64,000 nucleotides of DNA from an uncultured Chryseobacterium sp. (GTDB taxonomy: Bacteria; Bacteroidota; Bacteroidia; Flavobacteriales; Weeksellaceae), in NCBI GenBank assembly GCA_913778085.1, contig CAJYXJ010000014.1, positions 186,001-250,000 on the forward strand, given 5' to 3'. The notes below the pieces were generated by a model. That model worked only from the letters and a program-made list of their open reading frames with translations. It was not told where the DNA came from and searched no databases. This document shows, in pieces, positions 1 through 64,000 of this stretch. The first letter of the stretch is position 1, and each line of letters opens with the position of its first letter. The position numbers were made by a program, and so were the translations under genes.

Positions 1-1395
1 AATAAAAACATCAATATTGGCAGGATCTACTTTGGGAGCTACTCCAACGAAGTTTAACCCAATTGTCGTATACTCGAATCTTCTGTCTTTGTATTGACCA
101 TCATATCCTATAGCGATCTTTACTCTGTCAAAAGTCTTGGAAAGGTAAGCATGTCCTAAAACGGTTTCATCCTTCAGATCATCAAAATACCTGTGGTTGT
201 TGATGGCACTTCCTGCAAGTAAATTAAGATTTTCAGCATCAATTGTGTTTTGTAGACGATCCGGTCTTTTGCTTCTAAGTATATTATAGCCCAAAGCCCA
301 GTCTGCTACCCATGTAGCCGCAACTTTATGGGTACCAAATAACTGATTGATCCATAAGTCTGTAATTTTATTGTCACCTCTCTTGATGATTACATTTCTA
401 TCTAAATCATTTACATACCCCTGATATATTTTTGCCGACTGAGAAGAAGAATGGATATAATTTGAAGTGATCGTAATTTTGTTGTTTGTATCCAATTTAT
501 ACGCTAAATTAACCAAACCGGTAGTGTTACTCTTATATAACGAACGTTCTATATTGTTATAATTCTTATCCGGGTTGTTATTGGCAAAATATAAACCTTC
601 CTGTCCCTTGCTGAATTCATAAGAATTTTCAAAACCTCCATAGGCGAAGAGTGAGAATTTACCGAAATTTGCTCCACCTTCTAAATTAAAATCAGTATTG
701 AAAGGATTTTGTGCATTTTTATAATTCCATTTTGTAGTAAATGGGTAGGTTTGATAAGGATTTCCTTTAATAAAAGTACTTTCTCTAAATCCAAAAAATC
801 CTGGTCCACCATCCTGAAGCTTGAAGTCTTTCTTTTCAAAAGTCTGTAAATTAATGCTGCTTCCCAAACCTATTTTAAAATGAGGTTTTCCAGAATGTTC
901 TCTAGAAACAATATTAACATTTGCTCCTCCAAAATCTCCAAGAATTTTAGGATTGTAGACCTTATCTAAAGAAATATATTCAACCATTGAAGTTTTAAAA
1001 ATCCCGAGGCCGATGTTTTTATATTCAGGATCGTCAGACGGTATCGGTAAACCGTTTAAGGTTGTGCCGTTATATCTGTCACCAAGTCCACGCACAAATA
1101 TTTGCCCATTACCCTCAGATTTTTGTGTTCCGGTAGCTTTAGTAACTGCAGTTGCAGCATCGGATACACCCTGTTTGGCCAACTGTGCATATCCTACTCT
1201 TTCAATGACTTCAACAGATTTTTTCTGTATTTGGATTAGGTTCGATTCCGTTCCTTTTTTAGTACTTCCCTTAATAATAACACCCTCGATCTCCTTTTCA
1301 GATTTTGTGGTGTCAGATTTTTTTTCCTGAGCGTATATTACAGCACCTGTTGATGTTAATAACATAACTGCAATACTGATTTTTCTAAAGTTCAT
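1..1395 (-). CDS. TonB-dependent receptor, N-terminal part (runs off the window)
   Basis: The minus strand is open from an ATG at 1393-1395 to the left edge of the window, so about 465 codons are seen and the C-terminal barrel is missing. The product starts with a signal peptide of about 22 residues ending in YAQ. A plug domain follows almost at once, with the typical string IFVRGLGDRYNGTTLNG near residue 100; no carboxypeptidase-like N-terminal domain is present. The rest reads as beta-barrel with alternating aromatic strands. Such proteins import large substrates across the outer membrane using TonB energy. The substrate cannot be told from this part. Confidence 0.9.
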   Translation of the reverse strand, partial: MNFRKISIAVMLLTSTGAVIYAQEKKSDTTKSEKEIEGVIIKGSTKKGTESNLIQIQKKSVEVIERVGYAQLAKQGVSDAATAVTKATGTQKSEGNGQIFVRGLGDRYNGTTLNGLPIPSDDPEYKNIGLGIFKTSMVEYISLDKVYNPKILGDFGGANVNIVSREHSGKPHFKIGLGSSINLQTFEKKDFKLQDGGPGFFGFRESTFIKGNPYQTYPFTTKWNYKNAQNPFNTDFNLEGGANFGKFSLFAYGGFENSYEFSKGQEGLYFANNNPDKNYNNIERSLYKSNTTGLVNLAYKLDTNNKITITSNYIHSSSQSAKIYQGYVNDLDRNVIIKRGDNKITDLWINQLFGTHKVAATWVADWALGYNILRSKRPDRLQNTIDAENLNLLAGSAINNHRYFDDLKDETVLGHAYLSKTFDRVKIAIGYDGQYKDRRFEYTTIGLNFVGVAPKVDPANIDVFI

Positions 1396-1991
1396 TTCTT
1401 TTTTAATAATTTGACAACTTTTTTATATGGATTTTCATTGAGAAAGATTTAGGTAGCGTCACGATAACCTTTACAATATTTTTATATTTACCCTTCTCCT
1501 TGGAAATCGTAATTTTAAGAGGCGTACACTTATGTAAAATCGACAACTCTATTGTTAAGGATTATTTTAAAGTTGTGTAATATAATGACAGTTGAGATGG
1601 TAAATAGCTTTTTTTGAGCGTTTTCATTCTATACTTTTATCAGATTAATTTGCCGTAAAAGTAGCTCAAGAGAACAAACGTAGCAAACGAGTTATTTTTG
1701 TCTTCCCCAACTTTTTTTCATGTGAGAATTTTTAATTGTAGCAATATATAATTTTGGATAACTGTGAAAAATTTTAAAAAAAAAGTTAAAAATAGATTGA
1801 CTATTCAGATGATTTAAAAAGTTTTACAAATCAAATCTGGGACATTATTTATTATTATATATTGCAGAGATTCGAAAACAAAATTATACTTTTGAATACC
1901 TTAAAGAACAAAATATTTTAGCACACCAGGAAACAATAAATTAAATAAGTGTTACCATTAATAACATTTTGAATAACCTAGTCAAATTTCC
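1396..1991. other. AT-rich intergenic region between divergent genes
   Basis: About 600 bases without a credible gene separate the receptor (leftward) from the VOC gene (rightward). The only recognisable signal is a -7-like box for the rightward gene, listed separately. No clear promoter for the receptor could be picked out. Confidence 0.5.
1861..1894 (+). promoter_or_regulatory. candidate Bacteroidota promoter for the VOC gene
   Basis: TACTTTTG at 1887-1894 matches the TAnnTTTG -7 consensus exactly. An imperfect -33 element (ATTG, 1861-1864) lies 22 bases upstream. Transcription would start near 1900 and leave a leader of about 90 bases. The -33 match is weak, so this is only a candidate. 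Confidence 0.3.
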
Positions 1992-2444
1992 ATGATAAAA
2001 ATAAAGTACGCTCATACCAACATTATAACGAAGGATTGGAAGAAACTTGCAAAGTTCTATGAAATCGTGTTTAATTGCATACCAGTTCCACCTATCCGAA
2101 ATTATCAAGGAGAGTGGCTTGACAAAGGCACCGGTGTTGTAAATGCTCAGTTAGAAGGAATTCAATTACGTTTACCCGGCTATGGCGATAATGGACCAAC
2201 ACTAGAGATCTATCAGTATTCAGAAATGATAAATACTGAAAGACACATGGCTAATCAAAAAGGATTTGGACATATTGCATTCCGGGTAGATGACATTGCC
2301 GGACTTTTAGCATTAGCATTAACGTATGGAGCATCGAAGATTGGAGAGCTAAGCGAACATCATTTTGATAATATGGGTATGTTTAAGTTTATTTACATCT
2401 CGGATCCAGACGGGAATATAATAGAACTCCTAAATTGGAGTTGA
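1992..2444 (+). CDS. VOC (glyoxalase/bleomycin-resistance) fold protein
   Basis: This 150-residue single-domain protein has two beta-alpha-beta-beta-beta modules typical of the vicinal oxygen chelate superfamily. The four usual metal-ligand positions are all filled: His8, Glu72, His94 and Glu145, the last in the C-terminal DPDGNIIEL string. An intact metal site suggests an active enzyme (lyase, isomerase or dioxygenase type) rather than a pure binding protein, but the substrate cannot be inferred. It stands alone, with a hairpin about 85 bases after its stop. Confidence 0.85.
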   Translation: MIKIKYAHTNIITKDWKKLAKFYEIVFNCIPVPPIRNYQGEWLDKGTGVVNAQLEGIQLRLPGYGDNGPTLEIYQYSEMINTERHMANQKGFGHIAFRVDDIAGLLALALTYGASKIGELSEHHFDNMGMFKFIYISDPDGNIIELLNWS

Positions 2445-2526
2445 TACGGATTTATCAAGCATAGAGATTGAAACTGTAAGCTCTTTGCTTTAAATTCTTC
2501 AGTCATAATCAAGTTTAAATCGCATC

Positions 2527-2565
2527 GTTATTTGAGACTTTATTTTATGTATCTCAAAAAATAAC
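2527..2565 (+). terminator. hairpin downstream of the VOC gene
   Basis: Arms GTTATTTGAGA (2527-2537) and TCTCAAAAAATAAC (2552-2565) pair with a small bulge around a 14-base loop. It sits between two convergent genes and probably ends transcription. There is no strong T-run, so termination is inferred from position. Confidence 0.4.
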
Positions 2566-2604
2566 AATTTGGGAATACAGATTATTCTATCCAGTGTCAA
2601 AATA

Positions 2605-3651
2605 CTAACTATTCCATGTAAATTTATATAAAATCCCGCGTTTGTAGCAATAAAATTCATATGCAGGCTCTTTTAAAACAGTAAAAACCTTTTCAATTGC
2701 AATGTGCTCGTACCGCTTGGCCAGCTGATCATACTTGCTTTTTAAATGGTCAGGAAGCTCATTTGAACTAATAGGCCTTTCCACTTCAAAGCCGTCATCA
2801 AAAGCAAATTCAATGACAAAATCGGTATTCCGCCAGGAAATGATAGACTCGGTTTCATGATTGCGTTTGATATTCGCAAAAGATATCTTGTCCTGGGCAA
2901 CGATTTTTTGGGTGGTCCCAGCCATCAGGATGACACCTGAAACTACCATGGCCGCAAAACCAATTTTCCGAAACAGAAACTCGCTTAGGTAAGGCAGGAT
3001 ATATTTAACGGTGTACGAAGAGATGACGGTGGCCACTGCAATTGTTAATCCCAGCCATAAAGCCGTTTGGGAATATAAACCTATGGCAATATAAATGATA
3101 AGCTTAATAAAGTGAAGAAAGATTTCATTGGCAGCTCGGGTGGCGACAATTTCTTCTTTGCTTAATCCAAATCTGAGGTAAAAACGGTTGAAAAGCAGCC
3201 CGATCGCACCGGTAATCCCGGATACGAATCCTGCACAGAAGCCGATAATAACCAATACATATTTCGGGTATTCTTTTTGTTCTTTCTGCACCGCCTTTTT
3301 TGATTTAAATAATTCCGGAAGATTCAGAATCAACAAAAACCCGACAATCATCTGCAGATAATTTGGATTTACAAATTTTATGAGCCATGCACCGAGCAGT
3401 ACTGCAGGAATAGAAAAGGGAACGAACCACAGAAAGATTTTCCACCTGATGGATTTGCTGAAAACCGCAATTCGGGAAGCAGAGCTGGTAAAGGTTCCTA
3501 TGGTGAGAGAAAACGGGACCACAGATGCCGGAAGCAGCAGATTAAGAATAGGAATCAGGATCAGGCTTGCGCCGCCACCGCAGATGGCACTGATCCAAAA
3601 AGCTGCAATGGTTCCTACAAACAGCAAAATGATGTTTAAAAGCATAAGCAA
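2605..3651 (-). CDS. TSUP (TauE/SafE) family permease with a C-terminal soluble domain
   Basis: The first 250 residues carry about eight membrane segments and the glycine-rich start WISAICGGGASLILIP typical of TauE/SafE (DUF81) transporters, which move sulfite, sulfonates or other organic anions. About 95 residues after the last membrane segment form a soluble tail with many charged and aromatic residues; such a tail is not part of the usual 250-residue family and loosely resembles PepSY-like periplasmic domains (inference). The gene starts 4 bases after the PAP2 gene, so the two are almost certainly co-transcribed with the LTA-synthase-like gene further upstream. The substrate is unknown. 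Confidence 0.82.
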   Translation of the reverse strand: MLMLLNIILLFVGTIAAFWISAICGGGASLILIPILNLLLPASVVPFSLTIGTFTSSASRIAVFSKSIRWKIFLWFVPFSIPAVLLGAWLIKFVNPNYLQMIVGFLLILNLPELFKSKKAVQKEQKEYPKYVLVIIGFCAGFVSGITGAIGLLFNRFYLRFGLSKEEIVATRAANEIFLHFIKLIIYIAIGLYSQTALWLGLTIAVATVISSYTVKYILPYLSEFLFRKIGFAAMVVSGVILMAGTTQKIVAQDKISFANIKRNHETESIISWRNTDFVIEFAFDDGFEVERPISSNELPDHLKSKYDQLAKRYEHIAIEKVFTVLKEPAYEFYCYKRGILYKFTWNS

Positions 3652-3655
3652 TCTT

Positions 3656-4444
3656 TTAAAAATTTTTTACAAAGCCAATCCCTGCATTACCTTTCTGGTA
3701 GTATGGCATAATCATCATCTGCCCATTCTTATTTTTTCCGGATAAAAGATGATTGATCTTGGGGTACAGCCAATACGAAAGTTCGGTAGATAAAATACCG
3801 ACACCTGCACCGCCAACTACATCTCCCAACCAATGCTTATTGTTCAGCATTCTATAGATACCTGTAAAAACTGCAAAAGAATATCCGGAAATACCCAGCA
3901 GGAAATTGGTATCCTTGTATTCCCTGAACATAAACTGCGCAGAGGCAAATGCTGTTGCCGTATGTCCGGACGGAAAAGATAACCTGTTGGACCCATCCGG
4001 TCTTTCTTCTTTAACCATGTGCTTTACAGGGAAGGTAACCGCACTGGTAAGTAACAGGGAGGTCCCGTAAATAATACTGCGATCTCTCAGATTATGCTTT
4101 CCTTCGACACCAATTGCATTTAGTCCGTATACCAAGAGTCCCGGTGCAAATTGGGTATAATTATCCAGTCGGATGTGGTCAGGCCGGTGTTCACTTATTT
4201 CAAACCGGGTAGATTCGTTTAGATCCTTTAGACCTTTAAGACTTAAGCTTGCAACGCCATAAGAAATAAAAGCAGCAGGTACAATAAGCCTCTTGTAAGA
4301 GAGTCTGGTATATTCTTCTTGACTTACACTTGCATTATTTGACGCCTGAATTGAGTCCTGAGTCTTATCAAGATTTTGATGATCCTGACCGAATAATTGC
4401 TGAACGCTTATTATAAGTATCAAAAGGGCTAATAAAAATTTCAT
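3656..4444 (-). CDS. PAP2-family phosphatase, periplasmic or membrane associated
   Basis: The 262-residue product has a signal peptide (cleavage likely near FGQ, residues 18-20) and the full PAP2 signature: Lys141 to RP148-149, PSGH 158-161, and Arg198, His204 and Asp208 of the third motif. The histidines form the acid-phosphatase active site, which in this superfamily removes phosphate from lipid pyrophosphates, phosphatidic or phosphatidylglycerol phosphates, or lipid A. It is the middle gene of a likely operon with an LTA-synthase-like transferase upstream (66 bases) and a TSUP permease downstream (4 bases). That context points to envelope lipid metabolism; lipid A dephosphorylation (LpxE/LpxF type) is possible but unproven. 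Confidence 0.88.
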   Translation of the reverse strand: MKFLLALLILIISVQQLFGQDHQNLDKTQDSIQASNNASVSQEEYTRLSYKRLIVPAAFISYGVASLSLKGLKDLNESTRFEISEHRPDHIRLDNYTQFAPGLLVYGLNAIGVEGKHNLRDRSIIYGTSLLLTSAVTFPVKHMVKEERPDGSNRLSFPSGHTATAFASAQFMFREYKDTNFLLGISGYSFAVFTGIYRMLNNKHWLGDVVGGAGVGILSTELSYWLYPKINHLLSGKNKNGQMMIMPYYQKGNAGIGFVKNF

Positions 4445-4510
4445 AACGTAAAGGATTAAGGATAAGAAATCATTTTTGATTTGACTATTATTTAAAGCCG
4501 TTACAGCAGA

Positions 4511-6496
4511 TTAGTGCTCTTTCATTTTTCCGGTTTTAAATCTTTCACTGGCAGTCTGGTAATAGGAGATGGTTTCTTTTACCAGATCATCATTTTTGTA
4601 ATTAACTTCCGATAAACCCTGTTCTTTTCCGGAAACCGTAAATTGTTTTACCCGCTTCCGGTCATCAATCTGAGTAAAGAGATTGCCTTTAAGCATGCCT
4701 AAAGTTCTGTAGTTCCCGATGAATGCCCTTTGCTCCCGCGGCTCGGTCAAGTTGATATCCCTGCCATACAGACTGGTGGTATAGCTCCATTTCAGATATC
4801 CGAATAAGGTCGGCATTAGGTCAATCTGTGAGGTCAGACTGGCAATGGTCTTAGGTTTTTCTCCACTGTTGTAAATGATGGCAGGAATATGGTGTCTCGC
4901 GATATTAATTTCCCATTTCCCGGCACTGCTGGCACAGTGGTCTGCCACGATCAGAAAAACCGTATTTTTAAACCATTCTTTCTGTTTTGCATTGGCGATG
5001 AACTTCCCCAAAGCATAGTCGGTATACTTTACAGCTGCATTTCGATCTCCTTGTGGAAGATCAATCTTTCCTTCAGGAAAAGTATAAGGTTTGTGGTTGG
5101 AGGTAGTCATGATAAACTGGAAAAAGGGTCTGTTCTCCCTGCTGCTTTTGTCGGCATACTTTAAAGACTGCCTGTAGAGATCTTCATCTGAGATTCCCCA
5201 GGCGTTCTCGAAGCCCACCTCATTATCCGGAATAGCAAATCTCTTAGTTTTAATATCGTCAGACAACGGATTTCCACGGTTCCGGTCTACGATATCAAAT
5301 CCCTGTCCGCCAAAAAAATTGTTCATATTATCGAAATATCCATCTCCTCCATAGATAAAATAAGGATGATATTTCTTTTCTCTCAGAACGGTAGCAATAG
5401 AAAACAAATTACCATTATCCGGTCTTCTTACGATACTGTTGCCTGGTGTTGGCGGTATGCATAAAGTAAGGGCTTCCATTCCTCTTACCGTCCTGGTACC
5501 CGTCGCATACAGGTTGGTAAAAAATATGCTTTCCCGGGACAACCTGTCATAATTCGGAGTAAGGTTTTGCGTATTGCCAAATACAGAAAGGAAATCAGCA
5601 CTGAAGCTTTCAATGGCGATCAGGATGATATTGGGTTTGTTTTTGGCGGATCCCCGGGTAAATCTTGAAAGGTCGGTCGGATCAGGCGAACGATATATCT
5701 GATTCTTCTGTAACAGATTTTGTTTTACCAATGCAAAGGCTTCTGTATCGGGAAGTTTCGGATAAAAGGTGTTATAATCCAATTCATTTGATCTGAAGGC
5801 AGAAATAAAAGAAAAGGCTCCGTTCTTTCCAAGTTCATTAATCACCAGGTTATTGCTGAATTCAGCCTGCTTGTTCTTTAATAATATGCCGAGAAGTATA
5901 GTGATGATACCAATCGGAATAAAGTAAAACATTCTCTTGCTAAAAGAAATTTTACCGGAAAAAGTATTTTGAAAGACCTTTAATTTTCCAAAAAGGAAAA
6001 ATGTAAATGCAACCAGTCCTGCAAGCAGGATTATAACCAAGGGTAACGGATAAGACTGATTAATATTTTCTACCACCTCATAGGTGTAAATAAGGTAATC
6101 AACAGCAATAAAATTAAACCTTACCCCAAATTCAACCCAAAAAGGAATTTCAGCCAAAAGACTGAAGTACATCAGGATGAAGAATAGGAAAAAATAAAAA
6201 TACGTAACGAACTTATCAAACCATAAGCCTATGAACCTCCGTGGAACCAGAAATAAATACAGTCCATAGAAAAACAGGTAAAGAAGTCCTGTTAAAAGAT
6301 CAAAAAGAAAACCGGTGAAAAATGCCCTTGCAATATACAAGGGGTTCGGATCGGTATCGTTGGAAGATAGGACCAGAAATATGATCCTGATAACAAGACA
6401 TAAGGAGAGATAGAGCGTTAGAGCAGTAAAAAAAGCCGAAAACCTGCCATTAGTGATTCGTTTAAAAAATTTACCGGGCTGTGTCTGTACTACCAT
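4511..6496 (-). CDS. LTA synthase-family sulfatase-fold transferase
   Basis: The 661-residue product has about five membrane segments in residues 20-205 followed by an extracytoplasmic alkaline-phosphatase-superfamily domain. Expected metal and catalytic positions are visible: Glu296 in IAIESFSADF, the nucleophile candidate Thr336 in GTRTVRG, His468 in TSNHKPY, and Asp519-His520 in IVADH. Family members move phosphoglycerol or phosphoethanolamine from phospholipid to a glycan or lipid A. In a Gram-negative cell a role in decorating lipid A or glycans is the natural reading (inference). A tandem 11-base repeat lies 37 bases upstream of its ATG and is shared with the outer-membrane protein gene at 11.6 kb, so the adjacent two-component system probably controls it. 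Confidence 0.85.
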   Translation of the reverse strand: MVVQTQPGKFFKRITNGRFSAFFTALTLYLSLCLVIRIIFLVLSSNDTDPNPLYIARAFFTGFLFDLLTGLLYLFFYGLYLFLVPRRFIGLWFDKFVTYFYFFLFFILMYFSLLAEIPFWVEFGVRFNFIAVDYLIYTYEVVENINQSYPLPLVIILLAGLVAFTFFLFGKLKVFQNTFSGKISFSKRMFYFIPIGIITILLGILLKNKQAEFSNNLVINELGKNGAFSFISAFRSNELDYNTFYPKLPDTEAFALVKQNLLQKNQIYRSPDPTDLSRFTRGSAKNKPNIILIAIESFSADFLSVFGNTQNLTPNYDRLSRESIFFTNLYATGTRTVRGMEALTLCIPPTPGNSIVRRPDNGNLFSIATVLREKKYHPYFIYGGDGYFDNMNNFFGGQGFDIVDRNRGNPLSDDIKTKRFAIPDNEVGFENAWGISDEDLYRQSLKYADKSSRENRPFFQFIMTTSNHKPYTFPEGKIDLPQGDRNAAVKYTDYALGKFIANAKQKEWFKNTVFLIVADHCASSAGKWEINIARHHIPAIIYNSGEKPKTIASLTSQIDLMPTLFGYLKWSYTTSLYGRDINLTEPREQRAFIGNYRTLGMLKGNLFTQIDDRKRVKQFTVSGKEQGLSEVNYKNDDLVKETISYYQTASERFKTGKMKEH

Positions 6497-6532
6497 GTTC
6501 TTTTTGTTTTAAGAAGCAAAGAACAGGTTCAA

Positions 6533-6554
6533 TTTTGAATTAATTTAGAATTTA
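6533..6554. promoter_or_regulatory. candidate response-regulator box in front of the LTA-synthase-like gene
   Basis: Two adjacent 11-base units, TTTTGAATTAA (6533-6543) and TTTAGAATTTA (6544-6554), form a tandem direct repeat with one helical turn per unit, as expected for an OmpR-type dimer. The box starts 37 bases upstream of the start codon at 6496 and overlaps the stop of the histidine kinase gene. The same arrangement stands 36 bases upstream of the gene starting at 11625. Confidence 0.55.
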
Positions 6555-7873
6555 TGGGTGATGGTGAAAATATGGTTTTGTTTTTCAAACCGGTAAGCAA
6601 TTGTCCAATTTTGATAGGTACAAATTTCCTTCACGATAGCAAGGCCTAGTCCGGTGCCGCCCCGGGTATTATTCCCTCGAAACCTTTTAAATAAAAGGTG
6701 TTTGTCCAATGCACGATTTCCCGAATTTGTTATCTCCAAAACTGTTTCATTTAGAATTACAGATACATTTCCATGGCTGGGAGTATACCGGATCGCATTA
6801 ATCAGAAGATTATTAATCAATATTTCTGTTAAATCAACGTTTCCGGTTGTATAAACTTCAGCACGAACATCGAAATCAATACTTAGGCCTTTTTCCCGGA
6901 AATGCTCATTCAACATCTCAAGACTTTGCCGGACCAGAACAATCAAAGGAATACCTTCTGATCTGCTGAACTGGTTGTTATCGATCTTGGCGAGTAACAA
7001 GAGATTTTTATTTATCCTTGAACTGCGTGAGAGTGCTTTATGCATGGCTTCTACAATATCATATTGTGTATCTGTAAGGTCTTTGCTCTGTAACAGCAGA
7101 TCCAGTTTCTGCTTCATGATCGCCAACGGCGTCTGTAATTCATGAGAAGCATTCTCTGTAAATTCTTTCTGGGCTTTAAAAGCTGCTACATTCTGGTTGA
7201 TTAGAATGTTAAGAGATTGGTTCAATTCTTCAAATTCCAAAATGTCTGTTTTGTCAAAAGAAAGGTTTTCATGCTGGTATAAATTAAATTGCCTGAGCTT
7301 TTCCAGAGTATTGCGAAATGGTTTCCAGATGCTTCCGGAAAGTTTTCTATTTAAAATTAAAAGACCGGAAACAATAATGATAAAGAAGAAAACTGTAATA
7401 AGTGCTATCACCGCCACAGTTTCTTCTGTTTCTTCAATATTGGTCTGTACCGTAAGTATAAAAGGCTTGTTATTGAGATAGACAACAGTCTGCAGGCAAC
7501 GATACCTTTCAATCTCCTGATCACCATTAAATGGCTTTCTTTTTTCTATCGTTGTGTAAATGTCCGGTTGCAATGAATTTCCTTTTAGCTCCCTGATATC
7601 TGTTTCAGGCTGTATCCGTTTCCAGAGATTGATACTCGCCTGCAGTTCTTTATCAGTAAGTTTTAAATGATTAAATTCATAAGCTGTTTTCTGTGCAATG
7701 GTTTTATTGTGCTCATCAAGTTCTCCTTTCCACATCTGATCGACCACAAGATAATAAACAGGAATGCTAATAATCAGGATCGTGAGTACATAGATTAAAA
7801 AAGGGCGGGTAGTTTTGTTTAATAAGGGTTTCAATAGTAAAATGTTTTTAAGATCATTTATTTTCGTTATCAA
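6545..7873 (-). CDS. sensor histidine kinase
   Basis: This is a 442-residue classical membrane kinase. It has two membrane segments (about residues 24-44 and 152-174) around a periplasmic sensor of about 105 residues, a HisKA domain with phospho-acceptor His244 in ENASHELQTPLAI, an N-box near residues 354-361 (INNLLINAIRYTP) and the G-box GGTGLGLAIV near residue 410. No obvious HAMP consensus follows the second segment. The start overlaps the end of the response-regulator gene by 20 bases, so they are co-translated. The cluster of lipid phosphatases and a lipid-linked transferase suggests that it senses envelope state or cationic compounds, but the signal is not visible in the sequence. Confidence 0.93.
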   Translation of the reverse strand: MITKINDLKNILLLKPLLNKTTRPFLIYVLTILIISIPVYYLVVDQMWKGELDEHNKTIAQKTAYEFNHLKLTDKELQASINLWKRIQPETDIRELKGNSLQPDIYTTIEKRKPFNGDQEIERYRCLQTVVYLNNKPFILTVQTNIEETEETVAVIALITVFFFIIIVSGLLILNRKLSGSIWKPFRNTLEKLRQFNLYQHENLSFDKTDILEFEELNQSLNILINQNVAAFKAQKEFTENASHELQTPLAIMKQKLDLLLQSKDLTDTQYDIVEAMHKALSRSSRINKNLLLLAKIDNNQFSRSEGIPLIVLVRQSLEMLNEHFREKGLSIDFDVRAEVYTTGNVDLTEILINNLLINAIRYTPSHGNVSVILNETVLEITNSGNRALDKHLLFKRFRGNNTRGGTGLGLAIVKEICTYQNWTIAYRFEKQNHIFTITHKF

Positions 7874-8549
7874 AGTTTTCTACCCATTTATATCCTGTAC
7901 CATACACCGTCCTTAGATAATGTCTGCAGCCTGCATCATACAGCTTTTTCTTTAAGTTCTTTATGTGAGCATACACAAAATCATGACTGTCAAGCATATC
8001 CGCAATATCTCCGGACAAATGTTCTGCCAGGGTACTTTTGGAAATCACTTTATTTTTATTACCGATAAAGTAAATGAGAAGATCAAATTCTTTTCTGGTA
8101 AAGATAACCGGTTGATCATAAATAGAAACGGTCTTTGCAGGAAGGTCAATCTGTATTTCATTCTGTCTGATGATATTGGAATTATTAAACTGTTTTCTTC
8201 TGATGATTGAATAAATACGAGCCATGAGTTCAGATAAATGAAAAGGCTTTGTAAGATAATCATCAGCTCCCATCTGCAATCCGCTGATCCGGTCTTCCAG
8301 CGAATTTTTAGCAGAAACGATAATTACACCGTCCTGCTTTTCCTGCCTTTTCAATTCTTCAAGAATTTTCAGGCCGTTACCGTCTGGCAGCATAATATCC
8401 AGAACGATGCAGTCATAATCAAACATCCCGATCTTATCCATAGCCTGCGCAAAGTTTGATGCAAATTCACACCGGTAGACCTCGCCGGATAAATATTCGG
8501 CAATGCTATCCGAAAGGTCAATTTCATCTTCAACAATAAGGATCTTCAT
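7854..8549 (-). CDS. OmpR/PhoB-family response regulator
   Basis: The 231-residue product has a receiver domain (acidic pocket Glu7-Asp8-Glu9, phospho-acceptor Asp51 in VLDIMLPDG, conserved Lys101 in LTKPF) and a C-terminal winged helix ending in LRTVYGTGYKW. It is the first gene of the regulator-kinase pair. Tandem 11-base repeats in front of the operons starting at 6496 and 11625 fit the direct-repeat DNA binding of this family. A single TGAATTAA unit in inverted orientation also lies near 8570, 22 bases before its own start, which could serve autoregulation. Confidence 0.94.
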   Translation of the reverse strand: MKILIVEDEIDLSDSIAEYLSGEVYRCEFASNFAQAMDKIGMFDYDCIVLDIMLPDGNGLKILEELKRQEKQDGVIIVSAKNSLEDRISGLQMGADDYLTKPFHLSELMARIYSIIRRKQFNNSNIIRQNEIQIDLPAKTVSIYDQPVIFTRKEFDLLIYFIGNKNKVISKSTLAEHLSGDIADMLDSHDFVYAHIKNLKKKLYDAGCRHYLRTVYGTGYKWVENFDNENK

Positions 8550-8657
8550 GATGTAAATGTACAGTGTAAATTTTAATTCAGGGTTACAATTCTTCCCTGT
8601 TAATACTCATTATTTAAATTACGAATAAGAAAGTGATTGTACATAAGGTCTTAATCG

Positions 8658-9329
8658 CTAATTTTCATTTCTGTGAACTTTTATATCATTTTTTATGTAA
8701 AAATATCCCATTAATAACACACAGAAGACACCAAGAATAAATCCACCCAACACATCTGTAAACCAATGTGCGCCCAGATAAACCCTGGAAACGGCTCCGA
8801 AAAAAATGATGGAAAGGCATAAGGTCACAAGAAAAATCTTCATTTTATACTTTATCTTTCTTAAACGAAGAATAATTAGGATTAATGCACCGAAAAAAAC
8901 GGTATAAAATAAAACGTGACCGCTCGGAAAGCTCTGGTATTTAGTATCTTCCAAAAGAACAACCAGATCTTTTGACGGACGTGGCCTGTTGATCACCATT
9001 TTTAGTGCTAAACCTAATACTCCTGATAGAAGGGTCGATAAAGTGAGTACAGCCTCTTTTTTTAAACGCAAAGAATAAAAGAAAAGCGCAAATAAAGCTA
9101 CCATCACAACCGATACCGGTGTTCTCCCTAACCAGCTTATCCAAATCATCATGATGTCCAGATCGGGAGTTTGTTTTTCCTGTATTTCCTCGGAAATATG
9201 AATGTCCAGGTACTCCGGAGGTTCAAAGAATACGAAAAAACTTAATGCTATAAATATAATCAACAGTGTAATGAGCGAAGAACGGAACAAAAGCCGTTTA
9301 TTGACCTTTAGAAAATTTATCAATTTCAT
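8658..9329 (-). CDS. PAP2-family membrane phosphatase
   Basis: This 223-residue integral membrane protein has six predicted helices and the complete PAP2 motifs: Lys110 to RP115-116, PSGH 135-138, SR181-182, His188 and Asp192. This topology is that of undecaprenyl-pyrophosphate, phosphatidylglycerophosphate or LpxE-type lipid A 1-phosphatases. It begins 58 bases after the outer-membrane protein gene and is probably co-transcribed with it. It is distinct from the signal-peptide PAP2 protein at 3656-4444, so the cluster contains two different phosphatases of this fold. Confidence 0.9.
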   Translation of the reverse strand: MKLINFLKVNKRLLFRSSLITLLIIFIALSFFVFFEPPEYLDIHISEEIQEKQTPDLDIMMIWISWLGRTPVSVVMVALFALFFYSLRLKKEAVLTLSTLLSGVLGLALKMVINRPRPSKDLVVLLEDTKYQSFPSGHVLFYTVFFGALILIILRLRKIKYKMKIFLVTLCLSIIFFGAVSRVYLGAHWFTDVLGGFILGVFCVLLMGYFYIKNDIKVHRNEN

Positions 9330-9387
9330 ATTTTACTGATTAATCATTGCACAATATCATCCTTTAAGCACCGAATAAATCCTGAAC

Positions 9388-11625
9388 TTAGCTACCTTGT
9401 GAAGCCTCATTCAGATAGTCACCGCTGATATCTTTGTCCTTTTTGAAATCTTTTCCAAACTTGTAGCTGAAGCTTATTCCGAAAGAACGGAGCGGCAACT
9501 GACGTACTGAATACGAGCTGTAATCACTGGTATTAACTGTCGTTACCTGGTTAATATATTTATTAAAAGGGTTGGTGGTGGTAATACCTATACTTGCTTT
9601 TTTATCCCAGAACTCTTTCCTGGCGGCGATGCTGTAGCTAATTGACTGGGGATTTTTACCCTGGATATTTCTTGCCGCGGAATTATAATTCCCAAATGCT
9701 TCTATGATAAAATCTTTCGCCAACCGGTAATTGATATTTAAATTTAGACGGTAACGAAACCTCATATCAATATTCCCAAAATAATCACTGACAATATATC
9801 TGTGAAAAAGCATCATATTTCCCCGCATGTTTAACTTGTTATTAAAAATAGGAAGTGAACCTGATAAAATACCGCCGGAATTATATTCCTTGCCAATATT
9901 CTTTCTTGAAGTTACCGAAACATTGGTATAATCTGCTTCGTTAATCGTATAGATAGGATAAAAAGTAGTAATCTGCTTTAAATCCTGACTATTGATTCGT
10001 TCCGTAAGTGTTAGTGAAAACGTAGCTCCGTTTTTAAAATTTTTGTTGTAGCCCAACTCCATATTATCACCTATTTCAGGTTTTAACAAAGGATTTCCTG
10101 TCGTAACGTTATGTGGATCACTGAAATTTAGAAACGGATTGAGTTCAGCATATTCAGGTCTTTCTACTCTCCTGGTGTAGGCAACTTTCAGAGTTTCTCC
10201 ACTGTTAAATTTATGTGATAAAATTAAAGAAGGCACGAGCAAACTATACGAAGGGACATCTGTACTTTGATAATCAATTCTAGTGGTTGTATATTCATAA
10301 CGGGCACCAGCTCTGACATCCAGCCAATTAAATATCTGTAAGGAAGATGTGAGATAAGCGGCATAAATGCCCATATCGTATTTCAAATCGTATGATTGAG
10401 AAGGATCTGATGCATACTGGCCTGATACAGCATTTAAGACATCGACACTGGTTGTATTTGTAATATGTTGCAAAATCACTTTTGTTCCCATTTCTAGGGT
10501 AACTTTATCATTGACTGGATGTACATAATCGATTGATAAATTATGATTGGTATCCGTTCCCGGATTGCTCCCTGAAATGCCGCTATAAGGGGTCAATACT
10601 CCGACCAGGCTTTGGGTTTGCAAATAATTGCTTTTAGGTAAACCGGAAGTCATCACATACTCTACGGTTAATTCCTGCCCTTCTTTCTGAAATATTTTTC
10701 TGTAACTTAAATTTGCATCAATGGAATTAATTAAAAAGCGGTTGTCCGAAACCCGATAGCCAAGGAGTGACTGCTGATTTGGATTGGAAAAATCGATATA
10801 TTGCTCCTGGTTTATCAACCCTGTGCTTTTATTGGCAAAATCATTATAAGAAACGGAAGCGTTTAAGGTATTTGATTTGTCAATTGACCATTCTAAACCG
10901 AGTCCCGTACGATAGCCATACCTCTGAAAATCAGCATAACCGTCCTGTAATAATCTGGCCTGCGTCTGCAGTGAATTGTCGTAAGAAACGCGGTCCTGCG
11001 AAAAAGGGGTTCTTGATTTCAACTGGGCATTTCCACTGAAAAAAGCATTCAGGCTAAAGGTCTTATTCCTGAAATTTATATTTAAAGAACCTGTTTGAAA
11101 TCGTGTTCCTCCAGAAGCATTGATCAGTCCATTAATACCTTTCACTTTGCTTTCGTTCAGGATAATGTTGATAATTCCTCCAGTTCCCTGGGCATCGTAC
11201 TTAGCTCCGGGACTTGTTATGGCTTCAATACTCTTAATCTGACTTGCGGGAATGGAAGCTAATGCCTCAGAAAGACTGTTTCCAAATATACTGGAAGGTT
11301 TACAGTTTATAAGGAATTTCACGTTGGGATTCCCCTGTAATTCTACATTGCCTTCAGCATCAACCGTTACCTGCGGAACTTTTCTTAAAACATCGATGGC
11401 AGCTCCGCTTTGAGAAGTTACATCATTGGCGACGTTATAAACAATTTTATCGACCTTATTTTCAACAACTGCTTTCTTACCGACAATAATAACCTCCTGG
11501 ATATTTTTCAGACTATTATCCTTAATAGTATCCATTACTTTTTTCCCGGCAGTTTCTGGGTTTGCAATTTGCGCGCTAATAAAAACGATAGGAAATAAAG
11601 CTAAAAGAATTGACAGATTTTTCAC
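9388..11625 (-). CDS. outer-membrane plug/barrel protein (OMP_b-brl_3 type, TonB-receptor-like)
   Basis: The 745-residue product has a signal peptide (residues 1-19), a TonB-box-like VIIVGKK string near residue 46, a plug domain to about residue 160 (IKSIEAITSPGAKYDAQGTGGIINI) and a long barrel. It lacks the regulatory-like N-terminal domain of SusC-type receptors. The C terminus extends past the barrel by a short charged tail. It lies directly upstream of a PAP2 phosphatase, and an OmpR-type repeat lies 36 bases before its ATG, so it is probably part of the same envelope-stress regulon. The substrate is unknown. Confidence 0.87.
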   Translation of the reverse strand: MKNLSILLALFPIVFISAQIANPETAGKKVMDTIKDNSLKNIQEVIIVGKKAVVENKVDKIVYNVANDVTSQSGAAIDVLRKVPQVTVDAEGNVELQGNPNVKFLINCKPSSIFGNSLSEALASIPASQIKSIEAITSPGAKYDAQGTGGIINIILNESKVKGINGLINASGGTRFQTGSLNINFRNKTFSLNAFFSGNAQLKSRTPFSQDRVSYDNSLQTQARLLQDGYADFQRYGYRTGLGLEWSIDKSNTLNASVSYNDFANKSTGLINQEQYIDFSNPNQQSLLGYRVSDNRFLINSIDANLSYRKIFQKEGQELTVEYVMTSGLPKSNYLQTQSLVGVLTPYSGISGSNPGTDTNHNLSIDYVHPVNDKVTLEMGTKVILQHITNTTSVDVLNAVSGQYASDPSQSYDLKYDMGIYAAYLTSSLQIFNWLDVRAGARYEYTTTRIDYQSTDVPSYSLLVPSLILSHKFNSGETLKVAYTRRVERPEYAELNPFLNFSDPHNVTTGNPLLKPEIGDNMELGYNKNFKNGATFSLTLTERINSQDLKQITTFYPIYTINEADYTNVSVTSRKNIGKEYNSGGILSGSLPIFNNKLNMRGNMMLFHRYIVSDYFGNIDMRFRYRLNLNINYRLAKDFIIEAFGNYNSAARNIQGKNPQSISYSIAARKEFWDKKASIGITTTNPFNKYINQVTTVNTSDYSSYSVRQLPLRSFGISFSYKFGKDFKKDKDISGDYLNEASQGS

Positions 11626-11660
11626 AATGAAGTTTATTAAAAGACAAAAATGAAACTCAA

Positions 11661-11682
11661 TTCTGAATTAATTTTGAATTAA
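11661..11682. promoter_or_regulatory. candidate response-regulator box in front of the outer-membrane protein gene
   Basis: Tandem 11-base units TTCTGAATTAA (11661-11671) and TTTTGAATTAA (11672-11682) differ at one position. They start 36 bases upstream of the ATG at 11625. Unit length, spacing and distance match the box at 6533-6554 in front of the LTA-synthase-like gene. Confidence 0.58.
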
Positions 11683-11711
11683 TCAATTATCCATATGACA
11701 TCCTTTACATA

Positions 11712-11735
11712 ATTATCGTTTTTTGAGATTAATTA
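11712..11735. repeat. 24-base direct repeat, copy 1 (flanks the DUF2971 gene)
   Basis: This segment contains ATTATCGTTTTTTGAGA followed by TTAATTA. An identical stretch but for one base stands at 12581-12604 in the same orientation, 869 bases away. Together they bracket the DUF2971 gene, as if the gene had been inserted between, or copied with, these repeats. Confidence 0.7.
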
Positions 11736-11816
11736 AGTGATGCATTATCCTCCAGCAGATCTATGTTTTTGCATTAATTTTAAGGTTCATTGCCGTTAAC
11801 CTATATTATCTGTGGT

Positions 11817-12533
11817 TTATATCCACGAATCATCAACACCTGAAATTTTGATATTAAAATGCAAATTATTTTTTTCTTTTAGGAATTCAATAAGTTCAAT
11901 TAAACCGCTTTTTTCTGCAAATGGAGAAATATAAACGTCTTCTATAAGTTCATTTAAATCAACTTTTATATTTTTTGTGGTTGCATCATCATCTTTCAAG
12001 ACACTTGTAATACATCGAACTTCTGATTCAAATTCATAATAATTATTTTTGGTAAGAAAAGTGTAGTATGTATTTCCTGTTTTATATTTAGGATTTTCAT
12101 CATCATAATATCTAACTTCCCCAATATATATATTTTCTTTAGCAGGGGTAAAGGAATTTCTTAGACGAGTAATATTGGTTTTAATTGCAATCCCTAACTT
12201 CTCTTTTGCATACATTTTCCAAAGTGCAAAGGATTCATTTTTATTTGCGTTCCAAGAAAGAATTAAAGTTTTCTTCCTTAAGTTACTTTCAATGAACTCT
12301 TTGTAATTCTTGGCAAAATTATTAGTTCTTCCATTTCTTTCATCATCTTTTAGCATCATTTTATAAATTTTACTAGGAATTTTCCCTTCTGTTTGGTCAC
12401 CCATCATTTCAATATTTGGGAAAAACAAAGTTGAAGTATTAATTAATTGTAAAAACTTCCAAAAGTCCATGTATCTCCATAATGGTAAATCTTTTGTTCT
12501 ATCAATATAAAATTCTGGATGTTCTGTATACAT
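11817..12533 (-). CDS. DUF2971-domain protein
   Basis: This 238-residue soluble protein has the typical start LPLWRYMDFWKFLQL and the conserved LSWNANKNESFALWKMYA string near residue 95. These fit DUF2971, a family of unknown biochemical function often met in phage-defence and mobile regions. It is AT-rich, stands alone and is flanked by 24-base direct repeats. No catalytic motif can be assigned with confidence. Confidence 0.72.
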   Translation of the reverse strand: MYTEHPEFYIDRTKDLPLWRYMDFWKFLQLINTSTLFFPNIEMMGDQTEGKIPSKIYKMMLKDDERNGRTNNFAKNYKEFIESNLRKKTLILSWNANKNESFALWKMYAKEKLGIAIKTNITRLRNSFTPAKENIYIGEVRYYDDENPKYKTGNTYYTFLTKNNYYEFESEVRCITSVLKDDDATTKNIKVDLNELIEDVYISPFAEKSGLIELIEFLKEKNNLHFNIKISGVDDSWI

Positions 12534-12580
12534 AGTGTTTATATAAATTATATCTAACTTTTCATATATATATAGCCCAT

Positions 12581-12604
12581 ATTATCGTTTTTTGAGACTA
12601 ATTA
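12581..12604. repeat. 24-base direct repeat, copy 2
   Basis: This copy matches 11712-11735 at 23 of 24 positions and overlaps the stop codon of the TPR lipoprotein gene, whose last bases are therefore part of the repeat. The core TTTTTTGAGACT is also present at about 30558, next to a decayed resolvase, so the repeat may derive from the end of a mobile element. Confidence 0.65.
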
Positions 12605-13197
12605 CAATATTCTGCAATTAGATCCCAGGCTTCATTTGTTGCCACGTTTTCAGCATATGTTCTAAAGTTATCACATGCATTAGATTTATCATTTACATTT
12701 TTATAACAAATCCCTAAATAATAACAAGCCTCTGTATAACCATTAGTTCTTTTGTCGATGTTTTCATCTTTATACTGTTGAAGATCTTCTATTGCACCAT
12801 TAAAATCTTGTAGATGAAATTTTGCTATTCCTCTTTGAAGGTAATATGGTATAACATATCTATTGTTCAGATCATCTTTTAAATCTATTAAAATAGTATA
12901 ATAATGTACAGCTTCCTTATAATTTTTTATTTCAAAATTGAAATAAGCTAAATCTTTAACTGCATCTAAATTTTTACTATCTATTTCAAGTACCGAAAAG
13001 GAATTTTTTATTATTTCATCTGCTATTAATTCAGAATTACCAGATTTTAAATATTCTGGATGCAAATTCTGTCTTATATACGTTAAAGAATCAACGGCTT
13101 TTTTATTTTGATTGACTAGGATTTGTTCTTCTGTAAGTTTTTCTTTACAGGAAGACATTATAATAAGTGATAAAATTAAAATAAATATATCTTTCAT
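12598..13197 (-). CDS. TPR-containing lipoprotein
   Basis: The chosen start (ATG at 13195-13197) gives 199 residues beginning with a lipoprotein signal MKDIFILILSLIIMSSC, with Cys as the lipidation site. The longer upstream frame lacks a signal and runs into the attC-like palindrome. After a short charged linker come about three tetratricopeptide-like helix pairs (for example residues 70-100 and 105-135, with YFNFEIKNYKEAVHYY and the FNGAIEDLQQY helix). It is probably a membrane-anchored scaffold; the partner is unknown. It could be the second gene of a cassette pair, as it begins about 65 bases after the palindrome. Confidence 0.75.
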   Translation of the reverse strand: MKDIFILILSLIIMSSCKEKLTEEQILVNQNKKAVDSLTYIRQNLHPEYLKSGNSELIADEIIKNSFSVLEIDSKNLDAVKDLAYFNFEIKNYKEAVHYYTILIDLKDDLNNRYVIPYYLQRGIAKFHLQDFNGAIEDLQQYKDENIDKRTNGYTEACYYLGICYKNVNDKSNACDNFRTYAENVATNEAWDLIAEYCN

Positions 13198-13263
13198 ATA
13201 AATATTGTTGCGGTTTTTATAATGGATATTGTTTGTCTTTGCATTATGTCTGTTTAATATGGA

Positions 13264-13396
13264 AGGTAACGTTTTGGGCTTTGCGAAGTGGCGGATTTTT
13301 AGCACAAATTTTCATTAGAATTTCGAATGTTAAGCCTTGCACAAAAGTGTCATAGAAGCACTGAAACCGCCATTTTGCAAAACCCATGTTATGCCC
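13264..13396 (-). other. attC-like palindromic recombination site
   Basis: On the minus strand, directly after the gene at 13405-14421, about 132 bases fold back on themselves. The outer ends are GGGCATAAC (13388-13396) and AACGTTACC (13264-13272). Inner arms at 13276-13294 and 13367-13385 match at 16 of 19 positions (GGGnTTTGC..GGCGG against its complement). Size, position behind a single gene, inverse-core then core order and imperfect palindromy all fit an integron cassette attC site. No integron integrase is in the window, so this would be an attC without its integrase. Confidence 0.55.
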
Positions 13397-13402
13397 AGTT
13401 AT
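13388..13402. repeat. 15-base terminal inverted repeat, left copy
   Basis: GTTATGCCCAGTTAT here is the inverse complement, but for one base, of the segment at 14457-14471. The two bracket the YiiX-like gene exactly. In an integron cassette the first bases of the cassette are complementary to the inverse core at its end, which is what is seen. Confidence 0.65.
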
Positions 13403-13404
13403 TT

Positions 13405-14421
13405 TTATATACTCTTGCATTGCTTCCAAATTCCTTCTCTTGTTTTACTTAGGTCTATTAAAGTGTTGTATAAGTCAATTTGAAGTTTTAAAGTGTCAAG
13501 ATTATTAGTTACATAGGACTTTTGCAAAGTTTGAAGTGTCAACTTAAACCCTCTTTGTAGCTCATATTCCACAGGAAGTTGCTTATTGCCCAAGTATTTT
13601 AAAAAATCATTGTCAGGGAATTTTGCTTTTAAAGTTTCGAAATCGTAAAACCAAGGATTTTCATTCTTTTCAAGTTGCCAAAGAGTCAAATAACCTGAAT
13701 CAACTAATATTTGAGAAAATTCACTATCAAATTGAGGAAACCCTATTACTACGCCATTAAATTGTTCGTCTGTTTGAATGTCAATTCCGCTTACTTTTTT
13801 TGCATTAGAAAATTTAAATTCGTCAGCAAAATCTTTTGCGGTTAATGGTATTGATTCTTCGAGAAAAACGGATCTTTCTTCGTCCGAAGTAATTCTCAAA
13901 GGATTGTCAACCTTTGTTAATAAATCACTTTTATATATATTCACTGGCGAGCAATAATCCGAATTATTAACAATACTTATTCCTGCACTCTCATATGCTT
14001 GAGCTACATAACGTGAACAAAATTGTCGGTTGATTTCTTTAGCATTAAATGTTACTCTAAGTGCAACCAGTTTAGCTTCGTCTAAAGAATATTCCATACC
14101 AATCATTCGTCTAGCGTAGTCAACGATTGCGTCCAATTGATTATTTGAAATATTTGCTTTAAGTCTTAAAACACAACAATGACTTGGACTATCAAAAAAT
14201 ATCCTTTGCGTATTATGAGAAGTAACCCTTATACCTGGCCCACCTGCGTCTGCACAACTGTTCCCACCTAAATAAATCATAGCGTGTGAAAATGGCCCTA
14301 AGGTAATTACTCTAATAATATTACTCACCTTGTTTTTTGAAGTCGTCAATATTATGTCGCCCTTTTGAAGTAGGTCAGTATTGAGTGTATATAGATTTTT
14401 TTGCTTATCGTCTGATTTCAT
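13405..14421 (-). CDS. YiiX-like permuted papain-fold (NlpC/P60-type) hydrolase, cassette gene
   Basis: The 338-residue product carries the circularly permuted NlpC/P60 pattern: GDIILT near residue 21, catalytic His46 in GPFSHAMIYLG, and nucleophile Cys135 in RQFCSRYVAQAYESAGI. The first 160 residues resemble YiiX/YebB-like amidases and peptidases. Residues 170-338 form an unrelated helical domain of unknown role. There is no signal peptide, so it acts in the cytoplasm unless exported otherwise. The gene fills a unit bounded by 15-base inverted repeats with an attC-like palindrome at its 3' side, which suggests lateral transfer as a single-gene cassette. A defence or toxin role is possible but not shown. 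Confidence 0.75.
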   Translation of the reverse strand: MKSDDKQKNLYTLNTDLLQKGDIILTTSKNKVSNIIRVITLGPFSHAMIYLGGNSCADAGGPGIRVTSHNTQRIFFDSPSHCCVLRLKANISNNQLDAIVDYARRMIGMEYSLDEAKLVALRVTFNAKEINRQFCSRYVAQAYESAGISIVNNSDYCSPVNIYKSDLLTKVDNPLRITSDEERSVFLEESIPLTAKDFADEFKFSNAKKVSGIDIQTDEQFNGVVIGFPQFDSEFSQILVDSGYLTLWQLEKNENPWFYDFETLKAKFPDNDFLKYLGNKQLPVEYELQRGFKLTLQTLQKSYVTNNLDTLKLQIDLYNTLIDLSKTREGIWKQCKSI

Positions 14422-14456
14422 AATTTGTCACTTTGTTTATTCGTGGTTGTCAGTCT

Positions 14457-14471
14457 ATAATTGGGCATAAC
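14457..14471. repeat. 15-base terminal inverted repeat, right copy
   Basis: ATAATTGGGCATAAC, the partner of 13388-13402 (14 of 15 positions complementary). Read on the minus strand it gives GTTATGCCC, a plausible integron core, 36 bases before the start codon of the cassette gene. Confidence 0.65.
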
Positions 14472-14876
14472 TTCTTAATTTACGCATTGCGTCAATCAAA
14501 ACTATATGATATTCGCAAAGCCATTAATGCTACTAATATAAAACATCAGTTACATGCTCTGCCACCTTGCCTTCCTTTAAAACTTAACTTCATAATCCAC
14601 AACCGCTAGCGATCCTTAGTGAGGCTACCATTCCTGATCCCCCGGAGCAGATTACCTAATTATTTTTATGCTGGTTTATTTTTACAAGATGAACGATTTT
14701 TAAGTTTCATTTTTAATCTTTAGTCTTTAGTAATGTCTTTTACTTGCTTTGGAGCCGACGACAATTTTTATTATGGTTATCGTCGGAGTATATATTAATT
14801 CAATTTTTAAAACTGATTAGTTAGATAGCTGCCAGGTTATGTCTTCTTATAAACCTACTTAATATATCAAAAAAGA

Positions 14877-14902
14877 AAAAGCTCATATTATGTTGAGCTT
14901 TT
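14877..14902. terminator. bidirectional terminator behind the ParA operon
   Basis: AAAAGCTCA (14877-14885) pairs with TGAGCTTTT (14894-14902) across an 8-base loop. A-rich bases on the left give a T-run on the minus strand, so it can end the leftward ParA/partner transcript, whose last gene stops at 15066. Confidence 0.6.
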
Positions 14903-15065
14903 ATTTAAGTAACAATATAAAAGTTCTGAATATTTAATCTATTTAATTCTTCTAATTTTAATATATATAGCAGTAACACTTAAATTTTTTAACTTTTTTC
15001 CTGATAGAGCAGTACTAAAATTTTCTTTTTTTAAATAATACAATCACAAATGATTTATTAAAAAA

Positions 15066-15455
15066 TTAAGGTTTTTTTTGAATTGCTTCTGATCTTAATT
15101 TAAATCCTATGGTGCTTTCTATGAGTTTGTTTTTGAGCCTTATGATTGAATCTTTTTTGGTAAAGTGTGTATCTAATTTTTTTAACATGTTTTCAATATC
15201 TACTCTAGTAAGATTTAATGTTTCGATAAAAATATCACCATCCTCTCTTTTCTCCACCGATCCAAGTTTATTGATAATTTTATCTATTTGCTCATCATCA
15301 ATTAATATCTCCTTATTTTTAATCGTACTTTTATTTTGAATATGATATATAATTTCCTTTTCTTTTTTTAGAAGAGAATTAAGATCATCCTGTGAAATCT
15401 TTTTCAGAAAAGTCAAATACTTTTCTATTTCCTGTATTAAAACTTTTTCTTTCAT
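15066..15455 (-). CDS. small protein coupled to ParA, unknown function
   Basis: This 129-residue, Lys/Glu-rich helical protein starts 3 bases after the ParA gene, so they form an operon. Its second half resembles a helix-turn-helix-like helical region (TLNLTRVDIENMLKKLDTHF), but no ParB motif or CTP-binding box can be seen. Position suggests a centromere-binding or ParA-stimulating partner. That is inference from gene order only. Confidence 0.6.
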   Translation of the reverse strand: MKEKVLIQEIEKYLTFLKKISQDDLNSLLKKEKEIIYHIQNKSTIKNKEILIDDEQIDKIINKLGSVEKREDGDIFIETLNLTRVDIENMLKKLDTHFTKKDSIIRLKNKLIESTIGFKLRSEAIQKKP

Positions 15456-15458
15456 TAT

Positions 15459-16361
15459 TTATACTTTACTTTCAAAATCGGTAACAAATGCCCGGATTTC
15501 GGCAACGATATCTGCTCTATGGTGATCAGATATAACAACAGGAATACCATATTCAGGAGCATCTGAAAATATTGTTTTATTTTCTCGAATATGATCTTTA
15601 AAAATTGGAAGCCCTAATTTCTTAGTTTGCGTCATATATTGTCTTAAAGCCTGAATTGGCACTCCTCCATAAAATTGTACCATAGTGAATACAACGCCTA
15701 AAATTCGTGGATCTATTTCGATATAGTCTTCCTCTTCATCATTATCGTCAATTTTACAATAATCATTGTAATCATTTATTAATTGATTTACACTTCGCTG
15801 TAAATAATCAATTCCCAGGGTCGATAAATAATCAGGTTTAGCAGGTATTAATATATAATCACTAGCAACAATTGCATTTTTTGTTACAATATTGAAATTA
15901 GGTGGGCAATCAATAATTACAAAATTGTAGTCTTCACTGAGTTGTTCTATACCTTTTAAAAGAATACTATGTACTTTTAAAAAATTGGCTTTTGCCTGAC
16001 TCATATTAGCTCCGCTAAGTTGAGTTGCTAATTCTAGATCAATATTTATAAGATCTAGATGAGAAGAAATTAAATTAAGTTGGCCAGGTTCATTGTCAAA
16101 CATATGTAAATCAATGATAAGGTCATTAAAATCAATTTTATCTCTTTTAGCTGTTTTAAACCAGTTTTTTATAGTCATATCTGTAGCAAAATGTTCTGAC
16201 CATTCATCTGGTTTGATAAAAGAAAAAGTTAAACTAGTCTGTGGATCAAGATCAATCATTAATACTTTATATCCTCGGTTTGCTAACTCTGCACTTAAAT
16301 TCGACGTTAATGTTGTTTTTCCAACTCCTCCCTTGTAGTTTATTACTGAAATTACTTGCAT
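15459..16361 (-). CDS. ParA/Soj-family ATPase
   Basis: The 300-residue product opens with the deviant Walker A box KGGVGKTT (residues 10-17, including the signature first Lys) and has the ParA A' motif (MIDLDPQTSLT) and the Walker B-like VIIDCPPNF. It belongs to the plasmid and element partition type rather than MinD, lacking a C-terminal amphipathic helix. It drives segregation or positioning of DNA with a ParB-like partner; the only candidate is the 129-residue downstream gene. No replication gene is nearby, so the pair is probably left from a plasmid or integrative element. Confidence 0.88.
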   Translation of the reverse strand: MQVISVINYKGGVGKTTLTSNLSAELANRGYKVLMIDLDPQTSLTFSFIKPDEWSEHFATDMTIKNWFKTAKRDKIDFNDLIIDLHMFDNEPGQLNLISSHLDLINIDLELATQLSGANMSQAKANFLKVHSILLKGIEQLSEDYNFVIIDCPPNFNIVTKNAIVASDYILIPAKPDYLSTLGIDYLQRSVNQLINDYNDYCKIDDNDEEEDYIEIDPRILGVVFTMVQFYGGVPIQALRQYMTQTKKLGLPIFKDHIRENKTIFSDAPEYGIPVVISDHHRADIVAEIRAFVTDFESKV

Positions 16362-16784
16362 TGTTTTATAGATTATTAGTTATATAAAGCTTCCAACTTA
16401 AAATTTGTTATAAAGCTTAGGATTAAGTTTTAAAGATAATTAAATTATAGCTTCATTTTTAATTTGCTTAAAGATTATTTATCTTAATAATTATCTAAAT
16501 TAAAGAAATTTTAATATTTCTTATTTGCACATCTATACTTAATCCTACATTTTAAGAAATATAAGGGATAATTTTAAAGAAATAATTTTTTTTATAGATA
16601 TTAGAAAGATTCTACAAGCTTATTTAAATTATTGAAGAAAGATTACATTAAATTACTGCGTACTATTAAGATATAAATGAATGAAATAGAGCTATTTAAT
16701 TACCTGAGCAGCTAAACCCTCTTTATAGATATAATCTTGCTATTATTTTAAAAGATTTGAATTTAAGTTTTCAAAAACAAAAAA

Positions 16785-16806
16785 ACCGTAGTACTAATAC
16801 TACGGT
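16785..16806 (-). terminator. intrinsic terminator behind the tRNA-like fragment
   Basis: ACCGTAGTA (16785-16793) and TACTACGGT (16798-16806) form a perfect 9-base stem with a 4-base loop. On the minus strand it is followed by a run of seven T. It ends any transcript leaving the tRNA-like fragment at 16812-16848. Confidence 0.75.
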
Positions 16807-16811
16807 AATTT

Positions 16812-16848
16812 GTGGAAAGAGAGGGAGTCGAACCCTCCGGAGCTGTCT
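16812..16848 (-). other. 3' fragment of a tRNA or tmRNA gene (attachment-site scar)
   Basis: On the minus strand a perfect T-arm GAGGGTTCGACTCCCTC is followed by TCTTTCCA, as in the 3' end of a tRNA-Ser/Leu or a tmRNA, and then by an intrinsic terminator. The 5' part is missing; upstream bases do not fold into the remaining arms. Such 3' fragments arise when an element integrates into a tRNA or ssrA gene and regenerates the gene at its other end. The terminator lies on the left, so the element should lie to the right. No intact partner gene with this 3' end is in the window. Confidence 0.6.
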
Positions 16849-17145
16849 TAATATTTTCGTTCTTAATTGTATCTATTTATTAACGACGATCTTTCTGCTC
16901 TCCAAAATTGCTCCCATCCACCATATCGTATTATTTTTCATATCATTAAAATTTAATTGTTTTAAAAGTCCGAATAAACTAACTCCTCCCAAGGCGAACT
17001 GAAAAAAAGTAGGCGGCGGGCAACCAAACATTAACATAGATACTTCTTTTAGAACTACTGACATCCATTTTAAAGGACTAATATAGTTCTTTTATATTAT
17101 AAAACTACTAATCTAAATAACACTTTATTATGCTCTACAGACATA

Positions 17146-18789
17146 CTATTTTCTATTAGTTCTTCTGCTTGCCATTTTTTTCCATATACTCCTTAAAGTT
17201 TTTAATTCATCCTCTTCAAAACCGTGATATCTTATTAAAAGTTCTTCATCTACCATATTGAGAGCATCATCTATTTTTCGTTCGCGGATTAAGGAATCTA
17301 GTTTTAAAAAATCAATATTTATATCTCCAACTATAGGAATTTTTATTTCCTGAATCTCTGTGGGTTCAAATGTCAGAACGCCTCCACCATAACTTCTTCC
17401 AGTAATTTCTGAAAAGGCAAATGTAAGTGAATTCAAAAATGATGCAGTCACAATATTACTGTCTATATTTTCCTTAAACTTTACTCGGTGTATTGTATCT
17501 GTTGAAGAAGCTCCTGTTCTATTCATAATAATCTTCGGATAGTCTCCAACTTGTCGTAACGCAAATGCATCCGGAACCCAAAGTGAAGGAGTAATATACC
17601 ATCGTTTCCTTATCCTAGTTTTATATCCAGTATGAAAACCCTGTTCTTCACCATATTTTATATACTCCTGACACACTTTTGGAAGCACTTCGAAATCCTC
17701 ATTAGGAGGCATGAATAGATATATTGAATTTTGTGCTTCCGAATTAAATAAAAAGTCATCTTCTGAAAATGTTATTCCTTTAAGCTGATTAGATCTGCTA
17801 ACAACTGGAATAGTAAATTCTTTTAGTCGCCACTCATTTACCTGTTTTTCATTCAACATGAAAAATTCATTCCTTCCAGTAACTAAACCAACTTCGACTT
17901 TCATTATATCACTACAAGAAATAATTCTTTTGTCGTTTTTTAATCGCTTTAATAAATTGATTTCATCCTCATTAAGGAAATATTTAGTCCATTTTTCAGT
18001 ACTATGATCTACCGGTTTAACCTTAGAGCCATTTATTTCTTCAAAATTCAAGCTATCTAAGTCCTTTATATTCTCACATTCGATTACTCTTATTCCTTTT
18101 CCATGATCTACTTTTTTTTCACATAAAAGCAGAACAACTTCTTGCTGAATATCTTGAAATACTAATTTTTTAAATGTTACAATTGTTATTCTTTGAAAAA
18201 ACTTTGAAAGAAACACTCTAGTTTCAGCTGCATACTTAACCTGAAATAATTCAGCAGGAATCACCATGGCCATCTTACCATTTTCTTTTAACAGTGAAGC
18301 TGATACAACGAGAAAAGGCACCCAAATATTTGTTAGTTTGTTTGGATTTAATCCTAAGTCTTGCATCATTTCAATAGCAAGCGCCCTATGTTCTTCAGGA
18401 AAGTTCTGATATCTTATAAAGGGTGGATTGCCAATAACAACATCATATTTTTTGGAATTACTATTTTTTATATAACAGAAAAAATCACTATTTACAATTG
18501 TATCTGAGTTTAAACCTAATTTTGCAGCCCGCTGCTTTGCCTTCATAGATTCGTTCTCAATTAGTTCAATACCTTTAATTCTTCCTTTGAGGCTTTCGCC
18601 TTCAATACCTAATTCCTTGAAACGGAGAATAGCGGATTCTACAAAATTACCATCACCGCAACTTGGCTCCAATATACTTTTTGTATCGACATTTATACTC
18701 CAGCGACACAAAAATTCAGCAATGGCTTTTGGAGTATAATATCCCCCTCTTAACTTCTGATCGATTATATTTTCTTTAACTTCTTGCAT
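17146..18789 (-). CDS. N6-adenine DNA methyltransferase of an Eco57I-like system
   Basis: The 547-residue product has SAM-binding motif I (EPSCGDGNF, residues 41-49) and catalytic motif IV NPPF (121-124), the gamma-class N6-adenine signature. A C-terminal target-recognition region of about 250 residues follows. Length and partner fit M.Eco57I (about 544 residues), the stand-alone methylase that accompanies the fused type IIG enzyme. Its start overlaps the stop of the 1027-residue gene by one base. It should protect the host from the fused enzyme by methylating one or both strands of the site. Confidence 0.85.
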   Translation of the reverse strand: MQEVKENIIDQKLRGGYYTPKAIAEFLCRWSINVDTKSILEPSCGDGNFVESAILRFKELGIEGESLKGRIKGIELIENESMKAKQRAAKLGLNSDTIVNSDFFCYIKNSNSKKYDVVIGNPPFIRYQNFPEEHRALAIEMMQDLGLNPNKLTNIWVPFLVVSASLLKENGKMAMVIPAELFQVKYAAETRVFLSKFFQRITIVTFKKLVFQDIQQEVVLLLCEKKVDHGKGIRVIECENIKDLDSLNFEEINGSKVKPVDHSTEKWTKYFLNEDEINLLKRLKNDKRIISCSDIMKVEVGLVTGRNEFFMLNEKQVNEWRLKEFTIPVVSRSNQLKGITFSEDDFLFNSEAQNSIYLFMPPNEDFEVLPKVCQEYIKYGEEQGFHTGYKTRIRKRWYITPSLWVPDAFALRQVGDYPKIIMNRTGASSTDTIHRVKFKENIDSNIVTASFLNSLTFAFSEITGRSYGGGVLTFEPTEIQEIKIPIVGDINIDFLKLDSLIRERKIDDALNMVDEELLIRYHGFEEDELKTLRSIWKKMASRRTNRK

Positions 18790-21700
18790 TAATCTTCTAT
18801 TGATAGTTCAGTTTTAAACATTTCATCATTGATAACAACATTATAATCATCATCACTTATTTGGTACAGTGCATTAACTGCATTTATAAGATACTTCTGA
18901 AGAGTATCTATTTTTCTTTTTAAAATTGTTCTTATAGGTCCATAGGAACCATTTAAATATTCTTTTTTTGTAGTTAATAATTCATCTACAGTTTTTATAA
19001 TCAAATTATATAGATCGACGTCAACTTTTTCTTTCCAATCTATCACTCGTATAGGGATATTTTCAATAAATTGTTTACCATGGGAGTAATAAGCGCCTCT
19101 AAATTCACTTGCTCCGGATTTTACCATATTTTCAAAAAGTGGATGAGATAATATGGCCAAGAAGTAATTTAAGGAGTAATGAGATCTATTTAGTAAAGCA
19201 TAATATGGCCCATTCCCTCCACCAGTAAATTGTATATCATTTTGATCCAATGCATAGGGAGCTGATGTTGCTAAAACTGACCATATCAGTTTAGGAGTAT
19301 TATGAAATCGCGTAAGACTTTGAGAGCGACCAAATTGAAACCATTTAACCTTACTTTCATCACCTTTTTTTGCTGCGAATTCATAATGGTCACTAATACT
19401 TTTATTATCAACTTTTCGCTGTAATAATTTTTCTTTGTGGAATAATAAATATTCATAAGTTAACGGAAATTGATTCTTTAACTTTTCTTCAGTAAAAAGT
19501 GTTGCTTTTCCATTAGTAATTTCATATGGAAAAATAATCTGGGCATTTGGAGCAATTGAATCGAATGCACTAAATGATAATTTGTAAATTGCTGGCAAAC
19601 ATATATCTTTTTCCACTTCCCATATTTTTCCGTTTTTTGAAAAAATATAGGAACTACTATTTGATTGGTTTGGTTCAAATATATAAACCTTATCATCGCT
19701 CGTCTGTAATCCTACACTGATTTCTGCAATTTGCTTTAAAGAAATTGTATTTCCTCTACTTATTCCATCAAATATTTCTTTTGTTTTAGGTGCTAGAAAT
19801 ATCCAAGGATCTGAATTGTAATCAGTTGTGTTATATTCTATAAATTCCTGGTTAGCTTCAAGTTCTTGGGATGATATTTTTTTTATGCGGTTGAAAGTAA
19901 AAGTGTTTTTTTTATTTTTTTGGAGAATTAGAATTGCTGTATATGTTGAGCGTTCAGGAAATACCTGAATAATACCAAAATGTATAATTTTTGATAATTG
20001 ACTATTTGTTGTAATGTAATCTCTTAATGCCTGACCACCCTTTATAATGAAAAACTTATGAGGAATTATATATCCTAAGAGCCCATTAGGATTTAATAGA
20101 CCTATTGCCCTTTGAATAAATACATAATACTTATCAATCGCATCTTTTGAAGCTACAGCATATCCAGAAATAGCCGATTGATAATATTTAACTTCTTCCG
20201 GCGCATATTTTACGAGGTTTTGAATACGTACATATGGTGGATTACCAATTATAGCATCAAACCCTTTTGTTTTTGTCAAAAATCGAAATTCTGTTTCCCA
20301 CTCAAAAGGTTTTAAATTAAACAAAAGTTTATTATTTAATATTGCTTCTGGTAAAAATTCGAAAAACTTATTATCCACCAACGAATTCCCACATTTGATG
20401 TTACCTTTTAGATTAGGTAAGACCTTTTCGGAATTATGGCTAATGAAACTTTCAACAGAAGCGGAATTCTCTCCCTCTAAAAGTTTTAGTAATAGGCTAA
20501 ATTCTGATACTTCAACCGCATAAGGATTAATATCGACTCCAAATAGGTTTTGTTCTAAAATGTGTCTTTTTGTTTTTAATGTAAGACTGATATTAAATTC
20601 ATTTACATTTTGTACTAACTGCCTATCCAGAATCTTTTCCTGAATGATTTGCTGTAGAATTCTTTCTGACAAAAAATCATACGCAGATAGCAAAAAAGTC
20701 CCAGAACCACAACATATATCCGCAACTTTAATTTTAGTCAACTCATCGTAACTTTTTTTAAATGTCAATGGAAAAAGAGTATCTTTTACAATTTGATCAA
20801 CAATAATTTTAGGCGTTGGTACAACACCTTTTGATGCTGAAACTTCGGGTTCTTCTAAAATTACTAGCTGTTGTTCATCAGTAAGTACAATACGGCTTCC
20901 TAAAAAGCGTTCATAAATCTGGCTTAAAATAGATGGATCAACAACAGAAAAATCATACGGACTAAGCGGATAATATAATTCGCTGAATATTTCAATTAAC
21001 ACTTCAGAATCTAAATCAATACGAAGTGTTAAATTGTCATCAATGAAGTCAAACAAGCCAGAATTAAATTTTTTGTCTGATTTGCTAAACAACTGCTTTA
21101 ATTCCGAATAACTTTTGATATTTCTTAATGTCTCGAATTTCTCTATACTTCTATCTTCACAAATTCGGAGAAATATAATTCTATTAAGTAACCTCTGAAT
21201 TAAGAAATTTATGTCCTCAATATTTAGGTGAGAATTAGCACTAATAGCAGATTCTGCTAAACGTTTTCGCCATTTTTCAATTTGTTTAAGAAAGTAATCA
21301 TCAAAAGTTTGACCTTTTCTTTCATACACTGAATATAGATCATCTAACAATCCCGAATTAGCAGAATCATAAGACATTAGTTGCGCTAATTCTTCAAAAG
21401 CATTTTCATATTCGTCATGATTGAAAATTTTAATACGTGCTACTGACTCATTATCTAAATTATCTGGTTTAAACCGACAGTCATAGATTATGATATTTTC
21501 AAAATTAGTTAGTACTGAAATACCGAGATTAGCGTTCCAACCATACCTTCTTGTCTGAAATGCTGATTTAGCTGATTTTAATATATTGACGGAAGGTTTC
21601 TTTACTTCAACGAATAGTTTTCTTGTACCATTAATACGCAAAGTATAGTCTGGGCTTTTCTTAGTATTCTCATCTTCAATTTCAATATATTCTTCTTGAA

Positions 21701-21872
21701 TTACATCTCTCAAAAAATGTGTTTTACCCTTCTCATTATCAACATCCCATCCCAGACATTTAAGTAAAGGATCGATAAAGTCATTACGCAATTGAGTTTC
21801 ATTATAAATTGGCTCAAGATAACTAGCTCTTTCTGCGCTATATTTTTGTACAAGTTCAGAAATGTTCATCAT
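18789..21872 (-). CDS. type IIG restriction endonuclease-methyltransferase (Eco57I-like)
   Basis: The 1027-residue product joins three parts. The N-terminal nuclease has a PD-(D/E)xK pattern (Asp75 in SPDYTL, Glu89 and Lys91 in FVEVKKP). A helical linker follows. The gamma-class N6-adenine methylase has motif I DICCGSGTF (385-393) and motif IV NPPY (544-547), then a TaqI-like specificity domain. This is the layout of R.Eco57I-type enzymes (about 1000 residues), which cut a set distance from an asymmetric site and need SAM. It lies between an XRE regulator (4-base overlap upstream) and a second methylase (1-base overlap), forming one translationally coupled operon. The recognition sequence cannot be read from the protein. 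Confidence 0.87.
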   Translation of the reverse strand: MMNISELVQKYSAERASYLEPIYNETQLRNDFIDPLLKCLGWDVDNEKGKTHFLRDVIQEEYIEIEDENTKKSPDYTLRINGTRKLFVEVKKPSVNILKSAKSAFQTRRYGWNANLGISVLTNFENIIIYDCRFKPDNLDNESVARIKIFNHDEYENAFEELAQLMSYDSANSGLLDDLYSVYERKGQTFDDYFLKQIEKWRKRLAESAISANSHLNIEDINFLIQRLLNRIIFLRICEDRSIEKFETLRNIKSYSELKQLFSKSDKKFNSGLFDFIDDNLTLRIDLDSEVLIEIFSELYYPLSPYDFSVVDPSILSQIYERFLGSRIVLTDEQQLVILEEPEVSASKGVVPTPKIIVDQIVKDTLFPLTFKKSYDELTKIKVADICCGSGTFLLSAYDFLSERILQQIIQEKILDRQLVQNVNEFNISLTLKTKRHILEQNLFGVDINPYAVEVSEFSLLLKLLEGENSASVESFISHNSEKVLPNLKGNIKCGNSLVDNKFFEFLPEAILNNKLLFNLKPFEWETEFRFLTKTKGFDAIIGNPPYVRIQNLVKYAPEEVKYYQSAISGYAVASKDAIDKYYVFIQRAIGLLNPNGLLGYIIPHKFFIIKGGQALRDYITTNSQLSKIIHFGIIQVFPERSTYTAILILQKNKKNTFTFNRIKKISSQELEANQEFIEYNTTDYNSDPWIFLAPKTKEIFDGISRGNTISLKQIAEISVGLQTSDDKVYIFEPNQSNSSSYIFSKNGKIWEVEKDICLPAIYKLSFSAFDSIAPNAQIIFPYEITNGKATLFTEEKLKNQFPLTYEYLLFHKEKLLQRKVDNKSISDHYEFAAKKGDESKVKWFQFGRSQSLTRFHNTPKLIWSVLATSAPYALDQNDIQFTGGGNGPYYALLNRSHYSLNYFLAILSHPLFENMVKSGASEFRGAYYSHGKQFIENIPIRVIDWKEKVDVDLYNLIIKTVDELLTTKKEYLNGSYGPIRTILKRKIDTLQKYLINAVNALYQISDDDYNVVINDEMFKTELSIED

Positions 21873-22210
21873 ATATCAAAATCAATTTTTGCCTGACGTG
21901 CACTTTTTGCTTTTAAAAATTTAATTTTTTCTTCCGCTAATTTGATTATTTCATTTGGATTATTCTCCTGGAACAAATCATAAGCAACTTTATCACTCAA
22001 TAAGATAATTCCAAGTTCATCTTGATCTTCATGGAATAAATTAGCTAATGGATTAAGCATATCTTTATTTGCTGAACGCTCACCACGTTCTATCTTGCTA
22101 AGTGTTGACGGATCAATATCAAGCGCAGCAGCAACTTTTCTTAGTGGTAGTCCACTATCTTCTCTTAACTTTCGAATATGCTCTCCAAAAGATTCTTTAT
22201 TGATGGTCAT
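21869..22210 (-). CDS. XRE-family helix-turn-helix regulator of the restriction operon
   Basis: The 113-residue product has an N-terminal HTH (residues 8-62, with GLPLRKVAAALDIDPSTLSKIERGER) and a short helical tail. It is the first gene of the operon, overlapping the restriction gene by an ATGA-type junction. Its place matches controller proteins that delay restriction until methylation is established. The tail is longer than in canonical C proteins (about 80 residues), so autoregulation is inferred from context. Confidence 0.85.
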   Translation of the reverse strand: MTINKESFGEHIRKLREDSGLPLRKVAAALDIDPSTLSKIERGERSANKDMLNPLANLFHEDQDELGIILLSDKVAYDLFQENNPNEIIKLAEEKIKFLKAKSARQAKIDFDI

Positions 22211-22813
22211 TTTACTAAATTTTCTTGATTTTTAATTTTGGACAATTTATGTCAAAAAAATAAATTTTGCAATAGAAATTTTGATCTTCCTAAAAAAGAT
22301 TTTCTAATATTTATAATTTGAATATTCTAATTTTACTATTATAAAAATTAAGTGACTGAAAAAATGATTACAGACTATTATTAAGAACTTAAAAGGTCTG
22401 TCTCATAACTTATGAAAACAGATTTTTCTTGTGCTTTTTGTTGGTCTCGTCGCAGAGAATGATATATACAGTCGATTCTTAACCTCTTATTTAGTTATAA
22501 AACTGACTGATTTTCTGAAATGTGTTTATAATTTTCATTCTCTACAGCTATGATTCTTTAGGATCTCCGCAAATGGTGACATTTATGATGTGAAAATCGT
22601 TCTAGATCCCTAGATATAATCTGCAGGAACTGATCATCAAAATATGTTGCCAGCTTGTCTTTCTTCAGTAACTTTCCCGAGAACTAATGATAATCCTTGT
22701 TGCGGGCATACTCTAAAATATCTTTGAAGCAAAACTTTCCGGGTCTATTATCTGATTATTTTTATCCTAATTAATTTTTATAAGATAATTATTTTGTCTT
22801 AATTTATTTTATG
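22211..22813. other. intergenic stretch with decayed coding and IS-like remains
   Basis: At about 22398 GGTCTGTCTCATAA resembles the end of an insertion sequence. On the minus strand, around 22735-22550, a frame of about 65 codons stays open except for one internal TAG and includes the strings GKFCFKDILEYARNKDY and KLATYFDDQFLQII. This is probably a decayed gene of unknown family. No intact gene is present. Confidence 0.35.
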
Positions 22814-24895
22814 CTATTCATCAAGTGGTACAATCGTCCAGCCAGCATTTTTAAATTTTTCAATATCGTTGCGGACATTATCTCTTCTTATTGCAAAACA
22901 CAGAAGATCTGTTGGTCGCGAAAAGCCTACATACATCATTTTTAACGTCTCATTGGATCTAACCTTATTTAAATGAGAAAAATTTTGTTCTTGAAAGAAT
23001 AAAGGATTACATCCTACAAAATCGGCTTTATTTTTTTTACCTTTAATGAATACAGTCAACTTAGCAAGCTCTGATGTGTGGTAATCTGTCTCAACATACA
23101 TTGTTGCACAATGTGTCTGTCCTTTTGCTGAATGAACAGATCCTAACTTAACAATAATACCTTTATCTTCAATTTGTTCAGGTTGTAATATTTCAGCAAA
23201 GTTGAAATTATATTCCCGGTTAATAAAACCTTCTGAATTCTGAATTTTAAAGTCCTCAATCAAATCGGTCAGCTGATTTCTAATATAATTCACATAGTCA
23301 TCAAATACCATCTGATAATTCTCTTCGACAATAATTGAATAACACCAGTTAAACAGTCGACCCTTAAATATATCATAGTATGCATCCCCTTTACTCTTAA
23401 CTAAATCAACAAAAATAGATTTACTGTACTTTTTAGAAGAACTCCCAGGAATATTAACCCCTTCAATTCGTAAAATTCTGATGATTCCATTTAAAAGAGA
23501 TTTCCGAACAGCTTCAAAAGTTGATTTTCTGCGGTCAAATAAAAATAAATATTTCCTTAAACAGTCAAAATCCTCTCTTTTTTGCTTTATTTCTCTAGAA
23601 TATTCTGGAAAAAGTTTTCTTAAATGCCATTTTTCAGAACCCTCTTCTTTGTCTGTTGTCCAAGCAATGATATGAAAACCTTTTTCGATATTAGTACTAT
23701 TTTCGTTAAGACCAAAATGTTTAATTAGTTCAATATACCTCTCTTTAAGCATCTTAGCGTGAGTTTCATCCTTAAAAATTAAAAGATGGGGTGGAATTGA
23801 TTCTCGATTAGAAATACCAACAACTCGATATTCACTGCTTCGGCTCAATGCGAAACCATCAACTAGCTCACCAATTATTGGTGTTAACCGATGCGAATTA
23901 TTTAAACTAAGATCTGCTTGAAATCTTTCAGGGTCAATCTGATTTCGAGTCCTCCAGACATTTTCACTATGCAACGATGAACTTGAATAAATTGCCTGAT
24001 TCTGATCCCCGATTCTTTGAATAATTGTAGTAGAACCTTCAGTAAAGAAAATACTTTCAATCAGCTGTACCTGATCAAAATCAAGATCCTGCATTTCATC
24101 AATAAAGACATATCTGAACCGGTTTTGTAAAATTTCTTTAAAATCATTTGCACAGGGAAGATTTAAGTAACTTTTTGAGATATCAAAGCTATCTTTGAAC
24201 GAAAGTATACCTTGAGAGAGAAGATTTAACTTCCACCTTTCCAATTCAAGATAATATTCTCTATTTACACCAGTATATGTCAATTTAGAAGTATTACCAA
24301 TTTTAACTTTTCTTCCTTCAAGATCATATGAGCAATTTTTCAGAAACTCTAATATATTTCTTTCCTTTTCATTAGATGAACCTTCAAAATCTCTGTTAAC
24401 CAAACCAAAAAGTTTATTTTTTAAATTAGCTGGATTCTGTCCCTTTTCAGAGTATTGAAGGCTTTTAAAAAATCTCTCAACTTCATATAAGTACATCTGA
24501 TCGTCATTCTTATGAATATAACTACCATATAGGTCAAAACAAGCTTGATTGGCGACAAATTTATTTGTAAAACTCTGAATGGTTCCGACAAAATTTGGAT
24601 ATACAAAAAGCTGCGGGCACAGAGGTTTTAATACTTTTTCAATCTCCTCGATGGCATGATTTGTATGACAGAGAATTAGTACTGCCCGATTCGTGTCCAA
24701 GGGCATTTGTTTAGCCATACAATACAATTTTGCCAGTAAGGCAGTAGTCTTTCCACTCCCAGGTACTGCCAATAAGTCAACTGTATTCATGTTGGCAATA
24801 AATGCTCTTCTTTCAGAGTCGAAAACTTCTCCACCTATCAAAATTTCTTCGGCAGCTCTGAGATGTAACGGATCAATTCTCATAATCATGTACAT
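22814..24895 (-). CDS. UvrD/Rep-like SF1 helicase, GajB-like partner
   Basis: The 693-residue product has SF1A helicase motifs: Walker A VPGSGKTT (44-51), motif II FIDEMQDL, motif III-like GDQNQAIYSS and a C-terminal motif VI-like MYVGFSRPTDLLCFAIRR. Its start overlaps the end of the OLD-family gene by 23 bases, so the two are translated together. OLD nuclease plus UvrD-like helicase is the class 2 OLD layout and the basis of Gabija phage defence, where GajB is thought to sense nucleotides or DNA ends and activate GajA. At 693 residues it is longer than the reference GajB (about 490), so it may be a diverged branch. Confidence 0.8.
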   Translation of the reverse strand: MYMIMRIDPLHLRAAEEILIGGEVFDSERRAFIANMNTVDLLAVPGSGKTTALLAKLYCMAKQMPLDTNRAVLILCHTNHAIEEIEKVLKPLCPQLFVYPNFVGTIQSFTNKFVANQACFDLYGSYIHKNDDQMYLYEVERFFKSLQYSEKGQNPANLKNKLFGLVNRDFEGSSNEKERNILEFLKNCSYDLEGRKVKIGNTSKLTYTGVNREYYLELERWKLNLLSQGILSFKDSFDISKSYLNLPCANDFKEILQNRFRYVFIDEMQDLDFDQVQLIESIFFTEGSTTIIQRIGDQNQAIYSSSSLHSENVWRTRNQIDPERFQADLSLNNSHRLTPIIGELVDGFALSRSSEYRVVGISNRESIPPHLLIFKDETHAKMLKERYIELIKHFGLNENSTNIEKGFHIIAWTTDKEEGSEKWHLRKLFPEYSREIKQKREDFDCLRKYLFLFDRRKSTFEAVRKSLLNGIIRILRIEGVNIPGSSSKKYSKSIFVDLVKSKGDAYYDIFKGRLFNWCYSIIVEENYQMVFDDYVNYIRNQLTDLIEDFKIQNSEGFINREYNFNFAEILQPEQIEDKGIIVKLGSVHSAKGQTHCATMYVETDYHTSELAKLTVFIKGKKNKADFVGCNPLFFQEQNFSHLNKVRSNETLKMMYVGFSRPTDLLCFAIRRDNVRNDIEKFKNAGWTIVPLDE

Positions 24896-26690
24896 ACTTA
24901 ATAGCGTTCACCAAATAAGAAAGAAATGGATCTTCATTTATCTGATTCGCCGTTATTGTATTATTCTCGGACAACAGTTCAGCAAAGACATTCATAACCG
25001 CGACCTTATCTATGGGGGATGTTCCTGATTTCTTTGACAGTTTTTTAATAAACTTTGCTTCAAATGAAGCTTTAAAAGTACCATTAACCTTTTGGAACTC
25101 TTCTGTTTTACTATGTACTTGTAATATTGCTTCCTTAAATATGTTAGATAAACAAGATCGATACAGACACCATTCCAGTGTCCATTGTATTGCAATATTT
25201 AATTTTACATCTGTAGACTTGAGTTCGCGTTTTAAAATATTAATATTACATAGCTTATTTTTAAATGTTTTATCTTCTCTAAAAAAAGATATAAACCGGC
25301 CAAACTCATCAGGTCTATTATCTAGATCCGTGATAATTGCAATTGGGACATTCATTCTACGACTATCTGCTCGCAAAAATATTTTTGCAAAATGCAGGTA
25401 TGCTGTTGAAGCCACGTTGATAACAGAAATTTCTTTTTTAGCTAGATCCATTCCTAACTTACCAGCCAACGTAGGAAGAAGTATTTCTTCAGACCAACCC
25501 TCAACTATTATATTTCCCTTTGAAAAGAAAAGGTTACTCTTGGTAACATCCAGGAAACGCTCCAGATATTTATAGTCCTTTCGCTCCAGTTTAGTATTTC
25601 CTTCACCTAGCGGAAACACATCATTACCCTTGCAAATGATAATTTCTTTTAAATCTGCCTGTGATGTAATATTTGAGCTATGACTGGTAAGGATATATTG
25701 AATTTCTACTTCCTTTTTCAATCGATTTATGATCTTTAGCTGTGCCTGTGGATGAAGATGTGCTTCAAGTTCTTCGATCATGCATAGCTTTAAACCATTC
25801 CAATCAGATTTCCGCAGATGGAGTAATTCTGCAGCCATAAACAGCCGATTCATTGTACCCAAGCCTAAATTTTTTGCTCCAATTACCCCTAGAGACATTT
25901 TCTCAAGGATATTGGTAATCTTAGTAGGTCCAAAATCAAATACAGATTCTGAGCTTTCATTTATAAAAGAGCCGATAAAGTCATCTACAACCTTCTTTAT
26001 ATTAGTATGATATCCCTGATCTTCATCTTTAAATTTAACCCGGATTTGCTCACTTGTATCTTCAAATAGCTCCTCAAATTCATGAAGTCCATTTTCTTTT
26101 TTCAGTTTAAATTCCTTATGCTCCTTTAAAATCTGCGACAATCTTGAATTTTTTTTAGCAGCAAGTTCATTATCAGCATCCCGTAAAGCCTTAAGGTAAG
26201 TACATTTGAGATATTCTTTAGCTTCTGCTGTCAACGTATTTCCGACACCATCCATGCCTGCCTTGATGTCGGAAGGGATTATCCGACCATTCAAGTATTG
26301 AACCTGATAGATCAGATGCAACTTCGGCCTACGAAATATCTCTTCCCTTCCACCGACGTGCATAACCTCATTTTGCATTCCGCACCATTCTGTAAAATTA
26401 GCTGCTTCCACATTGGTAATTCCGGAAAACTCAAGTTCAATTCTTAAAATGGGTGAAATTTCATTGCCATTACTGAAAAAATCGCTTTCCTCGACTTTAA
26501 TCCATTCATATGCATGAGTTTTTAAAACAATCTTAATGGCATCGATGATAGCAGATTTTCCTGAATCATTTTCTCCAATAAGAATATTCATTCCTTTATT
26601 AAAAGGTACTGTCAAATTTGGTAAATTAAGGTCAAAATTTGGACTTCCGTACTTTCTGAAATTCCAAAGTTTCAAAGAAGATATATACAT
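24873..26690 (-). CDS. OLD-family ATPase-TOPRIM nuclease, GajA-like
   Basis: The 605-residue product has an ABC-type ATPase half with Walker A GENDSGKS (39-46), Walker B in MIEELEAHLHPQ (about 304-314) and the H-loop LTSHSSN (334-340). A TOPRIM nuclease half follows with Glu397 in IIVEGWSEE and the DxD pair Asp455/Asp457 in IITDLDNR. These are the hallmarks of OLD nucleases. With the overlapping UvrD-like helicase gene it forms a Gabija-like pair. GajA is a sequence-specific DNA nickase held off by nucleotides. The gene is first in its operon and reads away from the STAND-nuclease gene across a 322-base gap. Confidence 0.83.
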   Translation of the reverse strand: MYISSLKLWNFRKYGSPNFDLNLPNLTVPFNKGMNILIGENDSGKSAIIDAIKIVLKTHAYEWIKVEESDFFSNGNEISPILRIELEFSGITNVEAANFTEWCGMQNEVMHVGGREEIFRRPKLHLIYQVQYLNGRIIPSDIKAGMDGVGNTLTAEAKEYLKCTYLKALRDADNELAAKKNSRLSQILKEHKEFKLKKENGLHEFEELFEDTSEQIRVKFKDEDQGYHTNIKKVVDDFIGSFINESSESVFDFGPTKITNILEKMSLGVIGAKNLGLGTMNRLFMAAELLHLRKSDWNGLKLCMIEELEAHLHPQAQLKIINRLKKEVEIQYILTSHSSNITSQADLKEIIICKGNDVFPLGEGNTKLERKDYKYLERFLDVTKSNLFFSKGNIIVEGWSEEILLPTLAGKLGMDLAKKEISVINVASTAYLHFAKIFLRADSRRMNVPIAIITDLDNRPDEFGRFISFFREDKTFKNKLCNINILKRELKSTDVKLNIAIQWTLEWCLYRSCLSNIFKEAILQVHSKTEEFQKVNGTFKASFEAKFIKKLSKKSGTSPIDKVAVMNVFAELLSENNTITANQINEDPFLSYLVNAIKYVHDYEN

Positions 26691-27012
26691 GCAGAGTTTA
26701 ATATGGTTAAAGTGAAAAAATACAAAAAAAAATTAAAAATTTAATACTAGATTTATAGCATTAAGGAAACCCGTAAATCAGATTCCGAAATTAGCTTGTG
26801 AGCTTTTGAATACTCCTTCATTAGAAAATTATTCTCTTAATATTATTTTTAATTTATATTCTCTGCAACTAAGGTGTTTCTTTAGAAGTTCCGGTATTTA
26901 TGACAAACTTTAATTTGGCCTCAGTTAAGATCTTTAAAGGAAACTTGTTGAACTGCTTAGTTACTTGTTTTTTATAAATAAATACTAATTTTGAATCTAA
27001 TAAAATGGCTTA
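26691..27012. promoter_or_regulatory. divergent intergenic region between two defence operons
   Basis: It separates the Gabija-like operon (leftward) from the nuclease-STAND gene (rightward). A rightward candidate promoter is visible: TAATTTTG at 26986-26993 matches TAnnTTTG exactly and CTTG (26964-26967) lies 18 bases upstream. Transcription would then begin only about 10-15 bases before the start codon. A three-codon ORF (ATG GCT TAA, 27005-27013) overlaps the start codon of the large gene. Confidence 0.4.
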
Positions 27013-30000
27013 ATGAGAAATGCTTACAGCGGTTATACCTATCAAAAACATATAACTCAGTTGTTATTGTCCATAATGGATGTAGAGAGGAAAATTTCAA
27101 AAATTGAAATCGAAGCAAAAGTTGATGATAACTTCGATGATTTATTAGTATCTATTAATAATGAAGAATATAGTTTTCAGATTAAGGATTTTGAAAATAT
27201 AACGTTAGATCAACTTGTTGTTGAAGATGAAAATTTAATAATTAAAGGTAAAGCTCATAAACTTTCAAAGAGTAAAAACATTGTTTTTTTTAAGCATATC
27301 GATATTGTTCCCAATGACAAAGTATTAGAATTTAATTGTTTGAAAAAAGGCAATTTGTATTTCATATCAATGAGCCGGACTGATGCAGATCTCTTTATTG
27401 ATGATCTATATAGTGGGAACTTAAATAGGAAATATGAGATTGAAAATTATTTAAGTGAAACACTTGACAACAGGATATGGCTGATTGAAAGGTCTGATCT
27501 TCCCAGCTTAAAAACTTATACCACGGACCTACACCAAGAATCGGTAAAAATTAATCATACTCTTGTTGAATTTGAAAAGTTATTATTGATAGAAGGTAAA
27601 CCCGGAGTTGGGAAAAGTCATTTTGTAAATTCACTTGTTGAAGAATATCCTGTAAATATATTATACCGATTTTGGGTAGGAAATCAGGAATCCGATTATC
27701 TGGAGAGATTAAAATTTCAAAACTTTGTACAAGATTTAAACGTAAAACTATTTCACGATCTAAAAAACAGGGATATTACTGATTTACTTAAGGAGATTGA
27801 AAGAAAAAAAATAACTCTCATCATTGATGGTTTAGATCATGTCGAAAATTATAATAGCAGTGAACTGTCTAGATTTATAAAATTCATAGAAGAGTTAAAA
27901 GAGTACTGCAAAGTTATCGTATTATCAAGACCATTGGTAGTTAAGTTAGATTGGAAAAAACATATTTTTGAAAACTGGAATAAAAAACAAACTGAGTTTG
28001 TCTTAGAGGAATTGTTTCATATTACAAATTACAATATCCAGAAAGAAGTCTTTTACATGACGCAGGGCTATCCTATTCTTGTAAAATACGTTGCAGAATT
28101 TTATAAATTAAATAAGAAGCTGCCGGAAACAGGACAACTTCAAGATATTGACAGTTTTTATGAAGGCATCATCAAACATGAAAAAGGAAAATATTCTCTT
28201 TCTATTTTTTTATGCACGAATTCGTATTTAATGTATTCAGAACTAGATCTCTTTTTAGGGGAAGCTAAATATTATGTTGAAGAGTTCATAGATGAACATC
28301 CTTATCTATTTGACACCAAGCTGAATAGAATTGCTTTGTTTCACGATAGTTTCAACACTTATCTGCGTAACAGGTCGACTAATTACAAAATATTAAATGA
28401 AAACGCGACCAAACTGGTATATAATTCAATAATGAGCTTAGATAGACGATTTCTTTCAAGATTTTCTCTATTTAATCTATCCAATCAACAGAGAAAAGAA
28501 ATAGCTAGAAAATTTTGTAACATAGCGATTTTTGAAGAAATAATAAAAAGCAGTATTGATATTGAGGCAATCCGGAATTTTTACTTTGATTTAAGAGATT
28601 GCATGTCCAACTATAAATTTGATGATTTTGAAATCTCACATTATTATGAACTATCACTTATTATAAATCTTATTTATAGAGATCACATTTCAACGCCTGA
28701 TGGCTTTCTTTATACTTATACGCAAGCGCTATTATTTAATGGATATACTGAGGAGGATATAACCAGTTCAGGATACTTATTTGGAATGTTATTTTATGTA
28801 AAAACTAGTAATCCAATTTTGCTTTATAATAAGGTGTCAAATGATAATTACTCTACCGACTATTTTCATATGAGATTGGAAGGAGATGTTAATAAAGAAG
28901 AATATTTTTTTATCAGGAATAAAAAAGTCATTACGAAAACAAAAATAATTAAAGCTCTAAAAGATAGACGGTATTTTAGTAATTATTTGCCATGGATTAT
29001 GGAAAATCTTTTTCTTCATCAAAAGAGATATCAAGGGTTTGAAGAATTAAGTGATTCAGTAAATCTCTTTCTAGAAGGCTTTGAGTCAAAAGGTGCCATA
29101 AAGTTAGCTCAATTTTTAGAAAAACATCCTAATTCATACCATCATGCAAATTGGTATTTAAATGACGTAAAAAAGAATTTAATTGCTGCAGGATGTGAGG
29201 TTAGTAATATAGAAGAGAACAAATACAATCATCTGACTTTAGCAGGGCTTATTTTAAAAAATAAAGAAGTTGGAAGCTTTAATTTAAGTAATAAAATTCA
29301 TGAATATATAAGATTAACCTTACATCGAAAGAAAAAAATCGATATATCAAGTATCTCATTGTTATGGACCAAATATTATAACAGAAAAGATTATACATTA
29401 TATGGTTTACCAAAAGCATTGAAGGCACTTCATAAAAATAATTTTTTGACACTGGATGAATGCATATTTACGATTACAAAAATCCAGGATATTTCTGAGA
29501 AGGGATACCGGTATTTATTGGGAGATTTTTTTGAAATGTACGACCCTTGTGAAATAATGCCCTACGTTGAAAAAGTTAATTTAAATCATCTTTCCTTGCA
29601 GTGGTTTCTACTTCCATTAGAATTCATCAATTCTTTTTCGGATAAATTATATAACTACGCAATAAGGCAATTACTACAAGATAACAGAAACAATTCGGTG
29701 GAAATTAATGAGATAAGAAATGGATTACTTTCGAGTCGCCTGCATGATATTGAACTACAATTCAGCATCACAAAAACAAAAGTAAGAGTAGAAAAATCAG
29801 ATATTATTATTAAAGAACTAAAAAAATCTAAAATTCTTTTAGATATATATGTCGACAGGGAAGGTAGATACAGCACCACAATCGAAGAAAGGCTTAATTC
29901 AGGCTATATATATCATGGTGATCTTAATTATATAAAAGAAAAAAAAATAGACCTTTTAGATGCAGCCAAGCTTGCTGATAGTGAGTCATCTTCTTTGGTT

Positions 30001-30243
30001 TTTACAGAATTATTCGAGATGTACGAAAAAAAAGAGGTAACTGATAATTTTAAAGAAATATTGTATAATGCGATAATTGGAAAAACATGGCGAGGAGAGT
30101 ATAGTTTATTGCTTTATTATACTGCGGGACATATTTTGTACATAATTGAAAAGTATCGAAATAAAAAAGAATTTGAAGAAGCCGTAAAAAGTTTTAAAAA
30201 ATTCACTCAATTATCATTAATTGAAATCAACTGGTCTAAGTAA
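27013..30243 (+). CDS. Cap4/DUF4297-like nuclease fused to a STAND-type NTPase (Avs-like defence candidate)
   Basis: This 1076-residue cytoplasmic protein has three parts. Residues 1-100 resemble the DUF4297/Cap4 nuclease start (AYSGYTYQKHITQLLL) with a PD-(D/E)xK-like pattern: Glu34, Asp42-Asp43 and QIK 56-58. Residues 185-400 are a P-loop NTPase with Walker A GKPGVGKS (195-202), Walker B LIIDGLDH (269-276) and a Sensor-like VIVLSRP string, as in STAND/NACHT proteins. Residues 400-1076 are helical without recognisable short repeats and could bind a trigger. Effector plus STAND plus helical sensor is the Avs layout, in which binding a phage protein switches on a nuclease. It is shorter than known Avs proteins and was placed here by domain reading alone. 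Confidence 0.7.
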   Translation: MRNAYSGYTYQKHITQLLLSIMDVERKISKIEIEAKVDDNFDDLLVSINNEEYSFQIKDFENITLDQLVVEDENLIIKGKAHKLSKSKNIVFFKHIDIVPNDKVLEFNCLKKGNLYFISMSRTDADLFIDDLYSGNLNRKYEIENYLSETLDNRIWLIERSDLPSLKTYTTDLHQESVKINHTLVEFEKLLLIEGKPGVGKSHFVNSLVEEYPVNILYRFWVGNQESDYLERLKFQNFVQDLNVKLFHDLKNRDITDLLKEIERKKITLIIDGLDHVENYNSSELSRFIKFIEELKEYCKVIVLSRPLVVKLDWKKHIFENWNKKQTEFVLEELFHITNYNIQKEVFYMTQGYPILVKYVAEFYKLNKKLPETGQLQDIDSFYEGIIKHEKGKYSLSIFLCTNSYLMYSELDLFLGEAKYYVEEFIDEHPYLFDTKLNRIALFHDSFNTYLRNRSTNYKILNENATKLVYNSIMSLDRRFLSRFSLFNLSNQQRKEIARKFCNIAIFEEIIKSSIDIEAIRNFYFDLRDCMSNYKFDDFEISHYYELSLIINLIYRDHISTPDGFLYTYTQALLFNGYTEEDITSSGYLFGMLFYVKTSNPILLYNKVSNDNYSTDYFHMRLEGDVNKEEYFFIRNKKVITKTKIIKALKDRRYFSNYLPWIMENLFLHQKRYQGFEELSDSVNLFLEGFESKGAIKLAQFLEKHPNSYHHANWYLNDVKKNLIAAGCEVSNIEENKYNHLTLAGLILKNKEVGSFNLSNKIHEYIRLTLHRKKKIDISSISLLWTKYYNRKDYTLYGLPKALKALHKNNFLTLDECIFTITKIQDISEKGYRYLLGDFFEMYDPCEIMPYVEKVNLNHLSLQWFLLPLEFINSFSDKLYNYAIRQLLQDNRNNSVEINEIRNGLLSSRLHDIELQFSITKTKVRVEKSDIIIKELKKSKILLDIYVDREGRYSTTIEERLNSGYIYHGDLNYIKEKKIDLLDAAKLADSESSSLVFTELFEMYEKKEVTDNFKEILYNAIIGKTWRGEYSLLLYYTAGHILYIIEKYRNKKEFEEAVKSFKKFTQLSLIEINWSK

Positions 30244-30261
30244 ATTAATAAAAAATTAGTT

Positions 30262-30530
30262 TATTTGGCATTTGTTTTATTTCTTCATCGGTATGATTAT
30301 GCAGAATTTTAGCATTTCTACAAAATGTAGCCTTGGTCAACCCACATGGTTTATAAATATCTTCTGGACGTTTCGTGACATCCTTATAATATATTATGTA
30401 AAAGCAAAAGTTTAGAAATTATTTCTTAGTATAATCCTTTGACCGTTCACCTAACCTTCCCCTTGCTCTGACAGATTGTAAATCGGCACTGGTTATCGTC
30501 CGATCAATTAATGCTCATATTCAGATAAGG
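30262..30530 (-). pseudogene. decayed C-terminal copy of a serine resolvase
   Basis: This stretch follows, base by base and with many substitutions and small indels, the 3' half of the intact resolvase gene at 32209-32814 (roughly 32220-32490), in the same orientation. Shared blocks include TCAACCCACATGGTTTATAA against TCAATCCAAATGGTTTATAA. The frame is broken and the catalytic N-terminal half is absent. Two related resolvase copies thus flank the HExxH gene at 30597-31976. Confidence 0.75.
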
Positions 30531-30596
30531 ATATTTAAAGAATTAATTCTTTTCTTCATTTTTTGAGACTGTTCTAGTAGAATATAATGCAAAGTA

Positions 30597-31976
30597 CTAT
30601 TTATTTTTAGCTTTCTGTTCATTAAGATACCGTTGATAAAGCCCTAACTCATTCAGGGCAATTCTAAATACAATCCCATAAATAGGTAAATCTGTAAATT
30701 TTGCAATATTATCGCATTCAGGATCATAATCAGGAAATAGATATTTTACTTTTTGATGTTTAGGTCTTGTGGCTATTCTGTTAGTGTTAAGACTTTCAAA
30801 AATCTCGTAAGTAGCTATTATTAAGGCTGTCGCCTCACCAAAAGACGTAAGTTTGTCTATATATCTAAATTTTTTATCTTTAAGAATCACAGGAGGTGTA
30901 AATATGTTTACTATCCTAGAAAGTTCTAATAAGAATCGTTGTTTAAATCTAAAATTGTCAGTAGTGTCAAAAGGAAAAAATGGTCTGATAAAAAAGAAAA
31001 AGTCATCATCTTTAAGTTTAGATGCAATATAGAATTTATCGTAATAATATTTTAATGCCTGTGATATATGAACACGATCTTGTTGATACGTTTCTTCAGC
31101 AAATAATTTTATTGATTCTAGAACGTTTTTGTATTGTGGTGCCTCTGAAAAATTAGAAAGCAGATATACTTCTGGATTTTCTGTAAATTGATCATAGTCT
31201 CCATCTCTAAGCTTCTCTAATATCGTAATTAAGGTTGAAGGAGGGTTTGCTGAATTTAGAGCGAAGTATACAAGAACAATTTTCTCAAAAGATGTCGATC
31301 TTTTTATTCCGTAGAATGAAAGTAATTCGTCAAAAAATAAGTAGGGATAAAACGGTCTTTTACTGAGTAAGCTTGGGTCTATGTCTGAAAGATCATGTTC
31401 GTAAAGAAATTCGTCAATTGCAGAACTTAAAAATTCATCCATAGCACCGAATGTTAATCTAAAGTTATGAATATTTAAAAGTCCAACAATGTTAATTTTG
31501 ATAAATATTCGACAACCATTAATACTCTTACCCTCTATTTTTAAGTCAACAGGAACAATTTCTTGTTCTATAGAAACTATTTCAAATTTATTATTTAAAG
31601 CATTTTTTGTCTCATTAACGACTTCATAATTTATATCATCTTCGTTAAGTATTTTAATAGTATTATTCCAGTACTTAACTAAATCCTCACAACTTTTATA
31701 AGTGTTTTTACTAATAGGAAAGGCATTAAGTCCCTCGTTCATTGTGAGAATGGTTAAAGTTCGAAAACGGTCACAAAAGTTTAAGCTAAACTGGCGAATC
31801 CCGGGTAGTGTTGCAATGTTTGTCAGATAGTGATAATATTCATGAATAAATATTGCATGATCTTGACCAATTTCAAGATCTGTTAAAAATGTTGTAAGAT
31901 TTTCCGTATTAAAGCCATCGAGTTTAATATAAAATCTATCTGGATAATACTTGATTTCACCGATATCAATACTCAT
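30597..31976 (-). CDS. uncharacterised protein with a zincin HExxH motif
   Basis: I do not recognise a named family. The 459-residue product has no signal peptide or membrane segment. It has a clear HExxH metal-binding motif in a helix, His45-Glu46-Tyr-Tyr-His49 (FIHEYYHYLTNI), and possible third ligands Glu181 or Glu189 (GAMDEFLSSAIDEF), as in gluzincins. The remaining 270 residues are rich in aromatic residues and predicted helical. It stands alone on the minus strand between a resolvase and a decayed resolvase copy, inside the defence island. A cytoplasmic metalloprotease acting as effector or activator is a reasonable hypothesis, not a result. Confidence 0.6.
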   Translation of the reverse strand: MSIDIGEIKYYPDRFYIKLDGFNTENLTTFLTDLEIGQDHAIFIHEYYHYLTNIATLPGIRQFSLNFCDRFRTLTILTMNEGLNAFPISKNTYKSCEDLVKYWNNTIKILNEDDINYEVVNETKNALNNKFEIVSIEQEIVPVDLKIEGKSINGCRIFIKINIVGLLNIHNFRLTFGAMDEFLSSAIDEFLYEHDLSDIDPSLLSKRPFYPYLFFDELLSFYGIKRSTSFEKIVLVYFALNSANPPSTLITILEKLRDGDYDQFTENPEVYLLSNFSEAPQYKNVLESIKLFAEETYQQDRVHISQALKYYYDKFYIASKLKDDDFFFFIRPFFPFDTTDNFRFKQRFLLELSRIVNIFTPPVILKDKKFRYIDKLTSFGEATALIIATYEIFESLNTNRIATRPKHQKVKYLFPDYDPECDNIAKFTDLPIYGIVFRIALNELGLYQRYLNEQKAKNK

Positions 31977-32208
31977 AAATTTTAATATTTTAAATAGTAA
32001 GCATTTTAAAATTGGAGTTACTAACTTTTGTTAGGATGGAATTCTTATACTTTTTTATCTTTAAAATAAGGATTAATATAAAATAATGATATATCTATAT
32101 ATGTAATTTAAATCATGAATTCACAAATGTAATAATAAGAAATATTTCATTTTTACGGCAATCCGTATTTATACTGAATCTTATACATTAAATTGATTAC
32201 CTTTAAAA
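31977..32208. other. AT-rich gap upstream of the HExxH gene
   Basis: No gene is seen. It would hold the promoter of the HExxH gene, but no clear TAnnTTTG box could be assigned. Confidence 0.4.
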
Positions 32209-32814
32209 TTATTTTCCATTTGACATTCTTTTAATTTCTTCATCCGTATGATTGTCCAGAATTTTAGCATACCTATAGAATGTTGCCCTAGTCAATCCAA
32301 ATGGTTTATAAATTTCTTCCGGACGTTTTGTTACATCCTTATATATATTACGTAAAAGTAAAAGTTTGGAAATTGTTTCTTTAGTATAGCCCTTCGGTCT
32401 TCCACCTAACCTACCTCTTGCTCTGGCAGATTGTAAACCTGCGTTGGTTCTCTCTCGGATCAACTCGCGCTCATATTCAGCAAGCGATGCCATCAGATTT
32501 AAGAAGAGCCGACCATTTGTAGTAGCAGTATCTACTCCGTCAGTTATACCTTTTATAATAATACCCTTATCACTTAAACTTAGAACAAGGTCAATGATAT
32601 TTTTTAAGCTTCTCCCTAGTCGGTCCAGCTTCCAAACATAAAGTTCATCACCTTCACGAAATTGTTCGATCATCTTATCGAGCTCCGGACGATTTTTTGT
32701 TGTACCGGAAATTTTCTCCTGGTAAATTTTTTCGCAGCCTGCTTTTTCAAGCGCTTCAATTTGCAAATCTAAATTTTGGTCTTTGGTCGAAACCCGGGCA
32801 TATCCTATTTTCAT
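32209..32814 (-). CDS. small serine recombinase (resolvase/invertase family)
   Basis: The 201-residue product has the resolvase catalytic domain with the nucleophile Ser9 in GYARVSTKDQ, the arginine-rich motif WKLDRLGRSLKNI near residue 67, the long E-helix (residues 105-135, ASLAEYERELIRERT) and a C-terminal helix-turn-helix. Length and domains are those of Tn3-type resolvases and Pin/Hin invertases. It lacks neighbouring transposase genes. A decayed partial copy lies 1.7 kb away behind the HExxH gene. It may resolve or invert DNA within the island. Confidence 0.92.
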   Translation of the reverse strand: MKIGYARVSTKDQNLDLQIEALEKAGCEKIYQEKISGTTKNRPELDKMIEQFREGDELYVWKLDRLGRSLKNIIDLVLSLSDKGIIIKGITDGVDTATTNGRLFLNLMASLAEYERELIRERTNAGLQSARARGRLGGRPKGYTKETISKLLLLRNIYKDVTKRPEEIYKPFGLTRATFYRYAKILDNHTDEEIKRMSNGK

Positions 32815-33299
32815 AATTTGTTACATTAAACTCATATTTTGTAAATTTATGGAACTTTGTTTACTGATACGCCATTTTGAGAAAATATATCCAAAAAATG
32901 AAGTGATTAGATCCGACCACTTTAAAAATCTCACAAAACCACAGTTTGCAATTCATTTTTAATTTCGCTTAAGTGCAGTAAATCTTCAATAAAAGTGTTT
33001 GAAGACACGCTCGTCTTGGTCACAAGACGGGATTATATGATTTTTTAAAATCCAAAATTCTTTATCAATAATTAATTTTTTTTTAAATATGATATATAGC
33101 CGATAAATTCTAATTAGAGATTATTCTATACAAACATGACTAACTATTTGTACTATAAGCTATAATTAAGCAATTTATCTTTATAAAAAAGACACTTTAA
33201 GACAATGAATACGACGAGCCGGCATACTTCATTATTTTTTATTGTAGCGCTATAATTTGATTTGAAGTTTGAGATTATCTCATTCATGATAAATTAAAT
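32815..33299. other. non-coding region between the two recombinase genes
   Basis: This 485-base AT-rich gap lies between the divergent resolvase and large recombinase operons. It holds a perfect 7-base hairpin (CGTCTTG gtca CAAGACG, about 33024-33041). Bases just upstream of the resolvase start (about 32820-32900) would be the expected place for its res-type binding sites, but no symmetric sites could be defined by eye. Confidence 0.4.
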
Positions 33300-33530
33300 A
33301 TGATGAGTGTAATGAAAAAGGGTTCTTTAAAAAAAGACGGTCAGAGAAATAGATCTGGGGATAGAATTATAGACTTTACACACGATAGCTTGAAAAAAAT
33401 TTCTTTCGAAAAATCAAAAAAAATTCTGACAGAATCTGGGTTAAATCCAACAGATGACGAAATTAGAAGTATTATGGATTTTGCATATCAGCTGGCAGAT
33501 ATTATTATTAAAAACTATATTTTAAAATAA
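33300..33530 (+). CDS. small basic protein preceding the large recombinase
   Basis: This 76-residue soluble protein is Lys/Arg/Ser-rich at its N terminus and helical at its C terminus (DDEIRSIMDFAYQLADIIIKNY). No family is recognised. A second Met at codon 5 is an alternative start. It ends 28 bases before the recombinase gene and is probably co-transcribed. It could be a recombination accessory or directionality factor; that is inference from position only. Confidence 0.6.
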   Translation: MMSVMKKGSLKKDGQRNRSGDRIIDFTHDSLKKISFEKSKKILTESGLNPTDDEIRSIMDFAYQLADIIIKNYILK

Positions 33531-33579
33531 AATTCACTACATTAGCCTGACAACCAAAATGTTAATAAAACTAACCACT

Positions 33580-35190
33580 ATGCTAATAGCAGATTTATAC
33601 ATTAGAGTTTCTACTGATGAACAAGCGGATAAAGGCTATTCACAAAGAGACCAGCATGAAAGATTGGAAAGATATTGTCTTCAAAACCAAATTACAATTG
33701 GACATGTAATCTTTGAAGATCATTCAGCTAAGAACTTCAATCGCCCAGAGTGGACTAAATATATCAATTATATCAAAAAAAGAAATCTGAAATCCAATTT
33801 AGTATTATTTACTAAATGGGATCGTTTTAGTAGAAACGCAGGTGATGCCTATCAAATGATAAAATTATTGTTAAGTAATAATATTTCACCTCAAGCTATA
33901 GAACAACCTTTGGATATGTCTATACCGGAAAACAAAATGATGCTTGCCATCTATTTAGCTGCACCGGAGGTAGAAAATGATCGAAGAGCACTAAATACAT
34001 TCTATGGGATGAGAAGAGCTCAGAAAGAAGGAAGACTGATGGGCACCGCGTCCTATGGTTATATTAATAAATGTGCTGAAGATGGAAGAAAATATGTGGC
34101 CCTAAAAGAACCTGAGGCTTCAAATATGCGGTGGGCATTTAATGAAATCGCTAAGGGTAAATATGCCATCAACCAGATAAGACTTCAAATGAATAAGATG
34201 GGAGGCGCAAAAATTAGTAGAACTTCTTTTTACAGGGCAATAAGAAATCCAGTTTACATTGGGAAAATATATATTAAAGCATACAAAGACGAGGAGGCCT
34301 GTATTGTTGATGCCAATCATGAAAGTCTGATATCAGAAAGCTTATTTTATAAAGTGCAAAATGTTTTAAGCGGAAAAACTTTGGAGGAAAGACCTCATGG
34401 TAAAATTATCACTGCTAATGAATTTCCACTGAGAGGCTTTTTAAAATGTCCGCGATGTGGAGGACATATTTCAGGGAGCGGATCTAAGGGCAAGAAAAAT
34501 GTTTATTATTACTATCACTGTAATTCTAAATGCGGTTATAGACATAGCTCAGATAAAGTTAATTCTGCATTTGAAAAAGAATTAATAAAATATAACTTCC
34601 ATGAAGGTGTAAATACGTTATTAAAAGAAATAATATTAAACAATTTTAAATATATACAGGAAAATATTGATGGTAAAAAAAAGGAATTGTCCGAACAAAT
34701 TGTTAATTTAACCAATAAGCTATCTAGTGCTAGAGAAAAGTATCTCGAAAACAGATTAGATTTTGAGGATTATCAGATCATTAAAAATGAAAGTAAGAAA
34801 AAAATTGATGAACTTGAAATGGAACTGCAGAATCAAAGGCTATCACGTAAAAATGTAGATATTAAGACGAAGCTTGACCAAGTTTTAAATATTTTGCCAA
34901 ACCTTTCTCAACTGTATATTAAAGGTGATAATGAGACAAAAAATTCTATACTGTGTTCGATTTTGGCCGAAAAACTTGAATTTCAAGAAAATGCTTTTCG
35001 AACACCTAAATTAAATCCCGCACTTACTCAAATAATACTGATTCACAATCAGTTACAAAGTAAAAAAAAAGGAAAGAGCACTTCTAAAAATGCTCTTTCC
35101 CGCAGAGTGACCCCGGAGGGATTCGAACCCCCAACCGTTGGAGCCGAAATCCAATATTCTATCCAGTTGAACTACGGAGCCATTTCATAA
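33580..35190 (+). CDS. large serine recombinase, C terminus fused to antisense tRNA sequence
   Basis: The start at 33580 (MLIADLYIRVSTDEQ) is preferred because it places the catalytic Ser at residue 10 as in the family; a Met 7 codons upstream is possible. The protein has the resolvase domain, a recombinase domain (about 160-270), a zinc ribbon (CPRCGG near residue 293, later CNSKCGY) and a coiled coil (370-440). The usual protein ends near 35060. Here the frame continues through the tRNA terminator and the full antisense of tRNA-Arg to a stop at 35188, adding about 40 foreign residues (VTPEGFEPPTVGAE). This is the integrase expected to have inserted an element beside the tRNA. Confidence 0.88.
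   Translation: MLIADLYIRVSTDEQADKGYSQRDQHERLERYCLQNQITIGHVIFEDHSAKNFNRPEWTKYINYIKKRNLKSNLVLFTKWDRFSRNAGDAYQMIKLLLSNNISPQAIEQPLDMSIPENKMMLAIYLAAPEVENDRRALNTFYGMRRAQKEGRLMGTASYGYINKCAEDGRKYVALKEPEASNMRWAFNEIAKGKYAINQIRLQMNKMGGAKISRTSFYRAIRNPVYIGKIYIKAYKDEEACIVDANHESLISESLFYKVQNVLSGKTLEERPHGKIITANEFPLRGFLKCPRCGGHISGSGSKGKKNVYYYYHCNSKCGYRHSSDKVNSAFEKELIKYNFHEGVNTLLKEIILNNFKYIQENIDGKKKELSEQIVNLTNKLSSAREKYLENRLDFEDYQIIKNESKKKIDELEMELQNQRLSRKNVDIKTKLDQVLNILPNLSQLYIKGDNETKNSILCSILAEKLEFQENAFRTPKLNPALTQIILIHNQLQSKKKGKSTSKNALSRRVTPEGFEPPTVGAEIQYSIQLNYGAIS
35071..35100 (-). terminator. intrinsic terminator of tRNA-Arg
   Basis: GGAAAGAGCA (35071-35080) and TGCTCTTTCC (35091-35100) form a perfect 10-base stem. 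On the minus strand nine T follow. It lies 7 bases behind the tRNA 3' end and is also part of the recombinase reading frame on the plus strand. Confidence 0.88.
35108..35181 (-). tRNA. tRNA-Arg(TCG): tRNA-Arg (anticodon TCG)
   Basis: The 74 bases fold into a full cloverleaf on the minus strand: acceptor GGCTCCG with CGGGGTC, D-arm GTTC/GAAT, anticodon stem TTGGA/TCCAA with loop TTTCGGC (anticodon TCG, reads CGA), and T-arm GGGGG-TTCGAAT-CCCTC. The discriminator is A and CCA is not encoded. The gene marks the right edge of the accessory region, with a large serine recombinase reading into it from its 3' side. Confidence 0.93.
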
Positions 35191-35252
35191 ATGATAATTG
35201 ATGAATTATAAACGATGTAATCACTCATCAATCATCATCTATCAATTATATT

Positions 35253-37016
35253 TTAGAACGTAATCTTCACGCCTCCCAAAACCTGTGCACCGAGAACCTT
35301 GTATCCTTTGTACGTCTGGTATTTTGAGCTCAGAAGATTATTTCCGAGTGCGAAAATACTAAAATTTTTGTGAACTTTATACTCTGCAGACAAATTTAAA
35401 TCGGCATACCCCCCAACTTTATCGTTGGTATCCTCGGTAGACTGGTACATCATCGGACTGCCAACTCCCTCAATCATAAAGGAATTCGTCGTTCTGTCAC
35501 TGGCAAAAAGCCCCTTAAAACCAAGCAATAATTTTTGATCCAGCATGGTATATTTTGCACCGATTGTTGCCGTTACCAACGGAATATTGTAGATATTTTC
35601 ATAATTTTTCAGGTCGAACTTGGTAAATTTCACCTCTCCATCCAGAATTAAGTTGGCCAATGGGAAATATTGAAGACTTCCCTTAATGTCACTTACATTG
35701 CCTTCATCGTAAACGGCAGAAAAGGTATTGGCATAATCATAAGCAGAACGGTTGAGGGTATAATTGTTATCGAAAATGCTGTTGCCTTTAAAGAACATAA
35801 TGTCCTTCATTTTACCATACCCTGCCGAAACGTCATATTTGAACATATCATCAATATCCCCTCTCAACCCTACATAGAAATGATATTTCGTTTCCGTCGG
35901 TCTTAAATACTGATCCGAAACCAGAAACGGGTTCTGCTGCAAAAGATCGGCATAGGTATTAAGTTTCAGTCCGCCGTCTACTCCACCGTAAAATTTAAAC
36001 TGTTCGGCGGCGGCAAACTGAAACTCCGCTTCCGGGAACCAATAGGCCTTGTTATTCTTCATCTGCTCCGCCATCAGATCGTTGTTGTTTTTGCTGTTCA
36101 GGAAAGAAAACTGTGAACCTAACCGTAGATAAGAATCCCCTTTACGGAAAGTTACTTTCGGATTTAAGTTGGTATTGAAAAAATTTGAGTTGTTTTTATC
36201 TCGGATGGCAAATTCGGTTTTTACCGTCTCCAATCCCACTCCCAGATCAGCATTCAGGTTGATTCCCGATTTCCCGATCTCTACGCCGTGCTTGGAGAAA
36301 TTGGCCAGTACGGAAGCCTGGTTTTCCTGGGCATCGAAGTGGTCTTTTAAAAATGAAGACTTTACCCGTACATCATTTAAGATTTCATTGGAATAAAAAT
36401 CGTAATATCCGTTTACCTTAAATTGGTTTACCCTCTGGTTCAAATCCACGTTACCCGGATTTAAAGCATAAATCCCATAATAATTGTAGCTGTTCAGCCC
36501 ATATTCAGCATTTAGGTTAAATTTGCCTTTATCGCCGTAAGAATTCAGGAAAGCGCCTAAAGTTGTCGAGCTTTGCTTGGAATCCCAGTCGTATTCTTTT
36601 TTCAGACCCTGGGTAGAAAGGAAATGGGCATCAACACCAACTTCAATTTTGTTTTCCAGCGTTTTCGATATGTTGGCATCTCCCAGGATTTTCCCGTAGT
36701 TCCCCATTCCGAACTGGAGGTAGTTATTCTGTGCCGAACCTTCAAATTTCGGTGTTACATCTTGTCCCTGAATGGTGGAAGTCTTGAAGTCCGAAACAGC
36801 CGGCACATCGGTAATCGTGTACTGCACAGGGTTCTGCGATTTTTCTTCCGGCGGATAGTTCTTAATGGTTTCTACCGAAGTTTTCTTTTTTTCGATCTTC
36901 CTTACTTCCGGCTCCCTTTTTTTATTGAGGATCAGCTTTTCTTCTTTGATCTGGGAAAACGCCACTGACGAAATTCCTAAAAATAACAGGGATAATATTT
37001 GAATTCTTTTGTTCAT
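35253..37016 (-). CDS. outer-membrane beta-barrel protein (TonB-receptor-like, no plug)
   Basis: The start at 37016 is preferred over one 13 codons upstream because it gives a clean signal peptide (MNKRIQILSLLFLGISSVAFSQ). The mature protein has a basic, disordered stretch (residues 22-75) and then about 480 residues of amphipathic beta-strands ending in GGVKITF, with the terminal Phe recognised by the BAM machinery. No plug domain is visible, so active TonB import is doubtful although automatic annotation may call it a receptor. It follows the 987-residue TPR gene by 88 bases. The pair is probably one operon for an envelope complex. Confidence 0.78.
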   Translation of the reverse strand: MNKRIQILSLLFLGISSVAFSQIKEEKLILNKKREPEVRKIEKKKTSVETIKNYPPEEKSQNPVQYTITDVPAVSDFKTSTIQGQDVTPKFEGSAQNNYLQFGMGNYGKILGDANISKTLENKIEVGVDAHFLSTQGLKKEYDWDSKQSSTTLGAFLNSYGDKGKFNLNAEYGLNSYNYYGIYALNPGNVDLNQRVNQFKVNGYYDFYSNEILNDVRVKSSFLKDHFDAQENQASVLANFSKHGVEIGKSGINLNADLGVGLETVKTEFAIRDKNNSNFFNTNLNPKVTFRKGDSYLRLGSQFSFLNSKNNNDLMAEQMKNNKAYWFPEAEFQFAAAEQFKFYGGVDGGLKLNTYADLLQQNPFLVSDQYLRPTETKYHFYVGLRGDIDDMFKYDVSAGYGKMKDIMFFKGNSIFDNNYTLNRSAYDYANTFSAVYDEGNVSDIKGSLQYFPLANLILDGEVKFTKFDLKNYENIYNIPLVTATIGAKYTMLDQKLLLGFKGLFASDRTTNSFMIEGVGSPMMYQSTEDTNDKVGGYADLNLSAEYKVHKNFSIFALGNNLLSSKYQTYKGYKVLGAQVLGGVKITF

Positions 37017-37104
37017 TTTTTTATAGGTATTAATGTATAATGTCGGATGTATCATGTAGGGACTACATTTTACTTTTTACATTCTACGCTGTACATTTTA
37101 TACT

Positions 37105-40068
37105 TTACTTTTTAATCTGCTTTTTAACCTCCTTCGCTTCCGCTACGATCTCCGGGAAATCTTTGTAATTCTCGATGATCTGGTCGCAGGTATAACTTGC
37201 CTGGTAATTGTCTTTCAGGCCGATGTAATTTTTTGCCATCAGCACCAGGGCTTTTGCACCCCAATATTCTTCGGAAGCGTAATTATTGGCCAGTTTAAAG
37301 ATGGTTTCGTTGGAGGATTTGTATGCTTTGCCTTTATTCTGGTAATATGCTTTTGCATAAAGGGATTCAGCCGCTACCGAAGTATTTGAGGATTTCTCAA
37401 GCGCCGCATAAGCCGACTGTGCATCTTTATCCTTTCCTGAATTCATCAGGCTTCGGGCTTTGATGACTTTAGCCGTCTCGATAACCGCCGATGAGTTTTT
37501 GCTGTTGGCAATAACAGCATCCGCCAGTTTTTCCGCCTGTAAGAAATTCTTTTCATCGGCATAAACCTTCATAAGCTCTACATTCGCGTAGTTCCTGATA
37601 TTGACATCCGATGAATTGATCAGGTTTTCAAGATACTTTTTCGCTTCCTGGGCATCACCCTGGGCCGTGTAAATCTGAGCCAGACGGGTCTGGGCATCAT
37701 CCTGATAGTCGTTCGGTACATTGGCCACGTCCTGAAGAACAAGCAGGGCTTTTGTCGTATTTTTCGTTTGGTAATAGCTTTCTCCCAATTCGTATTTCGC
37801 CTGGTAAAGCCCTTCTCCGGTAGGGTTCTGGGTTAAATATTTCTCATAATAAGAAATCGCGTTTTTGTAATCTTTCTTGGTGAAATACTGTTTCGCTGTC
37901 GATAAGTTGATCTCATCAATCTCTGAAGCATCAATATTTACCCCGGCATTTCGTGCAAAAGTTTCATAGCCTGACACATCTCCGTTTTTCGTAAAGATCG
38001 GTTTCGCGGCCTGAACGATTTTTTCAGCATAGGCCGTATTTTTATACTGTTCCGCAAGCGATCTCAGTTCAGCCAGTGCTTTATCGCTCTGGTTCTGATC
38101 GATGTAGTTCTGTGCCCTGTAAATGGAAGCATTCGCTACAAGATCTCTGTCAGAAGAAGTTTTAATAACTTTATTAAAATAATCATTGGAATTGCTGAAA
38201 TCGTCCTGTGCCGCATATGCCGTTCCGATTTCATATTGGGCATCATCGTAATAATCCGAATCCGGATATTTGGACAGCAGGTTTTTCAGGTTGGTAATTT
38301 TCGCCTGGGTATCACCTTTAAATCCTAGAGCCATCGCTTTCTGATACAAAGTGTAATCCGTAGCATCTTCGTTTTTATCGTAGATCGCAATCGCTTCATT
38401 CAGGTTGTTGTTGGCATAATTAATATCTGCCAGTCGGAGTTCCGCATCATTCCTAAATTCAGGTTTCGGGTTGGCTAGATACTGTTTGAAATATTTTTCA
38501 GCCTCATCGAATTTTTTAGATTTAAAATAAGCATATCCCAGATCATAAGGCAGCTGCTGTTTCTCAGGAAAATTTTCGTTAAGCAGTTTTTCGTAACGTA
38601 CAATTGCTGAAGGGTAATTTCCTTTCTGGTAATACACCTGCCCCAGCCAGTATAGTGCCCGGTTGTTAAATTCCTTATTGATGTTAAAACCTAAGCTTCG
38701 TAAAAGATACTGTTCCGCCTGGTCATAATTCCCTTTGTTGAATTCTTCCGTTCCCAGCAGGTAAGAAACTTCCTGGTCGATCTTATTGATTTCCGGAGTG
38801 GAATTCTGAAGCCTGTCAATAGCATTCAGCGTCTCTTTATAATTTCCGGAATATAAATAGGATTTTACAAGAAGCGACTGCATTTCGGAAGCATTGGCGC
38901 CGTTCCGGTTTTCATTGATATAATTCTGGATTACCGTTGAAGCACTCTCAAATGGGTTCCCTATGTCGTAGCTCAGTTTGGCGTACTGCTCGTGTGCCAG
39001 CTTTTTTACATTCTTATCATAATTCATCTGATAGGCAGAACGGAATGCCGATAAAGCTTCCTGCTTCTTGCCAACTGCCAGATAAGCATTTCCAAGCTGA
39101 TAATAAGCGTTCTGGGCCAGCGCCGAATTGCTGTTCAGCAGCTGGTTGTAATAAGAAACCGCTTCATCGTATTTTTTAAGCTGCGCCGCAACAAACCCCA
39201 TTTCATAAAGGTCATTTTCCGAAGGGTTCTGCTGAACGCTCAGGTATTCCTTCAGATGCGGATAGGCAGAAGTATAATCATTTTTCATGAAATAACTTTC
39301 ACCAATGATCTTGTGGACTTCCGCTTTGTAAGCCTCCGAAATATCTTCGTTCAGGAGCGCCGTCCCTTCGGTGATGGCTTTATCATAATCCTTATCGTTG
39401 TAGTACATCTGCACATAATAAGGACGGACAAGCTTGGAATATTTCGCTTCATCCTTTATCGAATCAAAATACCGGAAAGCCTTGTCATTCTGCCGGTTTG
39501 AGTAATATAAATGCCCCAGCATGTAGGCAATATCGCCTCGCTGCGACTGGTCTGCCGTTTTGTAAGCTTCTTCCAAAGCATCAGTTGCCCCTTTGGAATC
39601 ACCCATCATAAACTTGGCGTAGCCCAGCTTCAGGATATATTGGGTATTTTCTTCTTTTGAAAGCTGGTACTGGTTTACTTCTTTCAGGGTTTCCAATGCT
39701 TTTTCAAAATCCTTTTTAGCCAGATAATAATCTGCCAGCGGTAAGCTTGCCTGGGCAAAATAGGCTGAATTCGGATATTCTTTCATAAAAGCTTCAAGCC
39801 CCTGTTCGGCATGGTTTTTCTGAAGGATCACCCCGATTACATTATCAAAAAACTGCGCTGCTTCTCTTCTTGACCTCGAAAGTTGCTCGTTATAAAAGTA
39901 CTGTCGGGCATATTCGTATTGAGACGCATTATATATTTTGGTCTGATAAAGGTTTTCAGCTAAATTGAACCGGTAGTTTTCTTTTTGGGTAAAGTACTGA
40001 GACTGTTGCGCATCGGAGATCCCGAAATACATTACAGCAGCCGCTAAAAGTATTTTTCTTGATTTCAT
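37105..40068 (-). CDS. large periplasmic TPR protein
   Basis: The 987-residue product starts with a signal peptide (residues 1-20, ISDAQ) and consists almost entirely of tetratricopeptide repeats. About 20 helix pairs are recognisable from strings such as YDQAEQYLLRSLGFN, YPSAIVRYEKLL and YDDAQYEIGTAYAAQDD. Repeats of this type mediate protein contacts in the periplasm, comparable to YbgF/BamD-like scaffolds. It is the first gene of a likely two-gene operon with an outer-membrane barrel, so it may serve assembly or function of that barrel (inference). Confidence 0.88.
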   Translation of the reverse strand: MKSRKILLAAAVMYFGISDAQQSQYFTQKENYRFNLAENLYQTKIYNASQYEYARQYFYNEQLSRSRREAAQFFDNVIGVILQKNHAEQGLEAFMKEYPNSAYFAQASLPLADYYLAKKDFEKALETLKEVNQYQLSKEENTQYILKLGYAKFMMGDSKGATDALEEAYKTADQSQRGDIAYMLGHLYYSNRQNDKAFRYFDSIKDEAKYSKLVRPYYVQMYYNDKDYDKAITEGTALLNEDISEAYKAEVHKIIGESYFMKNDYTSAYPHLKEYLSVQQNPSENDLYEMGFVAAQLKKYDEAVSYYNQLLNSNSALAQNAYYQLGNAYLAVGKKQEALSAFRSAYQMNYDKNVKKLAHEQYAKLSYDIGNPFESASTVIQNYINENRNGANASEMQSLLVKSYLYSGNYKETLNAIDRLQNSTPEINKIDQEVSYLLGTEEFNKGNYDQAEQYLLRSLGFNINKEFNNRALYWLGQVYYQKGNYPSAIVRYEKLLNENFPEKQQLPYDLGYAYFKSKKFDEAEKYFKQYLANPKPEFRNDAELRLADINYANNNLNEAIAIYDKNEDATDYTLYQKAMALGFKGDTQAKITNLKNLLSKYPDSDYYDDAQYEIGTAYAAQDDFSNSNDYFNKVIKTSSDRDLVANASIYRAQNYIDQNQSDKALAELRSLAEQYKNTAYAEKIVQAAKPIFTKNGDVSGYETFARNAGVNIDASEIDEINLSTAKQYFTKKDYKNAISYYEKYLTQNPTGEGLYQAKYELGESYYQTKNTTKALLVLQDVANVPNDYQDDAQTRLAQIYTAQGDAQEAKKYLENLINSSDVNIRNYANVELMKVYADEKNFLQAEKLADAVIANSKNSSAVIETAKVIKARSLMNSGKDKDAQSAYAALEKSSNTSVAAESLYAKAYYQNKGKAYKSSNETIFKLANNYASEEYWGAKALVLMAKNYIGLKDNYQASYTCDQIIENYKDFPEIVAEAKEVKKQIKK

Positions 40069-40318
40069 TAATTTTAAATTTTAACATGGGAAGACCTGAA
40101 AATCAGGTTCAGCTATTTAAAATTACGGGAGTTTTATCCACAATTTATCAACGAAAATATTGAAAAGAAATTGTATAGACAAGCCTTTTAACACATTGTT
40201 AATAACGGATTATTATTTTAAGACTTCTTAACTTTATCAGGAAGAAAGCTTAAAGAAAATAAAAATTATTTCCGGGAAATAATTACATTTGCTTTTTTTG
40301 AATCAAATATAGAATTGA

Positions 40319-41989
40319 ATGAATCAACTTTTTAAAAGGAAAAACTATTCAGATACAGATACATCCACTCATTTATTAAGGGTATTGGGTGTTTGGGACA
40401 TCGTATTTTTCGGTATTGCGGCCATTATTGGAGCGGGAAGTTTCAGCAGTTTGGGGGAAGCCGTTTTCAGAGGAGGTCCCGGTGTGATCTTACTATATTT
40501 GATCTGCGGATTTGCCTGCGGGTTTACCGCTCTCTGCTATGCTGAATTTGCCAGCAGGATTCCGACGGCAGGTTCCGCTTACACCTATGCTTATGCCAGC
40601 TTCGGGGAACTGATTGCCTGGATCATCGGCTGGGCACTGATCATGGAATATTCTTTCGGAAATATCTACGTAGCCTTTTCATGGTCGGATTATTTTACCA
40701 GCTTCCTCCACCGGTTGGGAATGCACATCCCGGATTATCTGACCTGCAGCTATACCGAAGCGAAAAAAGCCTTTATGAACGGCTCTGAAAATAAAGAACT
40801 GATCAATGCATGGACCAATGCACCTTTGATCGGAAGCCTGAAATTTATTGTGGATGTTCCCGCTTTGGTCATCAACGGACTCATTACCTGGCTGTGTTAC
40901 GTGGGTGTAAAGGAAAGCAAGAATTTCAATAATGCACTGGTAATTCTTAAATTGGCGGTTATCATTCTTGTGATCCTGGTTGGTTTTGCTTACATCAATA
41001 CCGATAACTGGACCCCGGTGAATCCGGAAACCCATGTTTCATCCTTTATGCCGAATGGTTTTGCAGGAGTAATGAGCGCCGTTTCGGGAGTTTTCTTTGC
41101 CTATATCGGCTTCGATGCCTTGAGCGTACTCTCCGAAGAAACGAAAGATCCCCAGAAAACACTTCCAAAAGGAATGATTATTTCCCTGGTATTGTGTACG
41201 TTTATTTATATCGCCTTAACACTGGTTTTAACGGGAATGGTGGATTACAGGAAATTCGACGGTGTCGGGGATCCGCTTTCTTTCATCTTTGAAAAATCGA
41301 ATGCCAATGTAGCCTGGATGGAACTGGTGGTTTCTTTCGTAGCGATTGTTGCCATCACCACTGTTCTGTTGGTGTTCCAGATGGGACAGCCGAGAATCTG
41401 GTATGCGATGAGCCGAGACGGACTGATGCCGCAGAAATTCCAGGAAGTGCATCCGAAATATAAAACCCCGGCTTTTGCTACCATCGTTACAGGAATTGTA
41501 GTGGGAATTCCGATCCTGTTTACCGATAAAAGCTTCATCCTGGATTTTACGAGTATCGGGACAATTTTTGCCTTTGTATTGGTATGTGCAGGAGTACTGA
41601 TGCTTCCAGCCAAAGAAAAGATCAAAGGCAGGTTCCATCTTCCTTATATTAACGGTAAATTTATTTTCCCGGTTATTTTCATCGGAGGAATTGTTTTTTT
41701 CTACTTCTGGCAGGCAGACTTTTTCCATACGCTGATGGACTGGAAAGATCCGAAAGAAGGCGAATTCAGGGCTTCTATTTTCTTTTTCATCCTGATTAAT
41801 ATTGTTTTGTGTGCACTAGCATTTATTAAAAACCTGTCGCTGATCCCTCTGATCGGGCTGAGTTCCTGTCTTTATCTTTTAACCGGAATGAGCCACGACA
41901 ACTGGTTCTGGTTTGGACTGTGGTTTGCTGTAGGTTTAATTATTTATTTCTGCTACGGATACCGGAACAGTAAGCTTAGAAATGCTTAA
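40319..41989 (+). CDS. APC-superfamily amino-acid permease
   Basis: The 556-residue product has about 12-14 membrane helices. The N-terminal signature GIAAIIGAGSFSSLGEAV in helix 1 and a helix 6 region FAYIGFDALSVLSEETKDPQK are characteristic of cationic amino-acid transporters (CAT/YfnA group). It imports or exchanges amino acids across the inner membrane. It is the first gene of a rightward operon with a lipoprotein and a DUF962 protein. A weak promoter candidate (TTTG at 40288, TAGAATTG at 40310) lies directly upstream. Confidence 0.9.
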   Translation: MNQLFKRKNYSDTDTSTHLLRVLGVWDIVFFGIAAIIGAGSFSSLGEAVFRGGPGVILLYLICGFACGFTALCYAEFASRIPTAGSAYTYAYASFGELIAWIIGWALIMEYSFGNIYVAFSWSDYFTSFLHRLGMHIPDYLTCSYTEAKKAFMNGSENKELINAWTNAPLIGSLKFIVDVPALVINGLITWLCYVGVKESKNFNNALVILKLAVIILVILVGFAYINTDNWTPVNPETHVSSFMPNGFAGVMSAVSGVFFAYIGFDALSVLSEETKDPQKTLPKGMIISLVLCTFIYIALTLVLTGMVDYRKFDGVGDPLSFIFEKSNANVAWMELVVSFVAIVAITTVLLVFQMGQPRIWYAMSRDGLMPQKFQEVHPKYKTPAFATIVTGIVVGIPILFTDKSFILDFTSIGTIFAFVLVCAGVLMLPAKEKIKGRFHLPYINGKFIFPVIFIGGIVFFYFWQADFFHTLMDWKDPKEGEFRASIFFFILINIVLCALAFIKNLSLIPLIGLSSCLYLLTGMSHDNWFWFGLWFAVGLIIYFCYGYRNSKLRNA

Positions 41990-41995
41990 TCTTGC

Positions 41996-42598
41996 ATGAA
42001 GTGCTGTTGGATATGCCTGCTGCTATTCTTGATCAGCTGTAAGAAAACGGATGGACTTATTTCCGGAAGCAGTCGTACAGAAAGGAAATTGGAGTATAAG
42101 GAATTTTTAACGACCATCGGTAAAAAGAATAAAAGTGAAAAGAAAGACTACCTTTTCAGATTTATCAATTATGATGTTCCCTGGTACTGGCGTGGTACAC
42201 CCTGGTCATTTGCAGGAACGTCGAGACAGCCCCGGAAAGGCAGCATTGCCTGCGGATATTTTGTAACAAATATTTTGTCGGATTATGGCTTTGACCTCAA
42301 CAGAAGATTTTATGCGCAGCAAGCATCTTCGGTGATGATCAAAAAGCTGTGCACGGACATCCGGTACTTTACCAAAAGGCGGGAACTTGAAGAATATATT
42401 TTAGGAAAGAAGAAAAATCAGGTATATATCGTAGGATTGGATTTCCATACAGGATATATCACCCGTGAAAATAAAGACACTTATTTTATTCATTCTAATT
42501 ACATTCGAAATGAAGGTGTAATAAAGGAACTGACTAAAAACTCAAAGGCATTGAATGCTTCTAAGACGTTTATGATTGGAACTTTAAATTACAGATAA
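41996..42598 (+). CDS. lipoprotein with a papain-like Cys-His arrangement
   Basis: The 200-residue product has a lipoprotein signal with Cys15 (LLLFLISC). The domain that follows has Cys86 in SIACGYFVTNIL at the start of a helix, His151 in GLDFHTGYI at a strand and His166/Asn168 in FIHSNY: the Cys-His-polar order of NlpC/P60 and other papain-like amidases. It could cut peptidoglycan peptides or another amide in the periplasm. It starts 6 bases after the permease and ends 2 bases before the DUF962 gene, so it is in their operon. Confidence 0.72.
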   Translation: MKCCWICLLLFLISCKKTDGLISGSSRTERKLEYKEFLTTIGKKNKSEKKDYLFRFINYDVPWYWRGTPWSFAGTSRQPRKGSIACGYFVTNILSDYGFDLNRRFYAQQASSVMIKKLCTDIRYFTKRRELEEYILGKKKNQVYIVGLDFHTGYITRENKDTYFIHSNYIRNEGVIKELTKNSKALNASKTFMIGTLNYR

Positions 42599-42600
42599 TC

Positions 42601-42936
42601 ATGGCTGAAAGAATAAAAACATTTAACGAATTCTATCCGTTTTATTTAACTGAGCACAGTAAAACGGGAACCCGGATTTTCCATTTTATCGGAACGCTGC
42701 TGGTCTTTTTTGTAATCGGATATGTAATCGCTTCGGGAAAGGAACGGTTCCTCTGGTATGTGCCGATCTTCGGCTACGGATTTGCGTGGTTCAGCCATGC
42801 AGTCGTTGAAAAGAACAAGCCTGCCACTTTTAAATACCCTTTATGGTCGCTGATCTCGGATTTCAGGCTGTTCTTTGAGCTGCTGATCGGGAAACAGAAG
42901 TTTAAAGGAATTCCGGCGGCAAAAGCTTCTGAGTAA
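42601..42936 (+). CDS. DUF962/Mpo1-like membrane protein
   Basis: The 111-residue product has the family start FNEFYPFYLTEHSKTGTRIFHFIGT with its conserved His residues, two membrane segments, and FAWFSHAVVEKNKPATFKYP. In yeast, Mpo1 is an iron-dependent dioxygenase that shortens 2-hydroxy fatty acids by one carbon; bacterial members are presumed to act on lipids. It is the last gene of the permease operon and is followed by a terminator at 43078. Confidence 0.88.
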   Translation: MAERIKTFNEFYPFYLTEHSKTGTRIFHFIGTLLVFFVIGYVIASGKERFLWYVPIFGYGFAWFSHAVVEKNKPATFKYPLWSLISDFRLFFELLIGKQKFKGIPAAKASE

Positions 42937-43431
42937 ATCTTTAGCGGGAAGATGGATGCTGGAAGATAGAAGTTTTCCGATTGAGTGTTTTCATAATTTT
43001 TTTTTGCATCAACAGATTTCTTACTATTCTTTAGAAAAAAGTTTATTTATCTATGAAATAATTATAATATCAATAGAAATGGGCTTTAGCCCATTTTTTT
43101 ATGATGTATGCTGATCGGCTTTAGCCAAATTATAGTAGGTTTTGGCTAAAGCCAAATTTTAAACCCGTTATGATGACATCGGGCTGAAGCCCGACGCTAT
43201 TGATAATTTTATCTTTTTAATATCTAACAGACTTAAAATAAATTTACCATTTCTAAATTTGAAATAAAGCAGATAAAAAATTTCGGCGGGTTTGCTTGCA
43301 AACCCGCCGAAACTATATTTAATGACGATGTATCAATCATCGAGCATTCAGTATTATTTTTATTAAATCTATTTCATCTCCCATCCTAACACCTCAACTT
43401 CCATCATCCCTCTTTAAGATGCCAGCAAACA
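42937..43431. repeat. intergenic region with four palindromes
   Basis: The gap between convergent operons holds four perfect palindromes: AATGGGCTTTAGCCCATT (43078-43095), a 13-base stem (43117-43129 with 43141-43153), TCGGGCTGAAGCCCGA (43179-43194) and a 15-base stem with a 2-base loop (43281-43312). The first three share a GGGCTnnAGCCC-type core and look like members of one REP-like family. Confidence 0.7.
43078..43100 (+). terminator. terminator of the permease operon
   Basis: An 8-base stem AATGGGCT/AGCCCATT followed at once by a T-run, 142 bases after the DUF962 stop. Confidence 0.65.
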
Positions 43432-45450
43432 TTAAAACATTTTCTTAAAACTGTACTTCAGTAGGTTCATAAATCCAGGTTCGATAATATCGATGCCTAA
43501 TCCGAAATTACTGTCGGCAATGGTATGGTGATCGGCCCTAAATTTTTCAAATGCTTCCTGCGGGATCTCGAGATTTACCAGCGGCTTAAATTCAATGTTC
43601 ACCGTAGCTCCGTTTTTAGTCACTTTTTTACGGCTTAAAAAATCAAAATACGGATTACGAATCGTGCTTTCCTGAGTGGTGTATTTCTCTTCGGTATCGA
43701 TTTTCTGGTCCGTATACAGATTGATCTCATATTTTTCACTGTCGAAATTATGCCAGAACGGAAGATCTTTGTGGATAAAATCCCGTGCACTGGCCTTCAC
43801 CACGTTCCGGTCGAAGTACATCAAAAAACGGTCGCCTTTGGGATCGGTATAATACGGATTATTCACGGAGGCTGTATACTGTATTTTAAACTCATTCAGC
43901 TTTCGGTCGTCGCTCACCATATCAATGACGGCATCATTAAAAATATTTCGGACATCGGTTCCGTTACGGTCGCCGGAATAATTCAGACTGTAGAAAAGGA
44001 AATTGTTCCAGCTGTCGATCACTTCCCGCTTGTTGGTATTCTTGAAGTACCGTCTCATGGCGTTGGCACGGTTCCCTTTATAAGTTGTCGTAAGAACCAA
44101 ATTTCCGGTTTTACCTTGTACATTGAAATCCACTTTTTCATCAATGCAGAAATAAGGATATTTATATGGTTTTCTTTGTTTCAGTTCCTGGTCAGGTTTT
44201 ACTTCAAGATAATGCATAAAATAAATAAATCCCCGGTTTTCAAGCAATCCGAACTCATCCCGTACGGTAGCATCTACAAAATACTCTTCTCCTTTATGGT
44301 TGATTTTGACAATCGCGTGGTTGAAAGTCAGCAACGATGGCAAATAATATTTAATATAAAAATCGGTATGGAAATTAACGAGGACGATGGATGATTCTAC
44401 TCCAATGTAATCCAGGATTACCTTCAGCAAAACGGATTTCGCCTTGCAGTCGCCCTGTTTGTTTTCATAGGTAACGGCAGGTTCCTGCGGCTTATGGCCG
44501 TTCATTTCATCGGCATTAAAAATATAGTAAATATTGTTCTGTACATACTCAATGGCGAACTGCATCTTTTCATCCTGGTCTGCAATGGCATCCAGCTTTT
44601 CAATAAGGTTAGGGGCAAAGTTCTGCAATGATGCCTGACTGAATACTTCCCCATAGATCGGCGCGATGTAGTTGGATAGCTCTTTCCAGCTGCGGTCCGT
44701 AGCAAAATCGATGTACGGAAAAATCTCGCGGCTGGCATCCACCGGATTGATGTAGTTCTCCAGCCTGAAAATAAACTCTTCCCCTTTATTCAGGTAATGG
44801 ATTTCCGGATCCAGAACGGTTCCGGCTTCATCGCGGAAAAAGGTCTTTTTGCACGCTACTTTCTGTTCGCGGTCGTTGATAAAAGTAAAAGTATAGCTTC
44901 CGTACGCCCAGTAGCTGTCCGGGCTTACCCAAACATATTTCGCAAATTCTTTTCTCAGGAAATCACGTTCGCTGAATACTTTTACCCGGGAATCTTCCAT
45001 GATCAGGATATCATTGAGCCTAAGGTCCTTTATAGTAATATTGATTTTTTTGTTGCTGCTCAGGATCCCGCCACTGCTCTGGTTTTCACTGTCGAGCACC
45101 TTTATTTTGGTGTCAGGGATTTTGTCGATCATTACGCCGTCTCTTACGACGCTGATACGGTGGATATGGTAAACTTCATTTTCTTCCACTACAATATCGG
45201 AAACGGATGCCCTTTCGAGATTCGCCGGCTCATTCAGTGTATAGGCCATGCAGACGTACTCACTGTTTTCATTATTTCCGGTGCGGTATTTTTTATCTAA
45301 AAAATAGCAGAAATCTTTTCCCTCATCAATCTGGTGTTTCGCAAATTCAGATTCTCTGATCCGTTCGAGAAGCTCGTGATCTTCTATATTTCCTGCCCAT
45401 GCTTCCGTTTTCCCGATCCTGTAATTTTCAATTTCAAGTTGATTATCCAT
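43432..45450 (-). CDS. DUF3857/transglutaminase-like protein
   Basis: The start at 45450 (MDNQLEIENYRIG) is preferred; the longer frame adds 16 unlikely residues. The product of about 672 residues has an N-terminal beta-rich DUF3857-like region, a transglutaminase core with Cys near residue 333 (QGDCKAKSVLL), His near 376 (TFNHAIVKI) and Asp near 392 (YFVDATVRDEFG), and a C-terminal beta-rich region. The full catalytic triad suggests a protease, amidase or transglutaminase. Most relatives are exported, but no signal peptide is visible here, which is odd. Confidence 0.82.
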   Translation of the reverse strand: MDNQLEIENYRIGKTEAWAGNIEDHELLERIRESEFAKHQIDEGKDFCYFLDKKYRTGNNENSEYVCMAYTLNEPANLERASVSDIVVEENEVYHIHRISVVRDGVMIDKIPDTKIKVLDSENQSSGGILSSNKKINITIKDLRLNDILIMEDSRVKVFSERDFLRKEFAKYVWVSPDSYWAYGSYTFTFINDREQKVACKKTFFRDEAGTVLDPEIHYLNKGEEFIFRLENYINPVDASREIFPYIDFATDRSWKELSNYIAPIYGEVFSQASLQNFAPNLIEKLDAIADQDEKMQFAIEYVQNNIYYIFNADEMNGHKPQEPAVTYENKQGDCKAKSVLLKVILDYIGVESSIVLVNFHTDFYIKYYLPSLLTFNHAIVKINHKGEEYFVDATVRDEFGLLENRGFIYFMHYLEVKPDQELKQRKPYKYPYFCIDEKVDFNVQGKTGNLVLTTTYKGNRANAMRRYFKNTNKREVIDSWNNFLFYSLNYSGDRNGTDVRNIFNDAVIDMVSDDRKLNEFKIQYTASVNNPYYTDPKGDRFLMYFDRNVVKASARDFIHKDLPFWHNFDSEKYEINLYTDQKIDTEEKYTTQESTIRNPYFDFLSRKKVTKNGATVNIEFKPLVNLEIPQEAFEKFRADHHTIADSNFGLGIDIIEPGFMNLLKYSFKKMF

Positions 45451-45918
45451 ATTCTTATTGCTGATTGTACAATTTGGTATTTTAAAAAGGTAGATCAAAT
45501 TAGGGATTTAATGGCAAAAAAACAAGAGTAAAAAATTGAAGATATTTCTTTAATGAGATTAAAGGTTTGGAAGCCGGATGCTGGAAGTTTTTCTCCGTCG
45601 ATCTAACATCCAATGGAAACTTAACTGTCAAATCGTATTGCTTATTATTCTGTTATGACGAACCCTATTTAAAATTCTGATCCATTACTTATCCTTTTCT
45701 CTCCTATTTAATTTAACGCATAAAAATCAAAACAATTAAACCAAATTTATGTTATTTAAAACCTAATCATCTTTCTACAAAAAATCCTTTCCAGCGTGTT
45801 GGAAAGGATCAATTTATTAGTCAAAAACAACAGTTTGTCCTATTGTTTTACCGGATATCATCAGTTTTCATTATTGATCAGCCGATGAATTCCATATCTA
45901 TTTTACAGTTAAAGTGAT
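45451..45918. other. intergenic region
   Basis: This 468-base stretch lies between two leftward genes. Apart from the terminator at 45784-45809 it is AT-rich without a gene. It would also contain the promoter of the DUF3857 gene on its left side. Confidence 0.4.
45784..45809. terminator. hairpin terminator-like element
   Basis: ATCCTTTCC (45784-45792) pairs with GGAAAGGAT (45801-45809). The A-run at its left gives a T-run on the minus strand, which fits the end of the SPFH transcript, whose gene stops at 45919. Confidence 0.7.
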
Positions 45919-46845
45919 TTACAAATCTTTCTTCTTTGTCGGATCAGTTACCGGGATGTATTCGTCCATTTTCTGGGTCGCCGCCATGGAAACCACCAAG
46001 TCATTCAGCATGGTACTGGCCGCAGTAGGCGAATTAGGCAAAAGCACGAGGTTGCTCCGGTTGTTGGCGCCTATGGAACTTAGGGTATCGTAATGCTGCG
46101 TCACTACAATCAGGGCCGATGCTTCCTGGGCATTGATGTTGGCGGCATTCAGCATTTTTACCGATTCCTCCAGTCCTTTTGCAATTTCTCGTCTTTGATC
46201 GGCAATTCCCTGTCCCTGCAGCTTTTTGGATTCCGCTTCGGCTTTCGCTACGGCAACGATCCGTATTCTCTGGGCTTCAGATTCATATTCGGCAGCGGTT
46301 TTTTCTCTCTCGGCAGCATTGATTCGGTTCATGGCATGCTTTACCTGCTCATCGGGATCGATATCCGTCACCAGGGCTTTGATGATGTCATATCCATAAC
46401 TCTGCATCGCATCCTGCAGTTCACTTTTTACAGCAATAGCGATGTCATCTTTCCTTACGAATACATCATCCAGACGTGTTTTCGGCACTTCGGCACGCAC
46501 CACATCAAATACATAGGAAGTAATTTGGTTTTCCGGGTTTTCCAGCCGGTAGTAAGCGTCCTTTACATTTTCTCTGATCACCTGGTACTGCACGGAAACT
46601 TTCATTTTAATAAAGACATTGTCCAGGGTTTTGGTATCGATAATAACATCCAGCTGCTGGATTCTGAGGTTCAGCCGTTTAGCAATCTGGTCAAGAAAAG
46701 GGATTTTCAGGTGCAGCCCTGCATGGCTCACCTTTAGAAATTTCCCCAACCGCTCTACGATAGCGGCAGATTCCTGTTTTACGGTAAAGAATGAAGCAAA
46801 TAAAGTAATAAGGCCGATAAAGGCCAATATTCCTGCGTACGCCAT
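45919..46845 (-). CDS. SPFH/Band 7 (stomatin-prohibitin) membrane protein
   Basis: The 308-residue product has an N-terminal membrane anchor (residues 3-22), an SPFH domain (VERLGKFLKVSHAGLHLKIPF to about residue 190) and a C-terminal coiled coil with KAEAESKKLQGQGIADQRR. It is of the stomatin/slipin or HflK-like type that forms large ring assemblies in the inner membrane and modulates membrane proteases or microdomains. No NfeD or FtsH gene is adjacent, so the partner is unknown. Confidence 0.92.
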   Translation of the reverse strand: MAYAGILAFIGLITLFASFFTVKQESAAIVERLGKFLKVSHAGLHLKIPFLDQIAKRLNLRIQQLDVIIDTKTLDNVFIKMKVSVQYQVIRENVKDAYYRLENPENQITSYVFDVVRAEVPKTRLDDVFVRKDDIAIAVKSELQDAMQSYGYDIIKALVTDIDPDEQVKHAMNRINAAEREKTAAEYESEAQRIRIVAVAKAEAESKKLQGQGIADQRREIAKGLEESVKMLNAANINAQEASALIVVTQHYDTLSSIGANNRSNLVLLPNSPTAASTMLNDLVVSMAATQKMDEYIPVTDPTKKKDL

Positions 46846-47550
46846 AATGTTTTCTTTTATTGGTTTGATGTAAGATAGGAATTTTCACCTGAAAAATCAA
46901 ATATGCGGACAGGTTTCCAGGATGAATGGTAAATTCGCTGGGTTTGCTAATTTCCTGGCTACAGGGTCTGATTTTATCTGAGTTAAATTAACGCGAGGAT
47001 CGCAAGGCTTTTTTGATTATATTGAGAATAATTTTTCGATCGCAAAGGTACTTCGACAGGCTCAGCATAGACTATTCACTCAGCAAATGATAGCAGTGGA
47101 TAAATTAGTTGACAATAATTGCTTCATTCTCATATTAAGAGGTACACCATTTGATCAGAGATAAATATTTGCGCATTCAACCTTCATTTATAAATTCACC
47201 ATTCACTTGCAAAGCAAAATTTACCTTTAGGACGACCACCCCGTCAAAAATTCCTTGAATTTTTGCCACCCCTCCAAAGGAGTGGAATTTTTCGGTTATG
47301 GTTTTTCTGAGTTTTCCTTTAATAAATAATTAACAAGCGGAGCAGATTGACCATTCACCATTTACCTGCGAAGCAGAATTCATCATTGTTCCAAAACTAC
47401 CCCGTCAAAAATTCCTTCAGAATTTTCGCCACCCCTCCAAAGGAGTGGAATTTTTCGGTTACGGTTTTTCCGGATTTTCTTTTAATTAATAATTGACAAG
47501 CGGAGCGAATTCACCATTCACTTGCGGAGCAAAATTCACCATTCACCACC
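46846..47550. repeat. intergenic region with duplicated and dispersed repeats
   Basis: A unit beginning CACCCCGTCAAAAATTCCT near 47237 recurs near 47399 with about 163 bases period, sharing about 130 bases with few changes. A third copy of its core is at 63771-63830. The stretch at about 47035-47100 (GCAAAGGTACTTCGACAGG and following) recurs at about 61890-61955. No gene is present. Confidence 0.75.
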
Positions 47551-48909
47551 CTACACCGTCATCCCGATATCAATTCCTTTGATCTTACGGTAGAGGTCGG
47601 TGGCGTAATTGTCCGTCATGCCGGAAACGAAATCGATAACGCCCAATACTTTCTGGTAATCGGTTCCATTATCGTAAATGAACTGTTTCGGGATCAGCTT
47701 CAGCGCTTTGGTATCGTAGGATTTCCTTTTTTCTTCAGGTTTAAGAATGGACGGAATAAAGTGGTCAAGCAATTCGTACATGACATTATAGCCCGCATTC
47801 TCAATTTCCACGACGGCTTTGTGGTTGTATATTTTTTCAATCGAAAAGCTTTCGATGTCCTGCAAGGCTTTGTTTTCATCTTTATAAAGATCCAGCAGGG
47901 CTTTATCCAGGTTTCCGCTCAGTATCTTTTCAAAATCCTGCTTGTATCTTTCCATCGAGGTGTTGATGAGGGCATTGATGACCTTGGCCCGCAGGTAGGA
48001 AATCTGCTCGTTTTCGTTGGAGATGGAACTGAGCTTGCTTTCGATTCTTTTCACATCATCCGTTTCGGATTTTACCAATTCAAAAAACAGGTTTTTACAG
48101 TCGGCGGTAGAAACAATGCCCAGGCGGTGCGCATCTTCCATATCAATGATGTTGTAGCAGATATCGTCCGCCGCTTCCACCAGCCATACAAACGGATGCC
48201 TTTTAAAGATATGCGGTTCCTCGCTTTCCGGAATTAATTGGGTTGCTTTTGCAATTTCCAGGAACACCTCTTTTTCATTCTGGAAAAAACCGAATTTTTT
48301 CCGGTGAACCACTCCTTTTGTTTTGGCAATGGCCTCACAGGGATATTTGGCAATGCTGGCAAGAGTAGAAAAGGTAAGCTGAATCCCTCCCGCATCTTTT
48401 CCCTGCTGTTGCTGGGCCAACACGCGGATCGCATTGGCATTTCCTTCAAAGTTCACCAGATCGGCCCACTCTTTTTCATTGAATTTCGGCTTCAGGTCCG
48501 ATTCATTCCTCTCAAAATAGCTCGCTATGGCATCTTCGCCGGAATGTCCGAAAGCCGGATTACCGACGTCATGGCACAGACAGCCCGCCGCAATAACGTT
48601 TCCTAAACTGTGAAGGTAAAAGCTTCTCGCCTCTTCGGTTAAATCACTTTTAAACTGATCGTGGATAAACTCCCCCATTACGCTTCCCAGGCTTCGTCCC
48701 ACCGATGAAACTTCGAGCGAATGCGTCAGGCGGTTGTGCACGAATACACTTCCGGGCAACGGAAAAACCTGCGTTTTGTTCTGCAGCCTTCTGAAAGCCG
48801 ATGAGAATATAATTCGGTCGAAATCTCTCTGGAAATCCGTTCTGGAAGCTTTAGTATGCGGATTATTGCCTGTACGCTGATTCGTGAAAATCTGGTTTAA
48901 GTTCATCAT
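47551..48909 (-). CDS. dgt: deoxyguanosinetriphosphate triphosphohydrolase (Dgt-like dNTPase)
   Basis: The 452-residue product has the HD-domain residues His63 (NRLTHSLEVSSVG), His113-Asp114 (CLCHDVGNPAFGHSGE) and the later DICYNIIDMEDA motif. The opening RTDFQRDFDRIIFSSAFRRLQNKTQV is typical of the family. It hydrolyses dGTP (often other dNTPs too) to the nucleoside and triphosphate, adjusting nucleotide pools. Two ATG codons are adjacent; either may be used. It stands alone between repeat-rich gaps. The length is normal for the group. Confidence 0.93.
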   Translation of the reverse strand: MMNLNQIFTNQRTGNNPHTKASRTDFQRDFDRIIFSSAFRRLQNKTQVFPLPGSVFVHNRLTHSLEVSSVGRSLGSVMGEFIHDQFKSDLTEEARSFYLHSLGNVIAAGCLCHDVGNPAFGHSGEDAIASYFERNESDLKPKFNEKEWADLVNFEGNANAIRVLAQQQQGKDAGGIQLTFSTLASIAKYPCEAIAKTKGVVHRKKFGFFQNEKEVFLEIAKATQLIPESEEPHIFKRHPFVWLVEAADDICYNIIDMEDAHRLGIVSTADCKNLFFELVKSETDDVKRIESKLSSISNENEQISYLRAKVINALINTSMERYKQDFEKILSGNLDKALLDLYKDENKALQDIESFSIEKIYNHKAVVEIENAGYNVMYELLDHFIPSILKPEEKRKSYDTKALKLIPKQFIYDNGTDYQKVLGVIDFVSGMTDNYATDLYRKIKGIDIGMTV

Positions 48910-49377
48910 GCTTCAAAAATACTTTAAATTTTATTTTTTTTAATAAAAATGTTGGAATATTGAGTGAATTTTAGTGTTGGAACACGAAGGACACAGAGTT
49001 TTCTTAAATACTCACTGTTTTTAAGGTTCACAAAGCCATTTCATTTATGGGAGATAACAAAGATTAATGGTCACAATTATCGGAAATTATAGGATTTTTT
49101 GAACGCCAAGAGTAAAGATATTTTTTAATACTCACTGTTCACAGCCATTTCATTTATAAGAGATAACAAAGATTGGTGGTCACAATTATAGGAAATCGGA
49201 GGGTTTTGTTTAAATGACAAGAACTCAGAGGCTTTTAAATATCTGCTGCTTTAAGTCTCACAAAGCCATTTCATTTATGAGAAATAACAGAGATTACCAG
49301 CCGCCATAATCAATCATTATAAATTGAAGAGTTTACGGCTTAAAAAAATTTCAGTAGTATTGTTACAAATTTCAAAT
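48910..49377. repeat. intergenic region with degenerate repeats of about 115 bases
   Basis: The block CAAAGCCATTTCATTTATG and following GAGATAACAAAGATT recurs near 49032, 49146 and 49264, with related spacer text between. A diverged fourth copy lies near 61786. No gene is present in this gap. Confidence 0.65.
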
Positions 49378-50436
49378 ATGAAAAGTCTGCTTATATTGCT
49401 ATTTCCGGTATATCTGTTTTCCCAGGAAAACTGTTTTGATGATGGTGAAAAACATTACCCGTCCGGAGAAGGCTTCTCCCTGACTTCAGAAATGACTGAA
49501 TTTATCCTGCTAAATAATCCGAAACATATTAAATACAAAGAGAACAAAAGCAACGTCAGTTACGAACAGGATCAAATGTCCGATGAATATTCAGCAATGC
49601 CGCCGGACCAGAAAATGCCTGAGCATAATAACCCGTTTACGGCCTTTCAAACATATTTTAAGAATCGGTTCCGCTATATCCGGTTTCAGAAAGTGGGGAA
49701 ATCCTTATATGCGGTCGCAGTAAATCAATTCGGGAACTGGCTGCTGGAAATAAAGGGTGACAAGCCAAAAGCCTACTATATCGGATTCAGCAAAAATACC
49801 AATATCAACCATATACAGAAGGATGAATTTATTAAGAACAATATCCTTTTCCTTGACGGAAGTTTTATCGGTATTAAAAAAGGAATACGGTTCGATGAAT
49901 CGACCGCCGTAAAAGATTTCCTGACCTTTGAAATCAATCTGGATGATATCAAAAAAGATTCTGACGGTGACGGGTACAACGATCTCTTTGAAAACCTGAT
50001 TTTCCTGAATCCAAATTCCCGTGATACGGATGGAGACGGGATTTCTGACTTTGAAGATCTCAATCCGCTACATGCCTCGGAAAAGAATAGGTTTACCGAA
50101 CTTTTTGAAAACATTATTGAGCCCGAAAGCAGTGGAGATTACCACGCAACCAGGGATCATTATTCTTTTGAAATCTATGAATCCGACTGCGTTTTTTTTC
50201 AGAAGATCCATCCTGGAAGTACCCGGGTACTCATATTCTCCGGCACTCAGGCCTATCAACTTAAAAATAATTCCAATGCTTCCGTGCTCGGTACTTTCTA
50301 CGGAAGGATTAAAAAGGGTCCCGATGAAGCAACATTTTATATCCCTTATTTCAAAAGGTCAAGTGGTGGCAAAATAATTGCTGAATACAAGAACGGAAAA
50401 TGGTCGCTCACTGAAGACCAGGAATATAAAATCTAA
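49378..50436 (+). CDS. secreted protein with thrombospondin type 3-like calcium repeats
   Basis: The ATG at 49378 gives a signal peptide (MKSLLILLFPVYLFSQ); the upstream TTG-initiated extension is rejected. The mature protein of about 335 residues is unrecognised except for residues 195-235, where DSDGDGYNDLFE and DTDGDGISDFEDLNP form two aspartate-rich calcium loops of the thrombospondin type 3 kind. It is followed 4 bases later by the glycosylase gene, which may be co-transcribed by chance. Function unknown; an exported or surface calcium-binding protein is the likely class. Confidence 0.75.
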   Translation: MKSLLILLFPVYLFSQENCFDDGEKHYPSGEGFSLTSEMTEFILLNNPKHIKYKENKSNVSYEQDQMSDEYSAMPPDQKMPEHNNPFTAFQTYFKNRFRYIRFQKVGKSLYAVAVNQFGNWLLEIKGDKPKAYYIGFSKNTNINHIQKDEFIKNNILFLDGSFIGIKKGIRFDESTAVKDFLTFEINLDDIKKDSDGDGYNDLFENLIFLNPNSRDTDGDGISDFEDLNPLHASEKNRFTELFENIIEPESSGDYHATRDHYSFEIYESDCVFFQKIHPGSTRVLIFSGTQAYQLKNNSNASVLGTFYGRIKKGPDEATFYIPYFKRSSGGKIIAEYKNGKWSLTEDQEYKI

Positions 50437-50440
50437 AGCT

Positions 50441-51175
50441 ATGCCCGAAGGTCCTCCAATAGTTCTGATGAAAGAAGACCTGCAAAAGTTTGCAGGCGAA
50501 AAGGTAATTGAAGTAAAAGGAAGTTCCATAACGGAAACCTCGGAGATCAAAGGCCACATTTTACGGGAAGTAAAAACCTTCGGCAAACAAACTTTTCTTA
50601 TTTTCGACAAAGCTAATATCCGCATCCACCTGCTGATGTTCGGTTCCTACAGCCTGACGGAGAATAAAGCCCAGGCCCATACCCTGAAGCTCGGACTGGA
50701 ATTCAAAGACGGAGGCATGTATTTTTATACCTGTAACGTAAAACTTGTGAACCCTGAATTTATAGCCGGCCTCGACTGGGAAGCCGATGTGATGAGCGAT
50801 GCATGGGATCCTGAAAAAGCGAAAAAGAAACTGAAAGACCGTCCGAAAATGATGGTTTGCGATGCGCTGATGGACCAGGATATTTTTGCCGGAGTTGGCA
50901 ATATCATAAAAAATGAAGCCTTGTTCAGAGTCGGCATCCATCCTGAAACGTTAATCGGGCATCTTCCTCCTTCCAAGCTGAAAGCCATGATCGATGAAGC
51001 ACGGACCTACAGCTTCGATTTCAAGAAATGGAAAAAAGCCAATGTCCTGAAAAAGAATTTTCAGGTCTATCACGAAAAGAAATGTCCGAAGTGCGGCGAG
51101 GAAATCCTTAAAAAGGAAACCGGCACCACCAAACGCACCAGCTTCTTCTGCAGGAACGACCAGAAACTTTACTGA
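50441..51175 (+). CDS. Fpg/Nei-family DNA glycosylase with an altered zinc finger
   Basis: The start at 50441 is fixed by the family N terminus MPEGP, where the Pro after the initiator Met is the catalytic nucleophile and the next Glu the acid; the longer frame would bury it. The 244-residue protein has the H2TH region (ALMDQDIFAGVGNIIKNEALF, the binding loop) and a C-terminal zinc-finger remnant with Cys215, Cys218 and Cys237, but Asp240 in the place of the fourth Cys (FFCRNDQKLY). It should excise oxidised bases and nick DNA. The changed fourth ligand is unusual and may weaken zinc binding. Confidence 0.87.
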   Translation: MPEGPPIVLMKEDLQKFAGEKVIEVKGSSITETSEIKGHILREVKTFGKQTFLIFDKANIRIHLLMFGSYSLTENKAQAHTLKLGLEFKDGGMYFYTCNVKLVNPEFIAGLDWEADVMSDAWDPEKAKKKLKDRPKMMVCDALMDQDIFAGVGNIIKNEALFRVGIHPETLIGHLPPSKLKAMIDEARTYSFDFKKWKKANVLKKNFQVYHEKKCPKCGEEILKKETGTTKRTSFFCRNDQKLY

Positions 51176-51912
51176 AAAAACTTATCGCCTTACTGAGAGC
51201 GGCAAACATAATTATGACTTTTTAAATCATAAAAACCGATAACGGACTTATCAAAAAAATTTACTTTCTTTTTTTTAGTCATTGATACTGACTTTTTTAA
51301 TTTTTGCACATCATTAAATCTGTTTTTATGACCGATTGGCTGTAGTTAAACAGTCTGATCATGTACAGCTTTTTAAGACAATAAATTCCTACATCTACGT
51401 TAAACAGAAGACTTCTACCGATTTAGCAAGGATTTTTTTAAAATGAAACCTGATTCTTTTTTACATTTACAAAACAAATCTCCAGCATCAGACGCAATGA
51501 AAATAAAAATTATAACAATTTGATTTTCAGTAATGAAAATACAGATCCAAAATGCTTATCCTGATACCGGTTACTTTTAAATACTTTTTACCCTTCGAAG
51601 GTAATTTCATGAAACAGTATTTTAAAACAGCCCAATAATAAGTTTTTGTAACATTCCATATCCATACAAGTCAAAAATAAGTGATATAATATTGTCTCAA
51701 AAAATGTTATTATGTATGGCATTTTTTCTTTTTTGGATTATCAACTTTTAAATGCAAGCGTCAGATTTATTAACAGATCAATAATTTTTTATACAAAACA
51801 CAACAAAAGCCTTTATAAATTTTTAATTTTATATTAAATTTATGTAAACTATTTTTATCGAAACCGTAAACAAAAACCACTTAAGACACTGATATACATC
51901 ATGATTATTTGT
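51176..51912. other. AT-rich intergenic region
   Basis: About 740 bases after the glycosylase contain no supported gene. Nothing could be identified in it apart from generally AT-rich sequence leading to the promoter candidate at 51913. Confidence 0.4.
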
Positions 51913-51943
51913 TTTGGAACATCATTTGAAAGTCGTAATATTG
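51913..51943 (+). promoter_or_regulatory. candidate Bacteroidota promoter for the small ORF/RNA unit
   Basis: TTTG (51913-51916), a 19-base spacer and TAATATTG (51936-51943) match TTTG-N19-TAnnTTTG with one mismatch. The predicted start near 51950 gives a leader of about 43 bases to the small ORF at 51993. Confidence 0.5.
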
Positions 51944-51992
51944 CAAATGTAAAATCGACAATAATAAATCAAATAATTAAAAATTCAACAAA

Positions 51993-52076
51993 ATGATCAC
52001 TTACATCGGAATCGCAACATGTTTAGTAGTTTTTGCTTCTTATTTTGCAACTGTTAAGAGAGAAGAGAGAAACTAA
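51993..52076 (+). CDS. 27-residue single-pass membrane microprotein
   Basis: ATG at 51993 opens a 27-codon frame ending at TAA 52074-52076. The product MITYIGIATCLVVFASYFAT plus VKREERN is one hydrophobic helix with a positively charged C-terminal tail, so the N terminus should face the periplasm. It is preceded by a good promoter match and followed by structured sequence and a terminator, so it appears to be its own unit. It resembles small accessory subunits of membrane complexes in layout only. No family is recognised. Confidence 0.5.
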   Translation: MITYIGIATCLVVFASYFATVKREERN

Positions 52077-52082
52077 TCAGAT

Positions 52083-52287
52083 TTTCCGGAACTGATTGAC
52101 AGTTTCCGGAAAGACACAAATGAATGACATTGTATATGTTTTCAATCCGTCAGAAAGATTGACCGCTCTTTTGCCCGAATCGGGTGAAAGGGCACCGAAA
52201 ACATAGCAAAAGATTTTACACTAAGGAAGACAACTTTTAATTTTTATAATAGCCGATAGAGTCGAACATTGATTGTTCGGCTTTTTT
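52083..52287 (+). ncRNA. candidate structured RNA ending in an intrinsic terminator
   Basis: Behind the small ORF are: a 12-base hairpin (52083-52094 with 52100-52112); a three-way junction closed by TATGTTTTC (52135-52143) and GAAAACATA (52197-52205), with inner stems AATC/GATT (52144-52147, 52157-52160) and TGCCC/GGGCA (52172-52176, 52190-52194); and a terminator (52260-52287). A perfectly paired 9-base closing stem around two further stems is unlikely by chance in AT-rich DNA. It may be the 3' part of the small-ORF transcript or a separate small RNA. No named family could be assigned by eye. Confidence 0.45.
52260..52287 (+). terminator. intrinsic terminator of the small ORF/RNA unit
   Basis: AGTCGAACA (52260-52268) pairs with TGTTCGGCT (52274-52282) over nine bases with one G-T pair, followed by TTTTT. 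It lies just before the promoter-like TATCTTTG (52301-52308) of the AAA ATPase gene. Confidence 0.7.
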
Positions 52288-52327
52288 GTTGGATAAGCTT
52301 TATCTTTGCTGCCATAAATCTGAAGCA

Positions 52328-53035
52328 ATGAATCTGTACAACCTCATCATCCAGGACAAGGAAGAAGTAACGCTCGATGACGTGTTCCTGTCACCTCATA
52401 ATAAACAGCAGTTTGTACAGCTCATCAAAGAAAACACCTACGCCAAAGAGCTTCAGGAATACGGGCTACCGGTCAACAACAAAGTGCTTCTGGAAGGAAG
52501 TTCCGGTTGCGGAAAAACCATGACTGCCAAAGCCGTCGCCAATGCCTTGGGCAAAAATATCATCATTCTTAATTTAAGCAACATTGTCTCTTCACGGATC
52601 GGCGAAACGTCCCAGAACATCAAAATGATTTTCGACAAGGCCGCCCGGGAACGGTCCGTTCTTTTCCTGGATGAACTCGACCAGATCGGAAAAGCCCGGG
52701 GCAGTGACGATAAAGACGTGGGCGAAATGAGAAGGCTGGTGAATACCTTGCTCCAGCTCATCGATTATTATCCGGAAAACGCCCTGCTGCTCTGCGCCAC
52801 CAACCATCCGGAAATCATCGACACGGCTTTGATCAGGCGTTTTCAACTGAAAGTTAAGTATAAAATGCCTTCAAAAGAATTTCTTGATACCTTCTACAAC
52901 CGGATCCTGGCGGCATTCCCGGAAGATCTCCAGAACATCGAACGGAAATATGGTATTTCCTTTGCCGAAGCAAAAGACCATGCTTTTACGGTGGTGAAGG
53001 GGAATTTGATTAAGAAGCTGGAGGGGAATGTTTAA
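52328..53035 (+). CDS. small AAA-family ATPase
   Basis: The ATG at 52328 gives 235 residues; a TTG 14 codons upstream is rejected because it overlaps the promoter candidate. The protein has Walker A EGSSGCGKTMTAKA (about 57-70), Walker B VLFLDELDQIGKARG, sensor 1 ATNHPEIID and the arginine finger region TALIRRFQ. It is a single AAA module without an N-terminal adaptor or protease domain, similar to stand-alone ATPases near toxin or stress genes. Substrate unknown. A TATCTTTG box (52301-52308) lies 19 bases upstream. Confidence 0.85.
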   Translation: MNLYNLIIQDKEEVTLDDVFLSPHNKQQFVQLIKENTYAKELQEYGLPVNNKVLLEGSSGCGKTMTAKAVANALGKNIIILNLSNIVSSRIGETSQNIKMIFDKAARERSVLFLDELDQIGKARGSDDKDVGEMRRLVNTLLQLIDYYPENALLLCATNHPEIIDTALIRRFQLKVKYKMPSKEFLDTFYNRILAAFPEDLQNIERKYGISFAEAKDHAFTVVKGNLIKKLEGNV

Positions 53036-53662
53036 TCATAAAAGATTGACAAAATATTATCACACTGTTTAGTCAAGTTAGATATGGTATTCTAAAGGAA
53101 GCGCACCAAAGTTTATCCATCCTTTTGTCATTCCGGTACGGAATCCAAGCGCGAATCTTTCCATACCTTGCTCTAAGACTACATTTAGATTCCTTTCGGG
53201 ATGACAAACGCAGTGCTTAGATCTCGGTTATTGGTTTTTATACTGAAAACGATTTAATCAATAGTCATCCCGGTGGCTGAGCGAAGCCCAAGCCACGCCT
53301 TTATCTGTGCAAATCTGTGGTTTTATATCTTGCTGTAAAAAATTTAACCACAAAAGGATCAAAAGATATGGACGCTGGATAATAAAGTTAAATGCCGGAG
53401 TCTGAATAAGCTCACATAAGTTTTCAAAAATCTCAGATTTTTGGCTGTTGCTTAAATCAAAAGTCCCAGTGGCTGAGCGAAACCCAAGCCACGCCTTTAT
53501 CTGTGCAAATCTGTGGGAGACTTTAATGTAACGGTGATATTGTACACTCCTGAACCATTATCACGAGAGGGATATTTTATTCCCAAAGAAATTTTCATCC
53601 TCATCCATATTTTTTTATCTTTACTTTCAATTTTTCTTACACTAAAAACTTAAAAACGGCAA
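53036..53662. repeat. intergenic region with dispersed repeats
   Basis: A unit beginning GTGGCTGAGCGAA and running through CACGCCTTTATCTGTGCAAA occurs at about 53271-53325 and again at about 53469-53523, with only one or two changes. The stretch near 53128-53170 (GTCATTCCGGTACGGAATCC) belongs to the family of the tandem repeats at 60.5-61.7 kb. No gene is seen. Confidence 0.7.
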
Positions 53663-54070
53663 ATGGAACAGAAAATACATCAGGGACGGAATGTGAAACG
53701 GTTCAGGGAAATGCTCGGCATCAAGCAGGAAGCCTTGGCTTTTGATCTCGGCGAAGACTGGAACCAGAAGAAAATTTCAATACTGGAACAGAAAAAAGTC
53801 GTAGAAGAAGCATTGTTGCAGAAAATATCCGAAGTCCTGAAAATCCCGGTAGAAGCCTTCCGGAATTTCGACGAGGAAGAGGCCGTAAATGTAATTGCCA
53901 ATACCTTTGGCGATCATGGTATCGGATATCAGAAAAATGACAATCCCATTTTTCATCCTATCGAACAGATCCTTAAGCTTCACGAAGAAAAAATTGCGCT
54001 TTACGAAAGAATGCTGAAGGAAAAGGATGACATGATGACGAGACTGGAGACCCTGATCAGGTCTAAATAA
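53663..54070 (+). CDS. XRE-family HTH protein with a coiled-coil tail
   Basis: The 135-residue product has an HTH domain (residues 4-65, NVKRFREMLGIKQEALAFDLGEDWNQKKISILEQ; helix 3 is unusual, with a WNQKKIS turn) and a helical tail (LKLHEEKIALYERMLKEKDDMM) that could dimerise. This type is common in flavobacteria as a single gene. It stands 126 bases upstream of the tape-measure fragment, in the same direction; a functional link is not shown. Confidence 0.85.
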   Translation: MEQKIHQGRNVKRFREMLGIKQEALAFDLGEDWNQKKISILEQKKVVEEALLQKISEVLKIPVEAFRNFDEEEAVNVIANTFGDHGIGYQKNDNPIFHPIEQILKLHEEKIALYERMLKEKDDMMTRLETLIRSK

Positions 54071-54196
54071 AAGCTCAGATAAAACTTTTATTAAATTCAG
54101 GGTATTTCTACTCTGGTGAGCGACGAGCGTGACACTCGCGGCAGCGCTGAGAGGAATACGATAACCAAAAATAAAATAAAAACTAATACCATAAAA

Positions 54197-54712
54197 ATGA
54201 CAGACCAACAAAATATCCCCGTCCGGAATGCCGGAATAGTCCTGTTAAGCCCATTTATTCCGCGACTGCTTGAACGCCTGAATTTCACCGCTGACGATCA
54301 CTTTACCAGTCAGCAAAACAGGGAAAAGGCAGCCCTGTTTCTGCAATTTGTAGTAACCGGAAAGCAAGACACACCAAATACGGATTTAGCGTTAAACAAG
54401 ATCATTTGTGGTCTTTCTCACGAAGCTGTTTTATCTGAAAATATTGAAATTACCACTGAAGAGGCAGTTTTCAGCGATCAGGTATTGAATGCCTTAATTT
54501 CTAATTGGCCTGCGCTCGGCAGCATTTCCATACCAGCACTCCGGGAAACTTTCCTGATGAGAGATGGCCTTCTTTCTGAATCTCAGGAGCAGTGGAAACT
54601 TACTGTAGAACGAAAATCTTTTGATGTTCTGCTTAACCAATGTCCGTTTTCTTTTTCTGTTATCAAATATCCGTGGATGGAGAAACCACTTGTGGTGAAG
54701 TGGAGTTCTTAA
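54197..54712 (+). CDS. solitary tape-measure C-terminal domain of a contractile injection system
   Basis: The start at 54197 is preferred over an upstream GTG (54116) whose first residues are low complexity. The 171-residue product matches the end of contractile-injection tape-measure proteins: NAGIVLLSPFIPRLLERL, LFLQFVVTGK, DLALNKIICGL, VLNALISNWPALGSISIPALRETF, DVLLNQCPFSFSVIKYPWM and a final VKW. Full proteins are several times longer and lie with sheath, tube and baseplate genes; none are in this window. It is therefore a relic of a lost system, or a domesticated piece with a new role. The frame is intact, which argues against simple decay. Confidence 0.72.
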   Translation: MTDQQNIPVRNAGIVLLSPFIPRLLERLNFTADDHFTSQQNREKAALFLQFVVTGKQDTPNTDLALNKIICGLSHEAVLSENIEITTEEAVFSDQVLNALISNWPALGSISIPALRETFLMRDGLLSESQEQWKLTVERKSFDVLLNQCPFSFSVIKYPWMEKPLVVKWSS

Positions 54713-54830
54713 AGATTTAAATAATTAACGCTAATCCTTATTTCCGTTTAATATAAATATAATTTAAAATCATTATGGGATCCCATAATGATTTTTGTTA
54801 TGTTACTTTTTACTTTGCCAAAAAATTTAT

Positions 54831-55655
54831 ATGGCCGTAATTTTATCCCATATTTCATTTGGGGTTGGTGAATTCTTTTCTACAACATTCTTAATATTAC
54901 TTATTTTATCGTTTTGTCTGTCCCTCTATATGACTTCAAAAAATGAGCGCTATAAAAAATCTAAATATGCAATAGTTTCACTCTCAATCATCTTAGTTTT
55001 ACATTTAGTTGTATTTCCTTTTGCATATACTTTAATGCTTAAAAATAATCCCGCATGTTTCGAATTTAAAACTTCCATTCATTCAAACCGGAAACAAATT
55101 GTACTTAATGAGTGGATTGATGATTCCCGATCGATTCCTCATAAAATTAAAGAGCTTGAGAATATAAAGGAATCAAGCAAATTAATATTAAATAAAAACC
55201 TCAAAGAATTAAAGCGATTAACTTTTACAAAAGATTACATAGTACATACAATTATAAAACTAGAAATTCCTGGTAGAAATTTTATTGCAACAGTATATAT
55301 ATTTGGTAAAGATGGTTTTTTGAAAAACAGTTTATCTAAAAGTGGTAGCCAAGGTGAATTGGATTCTACAAAACTTGGAAGTGTATTAACATCTGATATT
55401 AATTATCTTAAAAATCAACTTGAGCATTATAGAATTAAAAAAGCTGAATTAGATAGAAATAATGTCTGGACTTTTGCAACGTTACTTCCTTTTAGTATAT
55501 CTTCCCTATTTACTGGAAACATTTTTCCGATAACTCCTATAGCCAATATATTTTATACCATACATTATTTTTTCATCTATTCTATCGGGATTGGTATTTT
55601 TTTACACTTTCTAATTATAAATATAAATTCATTAATCAAAAACTCAAAATTATAA
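54831..55655 (+). CDS. membrane protein of unknown function
   Basis: The ATG at 54831 is chosen over a TTG further upstream. The 274-residue product has two membrane helices at the N terminus (about 5-35 and 45-68), a charged soluble domain of about 135 residues with helical segments (KIKELENIKESSKLILNKNLKELKRL), and two helices at the C terminus (about 205-225 and 240-265). No family is recognised. It is AT-rich compared with neighbours, as is the next gene, suggesting joint recent acquisition. Confidence 0.65.
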   Translation: MAVILSHISFGVGEFFSTTFLILLILSFCLSLYMTSKNERYKKSKYAIVSLSIILVLHLVVFPFAYTLMLKNNPACFEFKTSIHSNRKQIVLNEWIDDSRSIPHKIKELENIKESSKLILNKNLKELKRLTFTKDYIVHTIIKLEIPGRNFIATVYIFGKDGFLKNSLSKSGSQGELDSTKLGSVLTSDINYLKNQLEHYRIKKAELDRNNVWTFATLLPFSISSLFTGNIFPITPIANIFYTIHYFFIYSIGIGIFLHFLIININSLIKNSKL

Positions 55656-55679
55656 ATCAATCATTGTAAAATTTTAAAT

Positions 55680-56018
55680 ATGAAAAAGAAATTCATTAAC
55701 TGGCTATTTGCTAACCTGTTATTACCACTTATTCAAGATTTTGCTACTTACATAATTAAATTCTTCTCAAAATACTTCTTGGATTTATTAAAGAAAAAAA
55801 TGGAAAGTTGGAAAGAAACTGACGAAAACAATACAAAAACAGAAGAAGAGAAGGTTGTTATTAGAAAAAAATGGAAAGAAAGAATGGACGATATTGAAGA
55901 TATAAAAACAGCTATGGATCAAAGTACTGATAAAATTATTAAAAATGCATTACAAAACTCAGAAGAAAAATTCAAAAAGCAAATCCTGATTGAAAATAAT
56001 GATCAGAAGTTAATATAG
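55680..56018 (+). CDS. small membrane-anchored coiled-coil protein
   Basis: The 112-residue product has an amphipathic or membrane-embedded N terminus (WLFANLLLPLIQDFATYIIKFFSKYFLDLL) and a long charged coiled coil after residue 38 (KWKERMDDIEDIKTAMDQSTDKIIKNAL). It starts 24 bases after the preceding membrane-protein gene, so both are probably one operon. No family is recognised. Small membrane protein plus larger partner could be a toxin-like or sensor pair, but nothing in the sequence proves it. Confidence 0.6.
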   Translation: MKKKFINWLFANLLLPLIQDFATYIIKFFSKYFLDLLKKKMESWKETDENNTKTEEEKVVIRKKWKERMDDIEDIKTAMDQSTDKIIKNALQNSEEKFKKQILIENNDQKLI

Positions 56019-56059
56019 TGGTTCTTTAAATATTTTTGATTACGTTTAAATTCACAAAA

Positions 56060-56085
56060 AATCCCTCTCAGTCACGAGAGGGATT
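56060..56085 (-). terminator. terminator of the gcvP gene
   Basis: AATCCCTCTC (56060-56069) pairs with GAGAGGGATT (56076-56085); the A-run at the left is a T-run on the minus strand. It can also stop rightward transcripts from the membrane-protein pair. Confidence 0.85.
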
Positions 56086-56106
56086 CATATTATAGATCAG
56101 ATTGAA

Positions 56107-58965
56107 TTACATATAGGCTTCAATCGGCTCGCAGGTACAAACCAGGTTTCTGTCTCCGTAAGCTTCATCTACTCTGGAAACGGTAGCGAAGAACTTGTGG
56201 TCTCTTACCCACTCTAACGGATAAGCGGCTTTTTCTCTGCTGTACGGTTTATCCCATGAATCGGAGATGACGATCTGCTCGGTGTGCGGCGCATTTTTCA
56301 ATACGTTGTTGGCGGCATCAGCTTCACCGTTGGCGATTTCATCGATCTCGTGTTTGATGGCGATTAAGGCTTCTGCGAAACGGTCGATTTCTGCTTTGCT
56401 TTCCGATTCGGTCGGCTCGATCATTAGCGTTCCGGCTACCGGGAAAGAAACGGTTGGAGCGTGGAATCCATAGTCCATCAATCTTTTCGCAACATCAGCT
56501 ACCTCAATTCCTAAAGATTTGAACTGTCTGAAGTCGACAATACATTCGTGGGCTACTTTCCCATTTTCGTTGGAATATAAAATCGGGAAATGTTCTGCTA
56601 AGATTTCCTTTAAATAGTTCGCGTTTAAGATCGCATGTTCGGTTGCTTTTTTCAATCCTGAAGTTCCCAGCATTTTGATGTAAGCGTAAGAAATGTTTAG
56701 GATCAGTCCGGAACCGTAAGGTGCTGCTGAAATCCCGTCGATGGATTCATTCCCTCCTACTTTAATGTTCGCGTTGGAAGGTAAGAAAGGAACCAGGTGT
56801 TTCGCCACACAGATCGGACCTACCCCAGGACCTCCTCCACCGTGAGGAATCGCGAAAGTCTTGTGAAGGTTCAGGTGACAAACGTCTGCTCCGATGTTTC
56901 CAGGACTTGTGTAACCTACCTGAGCATTCATGTTCGCGCCGTCCATATACACCTGACCACCATGTTCGTGAATTAAAGAAGTAATTTCTTTAATGTTCGC
57001 ATCGAAGAATCCGTAAGTAGACGGATAAGTGATCATTACACATGAAAGGTTTTCAGAATGCTGTTCTGCTTTGGCTTTCAGGTCTTCGAAATCAATTTCT
57101 CCGTTCTCCAGGTTCTTCACAACTACGATCTTCATTCCCGCCATCGCTGCAGAAGCCGGGTTGGTTCCGTGTGCCGACTGTGGAATCAATACGACATTTC
57201 TGTGACCTTCGCCTCTTGCGATGTGGTATTGTCTGATCACCATTAATCCTGCATATTCTCCCTGAGCCCCTGAATTCGGCTGAAGGGAAGTTCCTGCAAA
57301 ACCTGTAATTTCCGCTAAATCTTTTTCCAGCTCGCGGATCATTTCCTGGTATCCGCCAGCCTGGTCTACCGGTACAAAAGGGTGAATGGCTCCCCAGTTG
57401 TCCCATGAAAGCGGAAGCATCTGGGTAGCTGCATTCAGCTTCATCGTACATGATCCTAAAGAAATCATCGAATGCGTCAATGATAAATCTTTTCTTTCCA
57501 GACGCTTGATGTAACGCATCAGTTCCGTCTCCGTATGGTATTTGTTGAATACTTCTTCGGTAAGGATTTCGTCTTTTCTTAAATTCTCTTCCGGAATGCT
57601 GTATCCTTCTTTTATTTCTAATTTGAAAGTCTGCTTGTCTTTGAACTGGGCGAAAGAAGCCATCAGGACATTCAGTTTATCCAAAGTCGTACTCTCGTTG
57701 ATCGCGATACTTACCACCCCTTCCGTGAAATAGTTCAGGTTCAGCTTGTGGTCAAGCATCATTCTCATCAGCCTTTTCTTATCTTCTTCACTGATCGTTA
57801 TTTTTACCGTATCAAAGATCGGTTCTTCCACGATGTCGTATCCTAGTGCTTTCAGTCCGCCTTTTAAAGCGTTTGCTTTGAAGTGGATCTGATCAGCGAT
57901 ATAATTTAAGCCTTTCGGACCATGGTAAACGGCATACATTCCGGCCATTACTGCCAGAAGAACCTGTGCCGTACAGATGTTGGACGTTGCTCTTTCTCTT
58001 TTGATGTGCTGCTCTCTGGTCTGCAACGCCATTCTTAAAGCACGTTTTCCGTAAGCATCCTGAGAAACTCCGATGATCCTTCCCGGAATATCTCTTTTGT
58101 AATCTTCCTTACAAGAGAAGAAGGCCGCGTGAGGACCACCATAACCCAAAGGAATACCGAATCTCTGTGTTGTACCTACGGCACAGTCGGCGCCCATCGA
58201 TGCCGGGGACTTCAGCTTAACCAAAGCCATCGGATCACAGGCAACTACTACCTGAAGGTCTGATTTTTTATATTCTGCAATATCTTCCGTATAATCCAGA
58301 ACAATTCCGTTTTTCCCCGGATACTGTAGCAATACCCCGAAGTAAGAACCGTCAAGCTCATGCGTTTTGTGATCGCCTTCCACAATCTCGATCTCAAGGC
58401 CTTCCGCCTTTGTTTTCAATACAGAAACCGTCTGAGGCAATACCAGGTCGGAAACGAAGAACTTGTTAGCTCCGCCTTTTTTCTGGTCCTTTGTCCTGTT
58501 GTTGAAGAACATGTGCATCGCTTCCGCAGCCGCCGTAGATTCATCAAGCAATGAAGCGTTGGCTAAGGCAAAACCGGTAAGGTCGCACACCACAGTCTGG
58601 AAATTAAGAAGCGCCTCCAGTCTTCCCTGGGCAATTTCTGCCTGATAAGGCGTATAAGCCGTGTACCAGCTCGGGTTTTCGAAAATGTTTCTCTGAATAG
58701 CCGACGGCAACAGGGTATTGTGGTATCCGAAACCGATGTAGCTGGTGTAATCCGTATTTTTAGAAGCCAATTCCTTGGAGTGATTCATCATCTCATACTC
58801 GGAAAGCGGGGCTGAGATCTTGAGATCCTGTTCTAAACGGATAGAGGAAGGGATGGTTTGAGAGATAAGCTCTTCGACACTTGAAACGCCAATTTTTTCC
58901 AGCATCGCCTGTTTATCGGCTTCATTCATGGAAATGTGACGGCTCACAAACTGTTCTGTATTCAT
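56107..58965 (-). CDS. gcvP: glycine dehydrogenase (decarboxylating), P protein of the glycine cleavage system
   Basis: The 952-residue product is the full-length fused P protein. It has the N-terminal half (YTPYQAEIAQGRLEALLNFQTV, LDESTAAAEAMHMF) and the PLP-binding C-terminal half with HLNLHKTFAIPHGGGGPG around the catalytic Lys (about residue 700). It decarboxylates glycine and passes the aminomethyl group to the lipoyl H protein. No gcvT or gcvH lies beside it, so these are elsewhere. The length is normal (about 950-960). The downstream hairpin at 56060 ends the transcript. Confidence 0.97.
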   Translation of the reverse strand: MNTEQFVSRHISMNEADKQAMLEKIGVSSVEELISQTIPSSIRLEQDLKISAPLSEYEMMNHSKELASKNTDYTSYIGFGYHNTLLPSAIQRNIFENPSWYTAYTPYQAEIAQGRLEALLNFQTVVCDLTGFALANASLLDESTAAAEAMHMFFNNRTKDQKKGGANKFFVSDLVLPQTVSVLKTKAEGLEIEIVEGDHKTHELDGSYFGVLLQYPGKNGIVLDYTEDIAEYKKSDLQVVVACDPMALVKLKSPASMGADCAVGTTQRFGIPLGYGGPHAAFFSCKEDYKRDIPGRIIGVSQDAYGKRALRMALQTREQHIKRERATSNICTAQVLLAVMAGMYAVYHGPKGLNYIADQIHFKANALKGGLKALGYDIVEEPIFDTVKITISEEDKKRLMRMMLDHKLNLNYFTEGVVSIAINESTTLDKLNVLMASFAQFKDKQTFKLEIKEGYSIPEENLRKDEILTEEVFNKYHTETELMRYIKRLERKDLSLTHSMISLGSCTMKLNAATQMLPLSWDNWGAIHPFVPVDQAGGYQEMIRELEKDLAEITGFAGTSLQPNSGAQGEYAGLMVIRQYHIARGEGHRNVVLIPQSAHGTNPASAAMAGMKIVVVKNLENGEIDFEDLKAKAEQHSENLSCVMITYPSTYGFFDANIKEITSLIHEHGGQVYMDGANMNAQVGYTSPGNIGADVCHLNLHKTFAIPHGGGGPGVGPICVAKHLVPFLPSNANIKVGGNESIDGISAAPYGSGLILNISYAYIKMLGTSGLKKATEHAILNANYLKEILAEHFPILYSNENGKVAHECIVDFRQFKSLGIEVADVAKRLMDYGFHAPTVSFPVAGTLMIEPTESESKAEIDRFAEALIAIKHEIDEIANGEADAANNVLKNAPHTEQIVISDSWDKPYSREKAAYPLEWVRDHKFFATVSRVDEAYGDRNLVCTCEPIEAYM

Positions 58966-59347
58966 TTTTATTTATTAGATTTTGTTTGTAAAAAAAGATG
59001 GGTAAAATTACGATTTTTTGGAAAATTGTACAACTAAATCGGAATCATAAATAAATAACGCAAAGTATTCTATCTTATTCAAAATTAAGCCGTTTTTATT
59101 GCTATTTTAAATATATTTTAAGCTAAAACCTATTTTATCATCAAAAATAATTCACGATCTGCATTTGAAAAATTCACAAAATCAGCCATTCATTTTTTCT
59201 ATCTGTGAGAATATTAAAAGAGGTTAATCTTTTTACAACGGTTCTTAAAAAGACGGAAAAAGGCTACTGTAAATAATTAAGTGTTAAAAGAATAAATATT
59301 CTTAGATTTTATTATCTGTATTTATTCTAAATTAATATATTTGCATC
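58966..59347. other. intergenic region upstream of gcvP and of the small Cys-rich ORF
   Basis: AT-rich, no gene. A rightward TATATTTG box (59336-59343) lies right before the ORF at 59348; the leftward gcvP promoter and any regulatory RNA could not be identified. The known glycine riboswitch structure was looked for and not seen. Confidence 0.4.
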
Positions 59348-59503
59348 ATGAATATGATCGTTCCTTTCAAAGTACCGCCGTTGGCCCTTGCTTTTTCAAT
59401 GAATACCGAAGAGATTTATTGTGGCGAAAAGAAATCCTGCTGCAAGAAATTCAAAAAAGGGAAAAGATGCAAGAAGTGTCCCGGAAATAAGAAGATGGCT
59501 TAA
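59348..59503 (+). CDS. 51-residue Cys/Lys-rich microprotein
   Basis: ATG at 59348 opens a 51-codon frame ending at TAA 59501-59503. After residue 24 the product is very rich in Lys and Cys (CGEKKSCCKKFKKGKRCKKC), with five Cys in a pattern that could bind a metal; no family name can be given. It has a TAnnTTTG match (59336-59343) so close that transcription would start at or near the first codon, so the second Met (codon 3) or a leaderless transcript may be used. Similar short Cys-rich frames are known in flavobacteria, but this is judged from composition only. Confidence 0.5.
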   Translation: MNMIVPFKVPPLALAFSMNTEEIYCGEKKSCCKKFKKGKRCKKCPGNKKMA

Positions 59504-59672
59504 TATTGGCTGGAAGAGGGAAGCTGGAGGCTGGAAGTTTTTCAGTCGAATTAATTCCCGGCGGCTCTGCGTATAGAATTGTACTTAGCAGAAGGAAATT
59601 TTTTTTAAATAGAGATTCTTCTATCTGTTTGCTACGATATTAACTTATTGAAGATAAAAATTCAAGTTAATA

Positions 59673-60323
59673 TTAATGTCCAAAACTCTTAATTAAAAAA
59701 TAAACGGCCACGATAAGCATTACAACCCCAACGATAAGTCTTGCTATCTTGGGCTGCCCGGTCGGATTGGCTGCCGTCCGCGGCTGGGATTTGAATAATT
59801 CTTCCGCTTTATCTTTAAATTTTTCCGTATTGGTTTCGAAAACCTCGGTGATGGTAATGCCCTGCACTGCCGTTTTATGCAGCAGCGAATTGGTTGCGTG
59901 CAAAAGAATCTGAAACTTCCCGTCTTTGAATTCCGTTATTTTAAAAGCCCTTTCCCCGTAAGCTTTTTCCAGTCCGAAAGGCAGCACCTTGACCACATCC
60001 GCATTTTGGGTCTGCCAGGTGACAATGATCTCCTCCCCTTTCTTTGCATGAATTTTATTGGCTGAAAAGGTCTTGATAGAAGGTGGAACCGTATACCGGA
60101 AACTTTTCTGATGACTCTCTAAATTCTGGTCGTACGTATATCGGCTGCTTTTATCACTCAACGTCTCGTAGGCTTCCTGTATTTCCCTGAACCGGTCGGC
60201 AAAGAACGCATCGTTTTCATTTTTGTCCGGATGGTATTTTAAAGACAGTTTCCGATACGCCTTTTTGATGTCTTCTTCCGAAGCATCGTTTGAAATCCCG
60301 AGAAAATAGTAGTAATCTTTCAT
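59673..60323 (-). CDS. J-domain (DnaJ-like) membrane-anchored co-chaperone
   Basis: The 216-residue product begins with a J-domain (residues 3-70) with the HPD motif at 31-33 ([13 protein letters not shown]) that stimulates DnaK ATPase. A central beta-rich region (about 80-170, [27 protein letters not shown]) resembles an immunoglobulin-like fold, and a single membrane helix lies at the C terminus ([19 protein letters not shown]). The zinc finger of full DnaJ is absent. It probably recruits DnaK to the inner membrane. It stands alone. Confidence 0.88.
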
Positions 60324-62247
60324 TGAACTTTACAAAAATAAGGAATTTATTTTCTTTGCCGGTAATGGGATGTTGCATTTTTAACGCGATGTCCGCAAAG
60401 AGCAATGTATAAAATACTGAGCATATTTTTTGTTCGCTAAGGCGAAGCCGCATCATCATCCGGTAAATTCGTGCAGTCCGTGGAAGATGTTCTTTCTTTC
60501 AAAGAAATCAAATTCTATACTTTTCTATTCCTAAAGCTAATACTATATTGAGATTCCCTGCGGGAATGACAAGCATCATGTAAAATTTACATGAAATAAA
60601 CATTAGATAAACGCTAAGTTTGTCATTCAGAAGGAATCCAGCACCGAATCTTTCCATAGTATCTTTCTTCTGCGAAGGGTGCTTCAATAAGCTCAGCATA
60701 ACACGTTTCAGCCCAAATCATTTCATACTTGTCACTAATGCTATGTCTAGATTCCCTGTGGGAATGACAAGCATAACGTAAAAATTACATGAAGTAAAAC
60801 ATTTGATAAACGTCAAGTTTGTCATTCAGAAGGAATCCAGCCCCGAATCTTTCCATAATACTTTTCTTCGGAAACCTTAGCCGAAAAAATAAAACTTTTT
60901 GATCGAAGGGTGCTTTAATAAGCCCTGATGACACGTTTCCACTCAGCAAATGGTAAAAGAGTATAATTCACTAGGATTTTCTTTTGAATACAATGTGGAC
61001 AGGGTCTCGATGCCGTTTCATCATTTGTAAAAATCCATGCAACCCTTTGGCTATTCACCTCTTAATTTAACATAAGTTCAAGCCCAAACCGTTCCATGCT
61101 TTATCACCAATATTGTGTTTAGATTCCCTGCGGGAATGACAAGCATAAAGTAGAAATTACATGAAGTAAAAAATTTGATAAACGCCAAGTTTGTCATTCA
61201 GAAGGAATCCAGCCCCGAATCTTTCCATAATACTTTTCTTCGGCTAAGGGTGCTTTAATAAGCTCAGCATAACACGTTTCAGCCCAAATCGTTCCACGCT
61301 TATTACTAATACTATGTTTAGGTTCCCTGCGGGAATGACAAGCATCACGTAGAAATTACATGAAGTAAAACATTTGATAAACGCCAAGTTTGTATTCCGC
61401 ATGAATCCAGACGCGAATCTTTCCATAATACTTTTCGACTGGCTTAGCATGACACGTTTCAGGCCAAATCGTTCCATGCTTATCACTACTACTATGTTTA
61501 GATTCCCTGTGGGAATGACAAGCATCACGTAGAATTTACATGATGTAAAGCTTTAGATAAACGCCAAGTTTGTCATTCAGAAGGAATCCAGCCCCGAATC
61601 TTTCCATAATACTTTTCTTCGGAAACCTTAGCCGAAAAAATAAAACTTTTTGATCGAAGGGTGCTTTAATAAGCTCAGCATGACACGTATCATTCAGCAA
61701 ATGATAGCTAACTGGGGGATACATGCTGTTTTTTGAACACAAAGTACAGGAAGATTTTTTTTGAAAGAATGCGTAAAAGATTCACAAAGCCATTGTATTT
61801 ATAAGAGCTCTCGGAGGCTTGTCGGTAAATTGAAGAGATTCATTTTAACGCATTGTTCGCTAAAATTTTTTTAAGCGTTGAGGATATTTTTCGTTCGCAA
61901 AGGTACTTCGATAGGCTCAGCATAAACTATTCTCTCAGCAAGTGATAGCAGAATATAATTTATTATGATTTTCCCTTTGAATATCAGGTAGCTAAGCGTA
62001 GCCGAAGCCACATTATCATCTCTAAACCCGTGCAGTCCGCGGGAGATTTTTATTCTTTCAAAGAAATCAAATTCTATAATTTCTATACTTACTGCTAATA
62101 CTATATTGAGATTGCCTGCGGCAATGACAAAGCAGATGTATTGAACTTGTGCTTTATAATAGCTATCTGGTGGCTGAGACTACTCGAAGCCACGTTGCAG
62201 CCCTTAGGTTGATAAACTTCCAAGCCTGAAGCTGTATAAGATAACAC
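60324..62247. repeat. tandem array of about 200-base repeats in a gene-free region
   Basis: The marker GATTCCCTGYGGGAATGAC (Y = C or T) recurs near 60549, 60750, 61121, 61321 (as GGTTCCCTGCGGG) and 61501, with a decayed copy near 62110. Units contain TTTGTCATTCAGAAGGAATC, CAGCCCCGAATCTTTCCATA and AGGGTGCTTTAATAAGC and are about 180-200 bases apart except for one wider gap. Short open frames in the array have no domain features and are chance frames. Copies of parts are found near 53.1 kb, so the family is dispersed. Confidence 0.85.
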
Positions 62248-62290
62248 AAAAAAAGGTTGGGTCCGGAAAACAAGATTTCCAAACCCAACC
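62248..62290 (-). terminator. terminator of the ECF sigma operon
   Basis: GGTTGGGT plus GGAAA (62255-62269) pairs with TTTCC and ACCCAACC (62276-62290) across a 2-base bulge; a run of A at 62248-62254 is the T-run on the minus strand. It lies 27 bases after the last gene of the operon. Confidence 0.85.
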
Positions 62291-62316
62291 CAACAATTTC
62301 AATTTAGCTGCTTTCT

Positions 62317-62586
62317 TTATGCTTCGGCGACAGATTCTTTCTCAAATCTTCTATGGCCGCATCTTGAAGCGAATTCTTTCTTGAATTTCCCTTTCAGTTC
62401 CTGATAGTCCTCGTCGCTCATTTCACGGATTTTATCGGCCAGTCCGAACGGTGATTTTTCTTTAATCCCGTATTCTTCAAAAATACCTTTAACGAATTTT
62501 TTCCTGTGGATGGCTTTTTTGGCAACCATCGCGATACCTGCTACGGCCAGGGCTCCAAGTGCCCCTTTTAGTACTGAGTTTTTCAT
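62317..62586 (-). CDS. small membrane-anchored protein of the sigma operon
   Basis: The 89-residue product has one N-terminal hydrophobic segment (residues 5-22, VLKGALGALAVAGIAMVA) followed by a basic, helical tail (KIREMSDEDYQELKGKFKKEF). No family is recognised. It is the third gene behind the sigma factor. Its tail resembles that of the preceding gene's product (MSDEDYQEL against LSPEEREKF), suggesting related cytoplasmic domains. Confidence 0.65.
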   Translation of the reverse strand: MKNSVLKGALGALAVAGIAMVAKKAIHRKKFVKGIFEEYGIKEKSPFGLADKIREMSDEDYQELKGKFKKEFASRCGHRRFEKESVAEA

Positions 62587-62666
62587 TTTCTTAAATTTTA
62601 AATTTTACTACTTCTTTTTATAAAGACGAATGCTCCTGAACTTTACTTTACTACTTCTTAAAATTC

Positions 62667-63011
62667 TTACGATTCGCTGTTTCTTTTATTCCTGTTGAAA
62701 AATCCGCTTTCGCATCGGCTTTTCCATACTTCCTTAAATTTTTCCCGCTCTTCAGGAGACAGGTTCATCATTTTTTCGCGCATTTTTCTTTCCTTGAAGT
62801 CGCGCATCCCTTTTCCGAAATGGAAACCGCCAAAAAGGATCTTACATAAAATCAGGATTCCCATTGCCTGCCAGTAGGTGATTGATTTTACGCCTAAAAT
62901 TTCTGGCAGCAGACAATTCCAGAGTGACATGACGATCCAGGTGACGCCTAAAAAAATCAACGGCGGACAGAGTATCAAAAAAATCCAGCCTTTTTTATGT
63001 TTATGATTCAT
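62667..63011 (-). CDS. two-helix membrane protein of the sigma operon
   Basis: The 114-residue product has two membrane helices (about 9-31 and 44-62), then a basic stretch with REKMMNLSPEEREKFKEVWKSRC. The order sigma factor then small membrane protein suggests an anti-sigma-like or sensing role, but no anti-sigma domain is visible. It begins 14 bases after the sigma gene. Confidence 0.65.
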   Translation of the reverse strand: MNHKHKKGWIFLILCPPLIFLGVTWIVMSLWNCLLPEILGVKSITYWQAMGILILCKILFGGFHFGKGMRDFKERKMREKMMNLSPEEREKFKEVWKSRCESGFFNRNKRNSES

Positions 63012-63025
63012 AATCTTTCTTTTTA

Positions 63026-63604
63026 CTAACTATTTAAATCTTCGTATAATTTTCTCAATCGGTTCCTTAAATGCTTCACCGCATAATTTTTACGGCTGAT
63101 GATGGTTTTGATATTTTCCCCGTGCTCATCGGCAATTTCCTGGAGGGTTTTATCATTCAGCTCATTTTCCACGTAAACCAGCCGCTGCTTTTCCGGAAGT
63201 TCGTCCAGTGCCTCAAACAGCTTTTTCCAGATTTCATCCTGGAACATTTTTATTTCCGGGCCGGCGCTTTCATCCATCAGCAGGATGTCTTTGATAGAAA
63301 AGTCTCCGTCTTCATCTTCGTAAACAAAATCTTCGAGGTTCTCGGTTTTCTTCTTACGGTATTTATCGGTGATTTTATTGGCCGTCACCCGGTAGAGCCA
63401 GCCGCCGACGTTTACGATTTCCGAGAGATTGGTAAGGCTGCTGAACTGATACCACACCTCCTGCAGGATATCTTCCGCATCTTCCGTGTTCTTCACTTTG
63501 GGGCGGATGTAAGACATCAGCTTCCCTCCGTACTTTGAAACGGTTTGTGAGATGATATTATCTTTCTCCTTCTGTGGCATTGTTATTTTTTCGGCAACCT
63601 CCAT
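63026..63604 (-). CDS. ECF-type RNA polymerase sigma factor
   Basis: The 192-residue product has region 2 (LMSYIRPKVKNTEDAEDILQEVWYQF, the -10 recognition part) and region 4 (LPEKQRLVYVENELNDKTLQEIADEHGENIKTIISRKNYAVKHLRNRL, the -35 helix-turn-helix), joined by a short linker; region 1 and region 3 are absent as usual for ECF sigmas. It is the first gene of the three-gene operon with two small membrane proteins. The start codon at 63604 precedes the alternatives at codon 8 (MPQKEKDN); either could be used. Confidence 0.93.
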   Translation of the reverse strand: MEVAEKITMPQKEKDNIISQTVSKYGGKLMSYIRPKVKNTEDAEDILQEVWYQFSSLTNLSEIVNVGGWLYRVTANKITDKYRKKKTENLEDFVYEDEDGDFSIKDILLMDESAGPEIKMFQDEIWKKLFEALDELPEKQRLVYVENELNDKTLQEIADEHGENIKTIISRKNYAVKHLRNRLRKLYEDLNS

Positions 63605-63770
63605 ACTGCTATGACGGTTGAAAATTTTGTTTTACTTTAATAAATTTAAAATATTTTTCGGGAATTCCGGGTTTTCTTTTGTTGATGGGGTTTAATAACG
63701 TATTATTTAAGTATGAACTGTCTTGCTGAAACTTATATTTTCTAACGTTTTTAATCTATGACTTAATAAA

Positions 63771-63830
63771 CCACCCCGTCAAAAATTCCTGTAGAATTTT
63801 CGCCACCCCTCCAAGGGAGGGAAATTTTTA
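63771..63830. repeat. dispersed repeat copy (same family as 47.24 and 47.40 kb)
   Basis: CCACCCCGTCAAAAATTCCT and GCCACCCCTCCAAGGGAGGG occur here with the same order and spacing as in the two copies at about 47236 and 47398. It lies in a gene-free stretch. Confidence 0.7.
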
Positions 63831-63960
63831 TGTTGCCTATTTTATAAAAATCAAAGATTTTTAAAGACTTTTGCAGGCTTATTTGGACTACAGTATCTAA
63901 CTTCATTAAGCAGCATCACTATCTTTTGTTTCTTTTGTGGTTTATAAATTCCATAAAAAA

Positions 63961-63985
63961 ACGGAAAGCCGATGTGACTTTCCGT
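63961..63985 (-). terminator. terminator of a gene beyond the right edge
   Basis: ACGGAAAG (63961-63968) pairs with CTTTCCGT (63978-63985); the A-run at 63954-63960 is a T-run on the minus strand. A leftward gene must end just outside the window. Confidence 0.75.
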
Positions 63986-64000
63986 TGGTTAATTATAAAA

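Follow-up and report, generated by a model that had tools for sequence, protein, structure and literature searches.

A compact STAND protein with a predicted Cap4-type nuclease domain, encoded in a Chryseobacterium defence island

Here we describe a protein of 1076 amino acids from an uncultured Chryseobacterium sp. in which a predicted Cap4-type nuclease domain is joined to a STAND switch and a long C-terminal region. The gene lies in a window of 64,000 nucleotides (the whole stretch of DNA that was analysed, positions 186,001 to 250,000 of contig CAJYXJ010000014.1). The gene and its relatives occur in islands of defence and mobile genes and, in one case, in a prophage. The protein probably works on its own, as an anti-phage sensor encoded by one gene and built on the effector-STAND-sensor plan. 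Its C-terminal ~616 residues would recognise some product of phage infection, upon which the STAND switch (K201/S202, D272/D275, R306) would exchange ADP for ATP and oligomerise. Brought together by oligomerisation, the N-terminal Cap4-type nuclease domains would use E34/D43/Q56/K58 and metal to cut DNA, and the infected cell would stop or die before any phage is released (abortive infection). Oligomerisation, DNA cleavage, cell death and the direct sensing of a protein are proposed by analogy with Avs and bNACHT relatives.

With this protein the STAND immune sensors gain an uncharacterised family that is fairly small, has a nuclease read-out and lends itself to testing. None of the families searched here matches its putative sensor region. 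The protein is about half as long as Avs proteins, which may ease its expression and structure determination.

The gene and its setting in the window

The gene is a single-frame ORF with an ATG start (27013..30243, forward strand) and is supported as a coding sequence by the ORF itself, its homologues and dN/dS. The initial annotation had its bounds exactly right, and AYSGYTYQKHIT, E34, D42/D43 and Q56-I57-K58 are found at the residues given there. Between 12 and 34 kb of the window, the GC content of the eleven 2-kb steps is 28.6-34.0%; in 19 of the 21 remaining steps it is 35.5-44.5%. This low-GC stretch holds the STAND gene, a Gabija pair, a type IIG enzyme, a large serine recombinase and a small resolvase, and ends near a tRNA-Arg gene (tcg; 35107..35181, reverse strand) at the island edge.

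GajA (24873..26690, reverse strand; PADLOC GajA, E 4.6e-208) is divergent from the STAND gene and separated from it by 322 bp. It is accompanied by GajB (22814..24895, reverse strand; PADLOC GajB, E 4.4e-263). Pfam and PADLOC also identify a type IIG restriction enzyme-methyltransferase (18789-21872) and a methyltransferase (17146-18789), both on the reverse strand. The divergent Gabija-like pair and the restriction-modification genes (17146..21872) of the initial annotation are thus both present. The likely defence role drawn from this setting is supported by the PADLOC matches in the window and among the neighbours of the relatives.

The Ccr-like large serine recombinase (33559..35190, forward strand), a candidate for island mobility, matches Pfam Resolvase, Recombinase and Zn_ribbon_recom over cut-off, and NCBIfam XisF and CcrB below their own cut-offs. 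Its ORF runs into the opposite-strand tRNA-Arg gene, and the last ~28 codons overlap the tRNA at 35107-35181. Exact repeats (14-24 bases) of the tRNA-Arg edge were absent from the rest of the window. A Bacteroidota promoter motif occurs four times in the window against 4.9 expected, never near the STAND gene. Adjoining the STAND gene is a 459-aa protein (30597-31976, reverse strand) with a metallopeptidase-like HEYYH (HExxH) motif. It matches no Pfam, PADLOC or over-cut-off NCBIfam family and could be another uncharacterised island gene.

The N-terminal nuclease domain

Residues 1-170 (27013..27522, forward strand) are predicted to form a Cap4-type PD-(D/E)XK nuclease domain. The AlphaFold2 model of residues 1-180 (pLDDT 77.1, pTM 0.75) has the Cap4/DUF4297 nuclease fold, with matches from Foldseek and VIA. 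The AlphaFold and Foldseek comparison suggested at the outset therefore recovers, in the model, the Cap4/DUF4297-like start proposed from the sequence; the domain ends at about residue 170 and not at 110. LmuA and HamA are among the nearest folds and practically tied with Cap4. Foldseek against viral models returned nothing at E <= 0.001.

The predicted metal-binding and catalytic residues are E34, F41-D42-D43 and Q56-x-K58 (residues 34-58; 27112..27186, forward strand). In an alignment of 8 members, including a prophage homologue of 27% identity, E34, D42, D43, Q56 and K58 are invariant, a conserved D...(E/Q)xK active site. PF14130 gives weak in-register matches in 4 of 10 members (E 0.0037-0.044); the best of these (17.9 bits) stays below the cut-off of 26.2, and the window's own sequence has no match. 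A PF14130 protein in a relative within the genus, itself over cut-off, has QVK at the corresponding place when compared by eye, and hhalign aligned only 11 columns of the nuclease profile with one PF14130 protein. The best match of this profile among PDB sequences was ATP synthase subunit d (E 0.029), with no defence protein found.

The STAND switch

Residues 181-460 (27553..28392, forward strand) are assigned by Pfam and profile match to a STAND switch, composed of a P-loop NTPase and a likely helical/winged-helix part. It is the most conserved part of the protein. The Walker A motif GKPGVGKS (residues 195-202; 27595..27618, forward strand) is invariant in the 8 members, as are D272, G273, D275 and H276 of a Walker B-like IIDGLDH (residues 270-276; 27820..27840, forward strand), R306-P307 and G352-Y353-P354. 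G352-Y353-P354 and HDS444-446 belong to the likely helical/winged-helix part. The Walker A and B motifs, the arginine after strand 4 and the winged-helix GxP of the STAND NTPase superfamily are all found, and we take them to have their STAND meaning here.

Three Pfam families are over cut-off: NPHP3_N (29.3 bits; cut-off 24.8), AAA_22 (27.1; 27) and KAP (22.6; 20). The P-loop NTPase with STAND/NACHT-type Walker boxes of the initial annotation is upheld by the position of the motifs and by NPHP3_N. NACHT is below its cut-off of 26.7 bits in the window protein (16.2) and reaches at most 23.8 among four relatives, and nSTAND3 is below cut-off in the window protein (21.3 against 27.2 bits). As a placement marker nSTAND3 was discarded as unspecific, with matches in 21/21 genomes searched and 14/14 control genomes. 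PDB sequence searches with the NTPase profile gave generic P-loop proteins as the best matches; no defence protein was found with this profile, the single protein or the whole-family profile.

A search with the family profile, at the level of the window's own bacterial family, matched four long ORFs by the NTPase region alone (1,940, 1,945, 2,183 and 2,171 aa). These long STAND ORFs are located at L050:2549-8368, L051:2033-7867, L052:1671-8219 and L053:5992-12504. The match spans about residues 179-185 to 455-480 and scores, in the same order, 25.7, 31.0, 19.3 and 17.7 bits; a Klebsiella plasmid protein scores 17.2. The control consisted of 1,000 residue-shuffled sequences, the best of which scored 7.2 bits. 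The hhalign probability is 97.3% for the first pair of long ORFs and 96.5% for the second. By eye, all four begin with Cap4-like motifs (GY/GF..Y, DD, YQIK or FQVK), and hhalign gave no confident alignment between their nuclease parts and the window family.

The last two long ORFs match PADLOC Avs1b (E 7.8e-29 and 2.1e-29), and PDDEXK effector models match their N-termini. For the first two there is no PADLOC Avs match, and these may be additional Avs-like proteins that await description. Since the profile matches all four, and two of these match Avs1b, the window switch is related to that of Avs-like proteins. On this profile evidence it is a homologue of the switches in the long STAND proteins, whose N-termini are Cap4-like.

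The C-terminal region

Residues 461-1076 (28393..30240, forward strand) are the putative sensor region. They have no convincing match in Pfam, PADLOC, NCBIfam or PDB sequences. The initial annotation described nearly 680 helical residues past the NTPase without obvious TPR. The long region is present with about 616 residues, not 680, and Pfam at E <= 1 agrees in giving no TPR model for the window protein. The helical nature comes from a low-confidence full-length AlphaFold2 model (four sequences; pLDDT 45.2), too poor to name the fold.

The C-terminal region is the least conserved part of the protein. Four relatives at about 40% identity share 47-48% with the window protein over residues 1-110, 30-40% over 111-180, 49-54% over 181-320, 52-54% over 321-460, 43-44% over 461-640, 29-39% over 641-860 and 24-34% over 861-1070. 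The prophage homologue shares 35, 19, 43, 36, 18, 22 and 22% over these segments in order. Conservation is also low in the linker 111-180. For closer pairs, dN peaks in 861-1070, with the exception of L011-L017, where the peak is in 641-860. A conserved switch with a fast-changing C-terminal end is the pattern expected of a sensor, and from its position and divergence we propose this region as the putative sensor.

The same region could be read otherwise. Hachiman and Lamassu provide the model for a DNA-sensing restriction enzyme, in which the helical C-terminus, together with the NTPase, would detect DNA ends or structures of replication, and the nuclease would cut foreign DNA directly with no killing of the cell. 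The near tie of LmuA and HamA with Cap4 and the DNA-acting systems among the neighbours speak for this reading, which we nevertheless hold to be rather unlikely: the switch homology points to Avs-like STAND proteins, the C-terminus diverges like a protein sensor and no separate DNA-binding domain is among the Pfam hits at E <= 1.

Distribution and selection

Intact full-length relatives at 66-83% identity are present in four other genomes of the genus. More distant Bacteroidota relatives share 39-42% identity, and the prophage homologue (L030) 27%. The recurrence of full-length relatives over this range indicates more than a chance frame. Whole ORFs at the examined loci, the interrupted one aside, encode 1074-1096 aa, the longest with an early alternative start. 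The gene is under purifying selection, with a less conserved C-terminus: dN/dS is 0.126 (window-L001), 0.130 (window-L005), 0.119 (L001-L005), 0.102 (L011-L017) and 0.189 (the near-identical pair L005-L006). For the window-L007 pair dS is saturated.

The gene is patchily distributed. Within the genus 7 of 174 genomes have matches: the window, the four intact copies, one split copy and one short remnant. The split copy (L002:3575-9432) is interrupted by an IS21-like element, an insertion of ~2.6 kb with IstB_IS21 and Mu-type transposase domains, so the gene can be lost. The samples at other ranks, which overlap each other and the genus sample, gave 2/395 for the order (the window and one relative at 40%), 3/395 for the phylum (the window and this relative again, plus a genome with two fragments), 3/249 for the genus of the 40% relative (all full length) and 3/14 for a third Bacteroidota family (one full length, two partial). 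The 12 of 297 genomes matched in the family-level profile search comprise the seven of the genus, one with a 25-residue contig-edge fragment and the four with NTPase-only matches.

Six scans of viral contigs found the gene in two places, at 66% and 27% identity. Plasmid and phage collections gave no match to the window protein as query. With the prophage homologue as query, the only matches were partial, in two Pseudomonas phages and three Klebsiella plasmids. The one Pseudomonas match inspected is a 218-aa hypothetical protein and was judged a chance match. The one Klebsiella match inspected is a 1,842-aa protein with Avs1b at 4.7e-7.

These data bear on another reading, in which the nuclease-like start is degenerate and the protein is a regulator of the STAND type or a housekeeping NTPase. 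Some STAND proteins are transcription regulators, and the Pfam hits are to generic P-loop families. We consider such a role very improbable, as the predicted catalytic residues do not vary among 8 members with identities as low as 27%, the gene occurs in only 7/174 genomes of the genus and its neighbours are defence and mobile genes. No HTH is among the Pfam hits at E <= 1, and a transcription regulator was rejected on this ground.

Neighbourhoods, mobility and Gabija

Eleven distinct loci were compared: the window, L001, L002, L016, L021, L022, L024, L025, L026, L027 and L030. L023 and L029 repeat two of these, and the comparison does not include the partial copies in G547 and G1109. Of the families of ORFs of at least 90 aa, all eleven loci share only the STAND gene, which is in two pieces in L002. 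No partner gene of this size is conserved among them, and a toxin-antitoxin pair was rejected. Other defence genes, by PADLOC or close homology, are found at 9 of the 11 loci, as a raw count. PADLOC was applied at the relatives' loci to 20 neighbour proteins chosen by eye, none from L030, and 12 matched at E <= 1e-5.

The neighbours are diverse. They include a weak JetD-like gene (6.6e-6) with an MksE-like gene in L001, a HamB-like helicase in L002, PDC-M65A/B and PDC-S25 in L016, type IIG restriction-modification in L024 and a type II restriction enzyme with two cytosine methylases in L027. A SEC-C-type protein of about 1,255 aa in L026 (1510-5289) matches the PADLOC Upx model. L025 (14782-18549) encodes another of about 1,255 aa, 44% identical to it.

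Gabija is found in the window, L001 and L026 by PADLOC, and in L021 and L022 by 86-90% identity to the pair of L001. It adjoins the STAND gene in four of these five loci and is one gene away in L026. The three GajA lineages are 28-39% identical to one another and differ in orientation, which suggests repeated co-location rather than one operon.

L021:3739-13880 and L022:6020-16167 share 10.15 kb at 97.4% identity and, outside it, only short repeats by blastn. The ORFs of at least 90 aa on this element are a Ccr-like recombinase, the STAND gene, GajA and GajB only. The L022 copy starts at the 3' end of a tRNA-Arg gene (5950-6024). The compact element shows how defence genes can move together, here a STAND nuclease and Gabija with a recombinase.

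The protein could on these grounds be an accessory part of Gabija, forming a composite system with GajA and GajB: the pair adjoins it or is one gene away in 5/11 loci and three lineages, and the shared element carries little else. This is quite improbable, however. In 6 of the 11 loci, including the prophage copy, the examined DNA has no GajA or GajB homologue, and a single element accounts for two of the five Gabija cases. In addition, one GajB model matches 21 of the 174 genomes of the genus, and among these 21 the STAND gene is present in the window's genome alone; because the model misses the L001-type GajB, the lineage beside the STAND gene in three others, 21/174 is a lower bound.

Near several islands there is a short sequence, similar at 77-88% identity from one to another, that looks like the 3' end of a tRNA (window 32946-33063; L001:3280-3397 and 17811-17888; L002:1159-1231; L022:18055-18228) and is perhaps an attachment-site remnant. 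The L030 homologue comes after tape-measure, tail, holin, endolysin and two serine integrase genes and precedes, by eye, response-regulator, kinase and transporter genes, which places it at a prophage integration end. Its host, judged by eye only, is outside Bacteroidota. The position suggests that the phage may use the STAND gene against rival phages.

A further proposal, which we regard as unlikely, is that of a separate compact Cap4-nuclease STAND family whose C-terminal fold and trigger are unlike those of Avs1-5. It would move between Bacteroidota serine-recombinase elements and at least one distant-host prophage, repeatedly coupled with Gabija, and would serve as a back-up triggered by a block of this partner defence.

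Comparison with known systems

The nucleases of Cap4 (CBASS), LmuA (Lamassu), HamA (Hachiman) and HerA-associated DUF4297 are coupled to SAVED, SMC, helicase and HerA partners. In the window protein, unlike these, the nuclease is fused to a STAND switch. No published description of this nuclease-STAND family was found among titles and abstract openings, which does not imply absence from print. Counter-invader systems that combine REase effectors with a central STAND NTPase have already been published (PMC8195603).

Avs proteins, above all those that bear a nuclease (Avs3, 8dgc; PADLOC Avs1b), resemble the window protein in the N-terminal PD-(D/E)XK-type fold, the central STAND switch, the long C-terminal region and the defence-island setting. 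Avs types 1-5 are further characterised by oligomer formation and by activation through a phage protein such as terminase or portal. The window switch is, by profile, homologous to that of proteins matching Avs1b. No PADLOC Avs model matched the window protein at E <= 1 or its four relatives at E <= 0.1. The Avs1b model works on controls, namely the Klebsiella protein and two of the four long proteins. The Avs-type label of the initial annotation therefore holds for architecture and switch, and fails for the sensor and for formal membership of an Avs family; "short" is apt at 1076 aa. Judged by its sequence, the protein is outside the catalogued Avs families, with a switch related to theirs. 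The Avs nuclease kills by cutting phage and host DNA upon sensing packaging proteins (PMC12931631). The same paper describes Avs5 (SIR2-STAND) as a tripartite STAND sensor with an nSTAND3 region, like the window protein in its layout; its effector is a SIR2 NADase, whereas the window protein has a predicted nuclease and nSTAND3 below cut-off.

bNACHT25 and bNACHT32 (NLR-related bacterial proteins of clade 6), compared here by description, likewise combine an N-terminal PD-(D/E)XK DNase, a NACHT switch and a non-LRR C-terminus (PMC12169576). They carry NCH1 C-terminal domains, whereas the window protein has no recognised C-terminal domain. According to the same source, their defence requires this DNase, which degrades DNA when the cell is infected. 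Published NACHT proteins of bacteria that carry such a PD-(D/E)XK DNase at the N-terminus may be an equally close functional analogue.
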